This document shows positions 1-64,000 of a stretch of DNA of 64,000 nucleotides, piece after piece (positions within the stretch are counted from its first letter, which is position 1; each line of letters begins with the position of its first letter). The notes below the pieces were generated by a model. That model searched no databases. It was not told the origin of the DNA and saw nothing but the letters and a program-made list of their open reading frames with translations. Position numbers and translations under genes: made by a program. Source of the DNA: Terriglobia bacterium (lineage in GTDB: Bacteria > Acidobacteriota > Terriglobia > Terriglobales > Acidobacteriaceae); assembly GCA_020073465.1 (NCBI GenBank), contig JAIQFC010000012.1:1-64000 (forward strand), in the 5' to 3' direction.

Positions 1-163
1 AGGTCTGGCGCGAGATTCCGAAGTGGCGGCAGGTACGGGCCGCGTTCTGACAGCGGCGGTAGTAATCCATCCACTCCAGACGGACTCGACCCTCCCGGCT
101 CAGCTCTTTCCCCGTGCGCGCCAGCTGGCGCGCACGGGGAACTTCTCCATCACGAACTTGCAT
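1..163 (-). CDS. Transposase/integrase N-terminus (partial, runs off window)
   Basis: An open frame begins with ATG at 163 on the minus strand, just after an in-frame TAG (173-175), and continues without a stop past position 1. The 54 residues visible are basic and include RLEWMDYYRRCQ and TCRHFGISRQT, a helix-turn-helix pattern that I recognise from the N-terminus of IS481/IS3-like transposases with an integrase core. Only the DNA-binding part is in view, so I cannot tell whether the gene is intact. It suggests that the left edge of the window lies in mobile or accessory DNA. The frame also contains a perfect 30-bp palindrome at 110-139. Confidence 0.6.
   Translation of the reverse strand, partial: MQVRDGEVPRARQLARTGKELSREGRVRLEWMDYYRRCQNAARTCRHFGISRQT
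110..139. repeat. Perfect 30-bp palindrome
   Basis: The arms 110-124 and 125-139 are exact reverse complements with no loop (centre GCCAG/CTGGC, outer ends CCCC/GGGG). It lies within the first codons of the partial transposase frame, where it codes for an Arg/Ala-rich stretch. It could be an operator or folding element controlling transposase expression, or a restriction-type palindrome. The role is unknown. Confidence 0.8.
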
Positions 164-365
164 GCCGACACTCTATTCGAGTGTCACCAATCATTCTGAA
201 CGGGAACACCAACCACCAAAGTAGCCCACTACCCGGACTTCGGCTGCCGTATGCTCCTGTTTCCCCTATTTCCCGCAGTTTTTCAGTTCTTCGGTATCAG
301 TGGTATCAACCTCCGGGACGATCTCATTTCTGCTTTTCAGTAAACTTGAGAGAAAGGCCGAGTGC

Positions 366-812
366 ATGCTTGCGAGAGTCTCGCAAAGAACGGAGCGTGA
401 TTGCGTCATCGCAACGGTCGCGACGGTGATGGGGCCTCCCTACACCTACGGGCGTGTACAGCAAGCTCAGAACCGATACCCGCAAACTACACCCGATGGC
501 ATGCACGCGGCTTGGTGGGAGACGTATCTTTGGGATGAGGGGTTTCCCAATGAATATCATCCAGTCGCGCGCCTACATTCAATCGTCGGGCCGCCAGCCA
601 ACATTGTCGGAATCGTGATGTTGAGACCGCTGTCAGGCAATCACGGTCATGTGATTGCAGTAGACGAACGCGGATGCATAAACTCGGCGACAAACTGGCC
701 GGAACGAATTCTATCGCTGACTGAACTGCTAGACGAGTACTGGCGTCTGGGAAGCCCGTACACACCTGAAGAGATTTTCTTGGCCATTTGGCCTCAATGT
801 TCGCGCCAGTGA
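366..812 (+). CDS. Possible C39/papain-like cysteine peptidase-fold protein
   Basis: This is a 148-residue protein without signal peptide. I chose ATG 366 because an AAAGG-like ribosome site lies 8 bases upstream; a longer frame begins at 300. The arrangement ERDCVIATVAT (Cys13), then GHVIAVDERGC (His95, Asp100) and Asn110 resembles the Cys-His-Asp/Asn order of papain-fold C39-like domains, in which an N-terminal helix carries the cysteine. This is a pattern reading and not a family match. The gene sits between the partial transposase and a PD-(D/E)XK-like gene near tRNA-Leu, so it is probably accessory. Its substrate is unknown. Confidence 0.5.
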   Translation: MLARVSQRTERDCVIATVATVMGPPYTYGRVQQAQNRYPQTTPDGMHAAWWETYLWDEGFPNEYHPVARLHSIVGPPANIVGIVMLRPLSGNHGHVIAVDERGCINSATNWPERILSLTELLDEYWRLGSPYTPEEIFLAIWPQCSRQ

Positions 813-825
813 CACGCTTATGCGC

Positions 826-1272
826 TTAATCATCACCGACGGGAAGAATTCCGATTGGAGGATTGGCTACGAGCCGATAGGGTTGCAGGAGTTCCCGTAG
901 TTTCCGAGAAATCTTCGGAAACGAATACCCACCACGGTCCTTCCAAGAACTGGTCCTCCCGATGTTCGTCGACGCAAGCACCGTCTTGAGAAATTCATCA
1001 TGCGGATACAGGAACCACTCGCCTCCATCGGGGAAACAGATGTACAGGTCCATGTCGAGATACTTCTTGTCGAACGTCAGGCGACCCTTCAGTTGCACCT
1101 TCAGGAACGACGTGCCATCGAAGTGCTGCGCGATAAAATCCGCACCTCGCCAGTCGCTGCTCAGACGAATTGTCGTAAACCCGTAGTCGGCGAGGACCGC
1201 TGAGACTTTCTGGAAATTGTAGGCCTCTTGTTGCCGAGAATTGAGACTGGGATAATCAACGCGGTCGAACAT
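826..1272 (-). CDS. PD-(D/E)XK nuclease-like protein
   Basis: This is a 148-residue protein. The open frame extends upstream to 1464, but that extension is the translated tRNA-Leu gene, so ATG 1272 (MFDRVDYPSL) is the real start. The core WRGADFIA, then FLKVQLKGR, gives Asp45 followed by Gln60-x-Lys62, the D...(E/Q)xK arrangement of the PD-(D/E)XK fold; Glu16 could be the helix-1 acid. Proteins of this size and pattern include orphan endonuclease-like proteins often carried on mobile DNA. There is no obvious methylase partner. Nuclease activity is inferred from the motif only. Confidence 0.55.
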   Translation of the reverse strand: MFDRVDYPSLNSRQQEAYNFQKVSAVLADYGFTTIRLSSDWRGADFIAQHFDGTSFLKVQLKGRLTFDKKYLDMDLYICFPDGGEWFLYPHDEFLKTVLASTNIGRTSSWKDRGGYSFPKISRKLRELLQPYRLVANPPIGILPVGDD

Positions 1273-1377
1273 TTTTTTCACTTTTTGGACTTCTCGCGGC
1301 TCACCATTGCCTGCAGAGCGGCTCCTTCGAGACTGGCAGCGGGTCCATCCGGTGGGTAACTCTATGAAAGCAAAACA

Positions 1378-1462
1378 TGGTGCGGAAGGGGGGATTTGAA
1401 CCCCCACGCCTTTCGGCGCCACCCCCTCAAGATGGTGTGTCTGCCAGTTCCACCACTTCCGC
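1378..1462 (-). tRNA. tRNA-Leu (anticodon GAG)
   Basis: The 85-nt minus-strand gene has a 7-bp acceptor stem (GCGGAAG/CTTCCGC), encoded CCA, a T-arm with GTTCAAAT, a long variable arm (GGCGCCGAAAGGCGT) typical of a class II tRNA, and an anticodon loop TTGAGGG on a 5-bp stem. The anticodon is GAG, decoding CUC/CUU. Its flanks carry accessory genes, as expected for a tRNA used as an integration site, but I found no duplicated 3' end nearby. Confidence 0.96.
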
Positions 1463-1496
1463 ACTAGCTTGAAACGGAACCACGAGACAGCATTTG

Positions 1497-1502
1497 ATTA
1501 TA
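1497..1502 (-). promoter_or_regulatory. -10 box of the tRNA-Leu promoter
   Basis: The minus strand reads TATAAT here, 34 bases before the tRNA 5' end. The -35 region (TCGGAG or TTCGGA at 17-18 bp spacing) is weak. Confidence 0.6.
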
Positions 1503-1623
1503 GCAAAAGCAGGAGTGGGCTCCGAAGGCATGCGCTCTCTAAGTGGTGGGCTGTTTTCAAATTCAGTCATAAAGGATACGCTTCCCCGGTCGGATTCCCT
1601 ACGACGCTGTGGAGGTGTGCGCG

Positions 1624-2397
1624 ATGGAGTTGTGGAAATTTATCACGGCTGTTTTCGGAACGTGGGTGGAAAAAGTAGGAATATTCCTGACAATTCTTCC
1701 ATTCATAGAAAAGATTCCTCGCGTCAAGCAATGGTTGAGCGAGAAGCCAATCATTGACCGCTTCGTGCCTGCGCTCTGGGTAATTGGTGGAATCTGCGTT
1801 CTATGGGGATTCTATGCAGCGTGGGCAGAGGAGCACCAGAAGATATGGTCTCAAATGGCATATATGGCCATTCGTGTAAATGAACCTTGGATTCCTAATC
1901 GCCCGTCCGAGCCTCACGGCGGTAGGGCATGGGTTGATTTTGGACTAGAGAACACAACGCAGTATCCGGCTACAAAGGAGGCAACTGCGGCAGAATTGGT
2001 AATTGCCCATCTAGACCATCCAATCGGAGTGGTAGCGCCGGACAATAATCCTTCCACGCCGGAACTAGAAAAAGCTGCGTGGGAGCAAATGTTAAGAGAT
2101 CAAGAAAACACTGAGGGGCATCTTGTGACCACGTATGATCCCTTTGAAAAGAACTTTAAATCTGCTTTCACGAAGGGCGTCATGTTGAAGCCTGAGCACG
2201 ACCGTATCAACGTCGAACAGATTGATCTGCTCTATCTCGTGGGAATTGAAAAATGGGAGAGTGCGGGCGGAATTCATGCCAAGACATTTTGCTACTGGTT
2301 GCAACCACCAATTGAAGGGGCCGTCCAAGTTGACAAATGCCGGACGCACAACGATTACATAGACGATGCGACAGACTACTTAAAGTATGTGCAATGA
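1624..2397 (+). CDS. Hypothetical single-pass membrane protein
   Basis: I do not recognise this 257-residue protein. ATG 1624 has GGAGG at 1611-1615, 8 bases upstream; an in-frame GTG at 1609 is less likely. A hydrophobic segment at about residues 47-67 (FVPALWVIGGICVLWGFYAAW without its last residues) forms one membrane span, preceded by an amphipathic N-terminus and followed by about 190 soluble residues rich in Glu and Asp. Its lower GC and codon use differ from the housekeeping genes downstream, which fits horizontal acquisition beside tRNA-Leu. No enzymatic motif is visible. Confidence 0.7.
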   Translation: MELWKFITAVFGTWVEKVGIFLTILPFIEKIPRVKQWLSEKPIIDRFVPALWVIGGICVLWGFYAAWAEEHQKIWSQMAYMAIRVNEPWIPNRPSEPHGGRAWVDFGLENTTQYPATKEATAAELVIAHLDHPIGVVAPDNNPSTPELEKAAWEQMLRDQENTEGHLVTTYDPFEKNFKSAFTKGVMLKPEHDRINVEQIDLLYLVGIEKWESAGGIHAKTFCYWLQPPIEGAVQVDKCRTHNDYIDDATDYLKYVQ

Positions 2398-2530
2398 GCC
2401 ACCATTTACGCGGCTTGCTACCTCTGTTGATTTCAAACTGCACCACTGCCAGTGAAATGTATTTCTTGACATCCCTTCTCCATCCTCATATCGTGAATAC
2501 ATTCAGGCATGTAGGCCTGAGTTCGCCGTA

Positions 2531-2644
2531 TCTCATGCAGAGTGGCTGAGGGTCACGGGCCCGTCGAAGCCACGACAACCGGATCAGGAGAGATAGCCTG
2601 ATCATCTGGTGCCAATTCCCGCCCGGTTCGCGGGGGACATGAGA
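2531..2644 (+). promoter_or_regulatory. SAM-I (S-box) riboswitch
   Basis: This leader matches the SAM-I aptamer element by element. P1 is TCTCATG (2531-2537) with CATGAGA (2638-2644). The 5' core reads CAGAGTGGCTGAGGG, followed by CGGGCCCGTCGAAGCC and GACAACC. P3 is GGATCAGG...CCTGATC. The invariant GGTGCCAATTCC follows, and P4 is a CCCG/CGGG hairpin. An intrinsic terminator at 2660-2700 and a cysteine desulfurase gene at 2741 come next, so binding of S-adenosylmethionine is expected to stabilise P1 and cause termination. The minus-strand frame across this region is a shadow. Confidence 0.95.
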
Positions 2645-2659
2645 TCTCGGTAGTGATAT

Positions 2660-2700
2660 TGCCTCGTCCCCTCAATCCCGGATGAGGCATTCGTGTTTTT
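2660..2700 (+). terminator. Riboswitch-controlled intrinsic terminator
   Basis: A 10-bp stem (TGCCTCGTCC with GGATGAGGCA, one G-U pair) is followed by TTCGTGTTTTT. It lies 16 bases after the SAM aptamer and ends 40 bases before the desulfurase start, as expected for an S-box expression platform. Confidence 0.85.
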
Positions 2701-2740
2701 GGGCGCGCAGGGCCCAGCGCAGCCCCGATGGAGAATGGGC

Positions 2741-3943
2741 ATGACTGCACGCATTTATTTTGATCATTCCGCAACCACTCCGCTGGACCCTCGGGTTCGC
2801 GCCGCGATGGAGCCTTTCCTCGATGGAGTCTTCGGAAATCCGTCGAGCTCGCATCGCGAAGGCCGGATAGCCCGGGAAGCGGTCGAAACAGCGCGGGCTC
2901 AGGTGGCATCTCTGTTGGGCGCGGATGCCTCGGAAATCGTCTTTACCGCCAGCGGGACCGAAGCTGACAATCTGGCGCTGATCGGCACGATTCGATCGCA
3001 CGATCGACCCGGCCATCTGGTGACGAGTTCGATCGAGCACGCCGCAATTCTCGAGACTTGCCGCTTCCTGGCAAAATCTGGAACGAAGATCACCTACCTT
3101 CCAGTCGATGGCGATGGTCTGGTCAATCTCGACAGCTTGCTGCGGGCGCTGCAATCGGACGTCAGTCTGGTTTCCGTCATGGCGGCAAGCAATGTCGTGG
3201 GGACAGTCCAGCCCATCGAGGAACTGGCTCACCTCACCAAGCTGCACGGTGTCCTGTTTCACACGGACGCGGTACAGGCGGCAGGGAAAATTCCGCTCAA
3301 CGTGAAGCGCATCCCGGTCGACCTGCTTTCTTTGTCGGCTCACAAACTGCATGGCCCCAAGGGAATTGGCGCTCTCTACGTGCGCAAGGGCGTCCACCTG
3401 TCTCCGATTGTCTTCGGAGGCGGGCAGGAACGAGGGTTGCGTTCCGCAACCGAAAATGTAGCTGGAATTGTTGGTTTCGGCGCCGCCGCCGCGATCGCAC
3501 AGGAAGAGCTCGCCGAGGAAGCAGCTCGCCTCGCGGAATTCCGGGAACGCATCGTCGCAGCGCTTCGCCAGACTCTGCCGCACTGTTATCTATTTGGACA
3601 TGCGGCCAAACGCCTGCCGGGTCATCTGAGCATCGGTTTCCACGGTCAGGAAAGGGAAGTGGGAAAGCTCTTGCTTAAGTTGGATGAGGCTGGCGTGGCG
3701 GTCTCCGCCGGAAGTGCCTGCAGCGCTCACCACTCAGGGCAGCCGTCCGAGGTGCTCCTCGCGATGGGTTACGACTCGGAGCGTGCACGAGGTCTGCTGC
3801 GCATCACGTTGGGGCGTTTTAACACTGTGCAGGATGTCGAGCGGTTCCTGGAAATCCTCCCGCAAGCCGTCGCGTCGCTGACGCCCGCACCAAATCACCG
3901 CCAATATGCCGCAGTCGCACTCGATGCTGTGGCGCCAGCTTGA
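2741..3943 (+). CDS. Cysteine desulfurase, NifS/IscS family
   Basis: This 400-residue PLP enzyme converts cysteine to alanine and enzyme-bound persulfide. It begins MTARIYFDHSATTPLDPRV, the family's N-terminal signature. The PLP lysine is in SAHKLHGPKG (Lys202), and the catalytic loop cysteine is in SAGSACSAHH (Cys327), of the short-loop NifS/IscS (group I) type. ATG 2741 has GGAG 7 bases upstream; the in-frame ATG at 2735 is too close to it. The gene is transcribed alone: a SAM riboswitch with terminator precedes it and a palindromic terminator follows. No iscU, iscA or suf gene is adjacent, so this copy may serve sulfur traffic linked to methionine/SAM and not general Fe-S assembly. That role is inference. 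Confidence 0.93.
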   Translation: MTARIYFDHSATTPLDPRVRAAMEPFLDGVFGNPSSSHREGRIAREAVETARAQVASLLGADASEIVFTASGTEADNLALIGTIRSHDRPGHLVTSSIEHAAILETCRFLAKSGTKITYLPVDGDGLVNLDSLLRALQSDVSLVSVMAASNVVGTVQPIEELAHLTKLHGVLFHTDAVQAAGKIPLNVKRIPVDLLSLSAHKLHGPKGIGALYVRKGVHLSPIVFGGGQERGLRSATENVAGIVGFGAAAAIAQEELAEEAARLAEFRERIVAALRQTLPHCYLFGHAAKRLPGHLSIGFHGQEREVGKLLLKLDEAGVAVSAGSACSAHHSGQPSEVLLAMGYDSERARGLLRITLGRFNTVQDVERFLEILPQAVASLTPAPNHRQYAAVALDAVAPA

Positions 3944-3980
3944 TGATTGCTCACCCAGACGTAAGTGACGGAGCATAACA

Positions 3981-4008
3981 AAAGGCCAGCCGCATGCGGC
4001 TGGCCTTT
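3981..4008. terminator. Bidirectional palindromic terminator
   Basis: This is a perfect 28-bp palindrome whose arms AAAGGCCAGCCG and CGGCTGGCCTTT flank CATG. It lies between the convergent cysteine desulfurase and aceA genes, with A/T runs at both ends, so it can terminate both. Confidence 0.85.
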
Positions 4009-4031
4009 CAGTCCTGCAGACAATTTCGATT

Positions 4032-5531
4032 TCAGTCTCCCGAAGGCAACAGCATCTCCTCCGGGCCATGCTCAATCCTGACAGGCGTGTGCGGGCAGTT
4101 CCCGAGGATCGGCTGACAAGCCGCATCCGGACCATGCTCCGGGTGTAGCAGCGGTTTCTTCTCGGCAAACTGTTCGGCTTCGGTGGATTCGGCGAGCGCT
4201 ACCGTCGACGAAAGCCCTCCGCTGATGACCTGCTGCACCTGGTCGAAGTATCCCGTACCCACAAACCGCTGATGTTTCACGGCTTCATATCCGTATTGAG
4301 TTTCGCGGCTGAATTCCTTTTCCTGCAGCCTCGAGTACGCGGTCATGCCCGCCAGTTTGTAACCGCGAGCCAGTTCGAACATGCTCAGGTTGAGCGCGTG
4401 GAAGCCGGCCAGGGTCACAAACTGGAACTTGTATCCCATGCGCGCCAGGGCGGGCTGGAAGTTCGCGATGGTGGCCTCGTCCAGCTTCTTCCGCCAGTTG
4501 AAGCTCGGGGAACAGTTGTAGGCCAGCATCTTTCCCGGATACTTCGCGTGAATCGCTTCGGCGAAGCGGCGAGCTTCCTCAATGTTCGGCTCGGAAGTTT
4601 CGCACCAGATCAAATCCGCATAGGGTGCGTACGCCAGTCCCCGAGCGATCGCGGAATCGAGTCCGCCGTTTATGCGGAAGAATCCCTCGGGCGTGCGCTC
4701 GCCCGTGCAGAACTCGCGGTCGCGCGGATCGATGTCGCTGGTGAGCAGATGCGCGCTGTTGGCGTCGGTGCGAGCCATGACCAGCGTGGGCACGCCGAGC
4801 ACGTCCGCCGCAAGACGAGCTGCTACCAGCTTCTGAATTGCTTCGCTGGTGGGGACAAGAACTTTGCCGCCCAGGTGCCCGCACTTCTTTGCCGAGGAGA
4901 GTTGATCTTCGTAGTGGACGCAAGCTGCGCCGGCTTCGATCATGCCCTTCATCAGCTCAAAAGCATTCAGCGTTCCGCCGAAGCCCGCTTCCGCGTCGGC
5001 AACGAGTGGCGCAAACCAGGTTTGCGACGGAGCCACCTTGCCCTCCGCATGGTGAATCTGGTCGGCACGCTGCAACGCGTAATTGATGCGCCGGCAAAGA
5101 TTCGGCACACTGTCCGCCGGGTAGAGACTCTGGTCGGGATACATCTGTCCGGAGTTGTTGGCGTCAGCCGCGACCTGCCATCCGCTCACATAGATCGCCT
5201 TCAACCCCGCCTGCACCTGTTGCACGGCCTGGTTGCCGGTCATCGCGCCCAGCGCGTTGATGTATTCGTCGCTGCGCAGAAGTTCCCACAAGCGCTCCGC
5301 GCCCAGGCGGGCGAGCGTGTGCTCGATGTGAATCGAGCCGCGCAGCCGCAGCACGTCTTCTGCCGTGTACGGACGTTCCACGCCTTGCCAGCGCGGGTTC
5401 GTCGTCCAGTCATGGTTCAGAGCAGCCTGGGCTAGCTCATATTGTGCGACCCGCTCTTTGTCGCTCATCCTCGGCTCGAGGCGCTGGGGTGTTGAGGGTT
5501 GCTTTCCGTGTCCGTTTCCGTTGGCCGACAT
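4032..5531 (-). CDS. aceA: Isocitrate lyase
   Basis: This enzyme cleaves isocitrate to succinate and glyoxylate, the first step of the glyoxylate bypass. The 499-residue protein carries the active-site motif KKCGHLGGK and conserved blocks such as [12 protein letters not shown] and YNCSPSFNW. The C-terminal tail after about residue 450 ([16 protein letters not shown]...) is a family-specific extension I cannot assign. Two starts are possible, ATG 5537 and ATG 5531; AGGAG lies 4 or 10 bases upstream respectively, and I chose 5531 (MSANGNG). It follows aceB by 56 bases in the same orientation, so the two are probably one operon under the IclR-type regulator. Confidence 0.96.
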
Positions 5532-5587
5532 GTACATTACTCTCCTGACTCTTCTGAAAAATTGGTCTGACGCTGAGATGCTTGGTT

Positions 5588-7180
5588 TTAAGCCGGGTTG
5601 AATTCTCCGTTGACGATCATGGCTTCGCTGATTTCGCGGGCGCGGCGGAAGCGGTCTGCTTCCCCGGATTCGGTGCCGGCAGGCAGTTCCCGCAACAGCC
5701 GGTCCAACTCCTCGTCAAACAGTTCCGTGATGAACTCGGGCGTGTGTTTCACCGCATGACCGTTCTCGTCTGTGATCGAGACCAGCTCACGATGCAAGAC
5801 ACGCTGCGCGATCATGAGGCGGTAGATGCGATCGGTCGCGAGATCTTCCATATAGCCGTCCAGCAAGCTGGCGCCTCGGCCGCTGAGCACACCGTGGCGG
5901 TAGCGGATCACTGTGCGCACCGCAGCGCGCGTACCCTTCACCGTGCGGTCGCCCACGCCCTCCGGCACAGGACGCAGATCGGGATACCGGCTCGCATTCT
6001 TCGGACGCGCGTTGAGCTGGTTGGGGTAAGGAAACTGCGCCACTGCAATCTGATTCTGGTCGGGATGCCCCGTCCAGGCGCCATCCATGAGGCAGTCCGC
6101 CTCGTTCTTCTTGTCTTTCTCCAGAATCGCCAGCGCGCGGACGTTAAGCTCGGCATCCTCGCGGCTGGGATAGAGCGCTGTCATTCCACCGATCGCCAGG
6201 ATTCCCCGGTGATGGCACACTTCCGGTATCAGCTCGCGCAGGTTCTGGAAGAACTTCACATTGTGCGGGATGGTGTTGCGATCGGGCAGCACCCAGTCGG
6301 GATCGTCGAGATTGAAGTGGATCAGGCTGGCCATGTAGTCCCAGCGGCCCAGGTTCAGTCCGATGATGTGATCGCGCAGGTTGTAGGCGAACTCTTCCAT
6401 CTGAAACGCCAGCGGATGCGACTCCACCAGCGCCATGCACTTGATGTAGTTATGCGGCAGTCCCCGCCACTGAGCCAGCGCCTGGAACAGATCCCGCCAC
6501 CACAACGCTTCCTCCGCCGATTCCGACTTCGGAATGTAAATGCACAACGGGTGCTTCAATTCGGCGGGATCGATGCCATAGAAAACCCGACAAACGTCGA
6601 ACAGCGACGCGGACACCAGTTCACCCGGGATCAGCCCTGCCTGGTTGAGGTGCAGCCCCCGCGGCCGGGTAAAGATCACCGTGCCGCTCGGCTGAATCGT
6701 GACCGTGCGATCACGCTTCTTGTCGTAGTAGCTGAGTTGGCCGCGAAGGCAGGCCAGAATGTTGGCCACGCCCATCTCGTGATGCGACCATTCGTTGACG
6801 CAGGAATCTTCCAGATCGAGCATGACTCCGGGCGCGCCCGAGTTGAGCATCTTGACGCAGAGTTCAGCGTCATCCGCTGGGCCCGTCATCTGGTTGCGCT
6901 GATCCTGGCACCACTCCGGCAAAGCAATGCGCCAGCCATTGCGGGCCGCATCGGAAGGGAAGCGGTGCTTGGGCTTGTCGCCTTCGAGCGAAGCCTGCAG
7001 GACTTCGAGCCGCTTCGCGGCGAGTTCCTGCTGCCGCGGCGTGAACATGCGGTGCAGGGGCAGAAAGAAATCCATGAATCCCTGAGGGAGGTCGGTGGAA
7101 GGATCGAATCCTTCCGGTGCGGCATTGATCGGGTTCAGCAACCCGCTGACTTCCGGGAACCCCACTGCGGTTGGCGTCAT
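5588..7180 (-). CDS. aceB: Malate synthase A
   Basis: This enzyme condenses glyoxylate with acetyl-CoA to malate, completing the glyoxylate bypass. The 530-residue length and the motifs [12 protein letters not shown] (metal-binding Asp/Glu), [20 protein letters not shown] and [11 protein letters not shown] are typical of malate synthase A. GGAG lies 8 bases before ATG 7180. It is the promoter-proximal gene of aceB-aceA and is read divergently from the IclR gene at 7349. Two copies of a palindrome lie in the intergenic region, so regulation by that protein is likely. A long plus-strand frame across the gene is an antisense shadow. Confidence 0.97.
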
Positions 7181-7207
7181 CTATGCAACTCCTGGCCCAT
7201 TTCCATG

Positions 7208-7225
7208 TGTTCAATAGGATGAACA
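7208..7225. promoter_or_regulatory. Putative IclR-type operator 1
   Basis: TGTTCAATAGGATGAACA is an inverted repeat (TGTTC-N8-GAACA; flanking G/C extends it to six bases per arm). The same site recurs at 7281-7298 and shares the first nine bases, TGTTCAATA. This copy lies downstream of the proposed aceB start point, where binding would block transcription. Confidence 0.7.
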
Positions 7226-7245
7226 CAGATTCGGTATACTGGCGG

Positions 7246-7274
7246 ATCGTAAGCCAGCCCCAAAGCCGGGTCAA
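7246..7274 (-). promoter_or_regulatory. Putative aceBA promoter
   Basis: The minus strand has TTGACC (7274-7269), a 17-bp spacer and TACGAT (7251-7246), a good sigma-70 arrangement. The two operator-like palindromes lie on either side. Confidence 0.6.
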
Positions 7275-7280
7275 TAGGGT

Positions 7281-7298
7281 TGTTCAATATCTAGAACA
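7281..7298. promoter_or_regulatory. Putative IclR-type operator 2
   Basis: TGTTCAATATCTAGAACA is a second copy of the TGTTC-N8-GAACA palindrome, 73 bp (about seven helical turns) from operator 1. It lies just upstream of the aceB -35 box and upstream of the proposed regulator promoter, so one site could serve both genes. Confidence 0.7.
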
Positions 7299-7308
7299 CT
7301 AATTCATT

Positions 7309-7337
7309 TTGTTGGCGGGGTAAGGCTTTGCTACCAT
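7309..7337 (+). promoter_or_regulatory. Putative promoter of the IclR-type gene
   Basis: TTGTTG (7309-7314), a 17-bp spacer and TACCAT (7332-7337) lie 11 bases before ATG 7349. This implies a very short leader, which agrees with the lack of a clear ribosome site. Confidence 0.4.
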
Positions 7338-7348
7338 AACGATTCGGC

Positions 7349-8146
7349 ATGCCTACGAACCACGAATCTCCGTCAGTCGCGGTTGAACGGGCGCTGGCCA
7401 TGCTCGAGGCCGTGGCCCAGGACGCGGAGGGTCTCAGCAACGCCGAGATCAGCCGTAAGTTGGAGATTCCCAAGAGCTCGGCCAGCTATATCCTGCGCAC
7501 GCTCGAGACCCGGGGCTACCTGACCCGCAACCCGGAAACAGGGAAGTACCGCGTCGGATTAAAGATCCTCAGCTTGAGCCGCGGCGCCCTCAGCGGCATT
7601 GACGTGCGCGAAGTGGCGTTGCCCATCATGCGGCACCTCATGGAAAAGACCAACCTGACCTGCCACCTCGCCATTCTCGACGGCCCCGATGCGGTCTACA
7701 TCGAGAAGGTCGAGCCCACGGGATTCATCCGGATGGACACCTGGGTGGGCCGCCGCATGCGCGTTCATGCCACCAGCGTGGGTAAGGCATTGGTCGCACA
7801 CATTCCGCAGGAGCGGCTGGAAAAGATTCTGACCGAGCGCGGCATGGAGAAGCGTACGCCCAAGACGATTACGACCGTGTCCCGGTTGCTCAAAGATCTG
7901 GAAAAGGTGCGCGAGCAGGGATACGCCGTCGACGACGAAGAGAACAACATGGGAGCGCGCTGCGTCGGGGCACCCGTCTTCAATCAGCAGGGAACCATCG
8001 AAGCGGCCATTGGCCTGAGCGGGACCATCAACCAGGTGAACCCGCACACCATGCCGCGCATCCTCGAACACCTGAAAGACGCAGCCCGGCATGTGTCGAT
8101 GCAGTTGGGATATCGTGCGCCACACCGCCGGGTAAGCAACGTCTAG
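7349..8146 (+). CDS. IclR-family transcriptional regulator (glyoxylate bypass)
   Basis: The 265-residue protein has an N-terminal winged helix (residues about 8-70; NAEISRKLEIPKSSASYILRTL is split around the recognition helix) and a C-terminal IclR effector domain (HATSVGKALVAH, GYAVDDEEN, GARCVGAPVF, AIGLSGTIN). Its divergent position to aceBA, together with two matching palindromes between them, points to control of the glyoxylate bypass. The effector is unknown; glyoxylate and pyruvate are the known ligands of E. coli IclR. No ribosome site is visible. A methyltransferase follows after 28 bases and could be cotranscribed. Confidence 0.93.
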   Translation: MPTNHESPSVAVERALAMLEAVAQDAEGLSNAEISRKLEIPKSSASYILRTLETRGYLTRNPETGKYRVGLKILSLSRGALSGIDVREVALPIMRHLMEKTNLTCHLAILDGPDAVYIEKVEPTGFIRMDTWVGRRMRVHATSVGKALVAHIPQERLEKILTERGMEKRTPKTITTVSRLLKDLEKVREQGYAVDDEENNMGARCVGAPVFNQQGTIEAAIGLSGTINQVNPHTMPRILEHLKDAARHVSMQLGYRAPHRRVSNV

Positions 8147-8174
8147 GTCTTACTGGGATCGGAAATCTTCACGC

Positions 8175-9002
8175 ATGAATCCAGGTAGGTCCACTGGCGA
8201 GATCATCAGGCATTACTCCGAGGCGGATGAATCCTCGCGCCTTCGCAGCGGGTGGTTTCAGCTGGAAGAAGCGCGCACTCGTGAGCTGATCCTGCGCCAC
8301 CTGCCGCCCCCTCCGGCCACAGTCATTGATGCAGGCGGGGGCGCGGGCCCGTACGCCTGCTGGCTTGCGTCCCGTGGATATCAGGTTCACCTGATCGATC
8401 CGGTACCGAAACACGTGGAGCAGGCGCAAGCCGCATCCGCGCGTCAGCCAGAGCACCCACTGGTCTCGGCAAAAGTAGGGGACGCGCGGCACCTGGCTCA
8501 TGACCCCGAAACTGCACACGCAGTCTTGCTGCTGGGTCCGCTCTATCATCTCGTCGAAAAGGAGGATCGGCTTGCCTGCCTCCGCAAAGCTCACCGCGTG
8601 CTGCGCCCTGGGGGCCGCGTCTGGGGCGCAGGGATCAGCCGCTTTGCGTCGTTGCTCGACTCACTGTCTGGCGGATTTTTCGACGACCCCGAGTTCGCTC
8701 CGATTCTCGCTCGCGACCTGGACGAAGGTCAGCATCGCAATCCAACCGAAAAGCCAATTTACTTCACCGATGCATTTTTTCATCGGCCCGCCGAACTCGC
8801 GCAGGAACTCCTGGAAGCCGGCTTCGACAGGGTTGAAGTGGTTGCCATCGAGGGACCGGGATGGCTGGCGCGCGACTTCGACCGGCTGTGGCGCGATCCC
8901 GTACAACGCGAGCGCCTGCTCGAGGCTGTGCGCAAGGTGGAGCGCGAGCCCTCGGTGCTGGGCGCCAGCTCGCACATCATGGCGATCGGCCGGAAACCGT
9001 GA
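8175..9002 (+). CDS. SAM-dependent class I methyltransferase
   Basis: The 275-residue protein has the SAM-binding glycine motif VIDAGGGAGPYA (about residues 50-61), an acidic end of beta-2 (HLIDPVPKHVE), and post-I motifs VGDARHL and LRKAHRVLRPGG. The C-terminal part (residues 160-260) is a variable substrate domain. The substrate cannot be read from sequence. The ribosome site is weak, but the gene starts 28 bases after the IclR-type gene, so it may be translated from the same message. Confidence 0.88.
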   Translation: MNPGRSTGEIIRHYSEADESSRLRSGWFQLEEARTRELILRHLPPPPATVIDAGGGAGPYACWLASRGYQVHLIDPVPKHVEQAQAASARQPEHPLVSAKVGDARHLAHDPETAHAVLLLGPLYHLVEKEDRLACLRKAHRVLRPGGRVWGAGISRFASLLDSLSGGFFDDPEFAPILARDLDEGQHRNPTEKPIYFTDAFFHRPAELAQELLEAGFDRVEVVAIEGPGWLARDFDRLWRDPVQRERLLEAVRKVEREPSVLGASSHIMAIGRKP

Positions 9003-9026
9003 AGCCTTCGAACGCACCCCGGTGTC

Positions 9027-9512
9027 CTAGGCCGCGGGCTTGACCAGGATGGTACTGGTGAGCCTCATGACTCTTGGCGCAACCAGCCGCGCCAGATCCT
9101 GCCAGTCCATCCGAACCAGTTCGCGATGAGTCCCGGCATTGAAGGTGATCTCTTCGTTCTCTGCCAAACTCTGGTCGACGAAGACTGTCATTCCGTAAAG
9201 ATTTCCGAATGGCGGCATGGCGCCGGTTTCGCAGTCCGGAAATTTGTCTTTGAATTCCTGCTCGGTGGCAAGCTCCACCTTCTGTGCACCTGCGCTTGCT
9301 TTCAGCAGAGCCAGATCGACGTGATAAGAAGCGGGAACAACCGCCATGGCCAGAACGCCATCGATTTTAACGATCACGGTCTTGGCGAGTTTCTTTCCCG
9401 AAACGTGTACCAACGCGGCGATTCCCTGCGCCGTGTAGGCCACGGAATGCGAGATCACCAGATACTTGATGTGGTGACCATCTAGAAATTCACGAAGCTT
9501 GGTGAGCGGCAT
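9027..9512 (-). CDS. YbaK/EbsC-family aminoacyl-tRNA deacylase-like protein
   Basis: The 161-residue protein matches the YbaK/ProRS-editing domain: early HVSGKKLAKTVIVK with the conserved lysine, then TEQEFKDKFPDCETGAMPPFGNLYG, the signature GAMPPFG loop, and a C-terminal LVRMDWQDLARLV. These proteins hydrolyse mischarged aminoacyl-tRNAs in trans. Which amino acid is edited cannot be told. GAGGAGG lies just before ATG 9512. It is downstream of tpiA on the same strand but separated by about 350 bases, so it probably has its own promoter. Confidence 0.9.
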   Translation of the reverse strand: MPLTKLREFLDGHHIKYLVISHSVAYTAQGIAALVHVSGKKLAKTVIVKIDGVLAMAVVPASYHVDLALLKASAGAQKVELATEQEFKDKFPDCETGAMPPFGNLYGMTVFVDQSLAENEEITFNAGTHRELVRMDWQDLARLVAPRVMRLTSTILVKPAA

Positions 9513-9864
9513 GGCAACCTCCTCGTGGGTTGGAAAACGATGCAGTGTGAGGAGCCGGCGTACCCGCGAGTTCTGAGAAACAACCTATACGAATTCTACT
9601 CGGGTTGCGGTGATCGGGGTCACAGGACATGCCCTCGAAGCTCCATCCCTTCGTGGGAGCCCGGAATGAAAAAGGGGCAAGCTAATGCACACCGTTACGT
9701 ATACGCCGTCAAGATGTTATTGGAACAGGTCCGCACTGCAGGAGGATGGCCAAACTGCTTGCTGGTGGCCGAGTTTCAGCCAGGACTGGGTTGTAAGCCG
9801 CAGCCGGGAAGAGAGCGCTGGATGGACTAACTTCCAGCCCCGAACTCCTCGGACTCCGCTGCGA
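9513..9864. other. Intergenic region without a supported gene
   Basis: The 352 bases between tpiA and the YbaK-type gene hold a plus-strand open frame (9525-9830) with no family pattern, no ribosome site and a Gly/Pro/Arg-rich composition. It starts over the YbaK leader. I see no RNA gene or repeat here. Confidence 0.5.
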
Positions 9865-10617
9865 TCAATACTTCACAATCGCTGCGAATGACTTGGGGTC
9901 GAGGCTTGCTCCGCCGACCAGCGCGCCGTCGATTTCTTCCTGCGCCATCAAAGCGGAAGCGTTCTCCGGCTTCACCGACCCTCCATAAAGAATCCGCAGA
10001 TTCGATGCGAACTCCTCGCCGAAGATTTCGGTTGCTTCCTTGCGGATGACCGCATGCGCCTCCGCCGCCAGTTCGGGGGTCGCGGTCTTGCCCGTGCCGA
10101 TCGCCCAGACCGGTTCATAGGCAACGACCAGCCTGGCGGCCTTCTTCGCCGAGATGGCATGAAAGGCCCGCACACACTGGCGGCGCAGAACGTCGTCCGT
10201 AAGCCCAGCTTCGCGTTCTTCGAGAACCTCTCCCACGCAGCAGATCGGTGTCAGGCCCGCCTCCAGCGCGGCCTTCAGGCGCAGATTCACGGTGTCGTCG
10301 GTCTCTCCAAAATACTGCCGGCGTTCCGAATGGCCCACGATGGCGTGGGTCACGTTGAGCGTGAGCAGCATCGGCGCTGAGATCTCGCCGGTAAATGCCC
10401 CCTCGTCTTTCCAGTGGACGTTCTGGGCCCCGATGGCGACGTTGGAGCCCTTTGCAGCATCGAGTGCGGCTGTGAGGTCCAGGTAGGGCGGGCAGACCAC
10501 AATCTCGTCCCGCGTGTGCCCCGAGACCTGCGGCAGAAAGTCGCGGAAGAACGCGCGGGTATGGTCGGGAGTCTTGTACATCTTCCAGTTGGCGGCTATT
10601 AGCTTCGTGCGGGGCAT
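9865..10617 (-). CDS. tpiA: Triosephosphate isomerase
   Basis: This enzyme interconverts dihydroxyacetone phosphate and glyceraldehyde 3-phosphate. The 250-residue protein has all catalytic residues: Lys12 in AANWKMY, His96 in IVGHSERRQYFGE and Glu168 in VAYEPVWAIGTGKTA, and the phosphate loop LYGGSVKPENA. It is third in the cluster gap-pgk-tpiA, read on the minus strand. A repeat-rich hairpin (10640-10702) sits in the gap after pgk and could reduce read-through. Confidence 0.98.
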   Translation of the reverse strand: MPRTKLIAANWKMYKTPDHTRAFFRDFLPQVSGHTRDEIVVCPPYLDLTAALDAAKGSNVAIGAQNVHWKDEGAFTGEISAPMLLTLNVTHAIVGHSERRQYFGETDDTVNLRLKAALEAGLTPICCVGEVLEEREAGLTDDVLRRQCVRAFHAISAKKAARLVVAYEPVWAIGTGKTATPELAAEAHAVIRKEATEIFGEEFASNLRILYGGSVKPENASALMAQEEIDGALVGGASLDPKSFAAIVKY

Positions 10618-10639
10618 AGTTCCTTTCCATGACTTCGGA

Positions 10640-10702
10640 AGACCTCGGACTTCAGACCTCTCATTTTCGTATCCGAAGGTCTGAGGTCCGACGTCTGAGG
10701 TC
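10640..10702. repeat. Inverted repeat between pgk and tpiA
   Basis: GACCTCGGACTTCAGACCTC at 10641-10660 pairs imperfectly with the GGTCTGAGGTCCGACG region at 10678-10702, which itself contains two copies of GTCTGAGGTC. It could form a hairpin in the gap-pgk-tpiA message. Its role is unknown. Confidence 0.7.
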
Positions 10703-10718
10703 GTTGTTGTTGGGGCAG

Positions 10719-11930
10719 CTACCGTCTATCAGTCAGCGCCTCGACCCCGGGAAGTTTCTTGCCCTCTAGAAATTCGAGCGAAGCGCCGCCCCCGGTCGAG
10801 ATGTGCGTGATCTTGTCTGCAACCCCAGCGGCGTGAACTGCGGCGACCGAATCGCCTCCTCCTACGATCGAAGTCGCTCCCGCGTTGTCGGCGACGGCGT
10901 TGGCCACCTTGAACGTGCCCTTCGAAAAACCCGGTACCTCGAAGACGCCCATGGGACCGTTCCAGACGATGGTGCGAGCTCGCGAGATCTCCTCTGTGAA
11001 CAGTTCGATGGTTTTCGGCCCGATGTCCAGCGCCATGCGATCGGGCGGAATCGGCTGTCCTTCGCCGACCTGCTGGATCACGGCACCGGCCTCCGGTTTC
11101 ATCGCGACCACGTGATCGACGGGCAAAAGAAATCTTATGTTTCGCTTCTTCGCTGCCGCCAGCAATTGACGGGCAAGATCGAGTTTGTCGGCCTCCACCA
11201 GCGACTTGCCAATTTCCTGTCCCTGGGCCTTGAGGAAGGTGTAAGCCATGCCGCCGCCAATGATCAGCGAGTTGACCTTGTTCATCAGGTTCTGGATCAC
11301 GCCAATCTTGTCGCTGACCTTGGCTCCGCCGAGGATCGCCACAAAGGGTGTTTCCGGGTGCTCCAGCGCTTTGCCCAAATACTTCAGCTCCTTTTCCATC
11401 AACAGCCCGGCGGCGGATTTCTGCACGAACTTCGTGATGCCGGCGGTCGAAGCATGCGCACGATGCGCGGACCCGAACGCGTCATTGACGTAATAGTCGG
11501 CAAGATTGGCCAGTTGCTTGGCGAACTTCTCATCGTTCGCTTCTTCCTCGGCATGGAAGCGCAGATTTTCGAGCAGTAGGGTCTGGCCCTTTTCCAGTTG
11601 TGTGGCGACTTCCTCGGCTTCCGGGCCAACACAGTCGGGCGAGAACCCGACGTTCTCCCCGCGCGCCAGTTCTTTGTCCAGCAGCATGCGCAGCCGCTCG
11701 GCCACCGGTTTCAGGCTCATCTTGGGATTCGGCTTGCCCTTGGGACGCCCCAGGTGTGACGCCAGAATCAGACGTGCGCCGTGGCGCAGCGCATATTCAA
11801 TTGTGGGAAGAGTTTCGCGGATGCGAGTATCGTCCATGACCCGCCCGTCATCCAGCGGCACGTTGAAGTCAACCCGCATGAAGATGCGGTTTCCGTTGAG
11901 GGGAAGATCACGAATGGAAAGCTTGGACAT
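10719..11930 (-). CDS. pgk: Phosphoglycerate kinase
   Basis: This enzyme transfers phosphate between 1,3-bisphosphoglycerate and ADP. The 403-residue protein has the full family set: [15 protein letters not shown] and SHLGRPKG at the N-terminal substrate domain, LLLENLRFH, the [14 protein letters not shown] hinge, [11 protein letters not shown] and the nucleotide-binding GGGDSVAAV near the C-terminus. It follows gap by 135 bases that are filled with palindromic repeats and precedes tpiA by 101 bases. Confidence 0.98.
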
Positions 11931-11964
11931 GGCTGGTCGTCCTTTTGGCGGAAAGGTTCAAAAG

Positions 11965-12060
11965 TAGCGCCGGCATCTTGCCGGCTGTCGCGAGGGCGTC
12001 TCGCCCTCGCAGATGACGGCGAGACGCCGCCACGACAGCCGCCGGGACGGCGGCGCCACG
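11965..12060. repeat. Cluster of GC-rich palindromic repeats between gap and pgk
   Basis: Three consecutive hairpins are visible: GCCGGC-atctt-GCCGGC (11969 on), GCGAGGGCG-t-CTCGCCCTCGC (11990-12010), and a CCGCCGGGACGGCGG block (12040s). Such elements are typical REP-like intergenic repeats. They occupy almost the whole gap-pgk spacer and could act as mRNA processing or partial termination sites. Confidence 0.75.
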
Positions 12061-12065
12061 AAACC

Positions 12066-13076
12066 TTACAGGCCCTTGCTGGCAAGATAGTTAATCAGAT
12101 CGCGCACGCGGCAGGAGTATCCCCACTCGTTGTCATACCAGGAGATCACCTTGACGCAGTTGCCGCCCACTACCAAAGTCATGGGCGAATCCACGATCGA
12201 GGAGCGCGAGTCGCCCTTGAAGTCCGACGAGACCAGTTCGTGCTCCTCGTATCCCAGATAGCCCTTCAGCGGCCCGGACTCAGACGCCTTCTTCAGCGCG
12301 GCATTCACTTCTTCCTTCGTAGTCTTCTTTTCGACCCACGCCACCAGGTCTACCACTGACACATTCGGCGTCGGCACGCGCATCGCAAAGCCGTCGAGCT
12401 TGCCCGCCAGTTCCGGGATGACGAGCTTCAGCGCTTTCGCCGCGCCGGTTGACGTTGGAATCATGGACAGCGCCGCGGCACGTGCGCGCCGCAGGTCTTT
12501 GTGCGGGAAGTCGAGAATCACCTGGTCATTGGTATAGGAGTGAATCGTGGTCATGGTTCCGCTGATGATCTTGAATTCGTCCTGCAGAACCTTGGCCACC
12601 GGCGCCAGGCAATTCGTCGTACACGAGGCATTCGAAATAATGTGATGCTTGGCCGCATCGTACTTCTCGTGATTCACGCCCAGCACCAGCGTGATGTCCT
12701 CATTCTTCGCCGGGGCGGAAATGATGACTTTCTTCACCGGCCCGCGCAGGTGCTTCTTGGCATCGTTGGCATCCGTAAAGCGTCCGGTGGACTCGATCAC
12801 CACCTGCGCGCCCACCGACTCCCAGGGCAGCGCCGCCGGATCTTTCTCTTTAAAGACTTTGATCGTCTTCTTGTCGATGGTGATGCTGTCGGCGCCCGCA
12901 CTGATGTTGTGGGGCAGGTTGCCGAGAATCGAATCGTACTTCAGCAGATGTGCAAGGGTCTTGGGATCGGTCAGGTCGTTGACCGCCACGAAATCGAGAT
13001 TCGGGTCATTGAGCGAGGCGCGCAGCACGTTGCGGCCGATGCGTCCGAAACCGTTGATGCCGACTTTGATTGCCAT
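12066..13076 (-). CDS. gap: Glyceraldehyde-3-phosphate dehydrogenase (type I)
   Basis: The NAD(P)-dependent enzyme of central glycolysis has 336 residues. It shows the Rossmann start [16 protein letters not shown], the catalytic [12 protein letters not shown] (Cys152), [12 protein letters not shown], and a C-terminal [13 protein letters not shown]. An open frame runs 21 codons further upstream, but ATG 13076 has GGAGG about 6 bases before it and the family start. It is the first gene of gap-pgk-tpiA. Confidence 0.98.
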
Positions 13077-13237
13077 AGTTTCCTCCGTAGGATTTATGAG
13101 GGCAGAATCAGAATTGCTTCCGGGTTGCGCTACAAACAATCGATGTTAGCAGGGAACAGGAAGCCGCGTAAACGACTGCGGCATCCATTTATCAAATCGT
13201 TCCCATCACGGGAGCGGGTGAGCGGCGTCATTGACAA

Positions 13238-13600
13238 TCATGGAAACGTCAGTTCCAGGTAAATATCGGTCCGCCACCAGATCAGCGGCAGCCGCGCCAT
13301 CCAGTACTTCCGGTTGATCGTCTGGCGCGCGTGCTGGTGTTCCTCCGGCGGCAGAATTCGCGCCACCGCGGCAAACTCCGGCCCCGTCACTCTGCCGCGG
13401 ATGTCGCACGGCGCAACCCGCACCTGCGGATTGTTGCGAACTCGCTTGTACTTGCCGAGGCGCGAGGCTGTCATGACGTACAGCTTGTTACCTTCGTCGC
13501 TGAACCACACCGGGGTCGCGACCGGCGTGCCGGTCTTCCGGAACGTGGTCAGTGAAATGTACTTTTGTCCGCGGATGGCTGGGGGAATCGGACTCGTCAT
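13238..13600 (-). CDS. PPOX-class flavin/deazaflavin-binding split-barrel protein
   Basis: This 120-residue protein begins with IRGQKYISLTTFRKTGTPVATPVWF, the first strands of the pyridoxamine-5'-phosphate-oxidase-like split barrel. KLYVMTASRLGKYKRVRNNPQVRVAPCDIRG (shown here only to name the region, residues about 39-69) is typical of the Rv2074-like F420-dependent subgroup. It probably binds FMN, FAD or F420 and reduces a small substrate or biliverdin-like compound. It is a single gene convergent to nothing and divergent from the P-loop kinase gene at 13709. Confidence 0.85.
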   Translation of the reverse strand: MTSPIPPAIRGQKYISLTTFRKTGTPVATPVWFSDEGNKLYVMTASRLGKYKRVRNNPQVRVAPCDIRGRVTGPEFAAVARILPPEEHQHARQTINRKYWMARLPLIWWRTDIYLELTFP

Positions 13601-13708
13601 TCCGTCATTGTAAAGCCCAGCGTGGTCCGCCGCCTCGGCTGTCGCTTGTGGTTCGTAACCCGGCCCCGCAGATTGCCCCAGTCCCGCGATCTGTGTTACA
13701 AGCCAGAC

Positions 13709-14659
13709 ATGCGCAAATGGATGCGCGAGCGCTTAACGCGCCGCAAAAAGAAGGATCATGAACCGGCGAGTCCGGCAGCGCCACCGCTGCAGCCCGCGTA
13801 TTTTGACGCGGAAGCGGGCCCAGGTCCGGCGGAACCGGCCCGGGAACCCCAGCCTCCAGCTCCGCCTGCCCAGGTGGAATCTCGCCCCTCCTTCCAGGAG
13901 GGCGCCGGCACAGACTCTGGTGAGCAGCCACCTGGCGTCCGGCATACCACGCAGCCCCGTTCAGGCGGGCCCGGCGGTCGCCCTCGTCGGCGACGCGGAG
14001 GCCGGGGACGCGGTGGACGCGGTCGCGAGCAGGCAGTGGCTCAGGCGTTCACTCCGGCTGCGGTGAAAGGATCCGTTCTTCCCACTTCCGCGGAAGAAGA
14101 AACGCCCGAAGGCGGCGAGGCCGAAGCCGGGAGCGCCACTCCCATGGTCGAAGTGCCGAAAGTTCCCGCCGCGGCTCCGGCAGCGCAGCGGCCACCCAAG
14201 GGCCTGGTGGTGTTGGCCATCGGGCTGCCCGGCTCCGGTAAGAGTTCGTGGTTCAAGCGCCACAACGTCGTTCCGCTCTCCAGCGACATGGTGCGTTCCC
14301 TGCTGTTTGACGACGTGCGCGAGCAACGCTTTCAAGATCTAGTTTTCTCCAACCTGCGTTCCATGCTGAAGGCGCGTCTGATCGCCAAGCGTCCCATGAA
14401 CTATGTGGACGCGACGAACCTTACCCCGCAGGAGCGCCAGCACTGGATCAAGCTCGCCAAAGACTACGGCTATGAAGTGCACGCCGTGTTCTTCGATGTC
14501 CCGCTGGAGGTCTGCATCGAGCGTCACGGCCGCCGCGACCGCGTCGTCCCCGAGGACGTCATGCGCCGCATGGCCGCCAAGCTGAAGCCCCCGGCGTTTA
14601 CCGAGGGCTTCGCCAAGATCACCGTGGTTCGGGTGAAGAAGAAGGAAACTGAAGGGTAG
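13709..14659 (+). CDS. P-loop polynucleotide kinase-like protein with disordered RG-rich N-terminus
   Basis: The 316-residue protein has two parts. Residues 1 to about 165 are low-complexity, Pro/Ala/Glu-rich, with a dense RG/RGG block (RRRRGGRGRGGRGRE). Residues 165-316 form a small kinase: Walker A GLPGSGKSSW (Lys178), then LSSDMVRSLLFDD, YVDATNLTPQERQHWI and a lid-like HGRRDRVVPEDVMRRM, as in the AAA_33/T4 Pnk kinase family. ATG 13709 is chosen because the frame upstream overlaps the divergent gene's promoter; no clear ribosome site is seen. The RG block suggests RNA binding, so an RNA 5'-end kinase is a reasonable guess, but it is inference. Confidence 0.78.
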   Translation: MRKWMRERLTRRKKKDHEPASPAAPPLQPAYFDAEAGPGPAEPAREPQPPAPPAQVESRPSFQEGAGTDSGEQPPGVRHTTQPRSGGPGGRPRRRRGGRGRGGRGREQAVAQAFTPAAVKGSVLPTSAEEETPEGGEAEAGSATPMVEVPKVPAAAPAAQRPPKGLVVLAIGLPGSGKSSWFKRHNVVPLSSDMVRSLLFDDVREQRFQDLVFSNLRSMLKARLIAKRPMNYVDATNLTPQERQHWIKLAKDYGYEVHAVFFDVPLEVCIERHGRRDRVVPEDVMRRMAAKLKPPAFTEGFAKITVVRVKKKETEG

Positions 14660-14696
14660 CAGCGCAGGTCCGAGCGCTGCTCAAGAACTCTTTGTT

Positions 14697-14796
14697 GTCA
14701 TCCCGAGCGAAGCGAGGGATCTAGGTTTCTGCTTGCAGTACCTGAGAGGTTGTTGCGCAAGCAGGGACCCAGATCCCTCGCTTCGCTCGGGATGAC
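14697..14796. repeat. Perfect 26-bp inverted repeat element
   Basis: The 14697-14722 arm (begins GTCATCCCGAGCGAAGCGAG) and the 14771-14796 arm are exact reverse complements separated by 48 bases. The outer ends GTCATCC/GGATGAC are shared with other dispersed elements in this window (31155, 43571, 48831, 48991). The element lies between the convergent kinase and isochorismatase-type genes. Confidence 0.9.
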
Positions 14797-14874
14797 AGTG
14801 ACAAAAATCTTTCCGAAGCCGGTTTACCTCCCGGGGTCTCCGCCCTTCCTTCAGCAGCATTTCGCAGAAGCGCC

Positions 14875-15480
14875 CTAGCCCTTTAAGTACGGTAACAACT
14901 CCTTGAACGCAGCCGACCCCGACGACCGCATCAGCTCATAGATCACCATCTCGGTCGAAGAGATGACCGCACCCGCCGCACGCATTCTGTCCAGGCCAAT
15001 TTTCCAGTTCCATTCCGTGCGCGAGCTGACTGCATCGGAAGCTACGTGCACCAGGTATCCCTCGCGCAGCGCCGCCAGCGCCGTCTGCATCACGCAGATG
15101 TGGCTCTCCATGCCGCAGAGCAGGAGCGTGTTGCGATTGCCGGGCAGGCGCTTCAGCATCGTGCAGAAAACGTCGCTACCGAAGCAGGAGAACAACTGCT
15201 TGTCGATGGGTTCGGTTTGCGGCAGCAGGGAAGCGATCTCAGGAACCGTCCCGCCCAGTCCTCTCGCGTACTGCGTGCTGACCAGCGACGGAATCTTTAG
15301 AATGCCGGCCGCGCGAATCAGCAACTGCGAGTTGCGGACCAGCTGTTCCTTCTGAAAAATCGGCGGCAGAAGCTTGGATTGAATATCTACAACGACGAGC
15401 GCGCACTGGTCGGCCTCCAGCGGCCGCCGCGCCATCTCGGCGTAATCAGCAGGAGCGATGTGGTTGAGAGCAGTGACCAT
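14875..15480 (-). CDS. Isochorismatase-family cysteine hydrolase
   Basis: The 201-residue protein has the catalytic triad of the family: Asp32 in LVVVDIQSKL, Lys94 in PIDKQLFSCF and Cys129 in LCGMESHICVMQTA, with the cis-peptide segment before the cysteine. It lacks a signal peptide. Members hydrolyse amides or esters (nicotinamidase, YcaC-like and others); the substrate is not evident. No partner genes adjoin it. The 357 bases upstream (15481-15837) hold a small GC-rich hairpin (GATGCCCC-agc-GGGGGCATC near 15700) and the promoter of tRNA-Gln. Confidence 0.9.
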   Translation of the reverse strand: MVTALNHIAPADYAEMARRPLEADQCALVVVDIQSKLLPPIFQKEQLVRNSQLLIRAAGILKIPSLVSTQYARGLGGTVPEIASLLPQTEPIDKQLFSCFGSDVFCTMLKRLPGNRNTLLLCGMESHICVMQTALAALREGYLVHVASDAVSSRTEWNWKIGLDRMRAAGAVISSTEMVIYELMRSSGSAAFKELLPYLKG

Positions 15481-15771
15481 GAAACGGGTTCCTCGCGGAA
15501 GAGTCCGGCGATCTACCCGATTCTAGCGCTTCGCCGGGAGCACCGGAGAATCAATGAAACCAACGGGTACGAAGCTGCAAGGCATCCCACAAACGGTGGG
15601 GCCATGTGGCAAAAAGCGCAACGGCCGCAATCGGCCGGCTCACTGAGCGCAGTCTGGCGCCGTGACAACCGGGGCCACAGGTCCCTCTCTTGTCCTGAGC
15701 CCGATGCCCCAGCGGGGGCATCACGTCGCTTGTGCCTCCCGGGAGGTACGGACACCGTCCATTTGTTCCGG

Positions 15772-15801
15772 TTGACCGCTCTTCGCTTCGGACCATAAAA
15801 T
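15772..15801 (+). promoter_or_regulatory. tRNA-Gln promoter
   Basis: TTGACC (15772-15777), an 18-bp spacer and TAAAAT (15796-15801) end 36 bases before the tRNA 5' end. Confidence 0.6.
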
Positions 15802-15837
15802 CAAACTGGACCTGCTGGAAACACCAACCAACACTGC

Positions 15838-15911
15838 TGCCCCCTCGTTCAACGGCAGGACAGCTGACTCTGGATCAGCATATCGGGGTTCGAATCCCTG
15901 GGGGGCAGCCA
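15838..15911 (+). tRNA. tRNA-Gln (anticodon CUG)
   Basis: The 74-nt gene has acceptor stem TGCCCCC/GGGGGCA, discriminator G and encoded CCA. The anticodon arm is GCTGA-CTCTGGA-TCAGC, giving anticodon CTG for CAG codons. The T-arm contains GGTTCGAAT. The DNA after it (16.0-17.7 kb) carries a decayed accessory cassette, consistent with use as an integration site; no duplicated 3' end was found downstream. Confidence 0.96.
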
Positions 15912-16146
15912 ATCTTCATGCGCCTTTTGCGCACTTCACGGTTCTTAGACACGCCCTGTGTCAACAATTTGTAAACAACTTGGGTGTGCACTATGCCTTC
16001 CCACAGCTCCCGCGTCGGGTTAAGCTGCCTTCATGGCGCTCGATCCGTAAGCCACACTTACCCTTTTCAATGCGATTGCTGCGGCTGGACGTACTATTTT
16101 TGACATTGCTCAGGGCACTTCGAAGCTGGAAGAAAAGCAGCAGCTG

Positions 16147-16482
16147 ATGGAAGTCTATGACCAGCTGATGAGTCTCAAGCGCAACACAGCCGACTTGGAA
16201 GACCAGAACCGGGAACTCAAGGAGAAGCTACGATTCAGAAGTGAGGATTTCGATTTCAAGAACCCGTTCTGGTACGAGAAAAGGTACCCTGACCGACCGC
16301 TATGCCCGAAATGCCGGTCGAAGCAGGTTGCCGCCCCAGTTGGGGCACCTTATGACAACGGATCCGGAGTCTTCCGTCGCTGCCTGACATGCGACACTCC
16401 CCTTGAAGAGGGACCTAGCCGAAGGTCGGGCACGGGTTCTTATCAGGACGATGGCGGTCCCTCAGGCTGGATGGGGCGATGA
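16147..16482 (+). CDS. Coiled-coil zinc-ribbon protein, probably 5'-truncated by a nonsense codon
   Basis: The 111 visible residues comprise a coiled coil (residues about 1-30, MEVYDQLMSLKRN...ELKEKLRF) and a zinc ribbon (LCPKCRSKQ ... RCLTCDTP, two CxxC pairs). The reading frame continues upstream with protein-like sequence (IAAAGRTIFDIAQG, KLEEKQQL) to 16051, where it meets TAA (16048-16050). Five codons earlier in the same frame lies ATG 16033 (ATG GCG CTC GAT CCG TAA). The simplest reading is an ancestral start at 16033 with a nonsense mutation at codon 6, so translation would restart at ATG 16147. It lies between tRNA-Gln and a PIN-domain gene. Function unknown. Confidence 0.65.
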   Translation: MEVYDQLMSLKRNTADLEDQNRELKEKLRFRSEDFDFKNPFWYEKRYPDRPLCPKCRSKQVAAPVGAPYDNGSGVFRRCLTCDTPLEEGPSRRSGTGSYQDDGGPSGWMGR

Positions 16483-16515
16483 TTTTCGTACATACTGGAG
16501 GTCCGGGTAAGCCAC

Positions 16516-17427
16516 ATGGCTGTTAGGAATCTGGTCTTCATTGACGCGAACATCTGGCTCGACTTCTATCGGGCGCGTAATGACACTGCACTGCGTCTCC
16601 TCCATCGTACGGAGGCAATAGGGAATCAATTGATTGTGACCTACCAGCTTGAAAGCGAGTTCAAGCGGAACCGACAAGCGGCAATCTATGAGGGGATGCA
16701 GGAACTGAAAGCACCGCAGCAGGTCGCACATCCGGGGATTCTTTCAGATGCGACGGCTACCAAAATTGTGAGCAAAAACTTAAGGGACGCGGAAAAGCGC
16801 GTTGCCAAGTTGCGAGAGCGCATGTTGAAGGCTTTAACGGATCCCGCCATGTACGATCCCGTATATCAGGTTTGCCAGCGATTATTTCACAAGGGGGACG
16901 ATCTCACACTTGACAGGGAGAATCCCCTGAAACGCGTTATACGCCGCAGGGCCTTCAGGCGATTCCTGCACGGCTGTCCGCCTCGAAAGAGGAACGACAC
17001 GTCAATTGGCGACGCTTTCAATTGGGAGTGGATGGTCCATTGCGCAACTCAGAAGACTGCGGGGCTTGTAATCGTCAGCCGCGATGCCGACTATGGAATA
17101 ACCATCGGGAAATCATCGTACATCAACGATGACCTGCGTCAGGAGTTCAGCGACAGAGTCAGTCAGAAGCGGGCCTTGCTACTATATTCGCGACTCTCTG
17201 ACGCCCTGAAACTTTTTGACATAAAGGTGACTCAGCAGGAAGAGGCGAGTGAGTCTGAACTCGTTTCCGTAGGGCCGGGCTCCGGGCGCACTGATCTCCT
17301 TTTCCTCCAGAGGCTTGGACGGTTTATGGCGGACAGTCCTCTGAACCTGACATTGTTATCGCGCGATCCGACGGTGGATGAAGTTCTCGAATCGCTACCA
17401 AAGGCAGAACCGGCGAAGGACACTTAA
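16516..17427 (+). CDS. PIN-domain protein (DUF4935-like)
   Basis: The 303-residue protein begins with a PIN nuclease strand, LVFIDANIWLDFYRA (Asp10). It later shows DTSIGDAFNWEWM and LVIVSRDADYG, which supply the further acidic residues of a four-acid PIN active site; the large helical insert between them (residues 50-165) is as in DUF4935-type PIN proteins. A C-terminal region of about 60 residues follows. PIN domains cut RNA, often as toxins or effectors. No antitoxin-like small gene is visible; the neighbour upstream is a zinc-ribbon protein 34 bases away in the same direction. GGAGG lies 14 bases before ATG 16516, which is rather far. Confidence 0.75.
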   Translation: MAVRNLVFIDANIWLDFYRARNDTALRLLHRTEAIGNQLIVTYQLESEFKRNRQAAIYEGMQELKAPQQVAHPGILSDATATKIVSKNLRDAEKRVAKLRERMLKALTDPAMYDPVYQVCQRLFHKGDDLTLDRENPLKRVIRRRAFRRFLHGCPPRKRNDTSIGDAFNWEWMVHCATQKTAGLVIVSRDADYGITIGKSSYINDDLRQEFSDRVSQKRALLLYSRLSDALKLFDIKVTQQEEASESELVSVGPGSGRTDLLFLQRLGRFMADSPLNLTLLSRDPTVDEVLESLPKAEPAKDT

Positions 17428-17537
17428 ACAGAGACGTAAGACCTCCGAGCTTGACTCGATAGTCCCCCCGCCGTAAAGCCAAACCAGGGTATTTTTATCC
17501 ATTATTCAAACCGTCGTGAGTGTCGTTTAATCGCGAC

Positions 17538-17719
17538 ATGGGCAGCCAGAGCAATCTTCTTGAAGGCTACGTAACCCCTCAACAGCTTGCGCAGCAACTC
17601 GGCGTGACGACGCGCACCATCTCGCACTGGGAAGTGCAGCGCCTCGGGCCGCCGCGCTTTGTGATTCCGGCAGGCAGGTATTCTACCGCACCGCCTCAGT
17701 ACTCGCGTGGCAAGTTTAG
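17538..17719 (+). pseudogene. Frameshifted excisionase-like HTH gene
   Basis: From ATG 17538 the frame reads GYVTPQQLAQQLGVTTRTI then HWEVQRLGPPRFV, the helix-turn-helix start of small excisionase/MerR-like proteins (HTH_17). The expected C-terminus, GRQVFYRTASVLAWQV followed by TAG at 17717-17719, appears in a different frame after about 17667. A single frameshift near GATTCCGGCAGG explains both halves. The original frame runs on by chance into the GH3 gene, which would otherwise look like a fusion. The gene is a remnant of an integrated element beside tRNA-Gln. Confidence 0.75.
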
Positions 17720-17822
17720 TATTTGGCGTTTAGATCGCCGTCCGCTGTTGTATCATCGGTCGCTGAAACGAATTCGTCTGCATAATCGATTTTCTACATC
17801 GTCTTCGTATGAGGAGGCTGAA

Positions 17823-20462
17823 TTGCGTTCCACTCTTATCTGCGCCCGCTGTTTTCTCTCCCTGGTTCTGTTGTTGCTCGTTTTCTCCTGCTGCAGTGCC
17901 GCAGGGCAACAGGCATCAAGCGCCACGGACGCGAAGCCTGCATATCTGAATCCCGATCTGCCGGTTGATCAGCGTGTCGACGATCTGGTGTCGCGCATGA
18001 CCCTGGAAGAAAAGGCTTCCCAGGTGGTGCATCAAGCTGCCGCCATTCCCCGCCTGAACGTCCCCGCCTACAACTGGTGGACCGAGTCGCTTCATGGCGT
18101 GGCCTCCGGTATCGCAACCGTGTTTCCCGAGCCAGTCGGCTTGGCCGCCACCTTCGATCCTCCCCTCATTCACGACATGGCGACCGTGATCTCGACCGAA
18201 GCCCGCGCCAAACATCACGAGGACTTGCGCCACGACAACTACACCGGGGTCGGCCTCGACTTCTGGGCTCCGAACATCAACATCTTCCGCGATCCGCGAT
18301 GGGGACGCGGCCAGGAAACCTACGGGGAAGATCCCTTCCTCACTTCCCGCATGGGAGTTGCCTTCGTCACCGGCATGCAGGGCGAGGATTCCAAATACTA
18401 CAAAGTGATTGCCACTCCCAAGCATTACGCCGTGCACAGTGGCCCCGAGCCCACCCGCCACACCGTCGATGTGAAAGTTTCCAGGCACGACGAGGAAGAC
18501 ACCTATCTTCCCGCCTTCCGCGCCACGGTGACGGAAGCCAAAGCTGCGTCCGTGATGTGCGCCTACAACCGCATCAACGGTGAGCCCGCTTGCGCCAATT
18601 CCTTTCTCCTCGTGGACCAGCTGCGTGGGGCGTGGAAATTCAATGGCTATGTGGTGTCTGACTGCGGCGCGGTGCAGGACATTTCCGAGCACCACCATTT
18701 CGTGAAATCACTTCCGGAAGCCGCTGCCGTCACCATCCAGCACAGCATGGACCTGGAATGCAGTGGCAGCCAATACTCCCACTATGTTGATGCCGTCAAG
18801 AACGGACTGCTGAAGGAAAGCGATCTTGACGTCGCCGTGAAACGCCTGATGCGCGCACGCTTCCAGCTCGGCATGTTCGATCCGCCCGAAACCGTCAAGT
18901 ATGCGCAGACGCCAATCAGCGAGAACGATACCGAAGCCCATCGCCAGCTGGCTCTGAAGACCGCGCGTGAGTCCATGGTCCTGCTGAAGAACGATGGCAT
19001 CCTGCCCCTGAAAGCTCCCAGGAAAATCGCGGTCGTCGGTCCGCTCGGCGACAGCGGCCGGGCGCTGCTCGGCAACTACAACGGCACTCCTTCGCGCTCC
19101 ACCACTGTGTTGGACGGAATTCAGAAACAGTTTCCGAAGGCGAAAATCACTTTCGCAGCCGGAACCCGCTTCCTCCGCGGTGGAACTGCCGTCCCCACGG
19201 CCGCCCTCACGACTGCCGACGGCAAACCCGGCTTGGACGCCGCCTACTTCAAGGGTACGGAACTCCAGGGTGACCCGGTCGTCACACGCGTTGATCCGCT
19301 CGTCGATTTTGATTTCGCCGGTCAGGGGCCGGTCACCGGCTTAGGCAAAGAAGATTTCTCCATTCGCTGGACCGGCGTGCTTACTCCCGCTCAGTCCGGC
19401 ACCTATGAGTTCGGATTCATCGGCGACGACGGCTATCGCCTGTGGCTCGACGGCAAGTTGCTGGTCGAAGACTGGGGCATGCACGCGCCCTCCACCAAGA
19501 CGGTTCCGATCGAACTGACCAAAGGGCGAAAATACGCGCTGAAGATTGAGTTCTACCAGGCAGGCGGTGGTGCTGTGGCCAGACTGATCTGGACCCCGCC
19601 CAGCGCCGATCCCCTCACTCAGGCCTTGGTGGCCGCCAAAGCTGCTAACGTCGTAATCGCGGTTGTCGGCATCAACTCTGATCTCGAAGGCGAACAGAGT
19701 AGCGTCGAAATGCCAGGATTCAAAGGCGGCGATCGCACCTCGCTCGATTTGCCAGAAGAGGAAGAGAACTTGCTGAAGGCCCTCAAAGGCCAGAAGAAGC
19801 CGTTCATCGTGGTGCTGATGAACGGCAGCGCCATGGCCGTGAACTGGGCCGATCAGAACGCAAACGCAATTCTTGAAGCCTGGTATCCCGGCGAAGAAGG
19901 CGGCACCGCCGTCGCCGAGACTCTTGCTGGAACCAACAATCCCGCTGGACGCCTGCCCGTCACTTTCTACAAGAGCGCCGACCAGTTGCCGCCCTTCGAT
20001 GATTACGACATGAAAGGCCGCACCTACCGCTACTTCGACGGCCAGCCGCTATATCCGTTCGGATACGGCCTGAGTTACTCCAAGTTCGCCTATAGCAACT
20101 TGCAGCTCTCCGCATCCAAGTTGAACGCCGGAGATCCGCTAACCGTCGAGGTTGATGTTCGGAATACGAGTGCGAAGGACGGCGACGAAGTGGCACAGCT
20201 CTATCTGACTTTTCCCGCTCTGCCGGGAACGCCTCGCCATGCGCTGCACGGATTCACTCGTCTGCATGTAGCTGCCGGCCAGTCGCAGCACGCGCACTTC
20301 TACCTCGACGCTCGCGACTTGAGCATGGTCAACGAAGCCGGAGACCGCCTCGTGGCTCCCGGCACCTACCGCATTACCGTCGGCGGCGGCCAGCCGGGGA
20401 CGAAGGCGCCGATCATCGACGCGCAGTTTGCGATTGAAGGAGAAATGAAACTGCCGGAGTGA
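17823..20462 (+). CDS. Secreted GH3 beta-glycosidase (beta-xylosidase/glucosidase-like) with PA14 domain
   Basis: This 879-residue enzyme is read from TTG 17823, which has GAGGAGG 5 bases upstream and starts a signal peptide (CFLSLVLLLLVFSCCSAAG). The longer frame from 17520 runs through a broken HTH gene and is not the true start. Domains: GH3 TIM barrel with NWWTESLHGVA, PKHYAVHSGPE, YNRINGEPACA and the nucleophile Asp280 in VVSDCGA; GH3 C-terminal sandwich; an inserted PA14 carbohydrate-binding domain (about residues 470-595); and a C-terminal fibronectin III-like domain. The ESLHGVA and NRINGEPACA forms are typical of xylosidase-type GH3 enzymes. It probably degrades plant oligosaccharides in the periplasm or outside. 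Confidence 0.92.
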   Translation: MRSTLICARCFLSLVLLLLVFSCCSAAGQQASSATDAKPAYLNPDLPVDQRVDDLVSRMTLEEKASQVVHQAAAIPRLNVPAYNWWTESLHGVASGIATVFPEPVGLAATFDPPLIHDMATVISTEARAKHHEDLRHDNYTGVGLDFWAPNINIFRDPRWGRGQETYGEDPFLTSRMGVAFVTGMQGEDSKYYKVIATPKHYAVHSGPEPTRHTVDVKVSRHDEEDTYLPAFRATVTEAKAASVMCAYNRINGEPACANSFLLVDQLRGAWKFNGYVVSDCGAVQDISEHHHFVKSLPEAAAVTIQHSMDLECSGSQYSHYVDAVKNGLLKESDLDVAVKRLMRARFQLGMFDPPETVKYAQTPISENDTEAHRQLALKTARESMVLLKNDGILPLKAPRKIAVVGPLGDSGRALLGNYNGTPSRSTTVLDGIQKQFPKAKITFAAGTRFLRGGTAVPTAALTTADGKPGLDAAYFKGTELQGDPVVTRVDPLVDFDFAGQGPVTGLGKEDFSIRWTGVLTPAQSGTYEFGFIGDDGYRLWLDGKLLVEDWGMHAPSTKTVPIELTKGRKYALKIEFYQAGGGAVARLIWTPPSADPLTQALVAAKAANVVIAVVGINSDLEGEQSSVEMPGFKGGDRTSLDLPEEEENLLKALKGQKKPFIVVLMNGSAMAVNWADQNANAILEAWYPGEEGGTAVAETLAGTNNPAGRLPVTFYKSADQLPPFDDYDMKGRTYRYFDGQPLYPFGYGLSYSKFAYSNLQLSASKLNAGDPLTVEVDVRNTSAKDGDEVAQLYLTFPALPGTPRHALHGFTRLHVAAGQSQHAHFYLDARDLSMVNEAGDRLVAPGTYRITVGGGQPGTKAPIIDAQFAIEGEMKLPE

Positions 20463-20629
20463 GGCTTGGAAAGCTGGTGAAAAATGTCGGCGTGAAACTC
20501 GGGGTGACCGGGCGCGGGTTCTACGGGTTGTTCGATCTACGACTAGGTTTGAAAGGGCGCGGCTTGCAGCCGCGCCGTTAGTTCCTGAGGCGAGATTTCC
20601 TTCGGCCAGGGGAACCTTGGCTGCTTCGC

Positions 20630-22819
20630 CTATGTCCCCGTGCCGGTTAGCGTCACTACCTGCGGACTGCCAAAATCGCTGTCGGTGATACTCACCGTTC
20701 CTGTCCTGGTTCCCGTGGCAGTAGGCGCAAACGTTACGTTGATGGTGCAGGAAGTGCCCGGAGCGAGCGACGCAGTGCAGTTGTTGGTTTGAGAGAAGTC
20801 TCCAGTGGCTGCGATCGCGCCCATGATCAACGGCGCATTGCCGGGATTGGTGACCTTGACGGTTTGCGGCGGGCTCTTTGTTCCCACAATCTGGCTGCTG
20901 AAGGTCAGCTTATGAGGAGAATAGGTTACCGCCAGACCGACTCCCATCAGCGAGATCGTCTGCGGAATCTCCGGAGCCGCGGGAGTAACCGTAACGCCGC
21001 CATACCTCTTTCCCGTCACCGTCGGCGCGAAGGTCACCGTGACCGTGCACTGTTTTCCCGCCGCCACGCTGGAACCGCAGGTGTTGCTCTGCGAGTAGTC
21101 TCCAGTGGAGGTAATGCGCGTAATCGTGAGCGCGGAACTCCCTGCGTTCGTCAGCGTGAGCGTTTGGGAAGTCGTCGAATTGATCGCGGTGTCCGCAAAC
21201 TCTTTGACTGCTGTCGGCGTCACCATGGCAACGGTTCCGATCGCGAAAAGATTAGTCGTTGTCGGGCTGCTGGACGCACTGGTCGTCACCGAAAGTTTGC
21301 CTGCCCTGGCTCCCACCTTTGTCGGCGTAACCGTCACGCTGATCTTGCACGTCTTGCCCTGCGTCAGCGTAGCCGGGCATGCATTGGTCTGGGAGAAATC
21401 GCCAGTGGTCGAGATGCCTGAAATCGTCAGCGTGTCCGTCCCTCGGTTGGTGAATACCAGGGAAGTGGTTGCGCTTGTTTTCCCCAGCTGCTGAAAGCCG
21501 AAATTTGAATCCGTCGTGAGAAAGGGACAGGTCCGCTGTTGCAGGACTAGGGGAGCGCGTGCCGATTGCGTGAAGTCAAAACTGTCGGTCATGTCGTTGG
21601 CCTGTGCGTCCCTCGCCGTCAAGGAGGACAAGCCGAAACGTGCCTCAATGAACTTCAGAATTGACGAATATTCGTAAGTCGTGTGCGAGATGTATCCCTT
21701 CTTCGCAAATGGGGCAATGACCAGCAGAGGGACGCGCGGTCCCATCCCGAAAAAGTCCACGACCGGCGGGACCACGTGATCGTAGAAACCACCAAAATCG
21801 TCCCAGGTAATAAAGATGGCGCTCGAGTTCCAATCCGCCCCCTGCATCACCGCGTTGACCTGCTTCACCGTCCAATTCTCTCCCGGGCACACTCCGCTCG
21901 GCGGATGTTCATTATTCGTGTCGGCCGTTACCAGCCAACTGACGGCGGGCAGAGTGCCGTTCTGTGCATCCGTCACGAATTGCGTGTCGCTGACCACGTG
22001 GTCGTCCCATTCCGGCCCGTTGCGGATGTGATTGATTGCATCCAGCGAGGAATAGATGGCCCCCGGTTGCCCGATGGCCGGAGCATAGTACTTCCAGCTA
22101 ACTCCCGCGTCGTCCAGAACGTCTGTCAACGTCTCGAAGTCGAGGCAGGGAAATGGACTCGTGATGGTTTCATCTTCGTTCTCCACCTTCACCGTCGTGT
22201 CGCTCGGCGAATCGCATCCCCAGGCGCCTTTCGGTGTGACCCCGCTGGCAGACGGGATGGTGAAGGCCCCTCCGGACTGGCCTGCGACCATATACAAATG
22301 GTTGGCAAAGCTGGCGCCCTGCAGGGAAGAGAACATGCGGTCCGCGAGTACGTAGCTCTGCGCGTAGGCGAAGTAGTTCGGGATATCCTTTTGTGTGAGC
22401 TGGGTCATCCCCATGTAGTCGCCGTTGCTGTTCGATCCGGGGATCACGTCGAAGCGGTCCATCTTTCCGCCATCCATGCCTGCGATCGCGTCAAACCAGC
22501 CATGCCCGGAAATGTCGCGCGGAGGCGGGTCCGGTGTATGAGCCAGCCGGATGGTCTGGCCCGTCGAAATCTTCGCCGTCGTTGCTCCGTCCGCCCCGGG
22601 ATAGGTCCCGAAGTAATTATCGAACGTGCGATTCTCTTTCAGGATGAAGATGATGTGCTGAATCTGAGTGATATCGCCCGGATGCGCGATGCCCCTCCGC
22701 TCCGTGGCCTTGGTCGCGGATCCAGTCTGGCCGGCAACGGCCTCGGCAAGCAGCGCGAATACGGCCACCCACGCAATCACAGTGCGCTTGAAGCGAGCGG
22801 ATCGAAAACAGAACATCAT
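20630..22819 (-). CDS. Secreted phosphoesterase (phospholipase C/acid phosphatase type) with choice-of-anchor D repeats
   Basis: ATG 22819 (MMFCFRS) has AAGGGG a few bases upstream; a frame further upstream lacks a ribosome site. The 729-residue protein starts with a signal peptide, followed by a PF04185-type catalytic domain: [23 protein letters not shown] and [14 protein letters not shown] provide the metal ligands and the nucleophile region. From about residue 430 there are three Ig-like repeats of about 105 residues (each with DFSQTN/CxxSLAxGxxC patterns), as in choice-of-anchor D domains. Substrates are likely phospholipids or phosphate monoesters. It is convergent with the GH3 gene and divergent from the gene at 23044. 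Confidence 0.88.
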
Positions 22820-23043
22820 CTTTACCCCTTTCAATGGGCGCAGAAATATAGACCATTTCCACCCCCCTGGCCATGGGAATTTCGGGCCATGTGCACGTCC
22901 TTGCAACCCATCGGTGGTCAGCCAAGACCCGTCCTTCCGCTCGCTTAAGGCAGGATCTCGGCTGTTTCAGCCAGGGCGGAAGCTGCAGCCCGCGTGTGAT
23001 TTCTTTCCCCCGGCTCCGGGGACACGTTACACTGGCCAGCCGC

Positions 23044-24747
23044 ATGCCCAAACACTCTCTGGATGATTTGCTCGCCTGCCTGGAAGCCGCCAAGGGCCGC
23101 TTCGGCCCCGGAGAATCAGCAGAGACAGAGAGGCTGCTGGCCCGACTCTCGCGTCATCCGTTCCGCGATCCCCGCTCCTTGCTCCGCTTCCACGAGGTCT
23201 TGCTCTTTCTCCGCGCCTTTCCCCAGGGACCATCCGTGGTATCCCTCGCTGAGAACTTGCTCAACGGCTTTCATGAGCGCATAGCCTGGCTTCGCAGTTC
23301 CGGTGCAGACATGTCCGTCTTCGACGACTTCGACACCTCCGGCATCGCCGGAACCACCATGCAGGACACACTCACCTTCGAGGTCGTCCGCTGGCTGGCG
23401 CGCCGCATTCCGCGCAACGTCGAAATTGCATGGGATGACTACGAAGAAGAACGTGCCATAGGATCTACCTGGCCACGTTTCATCCCCCTGCTCGAAGAAG
23501 ACGCAGATGTCGAAGCGAACATCCCCTGGCACCGTTGGCTCGACGCTGCTCGTGGCCGCGAGCGTCAGCTTGACTGGTTGGTCCGCCAGTTTGAGCGGCT
23601 GGACGTCAGCGATCGTGAGCGCGCCGAACTCTTCGACTCGCTCCGCCTCCCCATTCGCTGGAATCTCGGTAACCTGCGCTTCTCCCGCACCCGCAACTGG
23701 AGCCGTCCCCACCGCTTCTACTACCACGCCGAGCCCTTGATCACGCGCAGCCAGGTTTCACTTTCCCGAGAACTCGCCCAGCCCGGCCCGAGGCTCACGA
23801 AACTCTCACGGCGCGCAGGCGAAGCGGTGATGCACACCATCCGCGAAGTAATGGCCGTCCGTTATCGTGAACTCTACGGCACGACGCTGGGCGACCCCAA
23901 CTCCGTCACCCGCGCCGATCTCGGGCGCGGCGTCGTCATGCATTTCTGGAATCTGCCGCCGCATCGCCGCCTGCCCCTGCGCGCGTACGTCGCCGGATTC
24001 ACCCTGAAGAACGGCGTCCCCATCAACTACATCGAAGCCATCGGCCTTTGTGATTGGATCGAAATCGGCTTCAACACCTTCTACACATTCCGCCAGGGCG
24101 AGACCGCCTGGATCTACGCCCAGGTTCTGCGCTGCCTCCGCCAACTCACCGGGGCCACGACCTTCTCCGTGTACCCCTACCAGATCGGCCAGAACAACGA
24201 CGAAGCCATCGACTCCGGCGCCTTCTGGTTCTACCGCAAACTCGGCTTTCGCTCCGGCCGTCCTGACCTTGAACAATTGGCTAGAAGGGAAGAGCAGAAG
24301 ATCGCCGCGGATCCGCGCTATCGCACGCCCGCACGGATTCTGAAGCGCCTCGCCGAAGCGCACGTGTTCTATGAATTGGACCGAAGCGGACCCGGCCCCT
24401 GGGATACCTTCTCCACCCGCAACCTCGGACTGCGCATCAACCGCCGCATGGCGCAAGAATTCGACGGCGATAGCCGTCGCATCCGCCGGGAGTCTGTTAA
24501 AGAAGTCACTCACGCCCTCAAAGCGAGCCTCGCGCGCTGGACTCCCGCCGAGCAACGCGCTTTCGAAAATTGGGCGCTGGTCCTGGCGCTGATCCCCAAC
24601 CTCCGCCGCTGGTCCGCGAAAGAAAAAGAAGAACTCCTCAGAATTATCCGCGCCCAGGCCGGGGATAACGAAATGCGCTACCTCAAGCTCACTCAGCGAC
24701 ATTTGTGCCTGCGTGGGGAACTGCTGCACTTAGGTTTGAAACCTTAG
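23044..24747 (+). CDS. Hypothetical protein with a GNAT-like segment
   Basis: I do not recognise this 567-residue family. ATG 23044 (MPKHSLDDLL) is chosen; the frame extends upstream only through a promoter region. The protein is Arg/Glu-rich, soluble and without signal peptide. Residues about 310-420 read GFTLKNGVPINYIEA, IEIGFNTFYTFRQGETAWIY and GAFWFYRKLGFRS; the last resembles the final strand of a GNAT acetyltransferase, and the QIGQNNDEAIDSGAF segment resembles its acyl-CoA region. This is a visual resemblance only. The C-terminus is helical. The third codon positions are very C-rich, as in neighbouring native genes, so recent transfer is unlikely. Confidence 0.72.
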   Translation: MPKHSLDDLLACLEAAKGRFGPGESAETERLLARLSRHPFRDPRSLLRFHEVLLFLRAFPQGPSVVSLAENLLNGFHERIAWLRSSGADMSVFDDFDTSGIAGTTMQDTLTFEVVRWLARRIPRNVEIAWDDYEEERAIGSTWPRFIPLLEEDADVEANIPWHRWLDAARGRERQLDWLVRQFERLDVSDRERAELFDSLRLPIRWNLGNLRFSRTRNWSRPHRFYYHAEPLITRSQVSLSRELAQPGPRLTKLSRRAGEAVMHTIREVMAVRYRELYGTTLGDPNSVTRADLGRGVVMHFWNLPPHRRLPLRAYVAGFTLKNGVPINYIEAIGLCDWIEIGFNTFYTFRQGETAWIYAQVLRCLRQLTGATTFSVYPYQIGQNNDEAIDSGAFWFYRKLGFRSGRPDLEQLARREEQKIAADPRYRTPARILKRLAEAHVFYELDRSGPGPWDTFSTRNLGLRINRRMAQEFDGDSRRIRRESVKEVTHALKASLARWTPAEQRAFENWALVLALIPNLRRWSAKEKEELLRIIRAQAGDNEMRYLKLTQRHLCLRGELLHLGLKP

Positions 24748-24782
24748 TCCCACGGAAGCCCGCTCCATCTTGGCGCCGACAC

Positions 24783-24806
24783 GCGGGCGAGGCGCCCGCG
24801 CCACAC
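24783..24806. repeat. Variable-stem palindrome with CCACAC tail
   Basis: GCGGGCG-agg-CGCCCGC followed by GCCACAC. The stem-loop plus CCACAC layout recurs at 28315, 28751, 38221, 47035, 47115 and 57428 with different paired stem sequences. Confidence 0.8.
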
Positions 24807-24812
24807 GCCCGG

Positions 24813-25409
24813 CTACGTGACATCCTCGAACCAGTGCCAGGCCTCGCGGTACTTCTCGTACTTCGAAGTCTTCCTCACCCGGTGTGGATACAGACGCAAC
24901 TGCTTCTTCTTCTGGAAGGCGCGGGGAGGGAACACATACCAAGCGTCCTCAGGCACGAGGTAGGCCACGAGCAAATCAATTTCACCGGCCCGATAGGGCC
25001 TGGGCCTGCGCCCGTGTGCGTGGGCCGTAATGAAGTATCCGTGGGGGCCTTTGCTAGGGTGGTGTGCCGATTTGACCTGGACCTTCAACAGCCTTCCGCC
25101 CGCGTCGACGATGAGGTCATACTTGTCGCTGTCGCCCCACAGTACGCCGACGCTGAAGCCCATGGTCACGGCCTTGGTCAGAAACATGGCTTCGGCAATT
25201 TCACCGCGCCTTTTTGACCCATTTGGATGGTGTATCTCACCATGGGGTAGGGATACCTTCCGCCCTTTTCGTCGCCTTTCCGGAGACTGCTCTGCCATGG
25301 CCATGATGGTGATGTTGCCCATCAAGACCATGTAACTAGGATTGACCTCGCCCGTGAAGTCTTCTTTCCGTATAGCTCGTATCCCTGCTTCGCCTGCTCG
25401 CTCGCCCAT
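24813..25409 (-). CDS. PD-(D/E)XK endonuclease-like protein
   Basis: From ATG 25409, which has AAGGAAG 9 bases upstream, the protein has 198 residues. KRRGEIAEAMFLTKAVTMGF followed by VGVLWGDSDKYDLIVD and LLKVQVKSA gives a helix with Glu, then Asp and Q-x-K, the layout of the PDDEXK_5/group I intron-associated endonuclease-like family. The C-terminus is basic (KKKQLRLYPHRVRKTSKYEKYREAW). Internal methionines at about residues 27-37 are alternative starts. The leader carries a hairpin with a T-run (25460-25495). It is an orphan with no methylase nearby. Confidence 0.7.
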   Translation of the reverse strand: MGERAGEAGIRAIRKEDFTGEVNPSYMVLMGNITIMAMAEQSPERRRKGRKVSLPHGEIHHPNGSKRRGEIAEAMFLTKAVTMGFSVGVLWGDSDKYDLIVDAGGRLLKVQVKSAHHPSKGPHGYFITAHAHGRRPRPYRAGEIDLLVAYLVPEDAWYVFPPRAFQKKKQLRLYPHRVRKTSKYEKYREAWHWFEDVT

Positions 25410-25459
25410 GACTACTCGCTTCCTTTTTGAATCAAGACACAAGAGCCGCCGAAAACACG

Positions 25460-25495
25460 AACGGCGCAGACCGGAAGGCCCGCGCCGTTGTTTTT
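25460..25495. terminator. Hairpin with T-run in the leader of the PD-(D/E)XK gene
   Basis: AACGGCGC (25460-25467) pairs with GCGCCGTT (25482-25489), with an inner CCGG-aa-GG segment, followed on the plus strand by GTTTTT. On the minus strand it lies in the 5' leader of the gene starting at 25409 and is followed by TCGTGTTTT, so it could act as a leader attenuator or as a plus-strand terminator. Confidence 0.6.
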
Positions 25496-25668
25496 GCTCT
25501 CTATATTCAGAATATCAAATTGGAGGGGGGTGACTGGACATTTCCAGAAATCTATATTCCCCAATGAATCAATGAGTTAAGAGGGAATGCTCATGTTTAG
25601 GGTCTTGACAAGATTTTGAGCCCGTGTGGGGCGGACACGCGAATCCATCTGCCTGCATGGACGAAGCG

Positions 25669-25694
25669 GATGAACTGGATGATCGAGGTTCGTG
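25669..25694 (+). repeat. 26-bp direct repeat, left copy
   Basis: This copy begins GATGAACTGGATGATCGAGG and ends TTCGTG. It matches 26799-26824 in 25 of 26 positions. The pair flanks the membrane-protein gene at 25839-26750. Confidence 0.85.
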
Positions 25695-25838
25695 GCAGCC
25701 CCAGTAGGGGTAGCGCAAGGGCGGGCCAGCCACCTTGTCGAAGGAACCTGTTTTCTCCTCCAATCAGACTGTTCTTTCACAATCCTTGCGAACTATCTAG
25801 AATTGGGTTCGCCAGCAACTGGATTTGGAGCGATCGAC

Positions 25839-26750
25839 TTGTCTGAGCGGCCTACGCTTTACGACGCTACTCTTGATCGTCTCAAGAACAACAAGCTCAT
25901 CGTCGCTATTCTTGTGATCGGTATTGTTCTGACCGGCGTGCTGACTTTCGTGGAGAAAGTCCGCTCATTCATAACCGCGAGCCGGACACCTAAGATGTCA
26001 ACTGCCGACACTGGCCCTGCCGTCGACTTTTCGCGGGTCGTCTTGAGTGCGAGCAAGTATTGGGAGACTCTGCCTCGCGACTATCCCAACTACTTTTACG
26101 GCCGGGCGACGAGCGGGGAAAGAGACCCGAAAATTCTGGCAGAACTGGCCAAAGAAAAGAAGAAGGGGACGTACGATTGTCCCTACATGTTTGCCAGCCC
26201 CGACTGGTGCCGGAAGTCAGCCGCTTTTTTCTCGCAAAAAGATCTCCAAAATATCGCGATTGATCCCCTGTTCGACGTAATGGTGACCAATAAGCGCAAA
26301 GAACCCGTCATCGTTGACTCGGTCGGCATCGAGATCGCATACGCCGCGATGAATACGGTTTCTTTGGGAGACTGGGAGACGACAAGAGTCAAGGTGGACG
26401 GTCGGTACGAGATCGTCATGCCACCTCCGCCCAGCAGGGTGATTGCGGGTAACAAAATTGTCGATATTGCTGAGGAACTCAAAGAAATGGAACTACCGTT
26501 TGATGCAACCGCAATGACTTCGAAAGACATCCGGCCGATTGTGCAGGATGATTTTGAATGGTCAGGGTTGCCGATGCGCGTCGCGGGTCCATTAACCGAT
26601 CCCGTATATCTTCCTCCTGGCGCTCCTTATCGGTTCGAGATCGTGCTGAAGAAGTACGTTCGCATGCCGAACAACGTAGTGCTTCGTTTTTTCGTTCATA
26701 CCAACTACGGAGACGTTGTGTCCGGTTACTTTTATCTTCTGGCAATGTAG
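25839..26750 (+). CDS. Hypothetical membrane-anchored protein between direct repeats
   Basis: I chose TTG 25839 because GGAG lies 8 bases upstream (25827-25830) and the protein then starts LSERPTLYDATLDRL just before a membrane span (KLIVAILVIGIVLTGVLTFV, about residues 19-38). The upstream extension to 25692 is translated repeat sequence. The 303-residue product has a single N-terminal span and a soluble domain of about 260 residues without a recognised motif. Its GC is lower than its neighbours'. A 26-bp direct repeat lies on each side, which fits acquisition as a cassette. Function unknown. Confidence 0.7.
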   Translation: MSERPTLYDATLDRLKNNKLIVAILVIGIVLTGVLTFVEKVRSFITASRTPKMSTADTGPAVDFSRVVLSASKYWETLPRDYPNYFYGRATSGERDPKILAELAKEKKKGTYDCPYMFASPDWCRKSAAFFSQKDLQNIAIDPLFDVMVTNKRKEPVIVDSVGIEIAYAAMNTVSLGDWETTRVKVDGRYEIVMPPPPSRVIAGNKIVDIAEELKEMELPFDATAMTSKDIRPIVQDDFEWSGLPMRVAGPLTDPVYLPPGAPYRFEIVLKKYVRMPNNVVLRFFVHTNYGDVVSGYFYLLAM

Positions 26751-26798
26751 AACCCAGTTCTCGGCGCACCGAACGTGCGAGAAATGGGACACCCGACC

Positions 26799-26824
26799 GA
26801 TGAACTGGATGATCGAGGTCCGTG
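26799..26824 (+). repeat. 26-bp direct repeat, right copy
   Basis: This copy begins GATGAACTGGATGATCGAGG and ends TCCGTG. It is followed by a palindrome (ACCCTTCG-aaaaa-CGCGAAGGGT) that recurs near 26990 and 27955. Confidence 0.85.
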
Positions 26825-27017
26825 ATCCCCACCCTTCGAAAAACGCGAAGGGTGGGACAGCCTCCCGCCGTCTTTGGACCTGAGCCAAGGATGGGGCAGC
26901 CCGCACAACACAGAATGCTTTGGTTCTTACCGAAGAGCAGCTCACTGAATGCCTATCCGAAGTGGGTCTGCGAGAGGATGGGCAATGACAAAAGAGCGCG
27001 AAGGGTGGGCCGCCCGC

Positions 27018-27356
27018 CTAGATCCTCCCTAGGATATCCTTCGCGGCATTGATTTTCTCCTCGACATTGAGCGCGACTCGCCGTGCGGCTTCGTGTAGGT
27101 CACTCAACTTTCTCCCGAGCGCGTAGTCTACATCTTGCTCGACCTGGAAAATCTCGTTGTTTTCTTTGTCCGTCATAGACAATCGAACAAAAGTTTCTTC
27201 CTGTTGCACCCACTTCGCAATTCTGAATGTAAACTCGCCTTCCACTGTGCAGGTAAATGTGTTAGAGGAAAAAACCTGCGACCAGCTAATTTTCCCTTCT
27301 TCCGTCTTTTGAACGAGCCGACTAATGATCTCGTCGTAGTTGATGGGTTGAGGCAC
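27018..27356 (-). CDS. Small hypothetical protein, second gene of a pair
   Basis: This 112-residue acidic protein (MPQPINYDEIISRLV ... NVEEKINAAKDILGRI) has a predicted beta-rich middle and a helical C-terminus; there is no membrane span and no known motif. Its start lies inside the last codons of the preceding gene (35-base overlap), so the two are translationally coupled and probably act together. Function unknown. Confidence 0.65.
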   Translation of the reverse strand: MPQPINYDEIISRLVQKTEEGKISWSQVFSSNTFTCTVEGEFTFRIAKWVQQEETFVRLSMTDKENNEIFQVEQDVDYALGRKLSDLHEAARRVALNVEEKINAAKDILGRI

Positions 27357-27825
27357 TTAGTTCCTCCTTGCTCTCTATTTCGGCAAGCATTCTCGCAGAC
27401 TCTGCGTTCAGTGACTGGTTTACCGAGTGGCAGAACCGCAAGAGTCTCTGTTTGCCCTGGGGCGTATCGGGAATGCCGCTCGTGGCGAGGCGCAGCGCAA
27501 TGTCCTGGACCTGAGCGACAGCCTGGGCCAATGCGGTTTTCGACTCTGCCGACAAGAACCTTTCCCAGCGGAGCCGGACACGTACAAGCTCAGAAGTGAG
27601 GTCTCGGCCTCTCAAACTGGCGCTGACAGCGTCATTGCCTTCCACGAGGGCCAGAAGTTCTGTCGCCCTGACGCTAAGGCTGTTCAACCTTTCTGCGACA
27701 TCGAAGTGTCTGACGGCTCTCTTGGCTTCCGCTGCGGCACGCTTGGCCTGCGCAGCAGCGACCCAAGCCGCAATACTGGCGAAGAGGCCTAAGATGCTGG
27801 CGAAATTCGCAAGCGAAGCAAACAC
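27322..27825 (-). CDS. Hypothetical membrane/coiled-coil protein, first gene of a pair
   Basis: The open frame extends to 27975, but its first 50 codons are translated repeat sequence. GTG 27825 is preceded by GGAGG (11 bases) and by a TATAAT box about 37 bases upstream. The 167-residue product starts with one membrane span (FASILGLFASIAAWVAAA) followed by a long Ala/Lys/Arg-rich helical region with LVEGNDAVSASLRG in the middle. It overlaps the next gene by 35 bases. No family is recognised. Confidence 0.6.
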   Translation of the reverse strand: MFASLANFASILGLFASIAAWVAAAQAKRAAAEAKRAVRHFDVAERLNSLSVRATELLALVEGNDAVSASLRGRDLTSELVRVRLRWERFLSAESKTALAQAVAQVQDIALRLATSGIPDTPQGKQRLLRFCHSVNQSLNAESARMLAEIESKEELSASTHQLRRDH

Positions 27826-27861
27826 TTCCGTATAGACCTCCGCCGGGCCGAGCGCGACAGA

Positions 27862-27867
27862 ATTATA
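27862..27867 (-). promoter_or_regulatory. -10 box for the 27.8-27.0 kb gene pair
   Basis: The minus strand reads TATAAT 37 bases before the proposed GTG start at 27825. The -35 region is not recognisable because repeat sequence occupies it. Confidence 0.5.
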
Positions 27868-28034
27868 GCTGGTGTGGGGGCGGGCTGGCCCACCCTTTTG
27901 AGTCTGAACGACGGAACCACCACGACTGAGGCTGCCCCATCTTTCGCGTTCTTTGCGAAAGGTGGGATTCCACAACCCTCACCCTGTCACGCTTTTGACC
28001 TTCCCGGCCCATTGGAATCGAATCAGCCACGGGC

Positions 28035-28298
28035 ATGCCTCACCCCATCCTCCTCTACGACGGCGTCTGCCGACTTTGCAACCGGATGAACCAGTTCGTG
28101 CTGCGCCGCGATCCGGAGGGCATCTTCCGCTTCGCGTCGCTGCAGAGTGCGCTGGCTGGCCGCATCCTGGCGCGGGCGGGTGGCCCATCTTTGCCGGGTG
28201 CCGCGTCTTTGCGCGTTCTTTGCGCAAAGGTGGGATTCCATGAAACTCAGTCCCTTGGGCTTTTGATTTTCTCCGGCTTCGCAGCCCCAACCTCTTAA
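28035..28298 (+). pseudogene. Truncated copy of the DCC/DUF393 gene
   Basis: The first 47 codons (MPHPILLYDGVCRLCNRM and on) closely match the start of the intact gene at 28471, including the C-x-x-C motif. The match ends near 28175, where a dispersed repeat of the TTTGCGCGTTCTTTGCG type enters, and the remaining 40 codons are translated repeat. About 120 C-terminal residues are missing. It is the upstream copy of a tandem duplication broken by the repeat. Confidence 0.8.
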
Positions 28299-28314
28299 GA
28301 TCAAAATCAAAGGC

Positions 28315-28340
28315 GGCGGACAGGAGTGTCCGCCCCACAC
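28315..28340. repeat. Variable-stem palindrome with CCACAC tail
   Basis: GGCGGACA-ggag-TGTCCGCC followed by CCACAC. It separates the truncated and intact DCC-family genes. The same element with a changed but still paired stem occurs at 57428 (GTCGGACA/TGTCCGAC). Confidence 0.85.
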
Positions 28341-28470
28341 GAGCGAGCGAGCGCGGTGGGCGGCGGCAGGAAGGAGATTCCCTTCGACTTCCCCCTCGGC
28401 TGGGGCTCGGGCTTCGACAAAACGCGTCCGAAAACGTTGCAGGTGCTAAAGTCTTCGATGTCGCCCACCC

Positions 28471-29004
28471 ATGCCCCACCCCATCCTCCTCTACGACGGC
28501 GTCTGCGGACTCTGCAACCGGATGAACCAGTTCGTGCTGCGCCGCGATCCGGATGGTACGTTCAGCTTCGCCTCGCTGCAGAGTTCGCTTGCTGCCCGCA
28601 TCCTCGCGCGCCACGGCGCTGATCCTCAAGACCTTGATACCGTCTACGTCGTCGTCAATTACGAACTGCCCGACGAACAACTGCTGGCTCGCTCCGATGC
28701 GGTCATCTTTATTCTGAAGCAGCTGGGAGCAGTCGAGCTTCGCTCGGCCCGTCCGGGTCAGAGACCCGGACCCACACAAACGGCTGTCCCCACACAAGCA
28801 CCCGGACCCACACTGGCGCCTGTCCCCACACAACCCGGGCGCGGAATCTGGAGGCTCGCCGGCTTTCTCTTGCAGATCCTGCCCCGGCCCCTCCGCGACT
28901 GGGGATACCGACTCGTCGCGCGCAACCGCTACCGGCTGTTCGGGCGCTTCGAAACCTGCATGCTGCCTGGCCCCAAGGACCGCGACCGCTTCCTCGATGT
29001 GTAA
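28471..29004 (+). CDS. DCC-family (DUF393) thiol-disulfide oxidoreductase-like protein
   Basis: The 177-residue protein has the DUF393 signature: HPILLYDGVCGLCNRMNQFVL with C12-x-x-C15, FASLQS, then a C-terminal RLVARNRYRLFGRFETCMLP. Members are thioredoxin-like proteins of unknown redox role. Residues about 95-125 (GPTQTAVPTQAPGPTLAPVP is part of it) are a Pro/Thr-rich stretch that corresponds exactly to dispersed CCACAC-type repeats inserted in frame (28751-28840). The gene remains open in spite of it. A broken tandem copy lies 440 bases upstream. Confidence 0.85.
   Translation: MPHPILLYDGVCGLCNRMNQFVLRRDPDGTFSFASLQSSLAARILARHGADPQDLDTVYVVVNYELPDEQLLARSDAVIFILKQLGAVELRSARPGQRPGPTQTAVPTQAPGPTLAPVPTQPGRGIWRLAGFLLQILPRPLRDWGYRLVARNRYRLFGRFETCMLPGPKDRDRFLDV
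28751..28777. repeat. Variable-stem palindrome inside a coding sequence
   Basis: GTCCGGGTC-aga-GACCCGGAC followed by CCACAC, with further CGGCTGTCCCCACAC-type units to about 28840. It lies within the DUF393 gene and is translated as a Pro/Thr-rich insert. Confidence 0.8.
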
Positions 29005-29073
29005 AATAGTTTTTTCGGTTTCGCACCACCCGCAGCGCAACGCCACAAAATTCCTCTACGTTGAGGTTCATTC

Positions 29074-31044
29074 ATGCCGGAGAAAGCCGTCGCCGATCCC
29101 ACCAACATCGATTCCATTCTTCACGAGCAGCGCAAGTTTGAGTGCCCGGCGGAATTCAGCGCGCAGGCGCACATCAAGAGCCTGGCCGACTACGAGCGGC
29201 TGTACCAGGAATCGGTCGACGATCCCGACAAGTTCTGGGGCCGCATCGCCAGCGAGCTGCACTGGTTCAAGAAGTGGGACAAAGTTCTCGAGTGGAATTG
29301 TCCGTGGGCGAAGTGGTTTGTCGGGGGCGAGTTCAACCTGTCTTACAACTGCCTCGACCGCCACGTAGAAACCTGGCGCAAAAACAAGGCGGCCATTATC
29401 TGGGAAAGCGAGCCCGGCGAAGTCCGCGTGCTGACCTACCAGCAACTGCATCGCGAGGTGCAGAAGTTCGCCAACGTCTTGAAGTCACTCGGGGTCAGAA
29501 AGGGGGACCGCGTCGCCATCTACATGGGCATGACGCCGGAGCTGGCGATCGCCATGCTGGCCTGCGCCCGCATCGGCGCGCCGCACACGGTGGTCTTCGG
29601 AGGATTCTCGTCGAACGCGTTGGTTGATCGCATTCACGATTCGCAGGCCACCGCCGTCATTACCCAGGACGGATCCTACCGCCGCGGCACCGAAGTCAAG
29701 CTCTTTCCCGCGGTCGAAGAAGCGTTGAAGTCGTGTCCGAGCGTGAAGCATGTGGTCGTCTACAAGCGAACGGGATCGCCCCTCAACATGCAGCAAGGAC
29801 GAGATCACTGGTGGCACGAGCTGATGGCGAAAGCTTCCGACACCTGTCCCGCTGAGCCACTCGATTCTGAGCACCCGCTCTACATCCTGTATACGTCAGG
29901 CACGACCGGCAAACCGAAAGGCGTAGTGCATACCACCGCCGGATATTCCGTCGGCACCTATCTCACCGCAAAGTGGGTCTTCGACCTCAAAGACGAAGAT
30001 ACCTACTGGTGCACGGCTGACATCGGATGGGTTACGGGGCACAGCTACATCGTCTACGGCCCGCTGCAAAACGGCGCCACCAGCCTGATGTATGAAGGCG
30101 CGCCGAACTTCCCCGAGCCCGACCGCTTCTGGTCCATCATCGCCCGCCACAAAGTCAACATCTTCTACACCGCGCCCACAGCGATCCGCACCTTCATCAA
30201 GTGGGGAGATGAGTGGCCCAAGAAGCACGACATGAGCAGCCTCCGCCTCCTAGGCACGGTGGGCGAGCCCATCAACCCCGAAGCCTGGATGTGGTACCGC
30301 GAAATCATCGGCGGCAACCGCTGCCCGATCACGGACACCTGGTGGCAGACGGAGACGGGGCACATCATGATTGCGCCGATTCCGGGGGCGGTGGCGACCA
30401 AGCCGGGGTCGGCGACGCGGCCGATGCCGGGGGTGGTGCCGGAGATTGTGACCATGGAGGGCAAGGCGGTACCGGATGGATCGGGAGGATTTCTGGTGAT
30501 CAAGCGGCCGTGGCCGGGGATGTTGCGGACGGTTTACGGGGATCCGGACCGCTATGTGCGGCAGTACTGGTCTCAGATTCCGGGGATGTACTTCACCGGC
30601 GACGGGGCGCGTAAAGATAAGGACGGTTACTTCTGGATTATGGGGCGGGTGGACGACGTGCTCAATGTCAGTGGACACCGGCTGAGCACTATGGAGGTGG
30701 AATCGGCACTGGTGGCACATGAGGCCGTGGCAGAAGCGGCGGTGGTGGGGCGTCCGGATGAACTGAAGGGGCAGGCGATCTCGGCGTTTGTGACGCTGGA
30801 GCAGGGAAGGCAGCCTACGCCGGAGCTGAAAGAAGAGCTGCGGAAGTGGGTGGCGAAGGAGATTGGGGCGCTGGCCAAGCCGGACGACATCCGCTTCACG
30901 GAGACGTTGCCGAAGACTCGCAGCGGGAAAATCATGCGGCGGTTGCTGCGCGAACTGGCGACCAGCGGGGAAGTGAAGGGCGACACTACGACGCTGGAAG
31001 ACTTCGGGGTTATCGCCCGGCTGAAGGAACAGGACGAAGTGTAG
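29074..31044 (+). CDS. acsA: Acetyl-CoA synthetase (AMP-forming)
   Basis: This enzyme activates acetate with ATP and CoA to acetyl-CoA, feeding the glyoxylate bypass genes at 4-7 kb. The 656-residue protein has the P-loop-like [37 protein letters not shown], the hinge [20 protein letters not shown], and the acetylatable lysine in [13 protein letters not shown] (Lys619). GAGG lies 7 bases before ATG 29074. A notable oddity is base use: codons before about 30,320 end mostly in C, and those after about 30,350 end mostly in G, with no break in the protein. Confidence 0.97.
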
Positions 31045-31154
31045 GGTGGTTGGTCCTCGCACGGCGGCACGATCTGTACCCTGATGAGTGCCTGTTTTTC
31101 CCTGCATCGCCGTGAGGTCATTTCGTGCGAGTTGCTGGGACGGTTGCGTTCGTA

Positions 31155-31217
31155 GGGATCTTTCGACTGCGCATGCCCATTCGCTTCGCTCATGGGCATG
31201 CTCCGCTCAAGATGACA
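31155..31217. repeat. Constant-end element with variable inner palindrome
   Basis: Ends TTCGACT and TCCGCTCAAGATGACA enclose GCATGCCCAT ... ATGGGCATGC around a loop. Related copies lie at 43571, 48831 (reversed) and 48991. It lies between acsA and the S9 peptidase gene. Confidence 0.8.
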
Positions 31218-31338
31218 TAGAGTATTGTTTGCGGCACGATGCTTGAACTGTGCTGATCAAATAGGCGACGGCCAGAGAGTTAAGTCCATCCTTTTGCTAC
31301 ACTCTGGTTTCGAGTCCACGTCCGAGGGTTCGACTGCC

Positions 31339-33327
31339 ATGCGTATCCTCCCACTCTTTGCTATTGTCATATTCATGAGCACAGTTGCGACCGAAATCGC
31401 GTCTGCCCAGACTCTTCCTGTACCACAGGCGGTTACCGACCCCAAGCAGATTGCTTCCAAGCCAGATGCGCAGGTGGAGCCGCGCAGCCTGACGATCGAG
31501 AAGCTGTACATGACTCGGCAGGTGGGGCGTCCGACGTGGTCGCCGGATGGGAAGAGCATTGCGTTCATCTCAAATATGAGCGGGCGCAACAACCTGTGGC
31601 TGGTGCCCGCCGAGGGTGGATGGCCCGTGCAACTTACGGTCAGCGACCAACGGCAGGCGGCGCCAGCGTGGTCGCCGGACGGAAAGTGGATTGCTTACCA
31701 GTCGGACTACGATGGGGACGAGCAGTGGGATATCTTTCTCGTCTCGCCGAAGACTGGGAAGGTGGTCAACCTGACCCAGACGCGCGAGATTGCGGAGATG
31801 GAGCCGACGTGGTCGCCGGACGGGCGGTATCTGGCGTACGAAGTAAAGCCAAGAACTTCGGCAGCCTATGAGATCGACATCTACGACATGCTGATGCGTG
31901 AGGTGAAGCACGTCACCACGAACACGCCACAGGACAAGGGCAACTCCGGGCCGATCTGGTCGCACGACGGGAAGTTCATCGTCTACACACAGAGCCAGGC
32001 CAAGGGAACGGACTCAAACATTTTTATCGCCGACGTGGGCGCCGGACAGAGCACGCTGCTGACGCCACATGAGGGCGAGAAGCTTTATTCCGCCGATGAT
32101 ATCTCGCCGGACGGCAAGCGCGTTCTGTGTACTTCGAATGCAGCAAACGGATACGACAACGTTGGGCTGATCGATATAGCGACGAAGAAGATTTCGTGGC
32201 TGACCCAGGACAAGTGGGAAATCCACGGGGGCGAATTTTCGCCGGACGGCAAGCACGTCACGTTCGGCGCCAATGTTGATGGCAACGAGGACATCTACCT
32301 GTATGATCTCGCGACCGGAAAGTCCACAGCATTGCCTATCCCCAAAGGGGTGAATGAGCCGGCGGGCGGGCATACAGCCTTCAGCAAAGACGGCTTGCGC
32401 ATGCTCTATCACCACAATGGGCCGACGGCTCCCGGTGATCTCTGGGTCTATCACATGGCCACGGGCAAGTCGCAACAGATCACGCACTCGCTGGTCGCTG
32501 GTGTGCGCTCGGAGGACATGGTCGAGCCCTATCTGGTGCACTATCCGAGCCGAGACGGGAAGTGGACCATCTCAGCGTTCCTCTACGTACCGTTCAACAT
32601 GGCACGGAACGGGGAAAATGCAGCCATCGTCTACATCCACGGTGGGCCTACGGCGCAGACCATGAATTCGTTCAACCGTTTCGTGCAGTACGCGGCGAAT
32701 CAGGGCTACATGGTGCTGGCGCCGAACTATCGCGGGTCCACCGGGTACGGGAAAGAATTCCAGCAGGCGAATTTGTTCGACATGGGTGGCGGGGATCTGC
32801 AGGACGTGCTGGCTGGAGTCGACTGGATCAAGCAAACGGGGCATCTCGATCCGAGAAAGATTGCGGTGATGGGCGGAAGTTATGGCGGGTACTTGAGCAT
32901 GATGGCGGTGACGAAGGCGTCGGAAGTGTGGGCTGCGGGAGTGCCGATCGTGCCCTTCGTGAACTGGTTTACCGAGATCGAAAATGAAGACCCCGTGTTG
33001 CGGCAGTCCGATCTGGCGACCATGGGCGATGTGGTGAAGAACAAGGCGCTGTACGAAGAGCGGTCGCCAATTAACTACATCGATCAGATTAAGGCACCGC
33101 TAATGCTGTTGGCGGGGGGACATGACCCGCGCTGTCCGAAGTCAGAAACGCAGCAGGTGGTGGATGCGATCAAGAAGCGCGGCGGCACGGTCGACTACAA
33201 GATTTACGAGAATGAAGGGCATGGGTTTGCGCGGGTGGAAAATCAGATTGATGCGTACAAGCGCGTGGCGGATTTTCTGCTGGCGCATGTACAGCCGGCG
33301 GACTGTAGTTGCTCGCTGAACGAGTAA
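31339..33327 (+). CDS. Secreted S9-family prolyl oligopeptidase-like peptidase
   Basis: ATG 31339 opens a signal peptide (MRILPLFAIVIFMSTVATEIA). The 662-residue protein has an N-terminal WD40/TolB-like beta-propeller (repeated WSPDGK units, residues about 50-390) and a C-terminal alpha/beta-hydrolase domain with the triad Ser514 in GGSYGGY, Asp596 in GGHDPRCP and His628 in EGHGF. This is the dipeptidyl/acylaminoacyl peptidase type. It probably releases dipeptides or acyl-amino acids in the periplasm. The frame upstream of 31339 lacks a ribosome site. Confidence 0.93.
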   Translation: MRILPLFAIVIFMSTVATEIASAQTLPVPQAVTDPKQIASKPDAQVEPRSLTIEKLYMTRQVGRPTWSPDGKSIAFISNMSGRNNLWLVPAEGGWPVQLTVSDQRQAAPAWSPDGKWIAYQSDYDGDEQWDIFLVSPKTGKVVNLTQTREIAEMEPTWSPDGRYLAYEVKPRTSAAYEIDIYDMLMREVKHVTTNTPQDKGNSGPIWSHDGKFIVYTQSQAKGTDSNIFIADVGAGQSTLLTPHEGEKLYSADDISPDGKRVLCTSNAANGYDNVGLIDIATKKISWLTQDKWEIHGGEFSPDGKHVTFGANVDGNEDIYLYDLATGKSTALPIPKGVNEPAGGHTAFSKDGLRMLYHHNGPTAPGDLWVYHMATGKSQQITHSLVAGVRSEDMVEPYLVHYPSRDGKWTISAFLYVPFNMARNGENAAIVYIHGGPTAQTMNSFNRFVQYAANQGYMVLAPNYRGSTGYGKEFQQANLFDMGGGDLQDVLAGVDWIKQTGHLDPRKIAVMGGSYGGYLSMMAVTKASEVWAAGVPIVPFVNWFTEIENEDPVLRQSDLATMGDVVKNKALYEERSPINYIDQIKAPLMLLAGGHDPRCPKSETQQVVDAIKKRGGTVDYKIYENEGHGFARVENQIDAYKRVADFLLAHVQPADCSCSLNE

Positions 33328-33345
33328 GTGTCACCACGCGTTTTA

Positions 33346-33372
33346 CCTCAGCGGCTAAAGCCGCGCCCTTTC
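33346..33372. repeat. Dispersed repeat of the CCTCAGCGGCTAAAGCCGC type
   Basis: CCTCA-GCGGC-taaa-GCCGC-GCCCTTTC. Copies with altered but paired stems occur at 39421 (GCGCC-taaa-GGCG), 43431 (ACGGC-taaa-GCCGT), 44434 (GCGGC-tgga-AGCCGC), 49700 (GGGGC-taaa-AGCCC) and, reversed, at about 20547-20577. Confidence 0.8.
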
Positions 33373-33440
33373 AAAACGGCGTTCCGCGCTTTCGGAATCG
33401 GAGACGGAGTGGAGGCGATCAAGAAGCGCGGCAGCAGCGA

Positions 33441-34652
33441 TCAGTAGTACGTCAATGTCCGTTTGATCGCGGTTGATGACTGGAATTCACCATCGGGACT
33501 TGAGCGATAGGACATTGTTTTCTCGACCCAATTCTCGTGGTCATCATATTTGTAAGAATAGCTTACTTCGGAGTAGTCAGGTGGTCCTGGAGCGGGCTTA
33601 CTGGGATCAGTCTCTTCGGCCATTCTTGCGCTTCGCGTAATTTCCGACGCGATGTCTCCGTGTTCGTCGTAAATGGCTTCGATCTCGTCTTCATGATTGT
33701 AAATTCGCCGACATGTATGGTTTACGCGGCCATGAGTGTCGTAGCCATAGGAAACCGAGTACGGCTCGGGTTGGCCTCCCATGAGCTTCGTAAGCTGCGC
33801 ATGCAATTCTTGCCGTAGCTGATCGGGGGAAAGGCCAGACTCCTCCAGCATTTTCACGCGGGCCTCTGGCGGAAACATCGTTTCCAGGTTGTCCAGGATC
33901 TGCTTTTCTTCGACAATGTGTCCCTGAGCGTCGTATACCCGCACCGCCCGGCTCACTATTTCTCCTTTGTCATCGCGAACCTCGACTTCGGTGGCCCTGT
34001 CATGTTCGTCGTAAATTGTGGTTGCGGTGCCGCCGCCAGGCAGGTTAGGTGGGCGATCTGCAATCTCAAAGGGAGAGCCCGCGGAAGCCGTCCTCGGTCT
34101 GTAGTCTTCGGGGCGAGAGACCTGTACCACTGTTTTTCGACCATTGTCGTCGTAATGAAATACGATGGGATTTTCAGGAGCGCCACTGCGAGTAATTTTC
34201 ACCACCTTTCCGTTATCGTCATAGGAAAAGAGCGTCTCGGCAGCTTTCTCACCTTCCTTGCCTGACGTGGTTCTTAACAGCCGTCCGGATGCGTTATAGA
34301 TGTTACGCGTCACCCAATCCGAATCGTCGGAGCCACCGCTACGTGTGCCAACCATGCGGCCATCCATATCGTATTCTGTGGCATGGATCCAATGAACCTC
34401 GGGGTATGTCGTGCCCTCGACATCCGTCCTAGCAGGGTACCTGGTCTCTTCGGTGCAAGACTTCACGGGGCCACGCAGGCCGCTCTTTTCGCGGTCGGAC
34501 ATTGTTGCGGTACTCGTTTCAGGCGACGTGGTCGGTAAAGGCGTCTGTGCCGTCGTCAGTGGCAACGCAAGAATCGCGATCACCGGGACGAGAGGGCTCG
34601 TCCATCTCACAATCGTTATTGCAGGCCGAATGAGCGCCCATGTCAAGCGCAT
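33441..34652 (-). CDS. Secreted protein with RHS/YD-like repeats
   Basis: The 403-residue protein starts with a signal sequence (PLVPVIAILALPLTTAQ) after a basic N-terminus; GAGG lies 8 bases before ATG 34652. The mature part contains about eight imperfect YD-type repeats (EYDMDGRMVG, IYNASGRLLR, SYDDNGKVVK, HYDDNGRKTV, IYDEHDRATE, VYDAQGHIVE, GYDTHGRVNH, IYDEHGDIAS), as in RHS proteins, but it lacks the RHS core and a C-terminal toxin. Probably an extracellular or periplasmic binding protein; function unknown. Confidence 0.8.
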   Translation of the reverse strand: MRLTWALIRPAITIVRWTSPLVPVIAILALPLTTAQTPLPTTSPETSTATMSDREKSGLRGPVKSCTEETRYPARTDVEGTTYPEVHWIHATEYDMDGRMVGTRSGGSDDSDWVTRNIYNASGRLLRTTSGKEGEKAAETLFSYDDNGKVVKITRSGAPENPIVFHYDDNGRKTVVQVSRPEDYRPRTASAGSPFEIADRPPNLPGGGTATTIYDEHDRATEVEVRDDKGEIVSRAVRVYDAQGHIVEEKQILDNLETMFPPEARVKMLEESGLSPDQLRQELHAQLTKLMGGQPEPYSVSYGYDTHGRVNHTCRRIYNHEDEIEAIYDEHGDIASEITRSARMAEETDPSKPAPGPPDYSEVSYSYKYDDHENWVEKTMSYRSSPDGEFQSSTAIKRTLTYY

Positions 34653-34723
34653 TGTTGGAACCTCGCCCTTACGTTAAGGCCTGAGGGCGGTCGGTGAGAT
34701 AGATGTGTCGGTTCCGAGTTGCA

Positions 34724-35080
34724 TCAAGGGTTCCCTTCTCGTTTAACTGCTGCTCTCGAGCTCATGCTTTCCAGTGTTCGCTCACGCAAATACAGAAACT
34801 GAGGCAGGGCGAGCGAGACTCCTACTGTGAGCACGGCTAGGATGGGGAGCCACCATCCGCGGATGTCGAGTCGCGTGCGTTCTGCCCGGATGAAGCGGAG
34901 CAGAACGACAGCTGAGACGAGGACGTCCATTCCGAAGAAGGCGCTGATGCGGTTGGCAAACAGTTCGTGGAGGAGAAGCCGGAGATTCAGGCCGTGCTGC
35001 ATCACCCAAGGAACGAAATACCAGTAAGGCAGTGCGATCCCGACAAAGCAGAAAGCGAGGTAGAGCGTCTTCAGTTTCAT
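34724..35080 (-). CDS. DUF2834-type small membrane protein
   Basis: The 118-residue protein has three predicted spans: residues 4-22 (TLYLAFCFVGIALPYWYFV), about 45-65, and about 75-93 (WWLPILAVLTVGVSLALP). The first span followed by PWVMQHGLNLRLLLHELF is typical of DUF2834 proteins. No function is known for the family. It stands alone on the minus strand. Confidence 0.78.
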   Translation of the reverse strand: MKLKTLYLAFCFVGIALPYWYFVPWVMQHGLNLRLLLHELFANRISAFFGMDVLVSAVVLLRFIRAERTRLDIRGWWLPILAVLTVGVSLALPQFLYLRERTLESMSSRAAVKREGNP

Positions 35081-35256
35081 CGTGAGAGGTTATACCAGTT
35101 TGCAGGCGATTTGGACCGGATCACATGGGGGGCTAAAGTCCATCGAATGCCTGGATGCCGGTCACCGCGTTGAAAGCGGTGCGCCACCCATGTCCGGAAT
35201 TTGTCCACCTGCGTCGTGAATTTCTCAACTGAGAGAAGGGAGACGGCAGAGGCGAT

Positions 35257-37215
35257 TCACTCAGCAGCCGAGACTCGATAGAAAGCAATCTCGTCGGCCT
35301 TGAGCAAGGCCACTTGGTCTTCTCGAGGAGATATGGCGAACGTTTGTACTGCGGGTACGGGGTCGGGAAGGCCGATGGAAAAGATGCGGTGCCCATTTGT
35401 TGCCCGGTAGACGGTCACCCGCGCACTCTTCAGATCGGACGGTTTGAAAACCGACTGCAATAACCGCGAGCCGGTCACCTCTGCAATTCTGATCGCGAAC
35501 GCATTGCTCCCGACATTACCTCCCGCGGTTTGCTCGAGTTCTGAAGAGGGAGACCACCCTTTGAGCACGACCTTACCGTCGCCGTGAAGGATGCGGTACC
35601 ATCGGTTGCCCGTTTGCCGGTCGCAACCGACCACAAACAGCAAATTTCCCGGCAAGCTTTCTGCTTGGGGCACGCAAGTGGAAGTAGCGACGGCAAGGAC
35701 CCGCCGCTGTCCGGCCCAACTGGTCTCCACGATTCGCCAGTGGTTTCGACCAATGCTGGGGATGTGGACCTCGCCTTCGTTCAGCAAGACTGGAGCCGGA
35801 AGTCGCGAAGAACGCGTAATCGTTGTCAGCACTTTGAATTGGGAATCGAGTAAGCGGATTTCTACGTCTTCTTCCGGCTCGCGGAGTTCGGCTTCTTCCA
35901 GCTGTCGATGGATCTCGCGCGAGTGCTGCTCGTGAATCACGCCGGCGGCGAAGTATTCCGAGGCCGGAGAAATCCGCACAAATGCCAGTGGACCTCCCAG
36001 GGAAATCTGGTTGCGCAGCTGAAGTCCGGGGCCGTACACACGCAATTCCTGACCTACATGAATCAAGACCCGGTTCCCTCCGATCGGCCATAGATAGCGC
36101 CCGGAGTCCGGGACGCGCCAATCGACAGTCTTCACGATCTCCTTTTTCTCCAGGTCGATGAGCACGGCGCGTACGATGCGAAGCTTACGGAAGGAGTTTG
36201 CTTCTTCACCAGTGCGGGGAACCAGCGTGTGCGGGTTGAAGGTGAAAAGAAACTGGCTGGGGCCCAGGTATGCAATGCTCGCATCGTAATCGAAGCTGGA
36301 CATCTCCCGGTCCGCTGACGGAGGCAAGTACCCTAATCCTTTCAAAGGCAGGGTGATCTGCGCGCCCTGGACCCCCTGATCCAACTGGCTGTCTGCGAGG
36401 GCGACGGTGCAGTCGGGAACCACGCAGAGCTCCCTTTCGTCTGCAATGTTGGGAGGAGGAGACTCAATCACTCCGGAGACAGCATTCGCGACAGCATTCG
36501 TGGTGGCCGTATCGGGAGTGGCGCTCTTCGCGCCTGCGTTTACGTTGGCCTCAGCTCTAAGATTGGGAACAAGTACGAACTGTGTTCCAGCGTTGAGCTG
36601 CACATTGCGTCCGGTCGAGGAGAGGATGGAAGCGCCGCCAGCCCCTTGTCCCACCGAGATTGCAAGATGTGGAATTCCGACCACCTGTCCCGGCTTCAAG
36701 GCGTCTGGAGCTTTGATGCGACGCGGTGCGAAGTAGACGGCCGTGGACGCCTGGCTGACGCTCCGCATATTGTTTGGGCCACTGCTGTTCAAGGTGACAC
36801 CCACCGCTGACGTCAACGGCTGCAGTTCTTCTGTTTCGGGCAAATCGGAATAGCGCGGAGGATTTGGAGCCACCACCGCCGCGACGGTTAAGAACAACGG
36901 CTTCATATCGCGACCGCCGCATTGGCCGCTCTCAAAGATGACACCGATTTCTGAAGTCTTCTCGGTCCTGGAATGGGCCCTTTGCGTCACCACATGGCCC
37001 TGAATGATAGCGCCTGTGCGCAAATCGCAGGCAGGACTCTTCCAGGGCAACGCCAGTTTCGCCAGAAGTGGATCGCCGACTTTGACCTTGCTGGCGTCCA
37101 ATCGTTGGACCAGTCCTGCCAGTACCGGTGCGGGAGTTTGCGCCAAGAGTGGGTACTGCGGGGAGCAAAGTAGAGCGAACAAGGGAAAGATTAGTAAGCG
37201 CCTACTCCACGACAT
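35257..37215 (-). CDS. Large secreted protein of unknown function
   Basis: The 652-residue protein has a signal peptide (RLLIFPLFALLCSPQYPLLAQ). Residues 30-230 show PVLAGLVQRLDASKVKVGDPLLAKL and IIQGHVVTQRAH, a beta-rich module seen in secreted acidobacterial proteins (an inference from memory of such proteins). Residues about 300-645 look like a beta-propeller (SFDYDASIAYLGPSQFLF, VFRP-type strands, FAISPREDQVALLKADEIAF). Cys pairs in ELCVVPDC and CVPQ...VVGCDR may form disulfides. No catalytic motif is visible. Confidence 0.72.
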   Translation of the reverse strand: MSWSRRLLIFPLFALLCSPQYPLLAQTPAPVLAGLVQRLDASKVKVGDPLLAKLALPWKSPACDLRTGAIIQGHVVTQRAHSRTEKTSEIGVIFESGQCGGRDMKPLFLTVAAVVAPNPPRYSDLPETEELQPLTSAVGVTLNSSGPNNMRSVSQASTAVYFAPRRIKAPDALKPGQVVGIPHLAISVGQGAGGASILSSTGRNVQLNAGTQFVLVPNLRAEANVNAGAKSATPDTATTNAVANAVSGVIESPPPNIADERELCVVPDCTVALADSQLDQGVQGAQITLPLKGLGYLPPSADREMSSFDYDASIAYLGPSQFLFTFNPHTLVPRTGEEANSFRKLRIVRAVLIDLEKKEIVKTVDWRVPDSGRYLWPIGGNRVLIHVGQELRVYGPGLQLRNQISLGGPLAFVRISPASEYFAAGVIHEQHSREIHRQLEEAELREPEEDVEIRLLDSQFKVLTTITRSSRLPAPVLLNEGEVHIPSIGRNHWRIVETSWAGQRRVLAVATSTCVPQAESLPGNLLFVVGCDRQTGNRWYRILHGDGKVVLKGWSPSSELEQTAGGNVGSNAFAIRIAEVTGSRLLQSVFKPSDLKSARVTVYRATNGHRIFSIGLPDPVPAVQTFAISPREDQVALLKADEIAFYRVSAAE

Positions 37216-37379
37216 ATGCGTGCAACTCCCTGCGACCGCTTGCAGAAAACGTCCCCCAGAGAGGGGCAGACGGTCCTCAAGTGCTCACGATCCGCAGTTA
37301 GGATACTTCATAAAGGGCGCGGGAGGACAGATCTGTTTCCGGTCAGGTGGCAGCAATTGGGGGCCGCCTGCTCTTCGCG

Positions 37380-38210
37380 TTATCTGGCGAAGACTTGCAC
37401 GATGGCCTCTACGAGGCCGGGGATGGTGAATTCCTTCGCTTGGATATCAACATTGAGTCCGGACTCGCGCAACGTGGATGAGGTGACGGGACCGATGGAT
37501 GCCATGAGGACTTCGTCGGAGCGACGTTGCGCGGGCTTCTTTGAAAAGGTCAGGAGGCCGCGCGAGCCGAGCAAGGCGACAAAGTTTCGCACGGTGGAAG
37601 AGCTGGTGAACGTCACCACATGGGGACGCCTTTTCGGGTCTTTGATCGCGGCTTGCAGGCGCAAGCGGGAAGATTGTGGGATCACAGTCTCGTAGGCCTC
37701 GACGACATCGACACTCGCTCCGGCCTTGCGCAGGTCATGCGGGATCACGTCGCGGGCGACCTTGGCTCGCACCAGCAGCACGCGTTTTCCGTTCACTCGG
37801 CGGCGCAGGCTGCGGACTACAGATTCGGCGACATACTCTTTCGGGACGACTTCAACTTTCACGCCGCGCTGCACGATGGCCTTCTTCGTTGCAGGACCAA
37901 TAGCAGCGACGCGCAGATGACGGAGATGCTTCCTGGTCAGGCGAAGCTTTGCCATGCGCTGCCACATGGCTTCGACTCCGTTGACGCTGGTGAGGATGAG
38001 CCAGTCGTAAGCGTCGAGAGTCTTCAAGGCGGAGTCTAGCGGGCGGAAGGAACGAGGCTTGCGGATTTCGATGAAGGGGATCTCGAGGACGTTCGCGCCC
38101 CGCTTGCGCAATTCGCGGGAGAGCGCACCGGCCTGGTGACGGGCCCGGCCGACGAGCACGCGGATGCCGCTGAGTGGCTGGTTGCTCGATGATCTCGTCC
38201 TTTTGCTCAT
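37380..38210 (-). CDS. hemD: Uroporphyrinogen-III synthase
   Basis: This enzyme closes and rearranges hydroxymethylbilane to uroporphyrinogen III. The 276-residue protein from ATG 38210 has the diverged but recognisable HemD layout: IRVLVGRARHQAGALSREL, DWLILTSVNGVEAMWQRM, VAAIGPATKKAI, VLLVRAKVARDVIPHDLRKAGA, VVTFTSSSTVRNFV and MASIGPVTSSTLRESG. The upstream extension to 38246 is the translated palindromic repeat at 38221-38246, which fills the gap to the preceding gene; no ribosome site is seen. It is last in the haem gene cluster running from 42881. Confidence 0.9.
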   Translation of the reverse strand: MSKRTRSSSNQPLSGIRVLVGRARHQAGALSRELRKRGANVLEIPFIEIRKPRSFRPLDSALKTLDAYDWLILTSVNGVEAMWQRMAKLRLTRKHLRHLRVAAIGPATKKAIVQRGVKVEVVPKEYVAESVVRSLRRRVNGKRVLLVRAKVARDVIPHDLRKAGASVDVVEAYETVIPQSSRLRLQAAIKDPKRRPHVVTFTSSSTVRNFVALLGSRGLLTFSKKPAQRRSDEVLMASIGPVTSSTLRESGLNVDIQAKEFTIPGLVEAIVQVFAR

Positions 38211-38220
38211 GGTCGGAGTT

Positions 38221-38246
38221 GGCGGGCGTGGGCGCCCGCCCCACAC
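38221..38246. repeat. Variable-stem palindrome with CCACAC tail
   Basis: GGCGGGCG-tggg-CGCCCGCC followed by CCACAC, inserted in the 41-base gap between the PaiB-like gene and hemD. Confidence 0.8.
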
Positions 38247-38251
38247 TTGCC

Positions 38252-38884
38252 TTATTCGCGCTGCTTCTTTCCTGGGCCTTGCTCGCGCATCAGTCGGGCC
38301 ACTCCGGACACGGCGGTGTCGTCGGACTGATCCAGAGCCGCGATGATATTGTCGTATTCTTCCCTCGTCCGGTTCTGGCTGAGCTTGAATTTGGCTTCGA
38401 TTTTGGTTGCGGTGATCTCAAAGCCCACGATGTGGCTGAGCATGCGTTCGCGGTAGGCCTGGCTCAGTTCGGCCCACTGCTCGGCATATGCGGGCTCGAA
38501 TGTGCCCATAAGCTCGTGAAGCACTTCCAACAACGACTCGGGCGCGGAGAAGACACGCGCGTTTCCGTAGACGTGGACCGCGCCATAGTTCCAGGTAGGA
38601 ACGACCTCACTCGTGGCGTACAGGCTGGGTGAAATGTAGGAGTGCGGGCCGTGGAAAATGGTGAGGCATTGGGGCTGCTGCTCGAGGTAGCGCCAGTGCG
38701 GATTGGCCTTGGCAACGTGGGCGCGAATGACGAGCTGGTCACCGGTCGCACGTACGAACACCGGAAGGTGGGTGGCGAAGGGGCCCTCGTCGGTGGAGGA
38801 GACCAGGATTGCAAACGGGTTGGCTCGCATGAAGGCGAGCGCATCGGAGTGATCACGCACGCGAAAATGTTCAGGGATGTACAC
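38252..38884 (-). CDS. PaiB-like FMN-binding split-barrel protein
   Basis: The 210-residue protein begins MYIPEHFRVRDHSDALAFM and contains PFAILVSS, THLPV, HVAKANPHWR, IFHGPHSYISPSLY and VPTWNYGAVHVYG, the hallmark set of the FMN-binding negative regulator PaiB family. In Bacillus PaiB is linked to control of sporulation and protease genes; elsewhere it is probably a haem- or flavin-binding enzyme of the split-barrel fold. Its position inside a haem operon makes a haem-related role attractive, but this is inference. Confidence 0.88.
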   Translation of the reverse strand: MYIPEHFRVRDHSDALAFMRANPFAILVSSTDEGPFATHLPVFVRATGDQLVIRAHVAKANPHWRYLEQQPQCLTIFHGPHSYISPSLYATSEVVPTWNYGAVHVYGNARVFSAPESLLEVLHELMGTFEPAYAEQWAELSQAYRERMLSHIVGFEITATKIEAKFKLSQNRTREEYDNIIAALDQSDDTAVSGVARLMREQGPGKKQRE

Positions 38885-38906
38885 GGTGTAATTTTCTTTC
38901 GCCCCC

Positions 38907-39410
38907 CTACGGTTGGGGTGGTTCTTCAGCCCGCTTCTTGCTTACGTGCAGGAGCTTTTCGACGACGGCTATGACTTCGCCGGATTCATCTTTTGCTTCA
39001 ATCTGAAACATGGGCTCGTACTTCGGGAGCGTCAATAGTTTCTCGCGAATGTCATCAATCTGGCTATCGGTCAGGCGAAATTCGGCGCGGACTTTGCCTT
39101 TGCCGGGCTTGCGGTAACGGATGGTCGCAGCTTTGTCCCAGACGATGTAGTCGGGGCCAAGGTTGGCCATGAGCATCAGCATATAGAAAGGGTCGGTCAT
39201 GGCAAAGAGGGATCCGCCGAAGTGGGTACCGACGTAGTTGGCGTTCCAAAAGCGCAGCTTCATTTCGACGTCGATGGCTCTCGTGTCGGGCGCGATGTGG
39301 GTGATGCGAATGCCGGCGCCGAGGAACGGCGGCCAGAGGTTGATCCAGCGGCGGAGATGGGCAGGGCTCTTGCTGCCGCCCAGGAGTTTCAGGAGAACGT
39401 TGCGGGTCAT
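38907..39410 (-). CDS. DUF4442 hotdog-fold thioesterase-like protein
   Basis: The 167-residue protein has the DUF4442 hotdog pattern: FLGAGIRITHIAPDTRAIDV, LRFWNANYVGTHFGGSLFAMTDPF (central helix) and YIVWDKAATIRYRKPGKGKV. Family members are presumed acyl-CoA thioesterases acting on unknown substrates. It lies between hemC and the PaiB-like gene on the same strand. The 127-base gap from hemC contains a CCTCAGCG-type repeat (39421-39486). Confidence 0.83.
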   Translation of the reverse strand: MTRNVLLKLLGGSKSPAHLRRWINLWPPFLGAGIRITHIAPDTRAIDVEMKLRFWNANYVGTHFGGSLFAMTDPFYMLMLMANLGPDYIVWDKAATIRYRKPGKGKVRAEFRLTDSQIDDIREKLLTLPKYEPMFQIEAKDESGEVIAVVEKLLHVSKKRAEEPPQP

Positions 39411-39420
39411 CCAAAGAAGA

Positions 39421-39486
39421 CCTCAGCGCCTAAAGGCGACGCCCATTGCGAGAGCGGGTGCGGCACGCCTTGAAGGCGTGCCCTGA
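39421..39486. repeat. Dispersed CCTCAGCG-type repeat (two hairpins)
   Basis: CCTCA-GCGCC-taaa-GGCGA is followed by GGCACGCC-ttga-AGGCGTGCC. The same layout, with other stem bases, is seen at 49700-49765. Confidence 0.75.
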
Positions 39487-39537
39487 TATGAGGCTGGTTA
39501 CGAACGCCCGTACGACGCTTTCCTTGAAACATGGATC

Positions 39538-40473
39538 TCATGGTTGGGGCGGGACGGCCAAACCACGGCCGTAGACGGCTTCGAGAATTTGGTCTCCGCC
39601 GCGAGCAAGCAAAGTTTCGCCAGCGGCGTTGCCGAGTTTTTCTGGATCGTCGCCGTCGCGGGAGTCGCGCAAGAGTTTCGAGCCGTCGGGGTCGGCGACG
39701 ATCGATTCCAGGTGCAGTCGGCCGTTACGCATTTCTGCGAAGGCGCCGATGGGGACCTGGCAGCCTCCGCCGAGGCGGTTGAGCAGGGCGCGCTCGCAGG
39801 TGGTGGCGGCGCGGGCGTTGGGGTCGTTGAGGAATCCGAGGTGGTCGAGGGTGGCGGAGTCTCCAGCGCGGATTTCGATGCCGAGGGCGCCTTGTCCGGC
39901 GGCGGGGCACATGATTTCGGCGGAAATAATCTGCTTGATCAGTTCGGTCTTGCCCAGGCGCTTCAGGCCGGCGGAGGCGAGGATGATGGCATCGTATTCG
40001 CCCTGTTCGAGCTTGCGCAGGCGGGTGTCGACGTTGCCGCGCAAGGGATGAATATCGAGGTCGGGGCGGATGGCTTTCAGTTGCGCCTGGCGGCGCAGGC
40101 TGGAGGTGCCGACGCGGGCGCGTTGCGGCAGGTCTTCGACCTTCGCGTAGTGACGCGAGCAGAAGGCGTCGCGTGGGTCTTGTCTTTCGGTGATGGCGGC
40201 GATTTCGAATCCTGCGGGGAGTTCGGTGGGCAGGTCTTTCAATGAATGCACGGCAAGGTCGACGCGGCCGGAGGCGAGGGCTTCTTCGATTTCTTTGGTG
40301 AACATGCCTTTGGTGCCGACCTTGGCGAGGGCAACGTCGGTGATCTTGTCGCCGGTGGTGTGGATGATTTCGATCTCGACTTCGTGGCCGCGGGCGCGGA
40401 GGAGGGCGGAGATGTGGTTGGCCTGCCAGAGGGCGAGTTGCGAGCCGCGGGAGCCGATGCGAAGGTGGGGCAT
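39538..40473 (-). CDS. hemC: Hydroxymethylbilane synthase (porphobilinogen deaminase)
   Basis: This enzyme joins four porphobilinogen units to hydroxymethylbilane. The 311-residue protein has [29 protein letters not shown] with the catalytic Asp80, [21 protein letters not shown] and the dipyrromethane-carrying Cys238 in [11 protein letters not shown]. It is third in the haem cluster, 22 bases after a small membrane-protein gene. Confidence 0.98.
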
Positions 40474-40495
40474 TTATGCTTTCGTTAAACTCTTT

Positions 40496-40738
40496 CTAGC
40501 CGATTTGCTTGCCCCAAATTCTCGCAAGAGCGACAGCCACGCTCAGAATTGCGAGGAGGCCCGCCTGGCCTACCATCACTGCTCCGAATACGCGGAAGAA
40601 ACCGAGGCTAAATCTCCCATATTGAAATTCGTACTGCTTGAAGAAAAAATTAAGCACCTTCACGGGATTGCGGTACAGGAACCATCCTGCAAAGCCGTAA
40701 AGTGTACAACCTGCGATAGCAAGTAGGACATTCAGCAT
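40496..40738 (-). CDS. Small two-span membrane protein in the haem operon
   Basis: The 80-residue protein has two spans: LNVLLAIAGCTLYGFAGWFLY (about residues 2-22) and FGAVMVGQAGLLAILSVAVAL (about 51-71). Its ATG overlaps the stop of hemA (TGATG), so translation is coupled. I do not recognise it. Its location between hemA and hemC suggests a role in, or simple passage with, tetrapyrrole synthesis. Confidence 0.75.
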   Translation of the reverse strand: MLNVLLAIAGCTLYGFAGWFLYRNPVKVLNFFFKQYEFQYGRFSLGFFRVFGAVMVGQAGLLAILSVAVALARIWGKQIG

Positions 40739-42072
40739 CAGTGGCGTGTCCCCGCTTCCTCGCTGGCCGCGGCGTTGGCGGATTCTTTGTTCGACGGCTG
40801 CGTAGCTTCTTTGTCTTTCTCGCGAAGATTGAACAGGCGGCGGACTACGTCGACGACCGTCGTTGCTTCGGCTTCTTTCGCGGCGGTCTTCAGCGTGGTG
40901 ATGGGGGTGTGCATGACTTTGTTGATGATGCCGCGCGTCAAAGCCTCGACTGCGATTTCTTGTTCGGGAGTCAGTTGTCCTAGCCTGCCGCGCACGCGGT
41001 CGATTTCAGCTTGACGAATGGTTTCCAGATGATCCTGCAGGCTCACAATCGTCGGGACCACATCCAGCGTGTGGAGGCGGGCTTCGAAGCGTTCGACTTC
41101 GCTGGCGATGATGGCTTCGGCACGCTCGGCTTCTTTGCGGCGGTCGGCGACGTGGCTCGAGACGGCCTGCTGCAGGTCGTCGATGTCGTAGGTGAAGATG
41201 CCGTCGAGCTTGGCCATCTCGGGGGAGACGTCTCGGGGGACGGCGATGTCGATGAAAAACATCGGGCGATTCTTGCGGCGGGCGAGGAATTGCTCGCCGT
41301 GTTCGCGATGAAAGATTGCCTTGGGAGATCCGGTCGAAGTGATGACGATGTCGGCGCGATCACAGGTGTTGTAGAGGTCGTCGAACTTGATGGCTTGGCC
41401 GTTGAATTTTTGTGCGAGACCCACGGCGCGTTCATACGTGCGATTGGAAACGAAGATCGAGCCACAGCCGTGAGCCATCAGGTGGCGGGCGGCGAGTTCG
41501 CTCATCTTGCCGGCGCCGACGATGAAAACGTTTTTGCCGTGGAGCGTGCCGAAGATCTTCTTGGCGAGTTCGACGGCGACTGATGCGATCGAGACAGACG
41601 ATGATCCGACCGCGGTTTCGGTGCGGACTCGTTTAGCGACGGCGAAGGCGCGCGTCAGCAGTTGATCGAGTTGTCCGCGAACGGCGCCCACGGCGCGGGC
41701 GGTGGCGTAGGCTTCCTTCACCTGGCCAAGAATCTGGGCTTCGCCGACAACCATCGAATCCAAGCTCGACGCCACGCGGAACATGTGGCGCACGGCGTCT
41801 TTCTCGCGAAATTCGTACAGATGCGCGTCGAGTTCTTCTGCCGTGAGATGAAAGTGGTCGTGCAGGAATCCGCGCAGGTCGGCGGAGCCATTTGTCGTGT
41901 GCGTGATCACCTCAACACGGTTGCAGGTCGAGATCACCATGCCTTCTTCGATCCCGGGATAAGCGGTGAGATCGCGGCAAGTGTCGGGCAGGCGAGATTC
42001 AGGGATGGCCAGGCGTTCGCGCACCTCGAGCGGCGCGCTCTTGTGATTCACGCCGATGAGCTGGTATCTCAT
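40738..42072 (-). CDS. hemA: Glutamyl-tRNA reductase
   Basis: This enzyme reduces glutamyl-tRNA to glutamate-1-semialdehyde, the first step of C5-pathway haem synthesis. From ATG 42072 the 444-residue protein reads MRYQLIGVNHKSAPLEVRER with the catalytic Cys50 in MVISTCNRVEV. It also has GEAQILGQVKEAY, GAGKMSELAARHL (NADPH site) and IDIAVPRDVSPE. The frame upstream of 42072 belongs to the preceding gene's sequence in another frame; the start overlaps that gene's stop by four bases (ATGA). hemB and hemL are not in the window. Confidence 0.97.
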   Translation of the reverse strand: MRYQLIGVNHKSAPLEVRERLAIPESRLPDTCRDLTAYPGIEEGMVISTCNRVEVITHTTNGSADLRGFLHDHFHLTAEELDAHLYEFREKDAVRHMFRVASSLDSMVVGEAQILGQVKEAYATARAVGAVRGQLDQLLTRAFAVAKRVRTETAVGSSSVSIASVAVELAKKIFGTLHGKNVFIVGAGKMSELAARHLMAHGCGSIFVSNRTYERAVGLAQKFNGQAIKFDDLYNTCDRADIVITSTGSPKAIFHREHGEQFLARRKNRPMFFIDIAVPRDVSPEMAKLDGIFTYDIDDLQQAVSSHVADRRKEAERAEAIIASEVERFEARLHTLDVVPTIVSLQDHLETIRQAEIDRVRGRLGQLTPEQEIAVEALTRGIINKVMHTPITTLKTAAKEAEATTVVDVVRRLFNLREKDKEATQPSNKESANAAASEEAGTRH

Positions 42073-42881
42073 AAGGCGCCAAACCTGTGGATGTTGGAGA
42101 AGTAGTTGGCGGCCCAGGCTGCCAGCGCAGCCACGAACGCAAAGGTAGCGAGCACAGCAGCGCGGCGTCCGCGCCATCCCGAGTTCCAGCGGGTGAAGAC
42201 CATGATCATGTAGACGGCCCACATCAGCACCGACAACAGAATCTTGGGATCGAGAAAATCCACATGTCCGAAGGCTGACATCGCCACCACCGAGCCGGTG
42301 ATCAGGCCCAACGTCATGAAGGGGAAACCCAGCAACAGAGAGCGGTAGCCGATCTGGTCAATTACTTCGAGCGCGGGGAGGAAGGAGATCAGGCTGCTGG
42401 CTTTCTTGGCTTTCAGGCGGCGCTCTTGCAGCAGGTACAGCAGGCTGGCGCCGAAGCTGAGAACGAGCGCGGCGTATCCGGTGAAGATGAGGATGATGTG
42501 GGCGATCAGCCATCCCTTGTGCTGGACAAACGAGGTGAGGAGAACGGGTTGCTGGTCTACGGCGGCGACAAAGGTCAGGAAGAATACGATCGGAAACACG
42601 ACCACGCCGGGGGACGTTGTCTGATATGCCGCATAGATGATCATGAAGAACGACATCGAGAGGAAGGCCAGCAGCGATTCGCTGTTGTGGACCGAGGCCC
42701 AGACGGCCTGGCCTCCGACGAAGACTTCGACCAGCGAGACGAAATGAAATACCATCCCCAGGCTCGCGGCGTGCAGCGCGATACGGCTGAACAGGTCGCT
42801 GGTGCGGGTTAGGGCCACGAAGGCGTAGATCAGCCCGATAAAGTAGCAACCCAGCGCGAAGCGGAGCCAAAGCAATGACAT
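42069..42881 (-). CDS. CcsA/HemX-family cytochrome c assembly-type membrane protein
   Basis: The 270-residue protein has about eight membrane spans and belongs to the CcsA/CcmC/HemX group: HFVSLVEVFVGGQAVWASVHNSESLLAF, HIILIFTGYAALVLSFGASLLYLLQE and a final WAVYMIMVFTRWNSGWRGRRAA are typical (segments given with their first residues). It begins the haem cluster and overlaps hemA by four bases, as HemX does in Bacillus, where it lowers HemA level. Whether this one acts on HemA or in haem delivery for cytochrome c is open. Confidence 0.85.
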   Translation of the reverse strand: MSLLWLRFALGCYFIGLIYAFVALTRTSDLFSRIALHAASLGMVFHFVSLVEVFVGGQAVWASVHNSESLLAFLSMSFFMIIYAAYQTTSPGVVVFPIVFFLTFVAAVDQQPVLLTSFVQHKGWLIAHIILIFTGYAALVLSFGASLLYLLQERRLKAKKASSLISFLPALEVIDQIGYRSLLLGFPFMTLGLITGSVVAMSAFGHVDFLDPKILLSVLMWAVYMIMVFTRWNSGWRGRRAAVLATFAFVAALAAWAANYFSNIHRFGAL

Positions 42882-43050
42882 AGGCCTTATAAGTAACGGA
42901 ATCCCATGAGTTTACCCCAACTCGCGGGTCCGGGACTCAATCCTCTAGTTCATACGGAGACCATTGTCCATGTGGATGGGGGTAAGGTAAAGAAAGGTCA
43001 TCACTTAAGTGTGTGATTAGGATCACACCACGTGCAAAAGCGGGCGAGTA

Positions 43051-43404
43051 TTGGCCCTGGAAACGGCATGGAACCACGCGTTGGAGGTCAAGGACACCAA
43101 AGCGTTGGAAGCATTGTTGGCGGACACGATGGTTGCCCTGGACAGCGACGGAAGTTTTTCGACGAGGAAGGAGTATCTGGCGAGCATCAAGGCGCCGGAC
43201 TTCCAGCCAACGCAAGCCGTGAATGAAGAAAACAAGGTGCAGGTCTAGGGCGATACGGCGGTGGCGGTGGGGATTTTCCGAATAAAAGGAATCGAAAAAG
43301 GGAAGCCGTATGTTCATCGGGAGCGCACCATCGATACCTGGGTGAAAATGAACGGCACGTGGAAGTGTGTGGCGGCAGTTGCCGTTTCAATTCCCGCGAA
43401 ATAA
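43051..43404 (+). pseudogene. Broken DUF4440/SnoaL-like gene (in-frame stop, no proper start)
   Basis: The frame reads LETAWNHALEVKDTKALEALL, MVALDSDGSFSTRKEY and NKVQV, then TAG (43246-43248), then continues in the same frame with GDTAVAVGIFRIKG and RTIDTWVKMNGTWKCVAA to TAA at 43402-43404. DUF4440 proteins have a Tyr before GDTAV, so the TAG most likely replaces a Tyr codon. The N-terminus lacks the usual signal peptide and has only a TTG as a start. A single base change plus 5' loss explains the remains. Confidence 0.78.
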
Positions 43405-43742
43405 TCCCAATGAGCGGAACGGTCGAGTGTCATCTCAACGGCTAAAGCCGTGCCTCCCGATGCCTGTTCCTCCCACAGCCTAATCTTCCCAGCGGGGCAT
43501 CGCTACGGCCACGTTCGAGAGCGGTTCCGAGAACGCCTTGCATTGCTGGTGGTGGCGCCGGCGAGCACGGGGTCCTTCGACTACGTCTGGTGATCCGCTC
43601 AGCGAATCACCAGACTCCGCTCAGAATGACACAAGTTAGGATTCGCTTCCCCGACCACACCTTCTGGGAAAGCGCTAACGGCAGCCCGCGGCTGTTTTAG
43701 AGCTGATGCATCCGTGGTAGGCAAACGCGCGTTGGCTGGGCA
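43405..43742. other. Intergenic region filled with dispersed repeats
   Basis: This holds an ACGGC-taaa-GCCGT repeat (43431-43458), a constant-end element with inner palindrome GTCTGGTGAT ... ATCACCAGAC (43571-43632), and unexplained GC-rich sequence. No gene is seen. Confidence 0.6.
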
Positions 43743-44333
43743 TCACTTCTCGACGGTGTAAGCCTCAGCGAACAGATGGAGCGAGGGACTCTCGTCATAC
43801 AATCCGGAGCTTAGGAGTGGTGACACATCAGGGAAGGGATGAACGTACCACTTTCCGTCTCGATCTTTAATGACCAGTGTTCTTCGCAGGTGTTGTTTTC
43901 CGCTGCCCAGCAGCACTTCCACGTCGACAAACATCACATCTTGAAAGTCGAAAGTCGCGTTTCCGTAGGAGGCAGGACCGTTGTTGCTCAGGTGGCGAGC
44001 CGCGAAAACCTTTGTGATTCTGCTGGGACCGTCCGGTGACGGGGTGTGCCGTTCCTGTTGTCGTTTGAGATGCGCCACCACGCCTGCGAGGTATCCGGAG
44101 TAGTCAGAGCGGGACTGTCCAGCACCATAGGGCCGGATGCAGACGCTCTGTAGCAGCGTGACATTGGACTGCATGAACGCGCGCACCAAATCGCTGGCCG
44201 CACCTTCCGGAGTGTTCTGCCCGGTCGGAAAACCGTCATCCGCAACCTTCAATTTTGGTTTGGCTGCGGCACCTACGCCCACAACGGAGGCCAGTATGAG
44301 GACGGTACAAGCGACGATGTTGGGGGGAAGCAT
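43743..44333 (-). CDS. Secreted hypothetical protein
   Basis: From ATG 44333 the 196-residue product begins with a signal peptide (NIVACTVLILASVVGVGAAA). The longer frame from 44426 has no better ribosome site. The mature protein contains GAASDLVRAFMQSNVTLLQSV, RRTLVIKDRDGKWYVHP and SSGLYDE, a cystatin/NTF2-like alpha-beta pattern common in small secreted proteins. Function unknown. Confidence 0.68.
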   Translation of the reverse strand: MLPPNIVACTVLILASVVGVGAAAKPKLKVADDGFPTGQNTPEGAASDLVRAFMQSNVTLLQSVCIRPYGAGQSRSDYSGYLAGVVAHLKRQQERHTPSPDGPSRITKVFAARHLSNNGPASYGNATFDFQDVMFVDVEVLLGSGKQHLRRTLVIKDRDGKWYVHPFPDVSPLLSSGLYDESPSLHLFAEAYTVEK

Positions 44334-44517
44334 GCGGTGAGCGTATGGCCATCCCTGACTAGCGTCTACGTTGTCTCCGTACCGAGTCTCGACTCCAACG
44401 CGATGGGAATCAATCATTGTCCTCACGAGCCGACCTCAGCGGCTGGAAGCCGCAGTTTCATCTGGCTTGTTGTAGCACGACTAGAAGTTCGTGCCCTTCC
44501 CGATTTGTAACCATCAG

Positions 44518-45078
44518 TCATTTCGTTTTGGGTGCGACTGCAGTGTGAGGATTCTTCATGCCGACAGTGTGCGGATTGGCCATTCCTGGAGGCATGGCAC
44601 CTCCAGAGTGGCTGTCGCCCATTGAGGTCATGTCGCCGGGGGCAAAGCAGCTGATGCGTCCGCTGGAGGCGACGCGCAGTGGGGAAGGGCAGGCGCCGCT
44701 GGTCAAGGCGGGCGCGGGGCCGCTGCCCTGGGACTGCACGGTGAACAGCCTGCCTTCATTGTTGCCGGCGACGCCGACGGACATTCCCGGCATGTCGTAG
44801 GCGACATAGAAACCGTGTTTGGCCTGAGCCGCCTGCAGGGAGCAATCGCTGGCCGATTTCAGTTGCGCCTCTGGGACCTTGATGTCAAGGCGTCCGCAGT
44901 CTGTCGCGCCGGTGCCAGAGTATTCGAGAAGCTTCTGTTGCAGGGCGTCGGATTTCGGTAGCGGCGTCGGCATCGACGTTGACGAGGCGGGAGGATTGGA
45001 CGCGGCTGGAGCAGTCGACTTGTTGCATGCGGTCAGACCGCTGAGAGCGATGAGCAGGATAAGAACGGTATTTTTCAT
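44518..45078 (-). CDS. Putative lipoprotein
   Basis: ATG 45078 begins MKNTVLILLIALSGLTACNK, a lipoprotein signal with lipobox LTAC; the frame upstream is not supported. The 186-residue product has a Pro/Ser/Thr-rich linker after the Cys and a globular part with four cysteines (ATDCGRL, ASDCSLQ, GACPS, ISCFAPGD) that could form disulfides. The C-terminus is Met/His/Pro-rich (GAMPPGMANPHTVGMKNPHT), possibly metal-binding. No family is recognised. Confidence 0.75.
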   Translation of the reverse strand: MKNTVLILLIALSGLTACNKSTAPAASNPPASSTSMPTPLPKSDALQQKLLEYSGTGATDCGRLDIKVPEAQLKSASDCSLQAAQAKHGFYVAYDMPGMSVGVAGNNEGRLFTVQSQGSGPAPALTSGACPSPLRVASSGRISCFAPGDMTSMGDSHSGGAMPPGMANPHTVGMKNPHTAVAPKTK

Positions 45079-45134
45079 GGCAGGGTGATTGTAAATCGAG
45101 AGAGGTGGGAGATCACGATCCGGTAGTGCTGACG

Positions 45135-45689
45135 TCAGTCGATCCGGCGCAACCGGTCGAGAATGAAGTCGGCTCTCTCGTTCGGCGTTGCTCGTGGCAA
45201 CTCCACAAGCTGGTACCCGCATTCCCGGTAAACCATCGCCAACATTTCGCACGTACGTTCGGCTTCCGCGAAGTCCTGTTTGCGCTCGGTATCGGTTTCG
45301 TAGATCTCCCTCCACGGAGGAGCTAGAAAGACCAATGGCGCATAGCGGTACTCGTCGCATGATTGCCGGATGAACTCTTCGTCGGCCAGGCCGATCATGC
45401 GAGCATAACTCAGAGTGTCCGGGATGCCACGATCAGAGAATGTTGGGTTCGGAGTTGGGGTGTGCGCTCTGTACGATTCGACCTGCCGCTGGTGCATCAG
45501 TTGGGTGTAAAGCTCTCGATTTTGCCACGGGAGCGCGCTCCCTCCGTCCCGTACTTGTTCCTGAATGATTTCGCGCGCTACTTCAGGGGCATGGGAGAAC
45601 CCGCGCTTCTCAAGCTCTACAAGCACGGTGGTCTTCCCGGCGCCGGGACCGCCGGTGACAATAAAGAGATTCGGATTGTTCATAAGCAT
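45135..45689 (-). CDS. AAA_28-type P-loop ATPase/kinase
   Basis: The 184-residue protein has Walker A VTGGPGAGKTTVLVEL, followed by EVAREIIQEQ, FSDRGIPDTLSYARM and a C-terminal YRECGYQLVELPRATPNERADFIL. This is the layout of the AAA_28/NadR-kinase-like family of small P-loop proteins, whose members include predicted nucleotide or nicotinamide-riboside kinases. The substrate is unknown. ATG 45689 and ATG 45683 are both possible starts, with no clear ribosome site. Confidence 0.8.
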   Translation of the reverse strand: MLMNNPNLFIVTGGPGAGKTTVLVELEKRGFSHAPEVAREIIQEQVRDGGSALPWQNRELYTQLMHQRQVESYRAHTPTPNPTFSDRGIPDTLSYARMIGLADEEFIRQSCDEYRYAPLVFLAPPWREIYETDTERKQDFAEAERTCEMLAMVYRECGYQLVELPRATPNERADFILDRLRRID

Positions 45690-45739
45690 TCTGAGCTTGG
45701 CACTTCAGGTCCGCGGATATTGAGAAGCGAAAGATGTTC

Positions 45740-46114
45740 TCAGTCGACGCCTAGGCTGGTCAGCACTTCCTCCAGCAGAGCTGCGTCGATGACTAGTCTG
45801 CGGCCGTGAGTCTTCACGTCTTCCAGTTCGTCGAAGGCGCGGAAGAGGCGGAGCTTGGCGGCGGCGTATTGTTCAGCGTCGGTGAGCGAGCGAGCGTGGG
45901 CTGTGGCCCAGGTTTCTACTGCTTCCTTGGTGAGGAAGATGCTGACGGCGTAGGTCAGTTTGCGGTCGGAGGTTACGTCGAAGATGAATTCAGTGGCCGG
46001 AGACTCGGGATCGTCTGGTAGTGCGGGGCGCTTGCCAACAAAATAGTACTGGTAGACGTAGCCCTGCAAACCGGCGTAGGTCTTCATGCGGCGGACGGTG
46101 GGATTCGGAGACAT
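45740..46114 (-). CDS. Hypothetical protein
   Basis: From ATG 46114 (MSPNPTVRRMKTYAG) the protein has 124 residues; the frame upstream begins with TTG and is less likely. It contains YQYYFVGKRPALPDDP, FIFDVTSDRKLTYAVSIFL and a helical C-terminus ending LEEVLTSLGVD. It lacks membrane spans. I do not recognise the family. Confidence 0.68.
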   Translation of the reverse strand: MSPNPTVRRMKTYAGLQGYVYQYYFVGKRPALPDDPESPATEFIFDVTSDRKLTYAVSIFLTKEAVETWATAHARSLTDAEQYAAAKLRLFRAFDELEDVKTHGRRLVIDAALLEEVLTSLGVD

Positions 46115-46250
46115 GCGGATATTATGCTCCGGGAAATGCAAGTTTGGTGGCCGGGAGAGACTTTGCCGCTAGCACGCCAGATTCTTCGCTGCGCCTGAAA
46201 AGCGGCTGCGCTCAGAATGACGCCCGAGTGGGGGATCTCTCACCGCGACA

Positions 46251-47216
46251 TTACTGGGCGTTCTTGTGCATATCGACGGTGCTCCAGGTTTTGTCGCCGG
46301 CGTGGCAGATGTTTTCGAGGGGACAGTCGACACATTTCGGTTTGCGGGCATCGCAGATTCGGCGTCCGTGCCAGATGATTTGATGGGAGAAGAGAATCCA
46401 CCTCTCGCGGGGGATGGTGCGCATCAGGTCCTGCTCGATTTTCTGCGGGTCGGTTTCTCTCGTGAGTTCAAGGCGGCGGGAGATGCGGGTGACATGGGTG
46501 TCGACCACAACTCCGTCGGCGATTTTGAACCAGGTGCCAAGGACGACGTTGGCGGTTTTGCGGGCAACGCCGGGGAGGGTGAGCAGGTCCTCCATGCTGG
46601 AGGGGACCTGGCCGCCGAAGTCGGCGACAACTTTCTTGGCTGCGCCTACTACGGACTTCGACTTGTTGCGGAAAAAGCCGGTGGAGCGGACGTCAGGCTC
46701 GAGTTGCTCGGGGGTGAGCGCGGCGAAGGCTTCGACGGTCGGATATTTGCGGAACAGTTCAGGAGTGACGCGGTTGACGTTTACGTCCGTTGATTGGGCG
46801 GAGAGGATGGTGGCGACCAAGAGTTCCCAGGCGCTCGTGTGAGTGAGGGCGCAGATGACCTCGGGATAAAGCTGGTCAAGGCGTTTCAGGATTTCGGCGA
46901 TGCGGTCGGGAGCGAGGGGATTGAAGGTGGTCGTTGAGGGAGTCTTTTTTCGCCCCTTCGGGGCTTGTTCAGTGGTCGGTCCTGACCCACGGCTTGCGCC
47001 GTGGGCTGAATTCTTTCGCCGCTCTGCGGCTTTCGCGGGTGAGGGCGCCCGCGCCACACGGGCCGTCCCCACACGAGCATTCTTGCTTACATCCGACTGC
47101 TCCTGGACAGTTTTGGCGGACAAGAGTGTCCGCCCCACATGATCCATCTTGACGCGATCTTGGCGGCCGGTGCGGGCGGGGCGGCGGGGAGTGATTCCTC
47201 GGGGCATGAGGGCCAT
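46251..47216 (-). CDS. nth: Endonuclease III with repeat-derived N-terminal extension
   Basis: This is the DNA glycosylase/AP lyase of base excision repair. The catalytic part (residues about 100-321) has LLVATILSAQSTDVNVNRVT, the helix-hairpin-helix LPGVARKTANVVLG with the catalytic Lys, DTHVTRISRRL with the catalytic Asp, and the Fe-S motif C-x6-C-x2-C-x5-C (CDARKPKCVDCPLENIC). Typical Nth proteins have about 210-220 residues. The first 95 residues here are basic and low-complexity and coincide with three dispersed repeats (47115-47139, 47035-47059 and 46984-47003). The true start is therefore uncertain: ATG 47216, or a later Met/Val. Confidence 0.9.
   Translation of the reverse strand: MALMPRGITPRRPARTGRQDRVKMDHVGRTLLSAKTVQEQSDVSKNARVGTARVARAPSPAKAAERRKNSAHGASRGSGPTTEQAPKGRKKTPSTTTFNPLAPDRIAEILKRLDQLYPEVICALTHTSAWELLVATILSAQSTDVNVNRVTPELFRKYPTVEAFAALTPEQLEPDVRSTGFFRNKSKSVVGAAKKVVADFGGQVPSSMEDLLTLPGVARKTANVVLGTWFKIADGVVVDTHVTRISRRLELTRETDPQKIEQDLMRTIPRERWILFSHQIIWHGRRICDARKPKCVDCPLENICHAGDKTWSTVDMHKNAQ
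47035..47059. repeat. Variable-stem palindrome inside nth frame
   Basis: GCGGGTG-agg-GCGCCCGC followed by GCCACAC. It is almost the same as the 24783-24806 copy. A second hairpin, CCCACGGC-ttgc-GCCGTGGG, lies at 46984-47003. Confidence 0.8.
47115..47139. repeat. Variable-stem palindrome with CCACA tail inside nth frame
   Basis: GGCGGACA-agag-TGTCCGCC followed by CCACA. It is translated on the minus strand as VGRTLLSA in the Nth extension. Confidence 0.85.
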
Positions 47217-47426
47217 ATCTTAGCAGAGGGAGACGGATACCAATTTTGGATTTCCGATTTGCGATTTAGCATCAAACTCGCACCCTCCCCGAGGGTGGTT
47301 ACAATCGGCAATCGGCAATCGAAAATCGGAAATCTGCACTGGCCCTCGGTAACCACGGTGGCAATTGACGAGCGGTGCGTGTCCCGATAACCTTGAATCA
47401 ATCTCACACGATTCAGGAAAGCGACC

Positions 47427-47651
47427 GTGGCCGTAACTTCCATCCAACTCGGGCAGGTCTGGCGCAGCGATGCTGATGGTCAGGATTACCTGGTCACCAA
47501 GGTCTACAACGAACTGTTCACGCAATACGTGACGCTGCGGCTGGCAGGGATCACGGCTCCCGATACGCCGACGGTGCGTGTGAAAGTGACCAAGACTCCG
47601 CAGGGCGCGGCGCTGCCGGGATATACGTTTACGCAGGAAGGGTCGTTCTAG
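47427..47651 (+). CDS. Small conserved-looking hypothetical protein
   Basis: The 74-residue protein (MAVTSIQLGQVWRSDADGQD and on) reads as a compact beta-barrel: IQLGQVWRSDADGQDYLV, KVYNELFTQYVTLR and VRVKVTKTPQG. It has a regular codon pattern and a hydrophobic core, so it is probably real. The preceding 200 bases hold an imperfect inverted repeat of ATCGGAAATC-type units (47250-47335). Function unknown. Confidence 0.62.
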   Translation: MAVTSIQLGQVWRSDADGQDYLVTKVYNELFTQYVTLRLAGITAPDTPTVRVKVTKTPQGAALPGYTFTQEGSF

Positions 47652-47690
47652 GGCGGCGTTTCTGCCGCAGATTTCCGATACACTGAAAGA

Positions 47691-47776
47691 CAGTGATTAG
47701 TGGCCAGTGGTCAGTAAGACCGCAAATGCCTTGGGCGGTGTTGCCGGCCACTGGCCACCGTCCACTGACCACTGCT
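47691..47776. repeat. Inverted repeat of GTGGCCAGTGGTCAGT units
   Basis: AGTGGCCAGTGGTCAGT (47699 on) faces CACTGGCCAC and ACTGACCACTG (about 47748-47774). It fills the gap before the DedA-type gene and could fold in its leader. Confidence 0.7.
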
Positions 47777-47781
47777 TCCTT

Positions 47782-48426
47782 ATGACTGAAAAGCTTCTGG
47801 CCGTCATCTTTGTGTTCATCAAGTCGGTGATTGGCGTGACCGGCTACAGCGGGATTGCGCTGCTGATGGCCATTGAGTCAGCGTGCATTCCGCTGCCGTC
47901 GGAATTGATCATGCCGTTTGCCGGGTACCTTGTCTTCGAGGGGACGTTCAAACTGGCATGGGTGGCGACAGCGGGCGCGCTGGGGTGCAACCTGGGGTCG
48001 CTGGTCGCATATGAGATTGGGTTTTACGGCGGGCGTCCGCTGGTAGAGCGCTTTGGGCACTGGATCCTGATGACCCGGCGCGAACTGGACTGGGCGGATC
48101 GCTTCTTTGAGCGCTGGGGATATCTGGCGGTGTTCATTGCGCGGTTGCTGCCGGTGATTCGGACATTCATCGCGCTGCCGGCGGGCGTGGCGCGCATGCC
48201 GCGGGGGCGGTTTCACATCTATACCTTTCTGGGATCGTGGCCGTGGTGCTTCGGGCTGGCCTGGCTGGGGATGAAGCTGGGCGAGAACTGGCGCGAACTG
48301 GGGAAGTACTTTCACAAGTTCGATGCGGTGATTGGGGTGGTGCTGGTGGCGGGGGTGGCGTGGTTTGTGTGGAGTCACTGGCAGAATCGGATCGGCAGGC
48401 AGGCGTCAGCCATCAGCCGTCAGTAA
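47782..48426 (+). CDS. DedA/SNARE-associated family membrane protein
   Basis: From ATG 47782 (MTEKLLAVIFVFIKSV) the 214-residue protein has about five spans. It shows the DedA signature: ESACIPLPSELIMPFAGYL, GALGCNLGSLVAYEIGFYGG, FIARLLPVIRTFIALPAGVARM and FLGSWPWCFGLAWLGMKLG. DedA proteins are undecaprenyl-phosphate or phospholipid translocases needed for envelope homeostasis. Its last 14 bases overlap tail to tail with the next gene. Confidence 0.93.
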   Translation: MTEKLLAVIFVFIKSVIGVTGYSGIALLMAIESACIPLPSELIMPFAGYLVFEGTFKLAWVATAGALGCNLGSLVAYEIGFYGGRPLVERFGHWILMTRRELDWADRFFERWGYLAVFIARLLPVIRTFIALPAGVARMPRGRFHIYTFLGSWPWCFGLAWLGMKLGENWRELGKYFHKFDAVIGVVLVAGVAWFVWSHWQNRIGRQASAISRQ

Positions 48427-48811
48427 GTGCGTCTGCAGGTCTCGCCAGTTGTGATCCCACGATTTGCCACTTGCCATCCCGCTTCATGACCACATCCATG
48501 TAAACGTAACGAACGGGGAAGCGCTTGCCTCCTTGCTCGACTTCGTCGTCTTCGGAGCCATGGACGATGGCGACGTCATCCCGCAGGAGGCGGATGCGGC
48601 GGCCGGTGGAGGTCATTGAGACGTAGCGGATCGCGCCCGTCTTGAGCTTGTGGAGCACGTCCTGCTTGGTGGACGGTCTGCCAGATTCGTCGTATTGGAT
48701 GTAGTCGTCGGCGTAGATACGCTGGAGTGCCGAGACATCGGCGGCGATCAGGGCGCGGTCGCCGTCTTCGAAGAGTTGCAGGATCTGCTGTTCGTCGTCT
48801 GTCTGGGGCAT
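48413..48811 (-). CDS. SnoaL/DUF4440-type NTF2-like protein
   Basis: ATG 48811 has AAAGG 7 bases upstream; the frame to 48898 is translated repeat sequence. The 132-residue protein (MPQTDDEQQILQLFEDGDRA) shows LIAADVSALQRIYADDYIQYDESGR, VSMTSTGRRIRLL, DDVAIVHGS and VVMKRDGKWQIVGSQLAR, a standard DUF4440 NTF2-like fold. It has no signal peptide. The catalytic role is unknown. A broken relative lies at 43051. Confidence 0.85.
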   Translation of the reverse strand: MPQTDDEQQILQLFEDGDRALIAADVSALQRIYADDYIQYDESGRPSTKQDVLHKLKTGAIRYVSMTSTGRRIRLLRDDVAIVHGSEDDEVEQGGKRFPVRYVYMDVVMKRDGKWQIVGSQLARPADALTDG

Positions 48812-49180
48812 CAATGCACCTTTAAGAATTGTCATCCTGAGCGAAGTTGCCGCTCGCGAAGCGGGCGGCAACGCAGTCGAAGGATCTCTATAGCGCAACC
48901 AGTTGCCGCGGCGATTCGGAGAGTTCTGTTAGCGCATCCGAAAGGATCGTGAGAATGCCTCTTGGTGTTGATCTCACCGGGTGCGGGCACGGGGTCCCCT
49001 TCGACAAGCTCAGGGCAGGCTTTCGACTCCGTGGCTGCTTCGCTTTGCGAAGCAGCCACTCCGCTCAGGATGACAGACGAGTGGGAGCGACCGATTTAAC
49101 TTCCCCCAAACACGCGAAGGGTATTGAGGCTCACGGACTCTTAGTGTACAAGCAAGGAAACTGAATCCAAGGAGGATCCC
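48812..49180. other. Intergenic region with two constant-end palindromic elements
   Basis: Element 48831-48887 (reversed orientation) has ends GTCATCCTGAGCG and AGTCGAAGGATCT around TTGCCGC ... GCGGCAA. Element 48991-49076 has TTCGACT and TCCGCTCAGGATGACA around GTGGCTGCTTCGC ... GCGAAGCAGCCAC. A ribosome site AAGGAGG precedes the gene at 49181. No gene is seen between. Confidence 0.7.
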
Positions 49181-49636
49181 GTGATTGCTGTGTGCCGAGT
49201 CCTAGCGATAGCGCTTCTCTTGCCCGCTATTGTGCCAACTGTTTCCCACGCTCAGTCTGCGGCCATTATTTCCGACAAGGCATTTGTGGCCGAGTATTAC
49301 TACAAGGCGAAGTGGGGGCATGCGGATGAGTTTCTGAAGCTCTTCAAAAAGAATCATTATCCACTGCTCAAGAAGGAAGTGGAGATGGGGAGGATGTTGA
49401 AAGTCTGGATGGACCAGCCGCGCTATCACACGACGGAAGACGGACGGTGGGATTTCCGGGTGACCATCGTTTTCAAGAACGCGACTGTGGCTAACGAAGC
49501 TTTTGACGAAGACGCGATCAAGAAGCAGCTTTGGCCCGATCAGGAGACTTACGCACGCGAGGAGCAGCGGCGGTTTGAAATTCTCGACGCGCACTGGGAC
49601 TTGCCGGTGAAGACGGTGGATCTCGATGCTAAGTAG
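49181..49636 (+). CDS. Secreted hypothetical protein
   Basis: GTG 49181 has AAGGAGG 5 bases upstream. The 151-residue protein has a signal peptide (VLAIALLLPAIVPTVSHAQ). The mature part (AFVAEYYYKAKWGHADEFLKL, then HYPLLKKEVEMGRMLKVWM and FRVTIVFKNATVANEAF) resembles a dimeric alpha-beta barrel/NIPSNAP-like fold. No active-site pattern is visible. It stands alone between repeats. Confidence 0.78.
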   Translation: MIAVCRVLAIALLLPAIVPTVSHAQSAAIISDKAFVAEYYYKAKWGHADEFLKLFKKNHYPLLKKEVEMGRMLKVWMDQPRYHTTEDGRWDFRVTIVFKNATVANEAFDEDAIKKQLWPDQETYAREEQRRFEILDAHWDLPVKTVDLDAK

Positions 49637-49699
49637 AAAAGCTTTCACCGCCGAGATCGCAGAGCGCGCCGAGGTAAGCCACAAGAATCTCTCAGGCTA

Positions 49700-49765
49700 C
49701 CTCAGGGGCTAAAAGCCCATCTTTATAGCGGCGTAAACGGCACGGCTGGAAGCCGTGCCCTTCCC
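49700..49765. repeat. Dispersed CCTCAG-type repeat (two hairpins)
   Basis: CCTCA-GGGGC-taaa-AGCCC is followed by GGCACGGC-tgga-AGCCGTGCC, the same two-hairpin layout as 39421-39486. Confidence 0.75.
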
Positions 49766-49821
49766 AAAACCGCACCCCTTCTCGAAAGCAGTTTCGCAGT
49801 TCGACTCGGCGGTTTTAGTGG

Positions 49822-50664
49822 TCAGTCGAGCTTCAGGAAGTTTGCGATGACCTTCTCGTGCCACTTCCAGGGGAGGATGCGCTTCAATGCGAGCTGAACC
49901 TTGGCGTCGCGGCCGACCAAATAGCGAAGCTTGGGATTGGGGTTCCGGGCGACAGCAGCGATGGTGCGGGCGACTTCGATGGGGTCGCGCTTGGGCAGCT
50001 TTTCAACGCTTTCCCGCATGCGCAGGCTGCGCTGAAAGTTGGGGGAAGTGTGTTTTGTAGCTTGCTCGCCCATGACGGCGCCGCGCGTCCAGATGTCCGT
50101 CTGGAAGGCTCCAGGCTCAACCAGAACCACCTTGATACCCAGTGAACTGACTTCCATGCGCAGCGATTCACTCCAGCCTTCGAGCGCATGTTTGGATGCG
50201 GAGTAACTACTGATCGTAACCGAGCCGTGCAGGCCGGAGATGGAGGAGACCTGGATGATGTGTCCAGAGCGCTGGCGGCGCATGGTGGGCAGAGCGGCCT
50301 TAGTCATGGCCACGACGCCGAAAAAGTTGGTCTCGAACTGGAGGCGGATTTCGTCGAGCTTGAGGTCTTCGGCGAATCCGGCCACAGCGAATCCGGCGTT
50401 GTTGACGAGAACGTCGAGGCGTCCATATTCGCGCACCAGGGTGTCGATGAAGGCGGGGATGGCATCGAAGTCGGTGACATTGAGCTGGCGAACGTCGATT
50501 CGATCGGCGACGCCAGCCGCCGCGGCTGCGGAGTCCAGGAATTGGCGGCGGCCCAGATCGCGCATGGAGGCGACGACGCGGAATCCGTCCTTGGCGAGTT
50601 CGATCGCGGTTAGGAGGCCGAAGCCGCTGGAGGAGCCGGTGATGAGCGCAATTTTGTCGGGCAT
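49822..50664 (-). CDS. Short-chain dehydrogenase/reductase
   Basis: From ATG 50664 (MPDKIALITGSSSGFG) the 280-residue protein is a classical SDR: TGSSSGFG cofactor site, VLVNNAGFAV, the Ser in QVSSISGLHG and the YSASKHALEG Tyr-Lys pair. The C-terminal PGAFQTDIWTRG and the length fit the oxidoreductase subgroup that includes retinol/17-beta-HSD-like enzymes. The substrate is unknown. It is divergent from the GAF-ANTAR gene. Confidence 0.93.
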   Translation of the reverse strand: MPDKIALITGSSSGFGLLTAIELAKDGFRVVASMRDLGRRQFLDSAAAAAGVADRIDVRQLNVTDFDAIPAFIDTLVREYGRLDVLVNNAGFAVAGFAEDLKLDEIRLQFETNFFGVVAMTKAALPTMRRQRSGHIIQVSSISGLHGSVTISSYSASKHALEGWSESLRMEVSSLGIKVVLVEPGAFQTDIWTRGAVMGEQATKHTSPNFQRSLRMRESVEKLPKRDPIEVARTIAAVARNPNPKLRYLVGRDAKVQLALKRILPWKWHEKVIANFLKLD

Positions 50665-50805
50665 GGGATTCGTCCGCAGTTGTAACACGATGCGTTACTT
50701 CCGCAAAGGATGTAAAACGATCGTAATAATAGCGCGGGAAATTCTTCATCACACCCATCAGAATTTGGAATTCGACAGGGGCGAAAGATCGACGTAAGTT
50801 AGCTC

Positions 50806-51531
50806 ATGGACCCCTTAATCGCAGTTGAGGAATCACATGTCGATTTACTCCACGAAATTGGTGTCCGCCTGGGAACGGCGGACGGTTTCCACGATGTTCT
50901 GAGCCGCGTTGTCGAGTTTGCATCCGCCCTGGTGAAGTGCGATTCCTGCCTGGTTTATGTGTTGGAGGGAGAAGAGTTAGTTCTGCGCGCGTCGAAGAAT
51001 CCCCACCCGGATGTGGTGGATCGCTTGAAGCTGCGCGTGGGGCAGGGAATTACGGGATGGGTCGCCGAGCATGGCGAACCGGTCGCCGTGGCGGGGAAGG
51101 CGAGAGAGGATCCGCGGTTTCAGTTCTTCGAGGAGTTACCCGAGGACAATTTTGAGGCATTATTGTCGGTGCCGCTGATGTGCCGCGGGCGGGTGATGGG
51201 AGTGATCAATCTGCAGCACCGGGCGGCACATGTTTACAACCGGCGGCAGATTCAGTTGATCTCGATGATCGGGTTTCTGGTGGGAGCGGAAATCGAGATG
51301 GCGCGGCTGGAAGAGGCCAACTCCTCGCTGACGGAACAGCTGCAGACGCGAAAACTGGTAGAGCGGGCCAAGGGCATCTTGCAGCGTGACTTCGGATTAA
51401 CCGAAGAGCAAGCCTATCTGGCGTTGCAGCGTCAGAGCCGGCAGAAACGCAAGGCGATGAAGGAGATTGCCGAAGCGATCGTGCTGAGCGATGAGGTGAA
51501 GGGCAACTTCCGAGATCCGGAACCGTCGTAG
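50806..51531 (+). CDS. GAF-ANTAR regulator (predicted RNA-binding antiterminator)
   Basis: The 241-residue protein has a GAF sensor domain (about residues 15-165; LRVGQGITGWVAEHGEPVAV, LLSVPLMCRGRVMGVINLQH) and, after a short coiled coil, a C-terminal ANTAR domain (LVERAKGILQRDFGLTEEQA, YLALQRQSRQKRKAMKEIAE). ANTAR proteins bind paired hexaloop hairpins in leader RNA and prevent termination. No kinase or receiver domain is attached, so the GAF domain presumably senses a small ligand or redox state. Its RNA targets are not identified here. No clear ribosome site precedes ATG 50806. Confidence 0.9.
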   Translation: MDPLIAVEESHVDLLHEIGVRLGTADGFHDVLSRVVEFASALVKCDSCLVYVLEGEELVLRASKNPHPDVVDRLKLRVGQGITGWVAEHGEPVAVAGKAREDPRFQFFEELPEDNFEALLSVPLMCRGRVMGVINLQHRAAHVYNRRQIQLISMIGFLVGAEIEMARLEEANSSLTEQLQTRKLVERAKGILQRDFGLTEEQAYLALQRQSRQKRKAMKEIAEAIVLSDEVKGNFRDPEPS

Positions 51532-51666
51532 CGGGCGGTGGTTCTGCATGACTCCAGCAGAAAGCAGATTTCTCGCTGTGCTCGAAATGACAACACGGAG
51601 TGAACCGTTGGAGGTCGAGGTTCTCCTAACCCCCCGACATCGATAACTTTTCCGAACAAAAGAATA

Positions 51667-51697
51667 CGAGAGCGGATTCCCGGCGAATCCGCTCTCG
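51667..51697 (-). terminator. Intrinsic terminator
   Basis: CGAGAGCGGATTC (51667-51679) pairs with GAATCCGCTCTCG (51685-51697), a 13-bp perfect stem. On the minus strand TATTCTTTT follows, so it ends the gene at 51715-52143. It may also serve the plus-strand GAF-ANTAR gene. Confidence 0.8.
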
Positions 51698-51714
51698 GTG
51701 GGCGAGCAGAGGAA

Positions 51715-52143
51715 CTACCGGGCCGAGGGGGCGGCTGCGGTGCTGTCTGCCTGTGCCATCTCGCGTGTTTCGGCAGGCACGGTGAAGTGGAGGGTGATGC
51801 CCGATTCGGGCAGCTCCATGGCGGTGACGAACGTGCCACTAGGCCTCGACACCAGAAGCAGACGGCTGACGTCGGCCGGCTTCGAGGGTGCGGAATCGTT
51901 TACGAGCATGATCACTCCCCTGCTTGTCCCGTTCAAACTGCGCAGCTGGAGCAGTTCCGACGGGCCTGTGGATTCGAGGGAGAAGGCGTACTCACCCGCC
52001 GGGACCAGGTGGTTTTGCCAATGCACGTCGTGGGTGAGCTTGAAAGTACCTCGCGCGTCCTGGGCGGAAGCCACACTGGGCGCGAGGTTCAGGGCGCTGA
52101 GAGTCAGGGTTGCGGCATAGACGAATCTGCGGATCGATTTCAT
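51715..52143 (-). CDS. Small secreted beta-rich protein
   Basis: The 142-residue protein has a signal peptide (FVYAATLTLSALNLAPSVASA) and a mature part with FKLTHDVHWQNHLVPAGEYAF, LQLRSLNGTSRGVIML and LLLVSRPSGTFVTAMELPES. Such PAGEY-containing beta-sandwich proteins recur in secretomes of acidobacteria (from general recollection). Function unknown. AGGAG lies about 8 bases before ATG 52143, and a strong terminator follows. Confidence 0.8.
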   Translation of the reverse strand: MKSIRRFVYAATLTLSALNLAPSVASAQDARGTFKLTHDVHWQNHLVPAGEYAFSLESTGPSELLQLRSLNGTSRGVIMLVNDSAPSKPADVSRLLLVSRPSGTFVTAMELPESGITLHFTVPAETREMAQADSTAAAPSAR

Positions 52144-52562
52144 GGGATCTCCTGTTCTTCATCAGAAAAGCTGGAGAGCACCACACGACACGGCACAAGC
52201 CGAGTAGCGTGGGCTCAGAGTTTTGGTGGAGAACAACGAGGTCAGCAGATTTGCAGCGCCGCTTCAGGGCTGGCCTGCAAACATCAGCTTCAGGGGAACT
52301 GCTGCGCAGCAGGCCGCGAAGTAAGTTGAGTATGGGGGAGATGTTTGTTGGAGTCCAATGGAAAAAAGTGATAACGGTCATCAGCGTTGGGATATGACGT
52401 TGGTCACGCCTGGGGAAGCGCTTGGGACTGGTGATGCCGATGGGCAATCGGTCGTATTCGCGCGACAAGAATTACGTGCTGTAGCAGTCTCCTGGTGAGA
52501 GAATAAGGGATAGATAGACGTCCCTCCGCCGCACGGGAAACGTGGTCGGACAAGGAGGCTCT
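52144..52562. other. Intergenic region without a supported gene
   Basis: The 419 bases between the secreted beta protein and the 43-residue gene contain no frame with coding character on either strand. The last 60 bases (GGATAGATAGACGTCCC on) lead to a strong ribosome site AAGGAGG at about 52552-52558. No known RNA motif was recognised. Confidence 0.5.
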
Positions 52563-52694
52563 ATGCTCGTAACTCGGAACCGCTTCTCGCGGAATCCCTA
52601 TTTCCACTTTCATCCGCTGCATTCACTGTACGCGCTGATCACGGTGTTAGTTCTGTTGGGGCTGCTATCGTGGTTTGCGGTTACAGCGAGGTAG
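52563..52694 (+). CDS. 43-residue single-span membrane protein
   Basis: ATG 52563 follows AAGGAGG by 4 bases. The product starts MLVTRNRFSRNPYFHFHPLH, followed by one membrane span (SLYALITVLVLLGLLSWFAV) and ends TAR before TAG 52692-52694. The basic, His- and Phe-rich N-terminus followed by a single span suggests an inner-membrane small protein with its N-terminus in the cytoplasm. It is too short for ordinary gene calling, but the ribosome site and hydrophobic pattern make it credible. Function unknown. Confidence 0.65.
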   Translation: MLVTRNRFSRNPYFHFHPLHSLYALITVLVLLGLLSWFAVTAR

Positions 52695-52735
52695 GAGCGA
52701 GCGTAAACCCGGGGCCGGCCGGGCTGCGCCCAGGC

Positions 52736-52783
52736 GGGACAGCCGAGAGCCTGCCCTGAGCGGAGTCGAAGGGCGGCTGTCCC
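52736..52783. repeat. 48-bp palindromic repeat, copy 1
   Basis: It runs from GGGACAGCCGAGAGCCTGCC to GGGCGGCTGTCCC. An inverted copy lies at 63538-63585 with one internal difference (GGAGTC versus GAAGTC) apart from its last base. Confidence 0.88.
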
Positions 52784-52934
52784 TACGTGAGGGTTTCCGC
52801 TCAATGACGTGGGCGTGCCGTTGAAGTGATTTTCTGCGCGTTTGGCCGCTGCGGTTTGCAAAAGTCCCCCGCCATACGAGAACATATCAAGTTTGCACAT
52901 CCATCCTGATTCTTACTGAGGAAGCGGCCAACTT

Positions 52935-54344
52935 ATGGCGACACGGCAGAAGTCTGCAAAAGCGGCAAAGCCAGTGCGGGTTGAAGTAAAAGATTCGGCG
53001 AAGCGCGAGGGTAAGGCGCACAGCAAGCACAACGGCACGATCGCTCCCGCGAAAGGGAAACTCGGGGTGATGATCCCGGGTATGGGAGCGGTCGCGACGA
53101 CATTTGTGGCGGGAGTAGAGGCAATCCGCAAAGGGCTGGCGAAGCCAATTGGCTCGCTCACGCAGATGGGAACGATCCGGCTGGGCAAGCGCACGGACGG
53201 ACGTTCGCCCAAGATCAAAGAATTCGTGCCGCTGGCGGGGCTTGACGACCTGGTCTTCACCGGGTGGGACATCTTCGAAGACAACATGTATGAGGCAGCG
53301 TCCAATGCCGGCGTGCTCGACCACCGGCTCCTTGAGCAGCTGAAGCCATTTCTGTCTACGGTCACGCCGCGGGCGGCAGTGTTCGATCACAACTACGTAA
53401 AGAAGATCGACGGGCCCAACGTGAAAAAGGGCAAGACGAAGATGGATCTGGCGGAGCAGCTGCGCGACGACATCCGTGAGTTTCGGAAGACGAGCGGGGC
53501 GAGCCGGCTGATCACGATGTGGTGCGGATCGACGGAGTCGTATATCGAGCCGACCGCGGCGCACCAGTCGGCAAAATCATTTGAAAAGGCGCTGCGTGAG
53601 AACGACGAAATGATTGCGCCCTCGATGATCTATGCCTATGCGTCGCTGATGGAGGGGGTACCGTTTGCCAACGGTGCGCCGAATCTGACCGTGGACCTGC
53701 CGGTGATGCTGGAACTTTCCCGGCAAAACGAGGCCCCGATCTGCGGGAAAGATTTCAAGACCGGGCAGACTCTGATGAAGACCGTGTTGGCGCCGGCGTT
53801 TAAGGCGCGGCTGCTCGGGCTGAGTGGATGGTATTCGACCAACATTCTCGGCAACCGCGATGGCGAAGTGCTGGACGATCCGGGGTCGTTCAAGACCAAG
53901 GAAGAATCGAAGCTGGGAGTGCTGGAACACATTCTGCAGCCCGCGCTTTACCCCGAGTTGTACGGGAATATCTTCCATAAGGTTCGCATTAATTATTATC
54001 CGCCACGTGGTGACAACAAAGAGGGTTGGGACAACATCGACATCTTCGGGTGGCTGGGCTATCCGATGCAGATCAAGGTTGACTTCCTGTGCCGCGATTC
54101 GATTCTGGCAGCGCCGATTGTGCTGGATCTGGTGCTGCTGATGGATCTGGCGCAACGCTGTTCGGAGCTGAAGGGAATCGGGATCCAGGAGTGGCTCAGC
54201 TTTTACTTTAAGTCTCCGATGACGGCGCCGGGGCTGTATCCGGAGCATGACCTGTTCATTCAGTTGATGAAGCTGAAGAACACGCTGCGGCATTTGAAGG
54301 GGGAAGAGTTGATCACGCACCTGGGGCTGGAATATTACGACTAG
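52935..54344 (+). CDS. ino1: myo-Inositol-1-phosphate synthase
   Basis: This NAD-dependent enzyme converts glucose 6-phosphate to 1L-myo-inositol 1-phosphate. The 469-residue protein has a Lys/Ala-rich extension of about 40 residues, then the Rossmann start KLGVMIPGMGAVATTFVAGV, GWDIFEDNMYEAA, LITMWCGSTESYIEP, IYAYASLMEGVPFANG, ICGKDFKTGQTLMKTVLAPA, STNILGNRDGEVL and NIDIFGWLGYPMQIKVDFLC. Inositol could serve phosphatidylinositol or compatible solutes. No inositol monophosphatase or transferase is adjacent. GAGGAAG lies upstream of ATG 52935. Confidence 0.93.
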   Translation: MATRQKSAKAAKPVRVEVKDSAKREGKAHSKHNGTIAPAKGKLGVMIPGMGAVATTFVAGVEAIRKGLAKPIGSLTQMGTIRLGKRTDGRSPKIKEFVPLAGLDDLVFTGWDIFEDNMYEAASNAGVLDHRLLEQLKPFLSTVTPRAAVFDHNYVKKIDGPNVKKGKTKMDLAEQLRDDIREFRKTSGASRLITMWCGSTESYIEPTAAHQSAKSFEKALRENDEMIAPSMIYAYASLMEGVPFANGAPNLTVDLPVMLELSRQNEAPICGKDFKTGQTLMKTVLAPAFKARLLGLSGWYSTNILGNRDGEVLDDPGSFKTKEESKLGVLEHILQPALYPELYGNIFHKVRINYYPPRGDNKEGWDNIDIFGWLGYPMQIKVDFLCRDSILAAPIVLDLVLLMDLAQRCSELKGIGIQEWLSFYFKSPMTAPGLYPEHDLFIQLMKLKNTLRHLKGEELITHLGLEYYD

Positions 54345-54461
54345 CGCGTGTTGGTCGGGCGCCTTCGTCCACCGCTTTTGACTGTCGATTTTTCTTGCGG
54401 TCACCACGAAAGCGCCCGGCAGATGCTCCATGTACCTGGGGAGCACTCTTCTCCGCGGACG

Positions 54462-55829
54462 TTATTTGTGGAATTCCAATTTGAGCACGAACACGTCAGT
54501 GTTCCCGCGAGGCTGCACCTGCGCAGCATTCTCCGTGATCCATTTCGGTCGACCGATCGCACTACCCGCAACCCACACATTACCGTCCGCGTCTGCCTGA
54601 ACCGCCACTGCTGTGTTGTTGATCGGTGATATTTCGGGTCCCGCATTGCCGCCAAGGAAAGTCCCGTACAGCACGCGACCGTTGGCGGCGGAGAGCCGGA
54701 GCAACATCATGTCGCTGCCCCGGCCTGGATAGCGTGCCATAGCCCCCGCAGTCACCGGAAAATCTCGTGAATAGCTGAATCCGCAGACGAACAGGCTGCC
54801 GGGAAGTCCTGCGCTGATGCCAGAAATCCTGGTTTCGTCCGAGCCACCAACGCTCCTGTACCAATCTATGCGTCTGCCCGTTAGTCTGAGCACGAAACCG
54901 GTGGTGCGGCCTCCCGATTGAGCGGAGCCGGCCAGGTAGACGTGGCCGTTGCGATCCACGGATATTGCAGCGGGTTGTCCTGCAAATCCTACACATGCCG
55001 GTTCTTGCTCATGATGAAAGGCAACGACGAAACCGAACGGTCTTTCTAGCATCGGCCCTTGACATGGAAGATTTTCAGAATCCGAGATCCCTGCAGCCCA
55101 AACGGTTCCGTCGGGTCCGACTGCGACTGCGCTAAACCAGTCCTCGCCCGATCCTCCAAACCTGCGGACCCAGCGCAATTCGCCCTTGTCGTCGAGCAAC
55201 AAGACCAAACCGTCGGTTGCCCCATGTGGTTTTGTTGCGAGCAGATTCGTTGAGCGGGTCCATCCCACAGCAACGGTTCCACCGTTCGGGGCCTCGGCCA
55301 CGGCGGTTAGGTTGTCCGCTTCGCTGCCGCCGAGATAGGTTGCGTACTCTGCCTTCGAGTCCGACGGGTTCAGCTTCACAACGTAGCCATCACAAGGTTC
55401 CAGTCCCTTGCCGCCTCCCGGTTCTCGCTGCAAGGCATTCACGGTCACAGGGAAGTCTGACGAGCAAGTCGAGCCCACGACCACCACCCTGCCGGAAGCG
55501 TCAACTGCAATCGAGTTCGCCGCACTGCGAAACGAACCACCGATGAATGTGGAATAGACGAAGCGGTCTCCGGCGGGACTTAGCTTTGTCGCGAAACCCA
55601 CAGAGTCGTCGTTGTTGACGGAAGTCTGGGTTTTGAAGGCCCGTTTGGTGACAGGGAAATCAGGTGAAGGAGTATTTCCCACGACCCAGGCATTGCCAGC
55701 TGCATCCACCGCGAGCGCAGTGGCTCCGTCTTTGTGACGTCCTCCGAGGTAGGTGCCGTAGGCGACACTGGGTTGAGACTGGAGGGAGGCCATTAAGATC
55801 AGGCCCGCCAGCGTAGCAAGTAGGGGCAT
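54462..55829 (-). CDS. Secreted SBBP-type beta-propeller protein
   Basis: The 455-residue protein begins with a signal peptide (LLATLAGLILMASLQSQPSV) and then has about seven SBBP-type repeats: YGTYLGGRHKDGATALAVDAAGN, then YSTFIGGS, YATYLGGSEADNLTAV and YGTFLGGNAGPEIS, each followed by G-x-x-x-V-x-G-x-T/S and DFPVT. These propellers are common in acidobacterial secretomes. The role is probably binding at the cell surface. No enzymatic residues are recognised. Confidence 0.88.
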   Translation of the reverse strand: MPLLATLAGLILMASLQSQPSVAYGTYLGGRHKDGATALAVDAAGNAWVVGNTPSPDFPVTKRAFKTQTSVNNDDSVGFATKLSPAGDRFVYSTFIGGSFRSAANSIAVDASGRVVVVGSTCSSDFPVTVNALQREPGGGKGLEPCDGYVVKLNPSDSKAEYATYLGGSEADNLTAVAEAPNGGTVAVGWTRSTNLLATKPHGATDGLVLLLDDKGELRWVRRFGGSGEDWFSAVAVGPDGTVWAAGISDSENLPCQGPMLERPFGFVVAFHHEQEPACVGFAGQPAAISVDRNGHVYLAGSAQSGGRTTGFVLRLTGRRIDWYRSVGGSDETRISGISAGLPGSLFVCGFSYSRDFPVTAGAMARYPGRGSDMMLLRLSAANGRVLYGTFLGGNAGPEISPINNTAVAVQADADGNVWVAGSAIGRPKWITENAAQVQPRGNTDVFVLKLEFHK

Positions 55830-55952
55830 TCAGAATCTCAGACACCGCCAGGGCCAGGCTAGTTCCCGCCAGGCTATTGAGTTGCGGCCCAGTCGTAACG
55901 AGGGCCAGTATTGGCGCACGGCTCCACGCGCGGCTAAGGGACACACGTTGCG

Positions 55953-57242
55953 CTACGCTAGCTTCTTTTCCCTTCGATACTCGTCGAACTTCTCCAAAAA
56001 GCGATCGATGTCCCGCTTCTGCAGATAGTAGGGAGTAGACAACCGCAGCTTGTTCGGCTCGGCGCCGCGGATGCGGATCTTGTGTGTGTGCCACATCCAG
56101 TTTTCCAGGTCCATCCGCGGGACGGGTGGCACGTTCACGGTCACGATGGCGCAGCGCAGAGCAGGAGCGGGGGAGGTCCACGACTCGGCACCGCGCTTCT
56201 TCATCTCATCGAGGATGTAGTCGGCCAGCCAGCGGTGGCGGCGTTCGATGCGGTCCATGCCGATGTCGTTGGCGAGTTTGATGGCGGCGCGCAGGCCCCA
56301 CAGCGCGGGAACGTTGGAGCTGCCGATGCGCTGGAAGCGTTCAGCGCGGAGCTTGGGATCATCCCAGCCTTCGGTGGCGATCGTGTTCCAGAGCCGGTCG
56401 ATGACTTCGTCGCGCACGTAAAGGAAGCCGGAGCCTTTCGGCGCCTGCAGCCACTTGTGCGGGCTCGATGAGTACATGTCGCAGCCGAGTTCGTGGAGGT
56501 TCAGGCGCATCATCCCGGGAACATGGGCGCCGTCGACGGCGGAGAGAACTCCCTTGCTGCGGGCAAGAGCAGCGAGTTCTTTGGCGGGCAGGACCACGCC
56601 GGAGAACGTCGTGATGTGGCTGAAGAAGAGCACGCGCGTGCGCGGAGTGATGGCGTCGCCGAAGAGGTTGAGAACCTGGGCCGCGTCTTTCACGGGGCGC
56701 GGCAGCGTGATCTTCTTCACCACGATGCCGTAGCGCTTGGCCTTGAGGTTCCACGGATGCTCGCCGCCGGGATGCTCCTGGTCGGTCATGAGCACTTCGT
56801 CGCCGGGCTTCATGTCCACACCGTTGGCGATGTAGCTGTTGGCTTCGGTGGCGTTGCGGAGCAAGGCGATCTCGTCACGGTTGCAGCCGACAAAGGCGGC
56901 AAGCGGATCGCGGAATTCGTTCCACGAGGCGTATCCCCAGATGGGGTAGTCCTCTGGATCCTGCTGGTCCATTTTTTCGGTGGTAGTGTAACCGTCGAAA
57001 ATGGTGCGTAGTACTGGCGCAGGGCTGGAGCCAACGGTGCCGTTGTTCAGATAGATCTCGTCCTCGGGGATGAGGAACTGTTTGCGCATCGCGGCCCAGT
57101 AGGCGTCTTCGTTCTTGTCGAGCAGGATGTGGTCGGGAGGCGGAGGCGTCTTGTCGAGTTGAGCGAGCAGGTTGCTGCGGAATGCCAGCGAGGCGGCAAG
57201 GCCGGTGGCGGCAGTGGAAAGGAAGCGGCGGCGGTCGAGCAT
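55953..57242 (-). CDS. Tat-exported class V aminotransferase-fold PLP enzyme
   Basis: ATG 57242 has CAGGAG 6 bases upstream and opens a twin-arginine signal (MLDRRRFLSTAATGLAASLAF). The 429-residue protein has the class V aminotransferase/isopenicillin N epimerase-like layout: IYLNNGTVGSSPAPVLRTIF, LLRNATEANSYIANG, DQEHPGG, VDGAHVPGM and the PLP lysine in SSPHKWLQAPKGSGFLYV. PLP enzymes of this class in the periplasm are usually racemase/epimerase- or lyase-like. Its substrate is unknown. The longer frame to 57413 is not needed. Confidence 0.9.
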   Translation of the reverse strand: MLDRRRFLSTAATGLAASLAFRSNLLAQLDKTPPPPDHILLDKNEDAYWAAMRKQFLIPEDEIYLNNGTVGSSPAPVLRTIFDGYTTTEKMDQQDPEDYPIWGYASWNEFRDPLAAFVGCNRDEIALLRNATEANSYIANGVDMKPGDEVLMTDQEHPGGEHPWNLKAKRYGIVVKKITLPRPVKDAAQVLNLFGDAITPRTRVLFFSHITTFSGVVLPAKELAALARSKGVLSAVDGAHVPGMMRLNLHELGCDMYSSSPHKWLQAPKGSGFLYVRDEVIDRLWNTIATEGWDDPKLRAERFQRIGSSNVPALWGLRAAIKLANDIGMDRIERRHRWLADYILDEMKKRGAESWTSPAPALRCAIVTVNVPPVPRMDLENWMWHTHKIRIRGAEPNKLRLSTPYYLQKRDIDRFLEKFDEYRREKKLA

Positions 57243-57427
57243 CAGGGGGCTCCTGGATCGCGAAGAGTGACGCGCTATCGTACGACCGCGACGGGCAAGG
57301 AGCAAATCCGTGTGGATCGGAGACTCTTGTCCGACGTTTTCGACTCTGAGTGTTCGTATGCAAATTTCGCAGTACCTGAGGCTATTTGGCTTTCCGGGTC
57401 CCGGCAGCCACACACAAGATCAAAGGC

Positions 57428-57453
57428 GTCGGACAAGAGTGTCCGACCCACAC
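57428..57453. repeat. Variable-stem palindrome with CCACAC tail
   Basis: GTCGGACA-agag-TGTCCGAC followed by CCACAC. Compared with 47115 (GGCGGACA/TGTCCGCC) both arms carry matching changes, so pairing is kept. Confidence 0.85.
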
Positions 57454-57459
57454 ACGGAT

Positions 57460-59103
57460 CTAGTTCACGGTGAATACACCGGCGCTGGTAGCCGTGCCTC
57501 CGGGGGTGGTGATGGTGATCTTGCCGCTCACGGCGCCGTTCGGCACTTTGGCGGTCACCTGGGAGTTGGAGACGATGTTGGGGCGGGCGCGAGTGGACCC
57601 GAACTTTACGACGAGAGCCTGGCCCAGGCCGGAGCCGTTGATCGTCACCACGGTGCCGACGGGCCCACTGGTCGGAGTGAATCCGGAGATCACCGGCTTT
57701 ATCTTGATTGCCTTGTTGCAGAATAGAGTGGTCGTGCCGGTGGTCACCGTCACGTAGCCGGTGCCGGAATTCGGGGGGACCGCGGCGTTGATGAACGTGC
57801 TTCCGGTTACAGTGAAGTTGGTAGCGTTGTCTCCGCCGATGTCCACGACCGAAGTGCTGCTGAAACCCTGGCCGATGATGCCGACCTTCGATCCGATGGT
57901 TGCGGTGGACGGCTGCAGGATGCAGAAGGGCACGGGACCCTCGTTGAAGGTATAGAAAGTGCCGAAGCTCGCGGTACCACCGCTCTCGGTGTCTCCGTAG
58001 TACAAGCCGTTAGTATTGAGCAGCACGCTGGAGGCGGGATTCTCCCCCAGCGTGCCGTCAAAGTAGTACAACACGTTGAAGACGCCCGCGGTGGTGATGC
58101 TGAAGAGGGTTCCCATGCCGTTGGGGAGGCCAACTCCTCCCAGTGGGGTTACACCGTAGAAATTGCTGTCGGGGCCTTGCACCATGCCGACGTAGGGATA
58201 GGCTCCGTCGGTGGTGCTGTTGAAGTTGTGGAGGACGTTGTAGGTGCCACCGGGCGTGAGGTCGAAGATCACGCCGTTGGCATTCGCGCCGCCGGCGGCG
58301 GTGTTTCCGTAGAAATCGCCCTCGCCGAACGAGGACTGGGAAAGAGCCGCGGTCGGCTGGGCTCCATCGGTGAAGGTGAAACTGTGTAGAACGGTCAGCT
58401 TTCCTGCCGGGGTGATCTTGAAGGTCTCGCCGTAGCCGTTGGCGCCGCCGTTCTGAGTGGTGCCGTACAGATTGCCATCAGTGGCCTGGATCAGAGGCGC
58501 GACGGGATTGGCTCCATCCGTGGAGTTGAAGGAATAAATGGTGGTTAAGGTTCCACCGGGCGCCATTCTGTAGACTGTGCCGAAACCGTTGGCGCCGCCC
58601 TGCGTGGTCGTTCCGTAGAAATTGCCGTCGGCGGCCAGGAGCAGAGGTGCGCGGGGAGTGTCTCCGTCGGGACCGGAAAAGGTGTGCAGCACCTTGCGAG
58701 TGCCGCCAGGCGTGACTTTATAGACGCTGCCTTTGTCGGTGCTTCCGTAGACGCAGACGCCGTAGAAGTTTCCATCATTGCCGAGAACCAGGCCGGCCAC
58801 GCAGTAGTAGGCGCCAGGAGTGCTGGGGAAGCTGTACACCACGCTGGTGTTTCCGCTGGCATCGATTTTGAAAACAGCCCCGTTACCGTGGGCGCCGCCG
58901 TATTGGGTGGTGCCGTACATATTGCCGTCGCGACCCTGGGTCAGGGCGGCTTGGGGCACGGGCTGCAGAGGGTCTCCACTGTTGGTCCCAAAGTTGTAGA
59001 GCACGGTGGGAGTTTGGGCGTGGACCGCGCCGGTGAGGGCGACGATCGACGCCACGAGCAGATTAGCCGCTGTCCCGCGAATCGATTGCGCATTGGTTTT
59101 CAT
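57460..59103 (-). CDS. Secreted TIGR03803-type repeat protein with IPT/TIG domains
   Basis: The 547-residue protein has a signal peptide (NLLVASIVALTGAVHAQ). Residues 30-390 contain about seven repeats with the pattern G-x-L-Y-G-T-T-x-x-G-G-A-x-x-x-G-x-V-F-K followed by LxxFxxxDGxxP (for example YGTTQYGGAHGNGAVFKI, YGTTTQGGANGFGTVYRM). This is the choice-of-anchor/TIGR03803 type. Two IPT/TIG Ig-like domains follow (about 395-465 and 468-547, with GFTPTSGPVGTVVTINGSGL). The function is probably extracellular adhesion or polymer binding. Confidence 0.9.
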   Translation of the reverse strand: MKTNAQSIRGTAANLLVASIVALTGAVHAQTPTVLYNFGTNSGDPLQPVPQAALTQGRDGNMYGTTQYGGAHGNGAVFKIDASGNTSVVYSFPSTPGAYYCVAGLVLGNDGNFYGVCVYGSTDKGSVYKVTPGGTRKVLHTFSGPDGDTPRAPLLLAADGNFYGTTTQGGANGFGTVYRMAPGGTLTTIYSFNSTDGANPVAPLIQATDGNLYGTTQNGGANGYGETFKITPAGKLTVLHSFTFTDGAQPTAALSQSSFGEGDFYGNTAAGGANANGVIFDLTPGGTYNVLHNFNSTTDGAYPYVGMVQGPDSNFYGVTPLGGVGLPNGMGTLFSITTAGVFNVLYYFDGTLGENPASSVLLNTNGLYYGDTESGGTASFGTFYTFNEGPVPFCILQPSTATIGSKVGIIGQGFSSTSVVDIGGDNATNFTVTGSTFINAAVPPNSGTGYVTVTTGTTTLFCNKAIKIKPVISGFTPTSGPVGTVVTINGSGLGQALVVKFGSTRARPNIVSNSQVTAKVPNGAVSGKITITTPGGTATSAGVFTVN

Positions 59104-59408
59104 GCGAGGTCTCCTGGGCTGCGAAGGTTCAGCCTGCTCTGTTCTCGGTCCCCACGGACTAGCGCTGGCCGCGGCTGGGGAGAACGCCTACTAGGTAATG
59201 TGAGAAACGCGAACAAATCGGCTCATACGAAATTGGATGGTTCGGGCCGGGCTTCCTTCTGCGCATAAGTATTTTGTTCTGAGCCAGGTAAACGGTAGAA
59301 CTTAAATCCTTGCGGGCTTGCCTGTTCCTTCCCAAGGATCGGCGAAGGACCCAAGTCCGAACTTGCCGGAACACTCAGGATTCGACACAATGCTCGACTG
59401 GATCCGGG
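59104..59408. other. Divergent intergenic region at the second skew boundary
   Basis: The 305 bases separate two divergent genes. An AGGTCTCC sequence near 59110 reads as GGAGACC, a ribosome-site-like motif, on the minus strand. I see no known riboswitch or repeat. The strand skew changes from G-rich to C-rich across this region. Confidence 0.5.
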
Positions 59409-61460
59409 ATGACGACGAAGACGATTCTGACGTACCTGATCTGGCTCGCTGTGGCAGTCGGTGGCGTCATAGCGGTCGGGGTAGTAGCGATCCATCGCGG
59501 GGAGCCCATCAACGCTCTCTGGCTCGTCGTCGCGGCGACCTGCTGCTACGCCCTGGGCTACCGCTTCTACAGCAGGTTCATCGCCGCGAAGATTCTCGTG
59601 GTCGACGCCTTGCGCGCCACCCCCGCCGAGCGCCTGGAAAACGGACGCGACTTTCTGGTCACGAACAAGTGGGTCGTCTTTGGCCATCATTTTGCCGCGA
59701 TCGCAGGCCCTGGCCCGCTCGTCGGCCCGGTGCTGGCGGCACAGTTCGGATATCTGCCTGGCACTCTGTGGATCGTGACCGGTGCGGTGCTCGCTGGCTG
59801 CGTCCAGGATTTCGTGATTCTGCTTTTCTCCGTTCGCCGCGATGGTAAATCGCTCACCGAAATGGCCAAGGAAGAGACCGGCCGCGTCGGCGGCGTCGTG
59901 GCCTACTCTGCCGTCATCGTGATCCTGGTGATCCTGCTCGCAGTAATTGCCCTGGTGGTGGTGAATGCCCTGAAGTCGAGTCCATGGGGCACATTCACCA
60001 TTGCGATGACGATTCCCATTGCTTTGCTGATGGGTGTCTACCTTCGGCGTATTCGTCCGGGCAAGGTGCTGGAGGCATCGATCCTCGGATTTGTGCTGGT
60101 GATGCTGGCGATCTGGGGAGGCCGGTGGGTCTCGCAGGATCCTTCCCTGGCACAAACGTTCACCTTGAGCGCAGCCGCATTGGCTATTCTGATCATTCTT
60201 TATGGCTTCGCCGCATCGGCGCTTCCCGTGTGGCTTCTGCTCGCTCCGCGCGATTACCTGAGCACGTTCGTGAAGCTGGGAACAATCGCTCTCCTCGGCT
60301 TGGGAATTGTCGTGTTCCGTCCGGTGCTGCACATGCCTGCGCTCACCCGTTTCGTGGATGGCACCGGCCCGGTATTTGCCGGGAAGATCTTTCCCTTCGC
60401 CTTCATCACCATCGCCTGCGGAGCCGTCAGCGGCTTTCACTCGCTGATCTCAAGCGGAACCACTCCCAAGCTCATTGCCCGCGAGACGCAGACGCGCATG
60501 GTCGGATACGGCGCCATGCTGGCCGAGTCTGCCGTGGCAGTCATGGCCGTAATCGCGGCCTGCGTGCTGCAGCCCGGCGTCTATTTCGCCATCAACAGCC
60601 CGGCGGGAATCGTGGGGCAGGCGCCCGAAGTAGCCGCTGCAACCATTTCGGGCTGGGGTTTCCCCGTGACTGCACCCGAGATGCAAGCCCTGGCTCGTGC
60701 CGTCGGCGAGGAGACGCTGTACAACCGCACCGGCGGCGCCCCCGCGTTTGCCGTCGGCATGGCCAACATCTTCTCCAACAGCCTGGGAGGCCAGGCGCTG
60801 ATGGCGATCTGGTACCACTTCGCGATCATGTTCGAAGCGCTCTTCATTCTGACCGTCCTCGATGCCGGCACCCGTGTGGCCCGATTCATGATTCAGGACG
60901 CACTCGCCCACGTCTATCCGCCGCTCGGGCGCACAAGTTGGTACCCGTCGATTCTGTCGACCAGCGGTCTGGTGGTCGCGGCCTGGGGATACTTCCTGTG
61001 GCAAGGAGTGAAGGATCCACTGGGGGGAATCAATTCGCTGTGGCCGCTGTTCGGTATCGCGAATCAACTGTTGGCAACGGTCGCGCTGTGCGTCGCCACC
61101 ACGATCATCATCAAGATGCATCGAGCGAAGTACGCATTGGTTACATTAGTCCCGCTCACATGGCTGGTGGCTGTAACGTTCGCCGGGTCGTGGCACAAGG
61201 TTCTTGATCCTGATCCGCGGGTCGGCTTTCTCGCGCAAGCGAAAGCGCTGGGCGCCGCGCCATTCACGCATGCAACGGCACGGCTGATCTTCAACAATCG
61301 CCTGGACGCGCTGGTTACCGCCGCTCTGGTAGTGATGGTGACCCTCGTTGTCGTGGAATCCGCGCGGGTATGGATCGGGGTCTTGAGTGGAAAGCGGGAA
61401 GCGCGAGTGCGGGAAGCACCCTTTGTGATGACCCGCCTCGCCACGGAGGAACACAGATGA
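59409..61460 (+). CDS. cstA: Carbon starvation protein CstA, pyruvate/peptide transporter family
   Basis: From ATG 59409 (MTTKTILTYLIWLAVAVGGV) the 683-residue protein has about 16-18 spans and the CstA hallmarks: NGRDFLVTNKWVVFGHHFAAIAGPGPLVGPVLAAQ (given as the region around residue 75-110), TLWIVTGAVLAGCVQDF, ISSGTTPKLI, DAGTRVARFMIQD and WPLFGIANQLLA. CstA/YjiY proteins import pyruvate and perhaps peptides under carbon limitation. The next gene overlaps its stop and encodes its usual small partner. Codons again end mostly in C here, unlike the genes at 30-59 kb. Confidence 0.95.
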   Translation: MTTKTILTYLIWLAVAVGGVIAVGVVAIHRGEPINALWLVVAATCCYALGYRFYSRFIAAKILVVDALRATPAERLENGRDFLVTNKWVVFGHHFAAIAGPGPLVGPVLAAQFGYLPGTLWIVTGAVLAGCVQDFVILLFSVRRDGKSLTEMAKEETGRVGGVVAYSAVIVILVILLAVIALVVVNALKSSPWGTFTIAMTIPIALLMGVYLRRIRPGKVLEASILGFVLVMLAIWGGRWVSQDPSLAQTFTLSAAALAILIILYGFAASALPVWLLLAPRDYLSTFVKLGTIALLGLGIVVFRPVLHMPALTRFVDGTGPVFAGKIFPFAFITIACGAVSGFHSLISSGTTPKLIARETQTRMVGYGAMLAESAVAVMAVIAACVLQPGVYFAINSPAGIVGQAPEVAAATISGWGFPVTAPEMQALARAVGEETLYNRTGGAPAFAVGMANIFSNSLGGQALMAIWYHFAIMFEALFILTVLDAGTRVARFMIQDALAHVYPPLGRTSWYPSILSTSGLVVAAWGYFLWQGVKDPLGGINSLWPLFGIANQLLATVALCVATTIIIKMHRAKYALVTLVPLTWLVAVTFAGSWHKVLDPDPRVGFLAQAKALGAAPFTHATARLIFNNRLDALVTAALVVMVTLVVVESARVWIGVLSGKREARVREAPFVMTRLATEEHR

Positions 61461-61633
61461 ACTCGCTTCTCAACGTTGCGCGAATCCTGCTGGCCGCACT
61501 GCGCGAGATTTTCGACGAAGCTCCGTACTCACGCTTTCTACGCCGCGAGCAGATGGAGTCGTCACCCCAGGCATATTCCGCCTTCTGCCGCGAGCGCGAG
61601 GCCTGGGCCGCCCGCCGTCCGAGGTGCTGCTGA
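61457..61633 (+). CDS. YbdD/YjiX-family small CstA partner
   Basis: ATG 61457 overlaps the cstA stop (ATGA). The 58-residue protein has LRREQMESSPQAYSAFCRER and ends RRPRCC, the pattern of the YbdD/YjiX (DUF466) family that is encoded with CstA transporters. Members are thought to be needed for transport; the C-terminal cysteine pair is characteristic. It is shorter than many relatives at the N-terminus. Confidence 0.85.
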   Translation: MNSLLNVARILLAALREIFDEAPYSRFLRREQMESSPQAYSAFCREREAWAARRPRCC

Positions 61634-61710
61634 ACCTTGACGACGACGCTGGGCGGCGTAATATCCTCCAACATCTTCTCTACACGCAAAATACTTGATC
61701 CGAGGTGTCC

Positions 61711-63528
61711 ATGATTGAGTTTCGCAGAATGTTCGGCGTTTTCGTGTGGCTGGTTTTGCAGGCTGTCGCTTCCAATCTCTGGGCTCAGGCCGGCGACGAA
61801 GTCCAAACCATGCGTCCGGTCATTCGCGGGCGCCAAGCCGCAGTGTCGTCGATGAAACCGCAGGCCACCGATGCAGCCCGCCAGATCCTGCAGGCAGGCG
61901 GCAACGCATTCGATGCCGCCGTCGGAGGCCAGGCCGCCCTGGGCGTTACCGATTTTCCCATGAACGGAGTCGGCAGCGATGCCGTCGTGCTCGTCTACAT
62001 CGCGCGCGAGAAAAAGGTGTACTCGGTGAATGCCGAGCCCCGCGCGCCCAGGCTGGCGACGATCGAATGGTACGAGAAAAACAACGGCGGCAAATTGCCG
62101 AACAGTGACGGGTTGCTGGCCGGCGGCCTGCCCGGAGTTGTGGACGCCTGGTACACCTTGCTGGACCGCTGGGGCACGATGAGCTTCGAGCAGGTGCTCC
62201 AGCCCGCTATCGACCTGGCGGAGAACGGATTTCCCCTCAGCGAAGCCGCCGCTTATGAAATCGCCCACGAGCAGAAGATCCTGAAGTATCCGACCACCGT
62301 AAAGATCTATCTTCCAGAGGGCCATCCACCGAAGGCAGGCGAGATTCTCCGCAATCCTGACCTCGCCCGCACGCTGAAAAAGCTGGTCGAAGCCGAAAAG
62401 GCGAGCGCGTCGAAGGGGCGACACGAGGCCCTGAAAGCCGCACGCGATCGCTTCTACAAAGGCGACATCGCTCGTGAGCTGGCTGCCTTCTCCGAGGCCA
62501 ACGGGGGCCTGTTCCGCTATGACGATTTCGCGGAGTACACGGCAGAGGTAGAGACGCCGGTCTCCATCAACTATCGCGGCTACCAGGTCTACAAGAATCC
62601 ATCTGCGACTCAGGGGCCCGCGGAGTTGATCGCACTGAACCTGCTCGAGGGGTACGACCTCAAAGCCCTCGGCCACAACAGCGCCGATTTTCTTCACATC
62701 AGCGTCGAGGCCCTCAAGCTCGCGATGGCTGACCGGGAAAAATTTCTCGGCGACATGGACTTCATCAAGATTCCTTATGACGGCCTGCTCTCCAAGGAGT
62801 ATGCCCGCGAGCGCCGTAAGCTCATCGATCCCAGCAAGGCATCGCTGGAGCTGCGTCCGGGCTCCCCGGAGAAATTTGCGAGCCACGGGTCTCTGCCGGA
62901 TCGTCCGGTTCACGTCGTCCTCGATGGCAATGCCGACCACACCGGCGACACCAGCTACATCGCGGTAATAGATAAAGACCGCAACATGGTGAGCTTCGAG
63001 CCCAGCCTGCACGAAGCGTTCGGCACCGGCGTCGTGATGGGGAGTACCGGCTTCATTTTCAACTGCCGGGGCGATTACTATTCGCTGGTCCGCGGCGAGG
63101 CCAACGCGCTCGAGCCGGGCAAGCGTCCCCGCAGCACTCTGCAGAGCACCCTGATCATGAAAGACGGCGAGCCATACGCAATCCTGGGAAGCCCCGGCGG
63201 CGACGACCAGGTGATGCGAACCATGCAGACGCTGATCAACGTCGTGGATTTCGGCATGAATATTCAGCAGGCGATCGAATCGCCGCGCTGGTCTTCGCGC
63301 AGCTTTCCGGCATCGCCGTTCCCCCACACCATGTATCCGGGGGACCTGTCGGTCGAAGCACGAGTTTCCGCGGCCACGCAAAAGGAGCTTGTGGAACGCG
63401 GGCACAAGTTGCATGTTGCGCCCGCGTGGTCGATCGGATCGAACGCAGGTATCATCATCGACGCGAAGACGGGCGTGCTGAGTGCTGGCGCTGACCCACG
63501 GGTTGACGCCTACGCATGGGCTTGGTGA
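61711..63528 (+). CDS. ggt: Gamma-glutamyltransferase (periplasmic)
   Basis: ATG 61711 follows GAGG by 5 bases (a GTG two codons earlier is less likely). The 605-residue precursor has a signal peptide (MFGVFVWLVLQAVASNLWAQ). Features are AAVSSMKPQATDAARQIL with LQAGGNAFDAA, the autoprocessing site before Thr414 in GDTSYIAVIDKDRN, and SPGGDDQVMRTMQTL. It cleaves gamma-glutamyl bonds of glutathione and similar compounds, or transfers the glutamyl group. It lies downstream of the CstA pair and may supply cysteinylglycine or glutamate in nutrient limitation; the link is inference. Confidence 0.94.
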   Translation: MIEFRRMFGVFVWLVLQAVASNLWAQAGDEVQTMRPVIRGRQAAVSSMKPQATDAARQILQAGGNAFDAAVGGQAALGVTDFPMNGVGSDAVVLVYIAREKKVYSVNAEPRAPRLATIEWYEKNNGGKLPNSDGLLAGGLPGVVDAWYTLLDRWGTMSFEQVLQPAIDLAENGFPLSEAAAYEIAHEQKILKYPTTVKIYLPEGHPPKAGEILRNPDLARTLKKLVEAEKASASKGRHEALKAARDRFYKGDIARELAAFSEANGGLFRYDDFAEYTAEVETPVSINYRGYQVYKNPSATQGPAELIALNLLEGYDLKALGHNSADFLHISVEALKLAMADREKFLGDMDFIKIPYDGLLSKEYARERRKLIDPSKASLELRPGSPEKFASHGSLPDRPVHVVLDGNADHTGDTSYIAVIDKDRNMVSFEPSLHEAFGTGVVMGSTGFIFNCRGDYYSLVRGEANALEPGKRPRSTLQSTLIMKDGEPYAILGSPGGDDQVMRTMQTLINVVDFGMNIQQAIESPRWSSRSFPASPFPHTMYPGDLSVEARVSAATQKELVERGHKLHVAPAWSIGSNAGIIIDAKTGVLSAGADPRVDAYAWAW

Positions 63529-63537
63529 GGTTCATGT

Positions 63538-63585
63538 GGGGACAGCCGCCCTTCGACTTCGCTCAGGGCAGGCTCTCGGCTGTCC
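63538..63585. repeat. 48-bp palindromic repeat, copy 2 (inverted)
   Basis: It is the reverse complement of 52736-52783 apart from one internal base and the last base, directly after the gamma-glutamyltransferase stop. Confidence 0.88.
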
Positions 63586-63725
63586 AACCGGGCATAGCCC
63601 GGTCGGTTGACCGCACACTGATACCCCTCAAGCCCGAATGAAGTAGGTTGATTTTTTGGTTCCCGGACGTTCACACGCGCTCTGTCTCTAGGTTCTCCGC
63701 GCCTTCCGCGATACACTGCACTCAC

Positions 63726-64000
63726 ATGCGGGTGCTTGGCATCGACTGCGGCGGAGAATACACCGGGTACGGTGTGGTCGAGATTCGTTCCAGCGGGAAA
63801 CTGTGCTGTCTGACCTGTGGCGCGATCAAGCTCTCTCCCCGGGAAGCACTGCCACGAAGGCTGTCTCGCATCTTCACCCAGTTGGGCGAAATCATTGCTG
63901 AGCACCATCCTGACCAGGTCGCCATCGAAGACGTGTTCTACGCCCTGAATGTGAAGTCAGCACTGAAGCTCGGCCAGGTCCGCGGCGTGGCCATGCTGGC
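63726..64000 (+). CDS. ruvC: Holliday junction resolvase RuvC (partial, runs off window)
   Basis: The frame starts MRVLGIDCGGEYTGYGVVEI and shows the second acidic motif VAIEDVFYALNVKSALKLGQ and VRGVAM. These contain the first catalytic Asp and the Glu of the RuvC RNase H-like fold; the C-terminal Asp pair is outside the window. RuvC cuts Holliday junctions with RuvAB. The loop after the first Asp reads DCGGEYTGYG where most RuvC proteins have DPG-x-x-x-TGYG. 91 residues are visible. Confidence 0.92.
   Translation, partial: MRVLGIDCGGEYTGYGVVEIRSSGKLCCLTCGAIKLSPREALPRRLSRIFTQLGEIIAEHHPDQVAIEDVFYALNVKSALKLGQVRGVAML

Follow-up and report, generated by a model that had tools for sequence, protein, structure and literature searches.

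Introduction

The Wolinella route to homocysteine is reportedly thiocarboxylate-based (HcyS/HcyD/HcyF/MetY; Krishnamoorthy and Begley, 2011, cited in PMC5764234) and uses O-acetylhomoserine together with sulfide from sulfite reductase. MetO of Streptomyces reportedly acts as a thiocarboxylate with O-phosphohomoserine. According to a 2025 paper (PMC12172450), which cites Hasebe et al. (2024, doi 10.1128/aem.01247-24), homocysteine is made in Streptomyces by MetM, a synthase of a novel kind, and metM of S. albulus has a SAM riboswitch upstream; in Microcystis the paper places a metO-like carrier gene adjacent to thrC. In Vibrionales, csd, which encodes a cysteine desulfurase, is under the control of MetJ (PMC4239095). 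The literature searched yielded no described case in which a SAM riboswitch controls a cysteine desulfurase.

Here we analyze a 64,000-nucleotide stretch of DNA (the window) from contig C66 of a 5.9-Mb, 99.99% complete genome (G000) that belongs with Candidatus Sulfotelmatobacter (Acidobacteriota); other Terriglobia MAGs are likewise among its closest named relatives. What is new is a cysteine desulfurase as the predicted target of a SAM-I riboswitch and, probably, as a component of a pathway whose kind is already known.

Architecture of the leader

When the window was scanned against all Rfam families, the SAM-I model RF00162 matched at 2530-2645 on the + strand over its full length (model positions 1-108) with 66.1 bits (E 3.5e-13), which exceeds the gathering score of 44.4 bits. 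The features of the locus are as follows.

2466-2494, + strand: sigma-70-like promoter TTGACA-N17-TATCGT, 10 of 12 matches, upstream of the aptamer
2530-2645, + strand: SAM-I (S-box) aptamer, RF00162, with P1 arms 2530-2537 and 2638-2645
2633-2643, + strand: predicted 5' arm of the antiterminator, GGGGACAUGAG, including part of the P1 3' strand
2661-2688, + strand: intrinsic terminator hairpin of 9 bp, arms 2661-2669 GCCUCGUCC and 2680-2688 GGAUGAGGC, -14.3 kcal/mol
2689-2700, + strand: U-rich tail AUUCGUGUUUUU, directly 3' of the terminator and kept across the genus
2730-2734, + strand: ribosome-binding site GGAGA, with GGAG or GGAGA at the equivalent position in most orthologue leaders
2741-3943, + strand: complete gene for a NifS/IscS-like cysteine desulfurase of 400 amino acids (PF00266, TIGR03402), ATG at 2741 and stop at 3943

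The first-pass annotation had claimed an S-box aptamer, a terminator and a NifS/IscS-type gene, and the Rfam match, the hairpin and the PF00266 assignment (E 2e-80, class V aminotransferase fold) bear this out; there is virtually no doubt that this arrangement is real. The P1 arms of the window aptamer are fully complementary, and the aptamer is near-invariant among 12 orthologue leaders that we compared, 11 from genomes of the window genus and one from another family. All 12 have the same order of promoter, short hairpin, aptamer, terminator, U-rich tail, ribosome-binding site and ATG, and a TTGAC...TAT motif is recognizable at a similar spot 5' of the aptamer in orthologue leaders. The terminator stem is present in every orthologue leader examined (consensus in the 12: GCCUC(A/G)UCC...GGAUGAGGC plus a U-rich tail) and is also retained in more distant leaders. 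The U-tract of the window is interrupted; two orthologue leaders (L132, L146) have an unbroken U8 directly or almost directly 3' of the stem. The short pre-aptamer hairpin of some relatives (L035, L037, L041) often reads GGCATTCGTGCC and their terminator tail GGCATTCGTG, with ten bases in common; the corresponding window sites are 2505-2525 and 2686-2695.

The nucleotides that contact SAM are presumably AGA in J1/2 and AA/U in the P3 internal loop. Aligned to RF00162, the window aptamer has CAGA in J1/2 and CAACC and GGUG in P3, which is the SAM form. J1/2 and the P3 internal loop are altered in the spermidine-binding SAM-I variant (PMC10853860), and that variant is ruled out here by the SAM-form bases at both places. 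A chance or misannotated aptamer is likewise ruled out, by the RF00162 score and by the clade-wide linkage to the desulfurase described below. Lower P3 has an A-C mismatch in the window, A-U in some orthologues and G-C in one (L141); as aligned, the G-C and A-U pairs represent a compensatory change, and the mismatch might weaken SAM binding by the window aptamer.

Two mutually exclusive structures are predicted downstream of the aptamer. Positions 2633-2643 pair with 2663-2671 in the antiterminator (nine pairs and a 2-nt bulge), and the 3' arm of this structure overlaps the terminator 5' arm, 2661-2669, in the common stretch 2663-2669. In this pairing the terminator 5' arm is taken up by the 3' sides of P4 and P1 (GGGGAC..GAG / CUC.GUCCCC), and such predicted competition is the usual arrangement of an off-switch. 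The antiterminator is predicted locally in most orthologue leaders, not clearly in that of G106. A global fold places the antiterminator state about 8 kcal/mol above the terminator state in free energy, so that switching would rely on co-transcriptional folding.

No promoter-like + strand match other than 2466-2494 was found near the leader. A separate promoter 3' of the terminator was rejected, as there is no candidate and the space from the U-tract to the ATG is only about 40 nt. A GTG start at 2693 was also rejected, since it lies within the terminator tail and leader and is unconserved; the ATG at 2741 is kept in all orthologues. The leader logic is well supported, and from it we infer SAM binding and switching: the locus very probably encodes a SAM-I riboswitch that acts as an off-switch by attenuation.

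The desulfurase and its linkage to the aptamer

The best NCBIfam model for the protein is TIGR03402 (NifS), at 453 bits against a cut-off of 530.75, and TIGR02006 gives 366.5 bits against 643.2. Since both scores are under the NifS and IscS cut-offs, we term the enzyme a relative and not a member of these families. The PLP lysine K202 and the catalytic cysteine C327 are invariant in the orthologues, and H100 is also marked. Among solved structures, those of IscS-type enzymes are the closest; in the alignment to IscS 4r5f (E 7e-97) the equivalents of K202 and C327 are in place.

Within the window the gene is stand-alone, as the first-pass annotation had it, and the next gene, encoding isocitrate lyase, is on the opposite strand. 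This description fails for three relatives (G001, G022 and G034; loci L035, L043 and L045), in which a class I methyltransferase ORF lies closely 3' on the same strand and the SAM switch may therefore cover both genes. A block of isocitrate lyase, malate synthase and IclR-type genes separates the desulfurase of the window from a methyltransferase ORF at 8175-9002. Elsewhere in the window, at 46986-47031, there is an Acido-Lenti-1 RNA (RF01687, 48.7 bits).

A homologue search of 84,980 species genomes gave 80 loci. RF00162 lies upstream of the desulfurase at 16 of 16 loci of the orthologue clade (the window, L127-L138, L141, L143 and L146). The orthologues share 64-82% identity with the window protein, and at every one of these loci about 90-140 nt separate the end of the aptamer from the start codon. 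A further 25 homologue loci were scanned, and none has the aptamer upstream. The 16 riboswitch-bearing desulfurases form one clade in a maximum-likelihood tree (support 100/99), and its sister is a riboswitch-free Acidobacteriota clade. The presence of the aptamer throughout one clade and its absence from the sister indicate that the pairing arose once and was then retained, that is, a pre-existing desulfurase came under predicted SAM control once and remained so.

Riboswitch-free homologues (L139, L142, L144, L148, L150, L156) are found in a recurrent set of genes for an ABC ATPase, a HypB/CobW-like GTPase, the desulfurase and an Fe-S-domain protein, which occurs in peat and sediment MAGs of several phyla and looks like a cofactor maturation operon. 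The operon of one actinomycetote (L150) is followed by a cysK-like gene, a SAM riboswitch (5980-6105) and a Cys/Met-metabolism PLP enzyme.

SAM riboswitch targets in relatives

We surveyed the window genome and 120 relatives (121 genomes), assigning targets by contig and position and counting them manually. RF00162 matched 86 times. Twelve of these riboswitches precede the window-type desulfurase and about 70 a MetM-type enzyme: 68 lie before a threonine-synthase-like gene and two more before a contig-end fragment of one. One (in G099) precedes a cystathionine gamma-synthase-like gene, and the targets of three are unassigned. A gene for a MoaD/ThiS-type sulfur carrier usually comes after the threonine-synthase-like gene; the carriers mostly end in ...SIAGG plus one to four residues, and such tails past GG fit a need for a processing protease. 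Several relatives encode ThrB (homoserine kinase) near the MetM-type gene.

The second SAM riboswitch of the window genome (locus L033) stands before such a pair, in the layout of MetM/MetO: riboswitch, threonine-synthase-like enzyme, then carrier.

2629-4104 of L033, 5' of the carrier gene: threonine-synthase-like enzyme (TIGR00260, PALP)
4107-4388 of L033, 3' of the threonine-synthase-like gene: MoaD/ThiS-type carrier, C-terminus GG-AR

The TIGR00260 score of this enzyme, 267 bits against a cut-off of 167, would also suit an ordinary threonine synthase, with SAM balancing threonine against methionine and the desulfurase linkage a separate matter. An operon in G111 (L223) points the same way, as a single SAM riboswitch there precedes a threonine-synthase-like gene, MetY, MetX and ThrB, so that classical and MetM-type genes stand together, and a carrier gene was not detected in it. 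We consider this reading very improbable, however, because the window genome has a separate threonine synthase far over the PRK08197 cut-off (552 bits against 303) and because a sulfur carrier usually lies 3' of the SAM-controlled enzyme. We infer the MetM/MetO assignment, and the transfer of sulfur to the carrier, from the genomics.

A member of another family (G115, family f9; locus L240) has a riboswitch operon that encodes a MetM-type enzyme, a ThiF/MoeB E1, an EF2568-type cysteine desulfurase (431 bits, cut-off 377), the aspartate-semialdehyde dehydrogenase Asd and a carrier-like frame. The operon of G101 is like it over the stretch covered, and that of G108 is without the desulfurase. 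The L240 enzyme appears to be a second, independent recruitment of a desulfurase into a SAM-riboswitch operon. Such a recruitment into an operon of the same content is the strongest sign that the window desulfurase belongs to the pathway; and, as the same riboswitch class controls the MetM-type genes, the desulfurase is probably the sulfur supplier of that pathway.

Homocysteine and sulfur genes of the window genome

MetA was not found in the 99.99% complete window genome, and neither was a convincing MetX, for which the best match scores 147 bits against 334-489 in MetX-positive genomes. Across the survey, a MetM-type enzyme is encoded in three of 18 genomes with MetX versus 82 of the 103 others (Fisher p 5e-7, kinship uncorrected), which suggests that the two are largely mutually exclusive; strict exclusion is refuted by the three genomes with both. 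A MetA-family protein is present in 20 genomes, and it occurs together with the desulfurase in G001, G016 and G042, which counts against the carrier-route reading.

Three PF01053 transsulfuration-type enzymes are encoded in the window genome, one of them a cystathionine beta-lyase above cut-off and another a relative of sulfhydrylases and gamma-lyases, and a classical homocysteine route is therefore conceivable. They also lend themselves to the view that the desulfurase frees sulfide for direct sulfhydrylation or transsulfuration by a Cys/Met-metabolism PLP enzyme, with no carrier involved. We regard this as quite unlikely, since neither MetX nor MetA is available to make acyl-homoserine and since the SAM-controlled partner is a threonine-synthase-like enzyme with a carrier and not a PF01053 enzyme.

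Parts that could serve a carrier are encoded elsewhere in the genome: a MoeZ-like E1 with a rhodanese domain beside a second carrier, and JAB proteases, one of which adjoins a PALP-family gene. A run of genes at 4688-9765 of L218 (contig C12 of the window genome) encodes a ThiF-like E1, ubiquitin-like proteins and a JAB-domain protein and resembles a bacterial ubiquitin-like conjugation cluster.

There are also two housekeeping IscS-like desulfurases, and as read from sequence one gene adjoins an IscU-like scaffold and an Rrf2-like regulator, the other an MnmA/TrmU-like gene. These bear on the possibility that the window desulfurase serves other sinks (Fe-S clusters, thiolated tRNA, cofactors), with SAM serving only to report the overall supply of sulfur amino acids. 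The general NifS/IscS-like type of the enzyme speaks for such a role, as do the ABC ATPase, HypB/CobW-like GTPase and Fe-S-domain protein encoded next to its closest riboswitch-free homologues; yet these sinks already appear to have desulfurases in the genome, and the unrelated second desulfurase sits in a SAM-riboswitch operon of MetM type in another family, so we judge this role unlikely. Most relatives with a MetM-type regulon are without the window-type desulfurase, and housekeeping IscS-like enzymes evidently can suffice there.

Proposed mechanism

We favor the reading in which the desulfurase is dedicated to carrier-dependent homocysteine synthesis. When SAM is low, the terminator 5' arm would be captured by the 3' sides of P4 and P1, allowing read-through and production of the desulfurase; when SAM is bound, P1 would keep its 3' strand, the terminator would form and the desulfurase would be off. 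The enzyme would take sulfur off cysteine as a protein persulfide, and the sulfur would most likely pass via a ThiF/MoeB/MoeZ-type E1 to a thiocarboxylate on the MetO-like carrier of the second SAM-riboswitch operon, from which the MetM-type enzyme would put it onto O-phosphohomoserine to give homocysteine. As a whole, a SAM-repressed, dedicated desulfurase that supplies this synthesis is moderately probable, and the role of the desulfurase as the sulfur donor is, on balance, the reading that we lean towards. A dedicated sulfur route of this kind, with a persulfide donor for homocysteine or a sulfur carrier, had been suggested in the first-pass annotation, and it gains support from the second riboswitch before a threonine-synthase-like enzyme and carrier, from the retention of the regulon in relatives, and from the family whose riboswitch operon also encodes an E1 and an unrelated desulfurase.

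A wider proposal, to which we give evenly balanced confidence, is that in Acidobacteriota the entire carrier-dependent homocysteine pathway, sulfur source included, is a SAM-riboswitch regulon; a desulfurase would have been recruited at least twice from different families to load the MetO-type carrier, and methionine sulfur would come from cysteine without acyl-homoserine. The analysis puts forward a candidate for the sulfur donor of a methionine pathway that was described only recently, and riboswitch targets alone indicate the probable genes of this pathway in a large soil phylum with few cultures. A way of homocysteine synthesis is also suggested for bacteria without MetX or MetA, a gap often read as auxotrophy in genome-based metabolic reconstruction.

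Comparison with known systems

Like other RF00162 riboswitches, that of the window has a full-length covariance match, an intact P1 and a transcription terminator as its expression platform; it differs in having a cysteine desulfurase as target and one A-C mismatch in lower P3. Control of a cysteine desulfurase by a methionine/SAM regulator is shared with MetJ-csd of Vibrionales, where the regulator is a protein repressor instead of an RNA and the phylum is another. Residues past GG on the carrier, E1-type activation and an available JAB-type protease recall the Wolinella route, whereas the route proposed here would use a threonine-synthase-like enzyme and probably sulfur from cysteine. MetM/MetO of Streptomyces, as described in the 2025 paper, likewise has a threonine-synthase-like enzyme, an adjacent carrier and an upstream SAM riboswitch; relative to that account, the predicted SAM regulon of Acidobacteriota is larger by a desulfurase and, in a single family, by an E1 and Asd as well.
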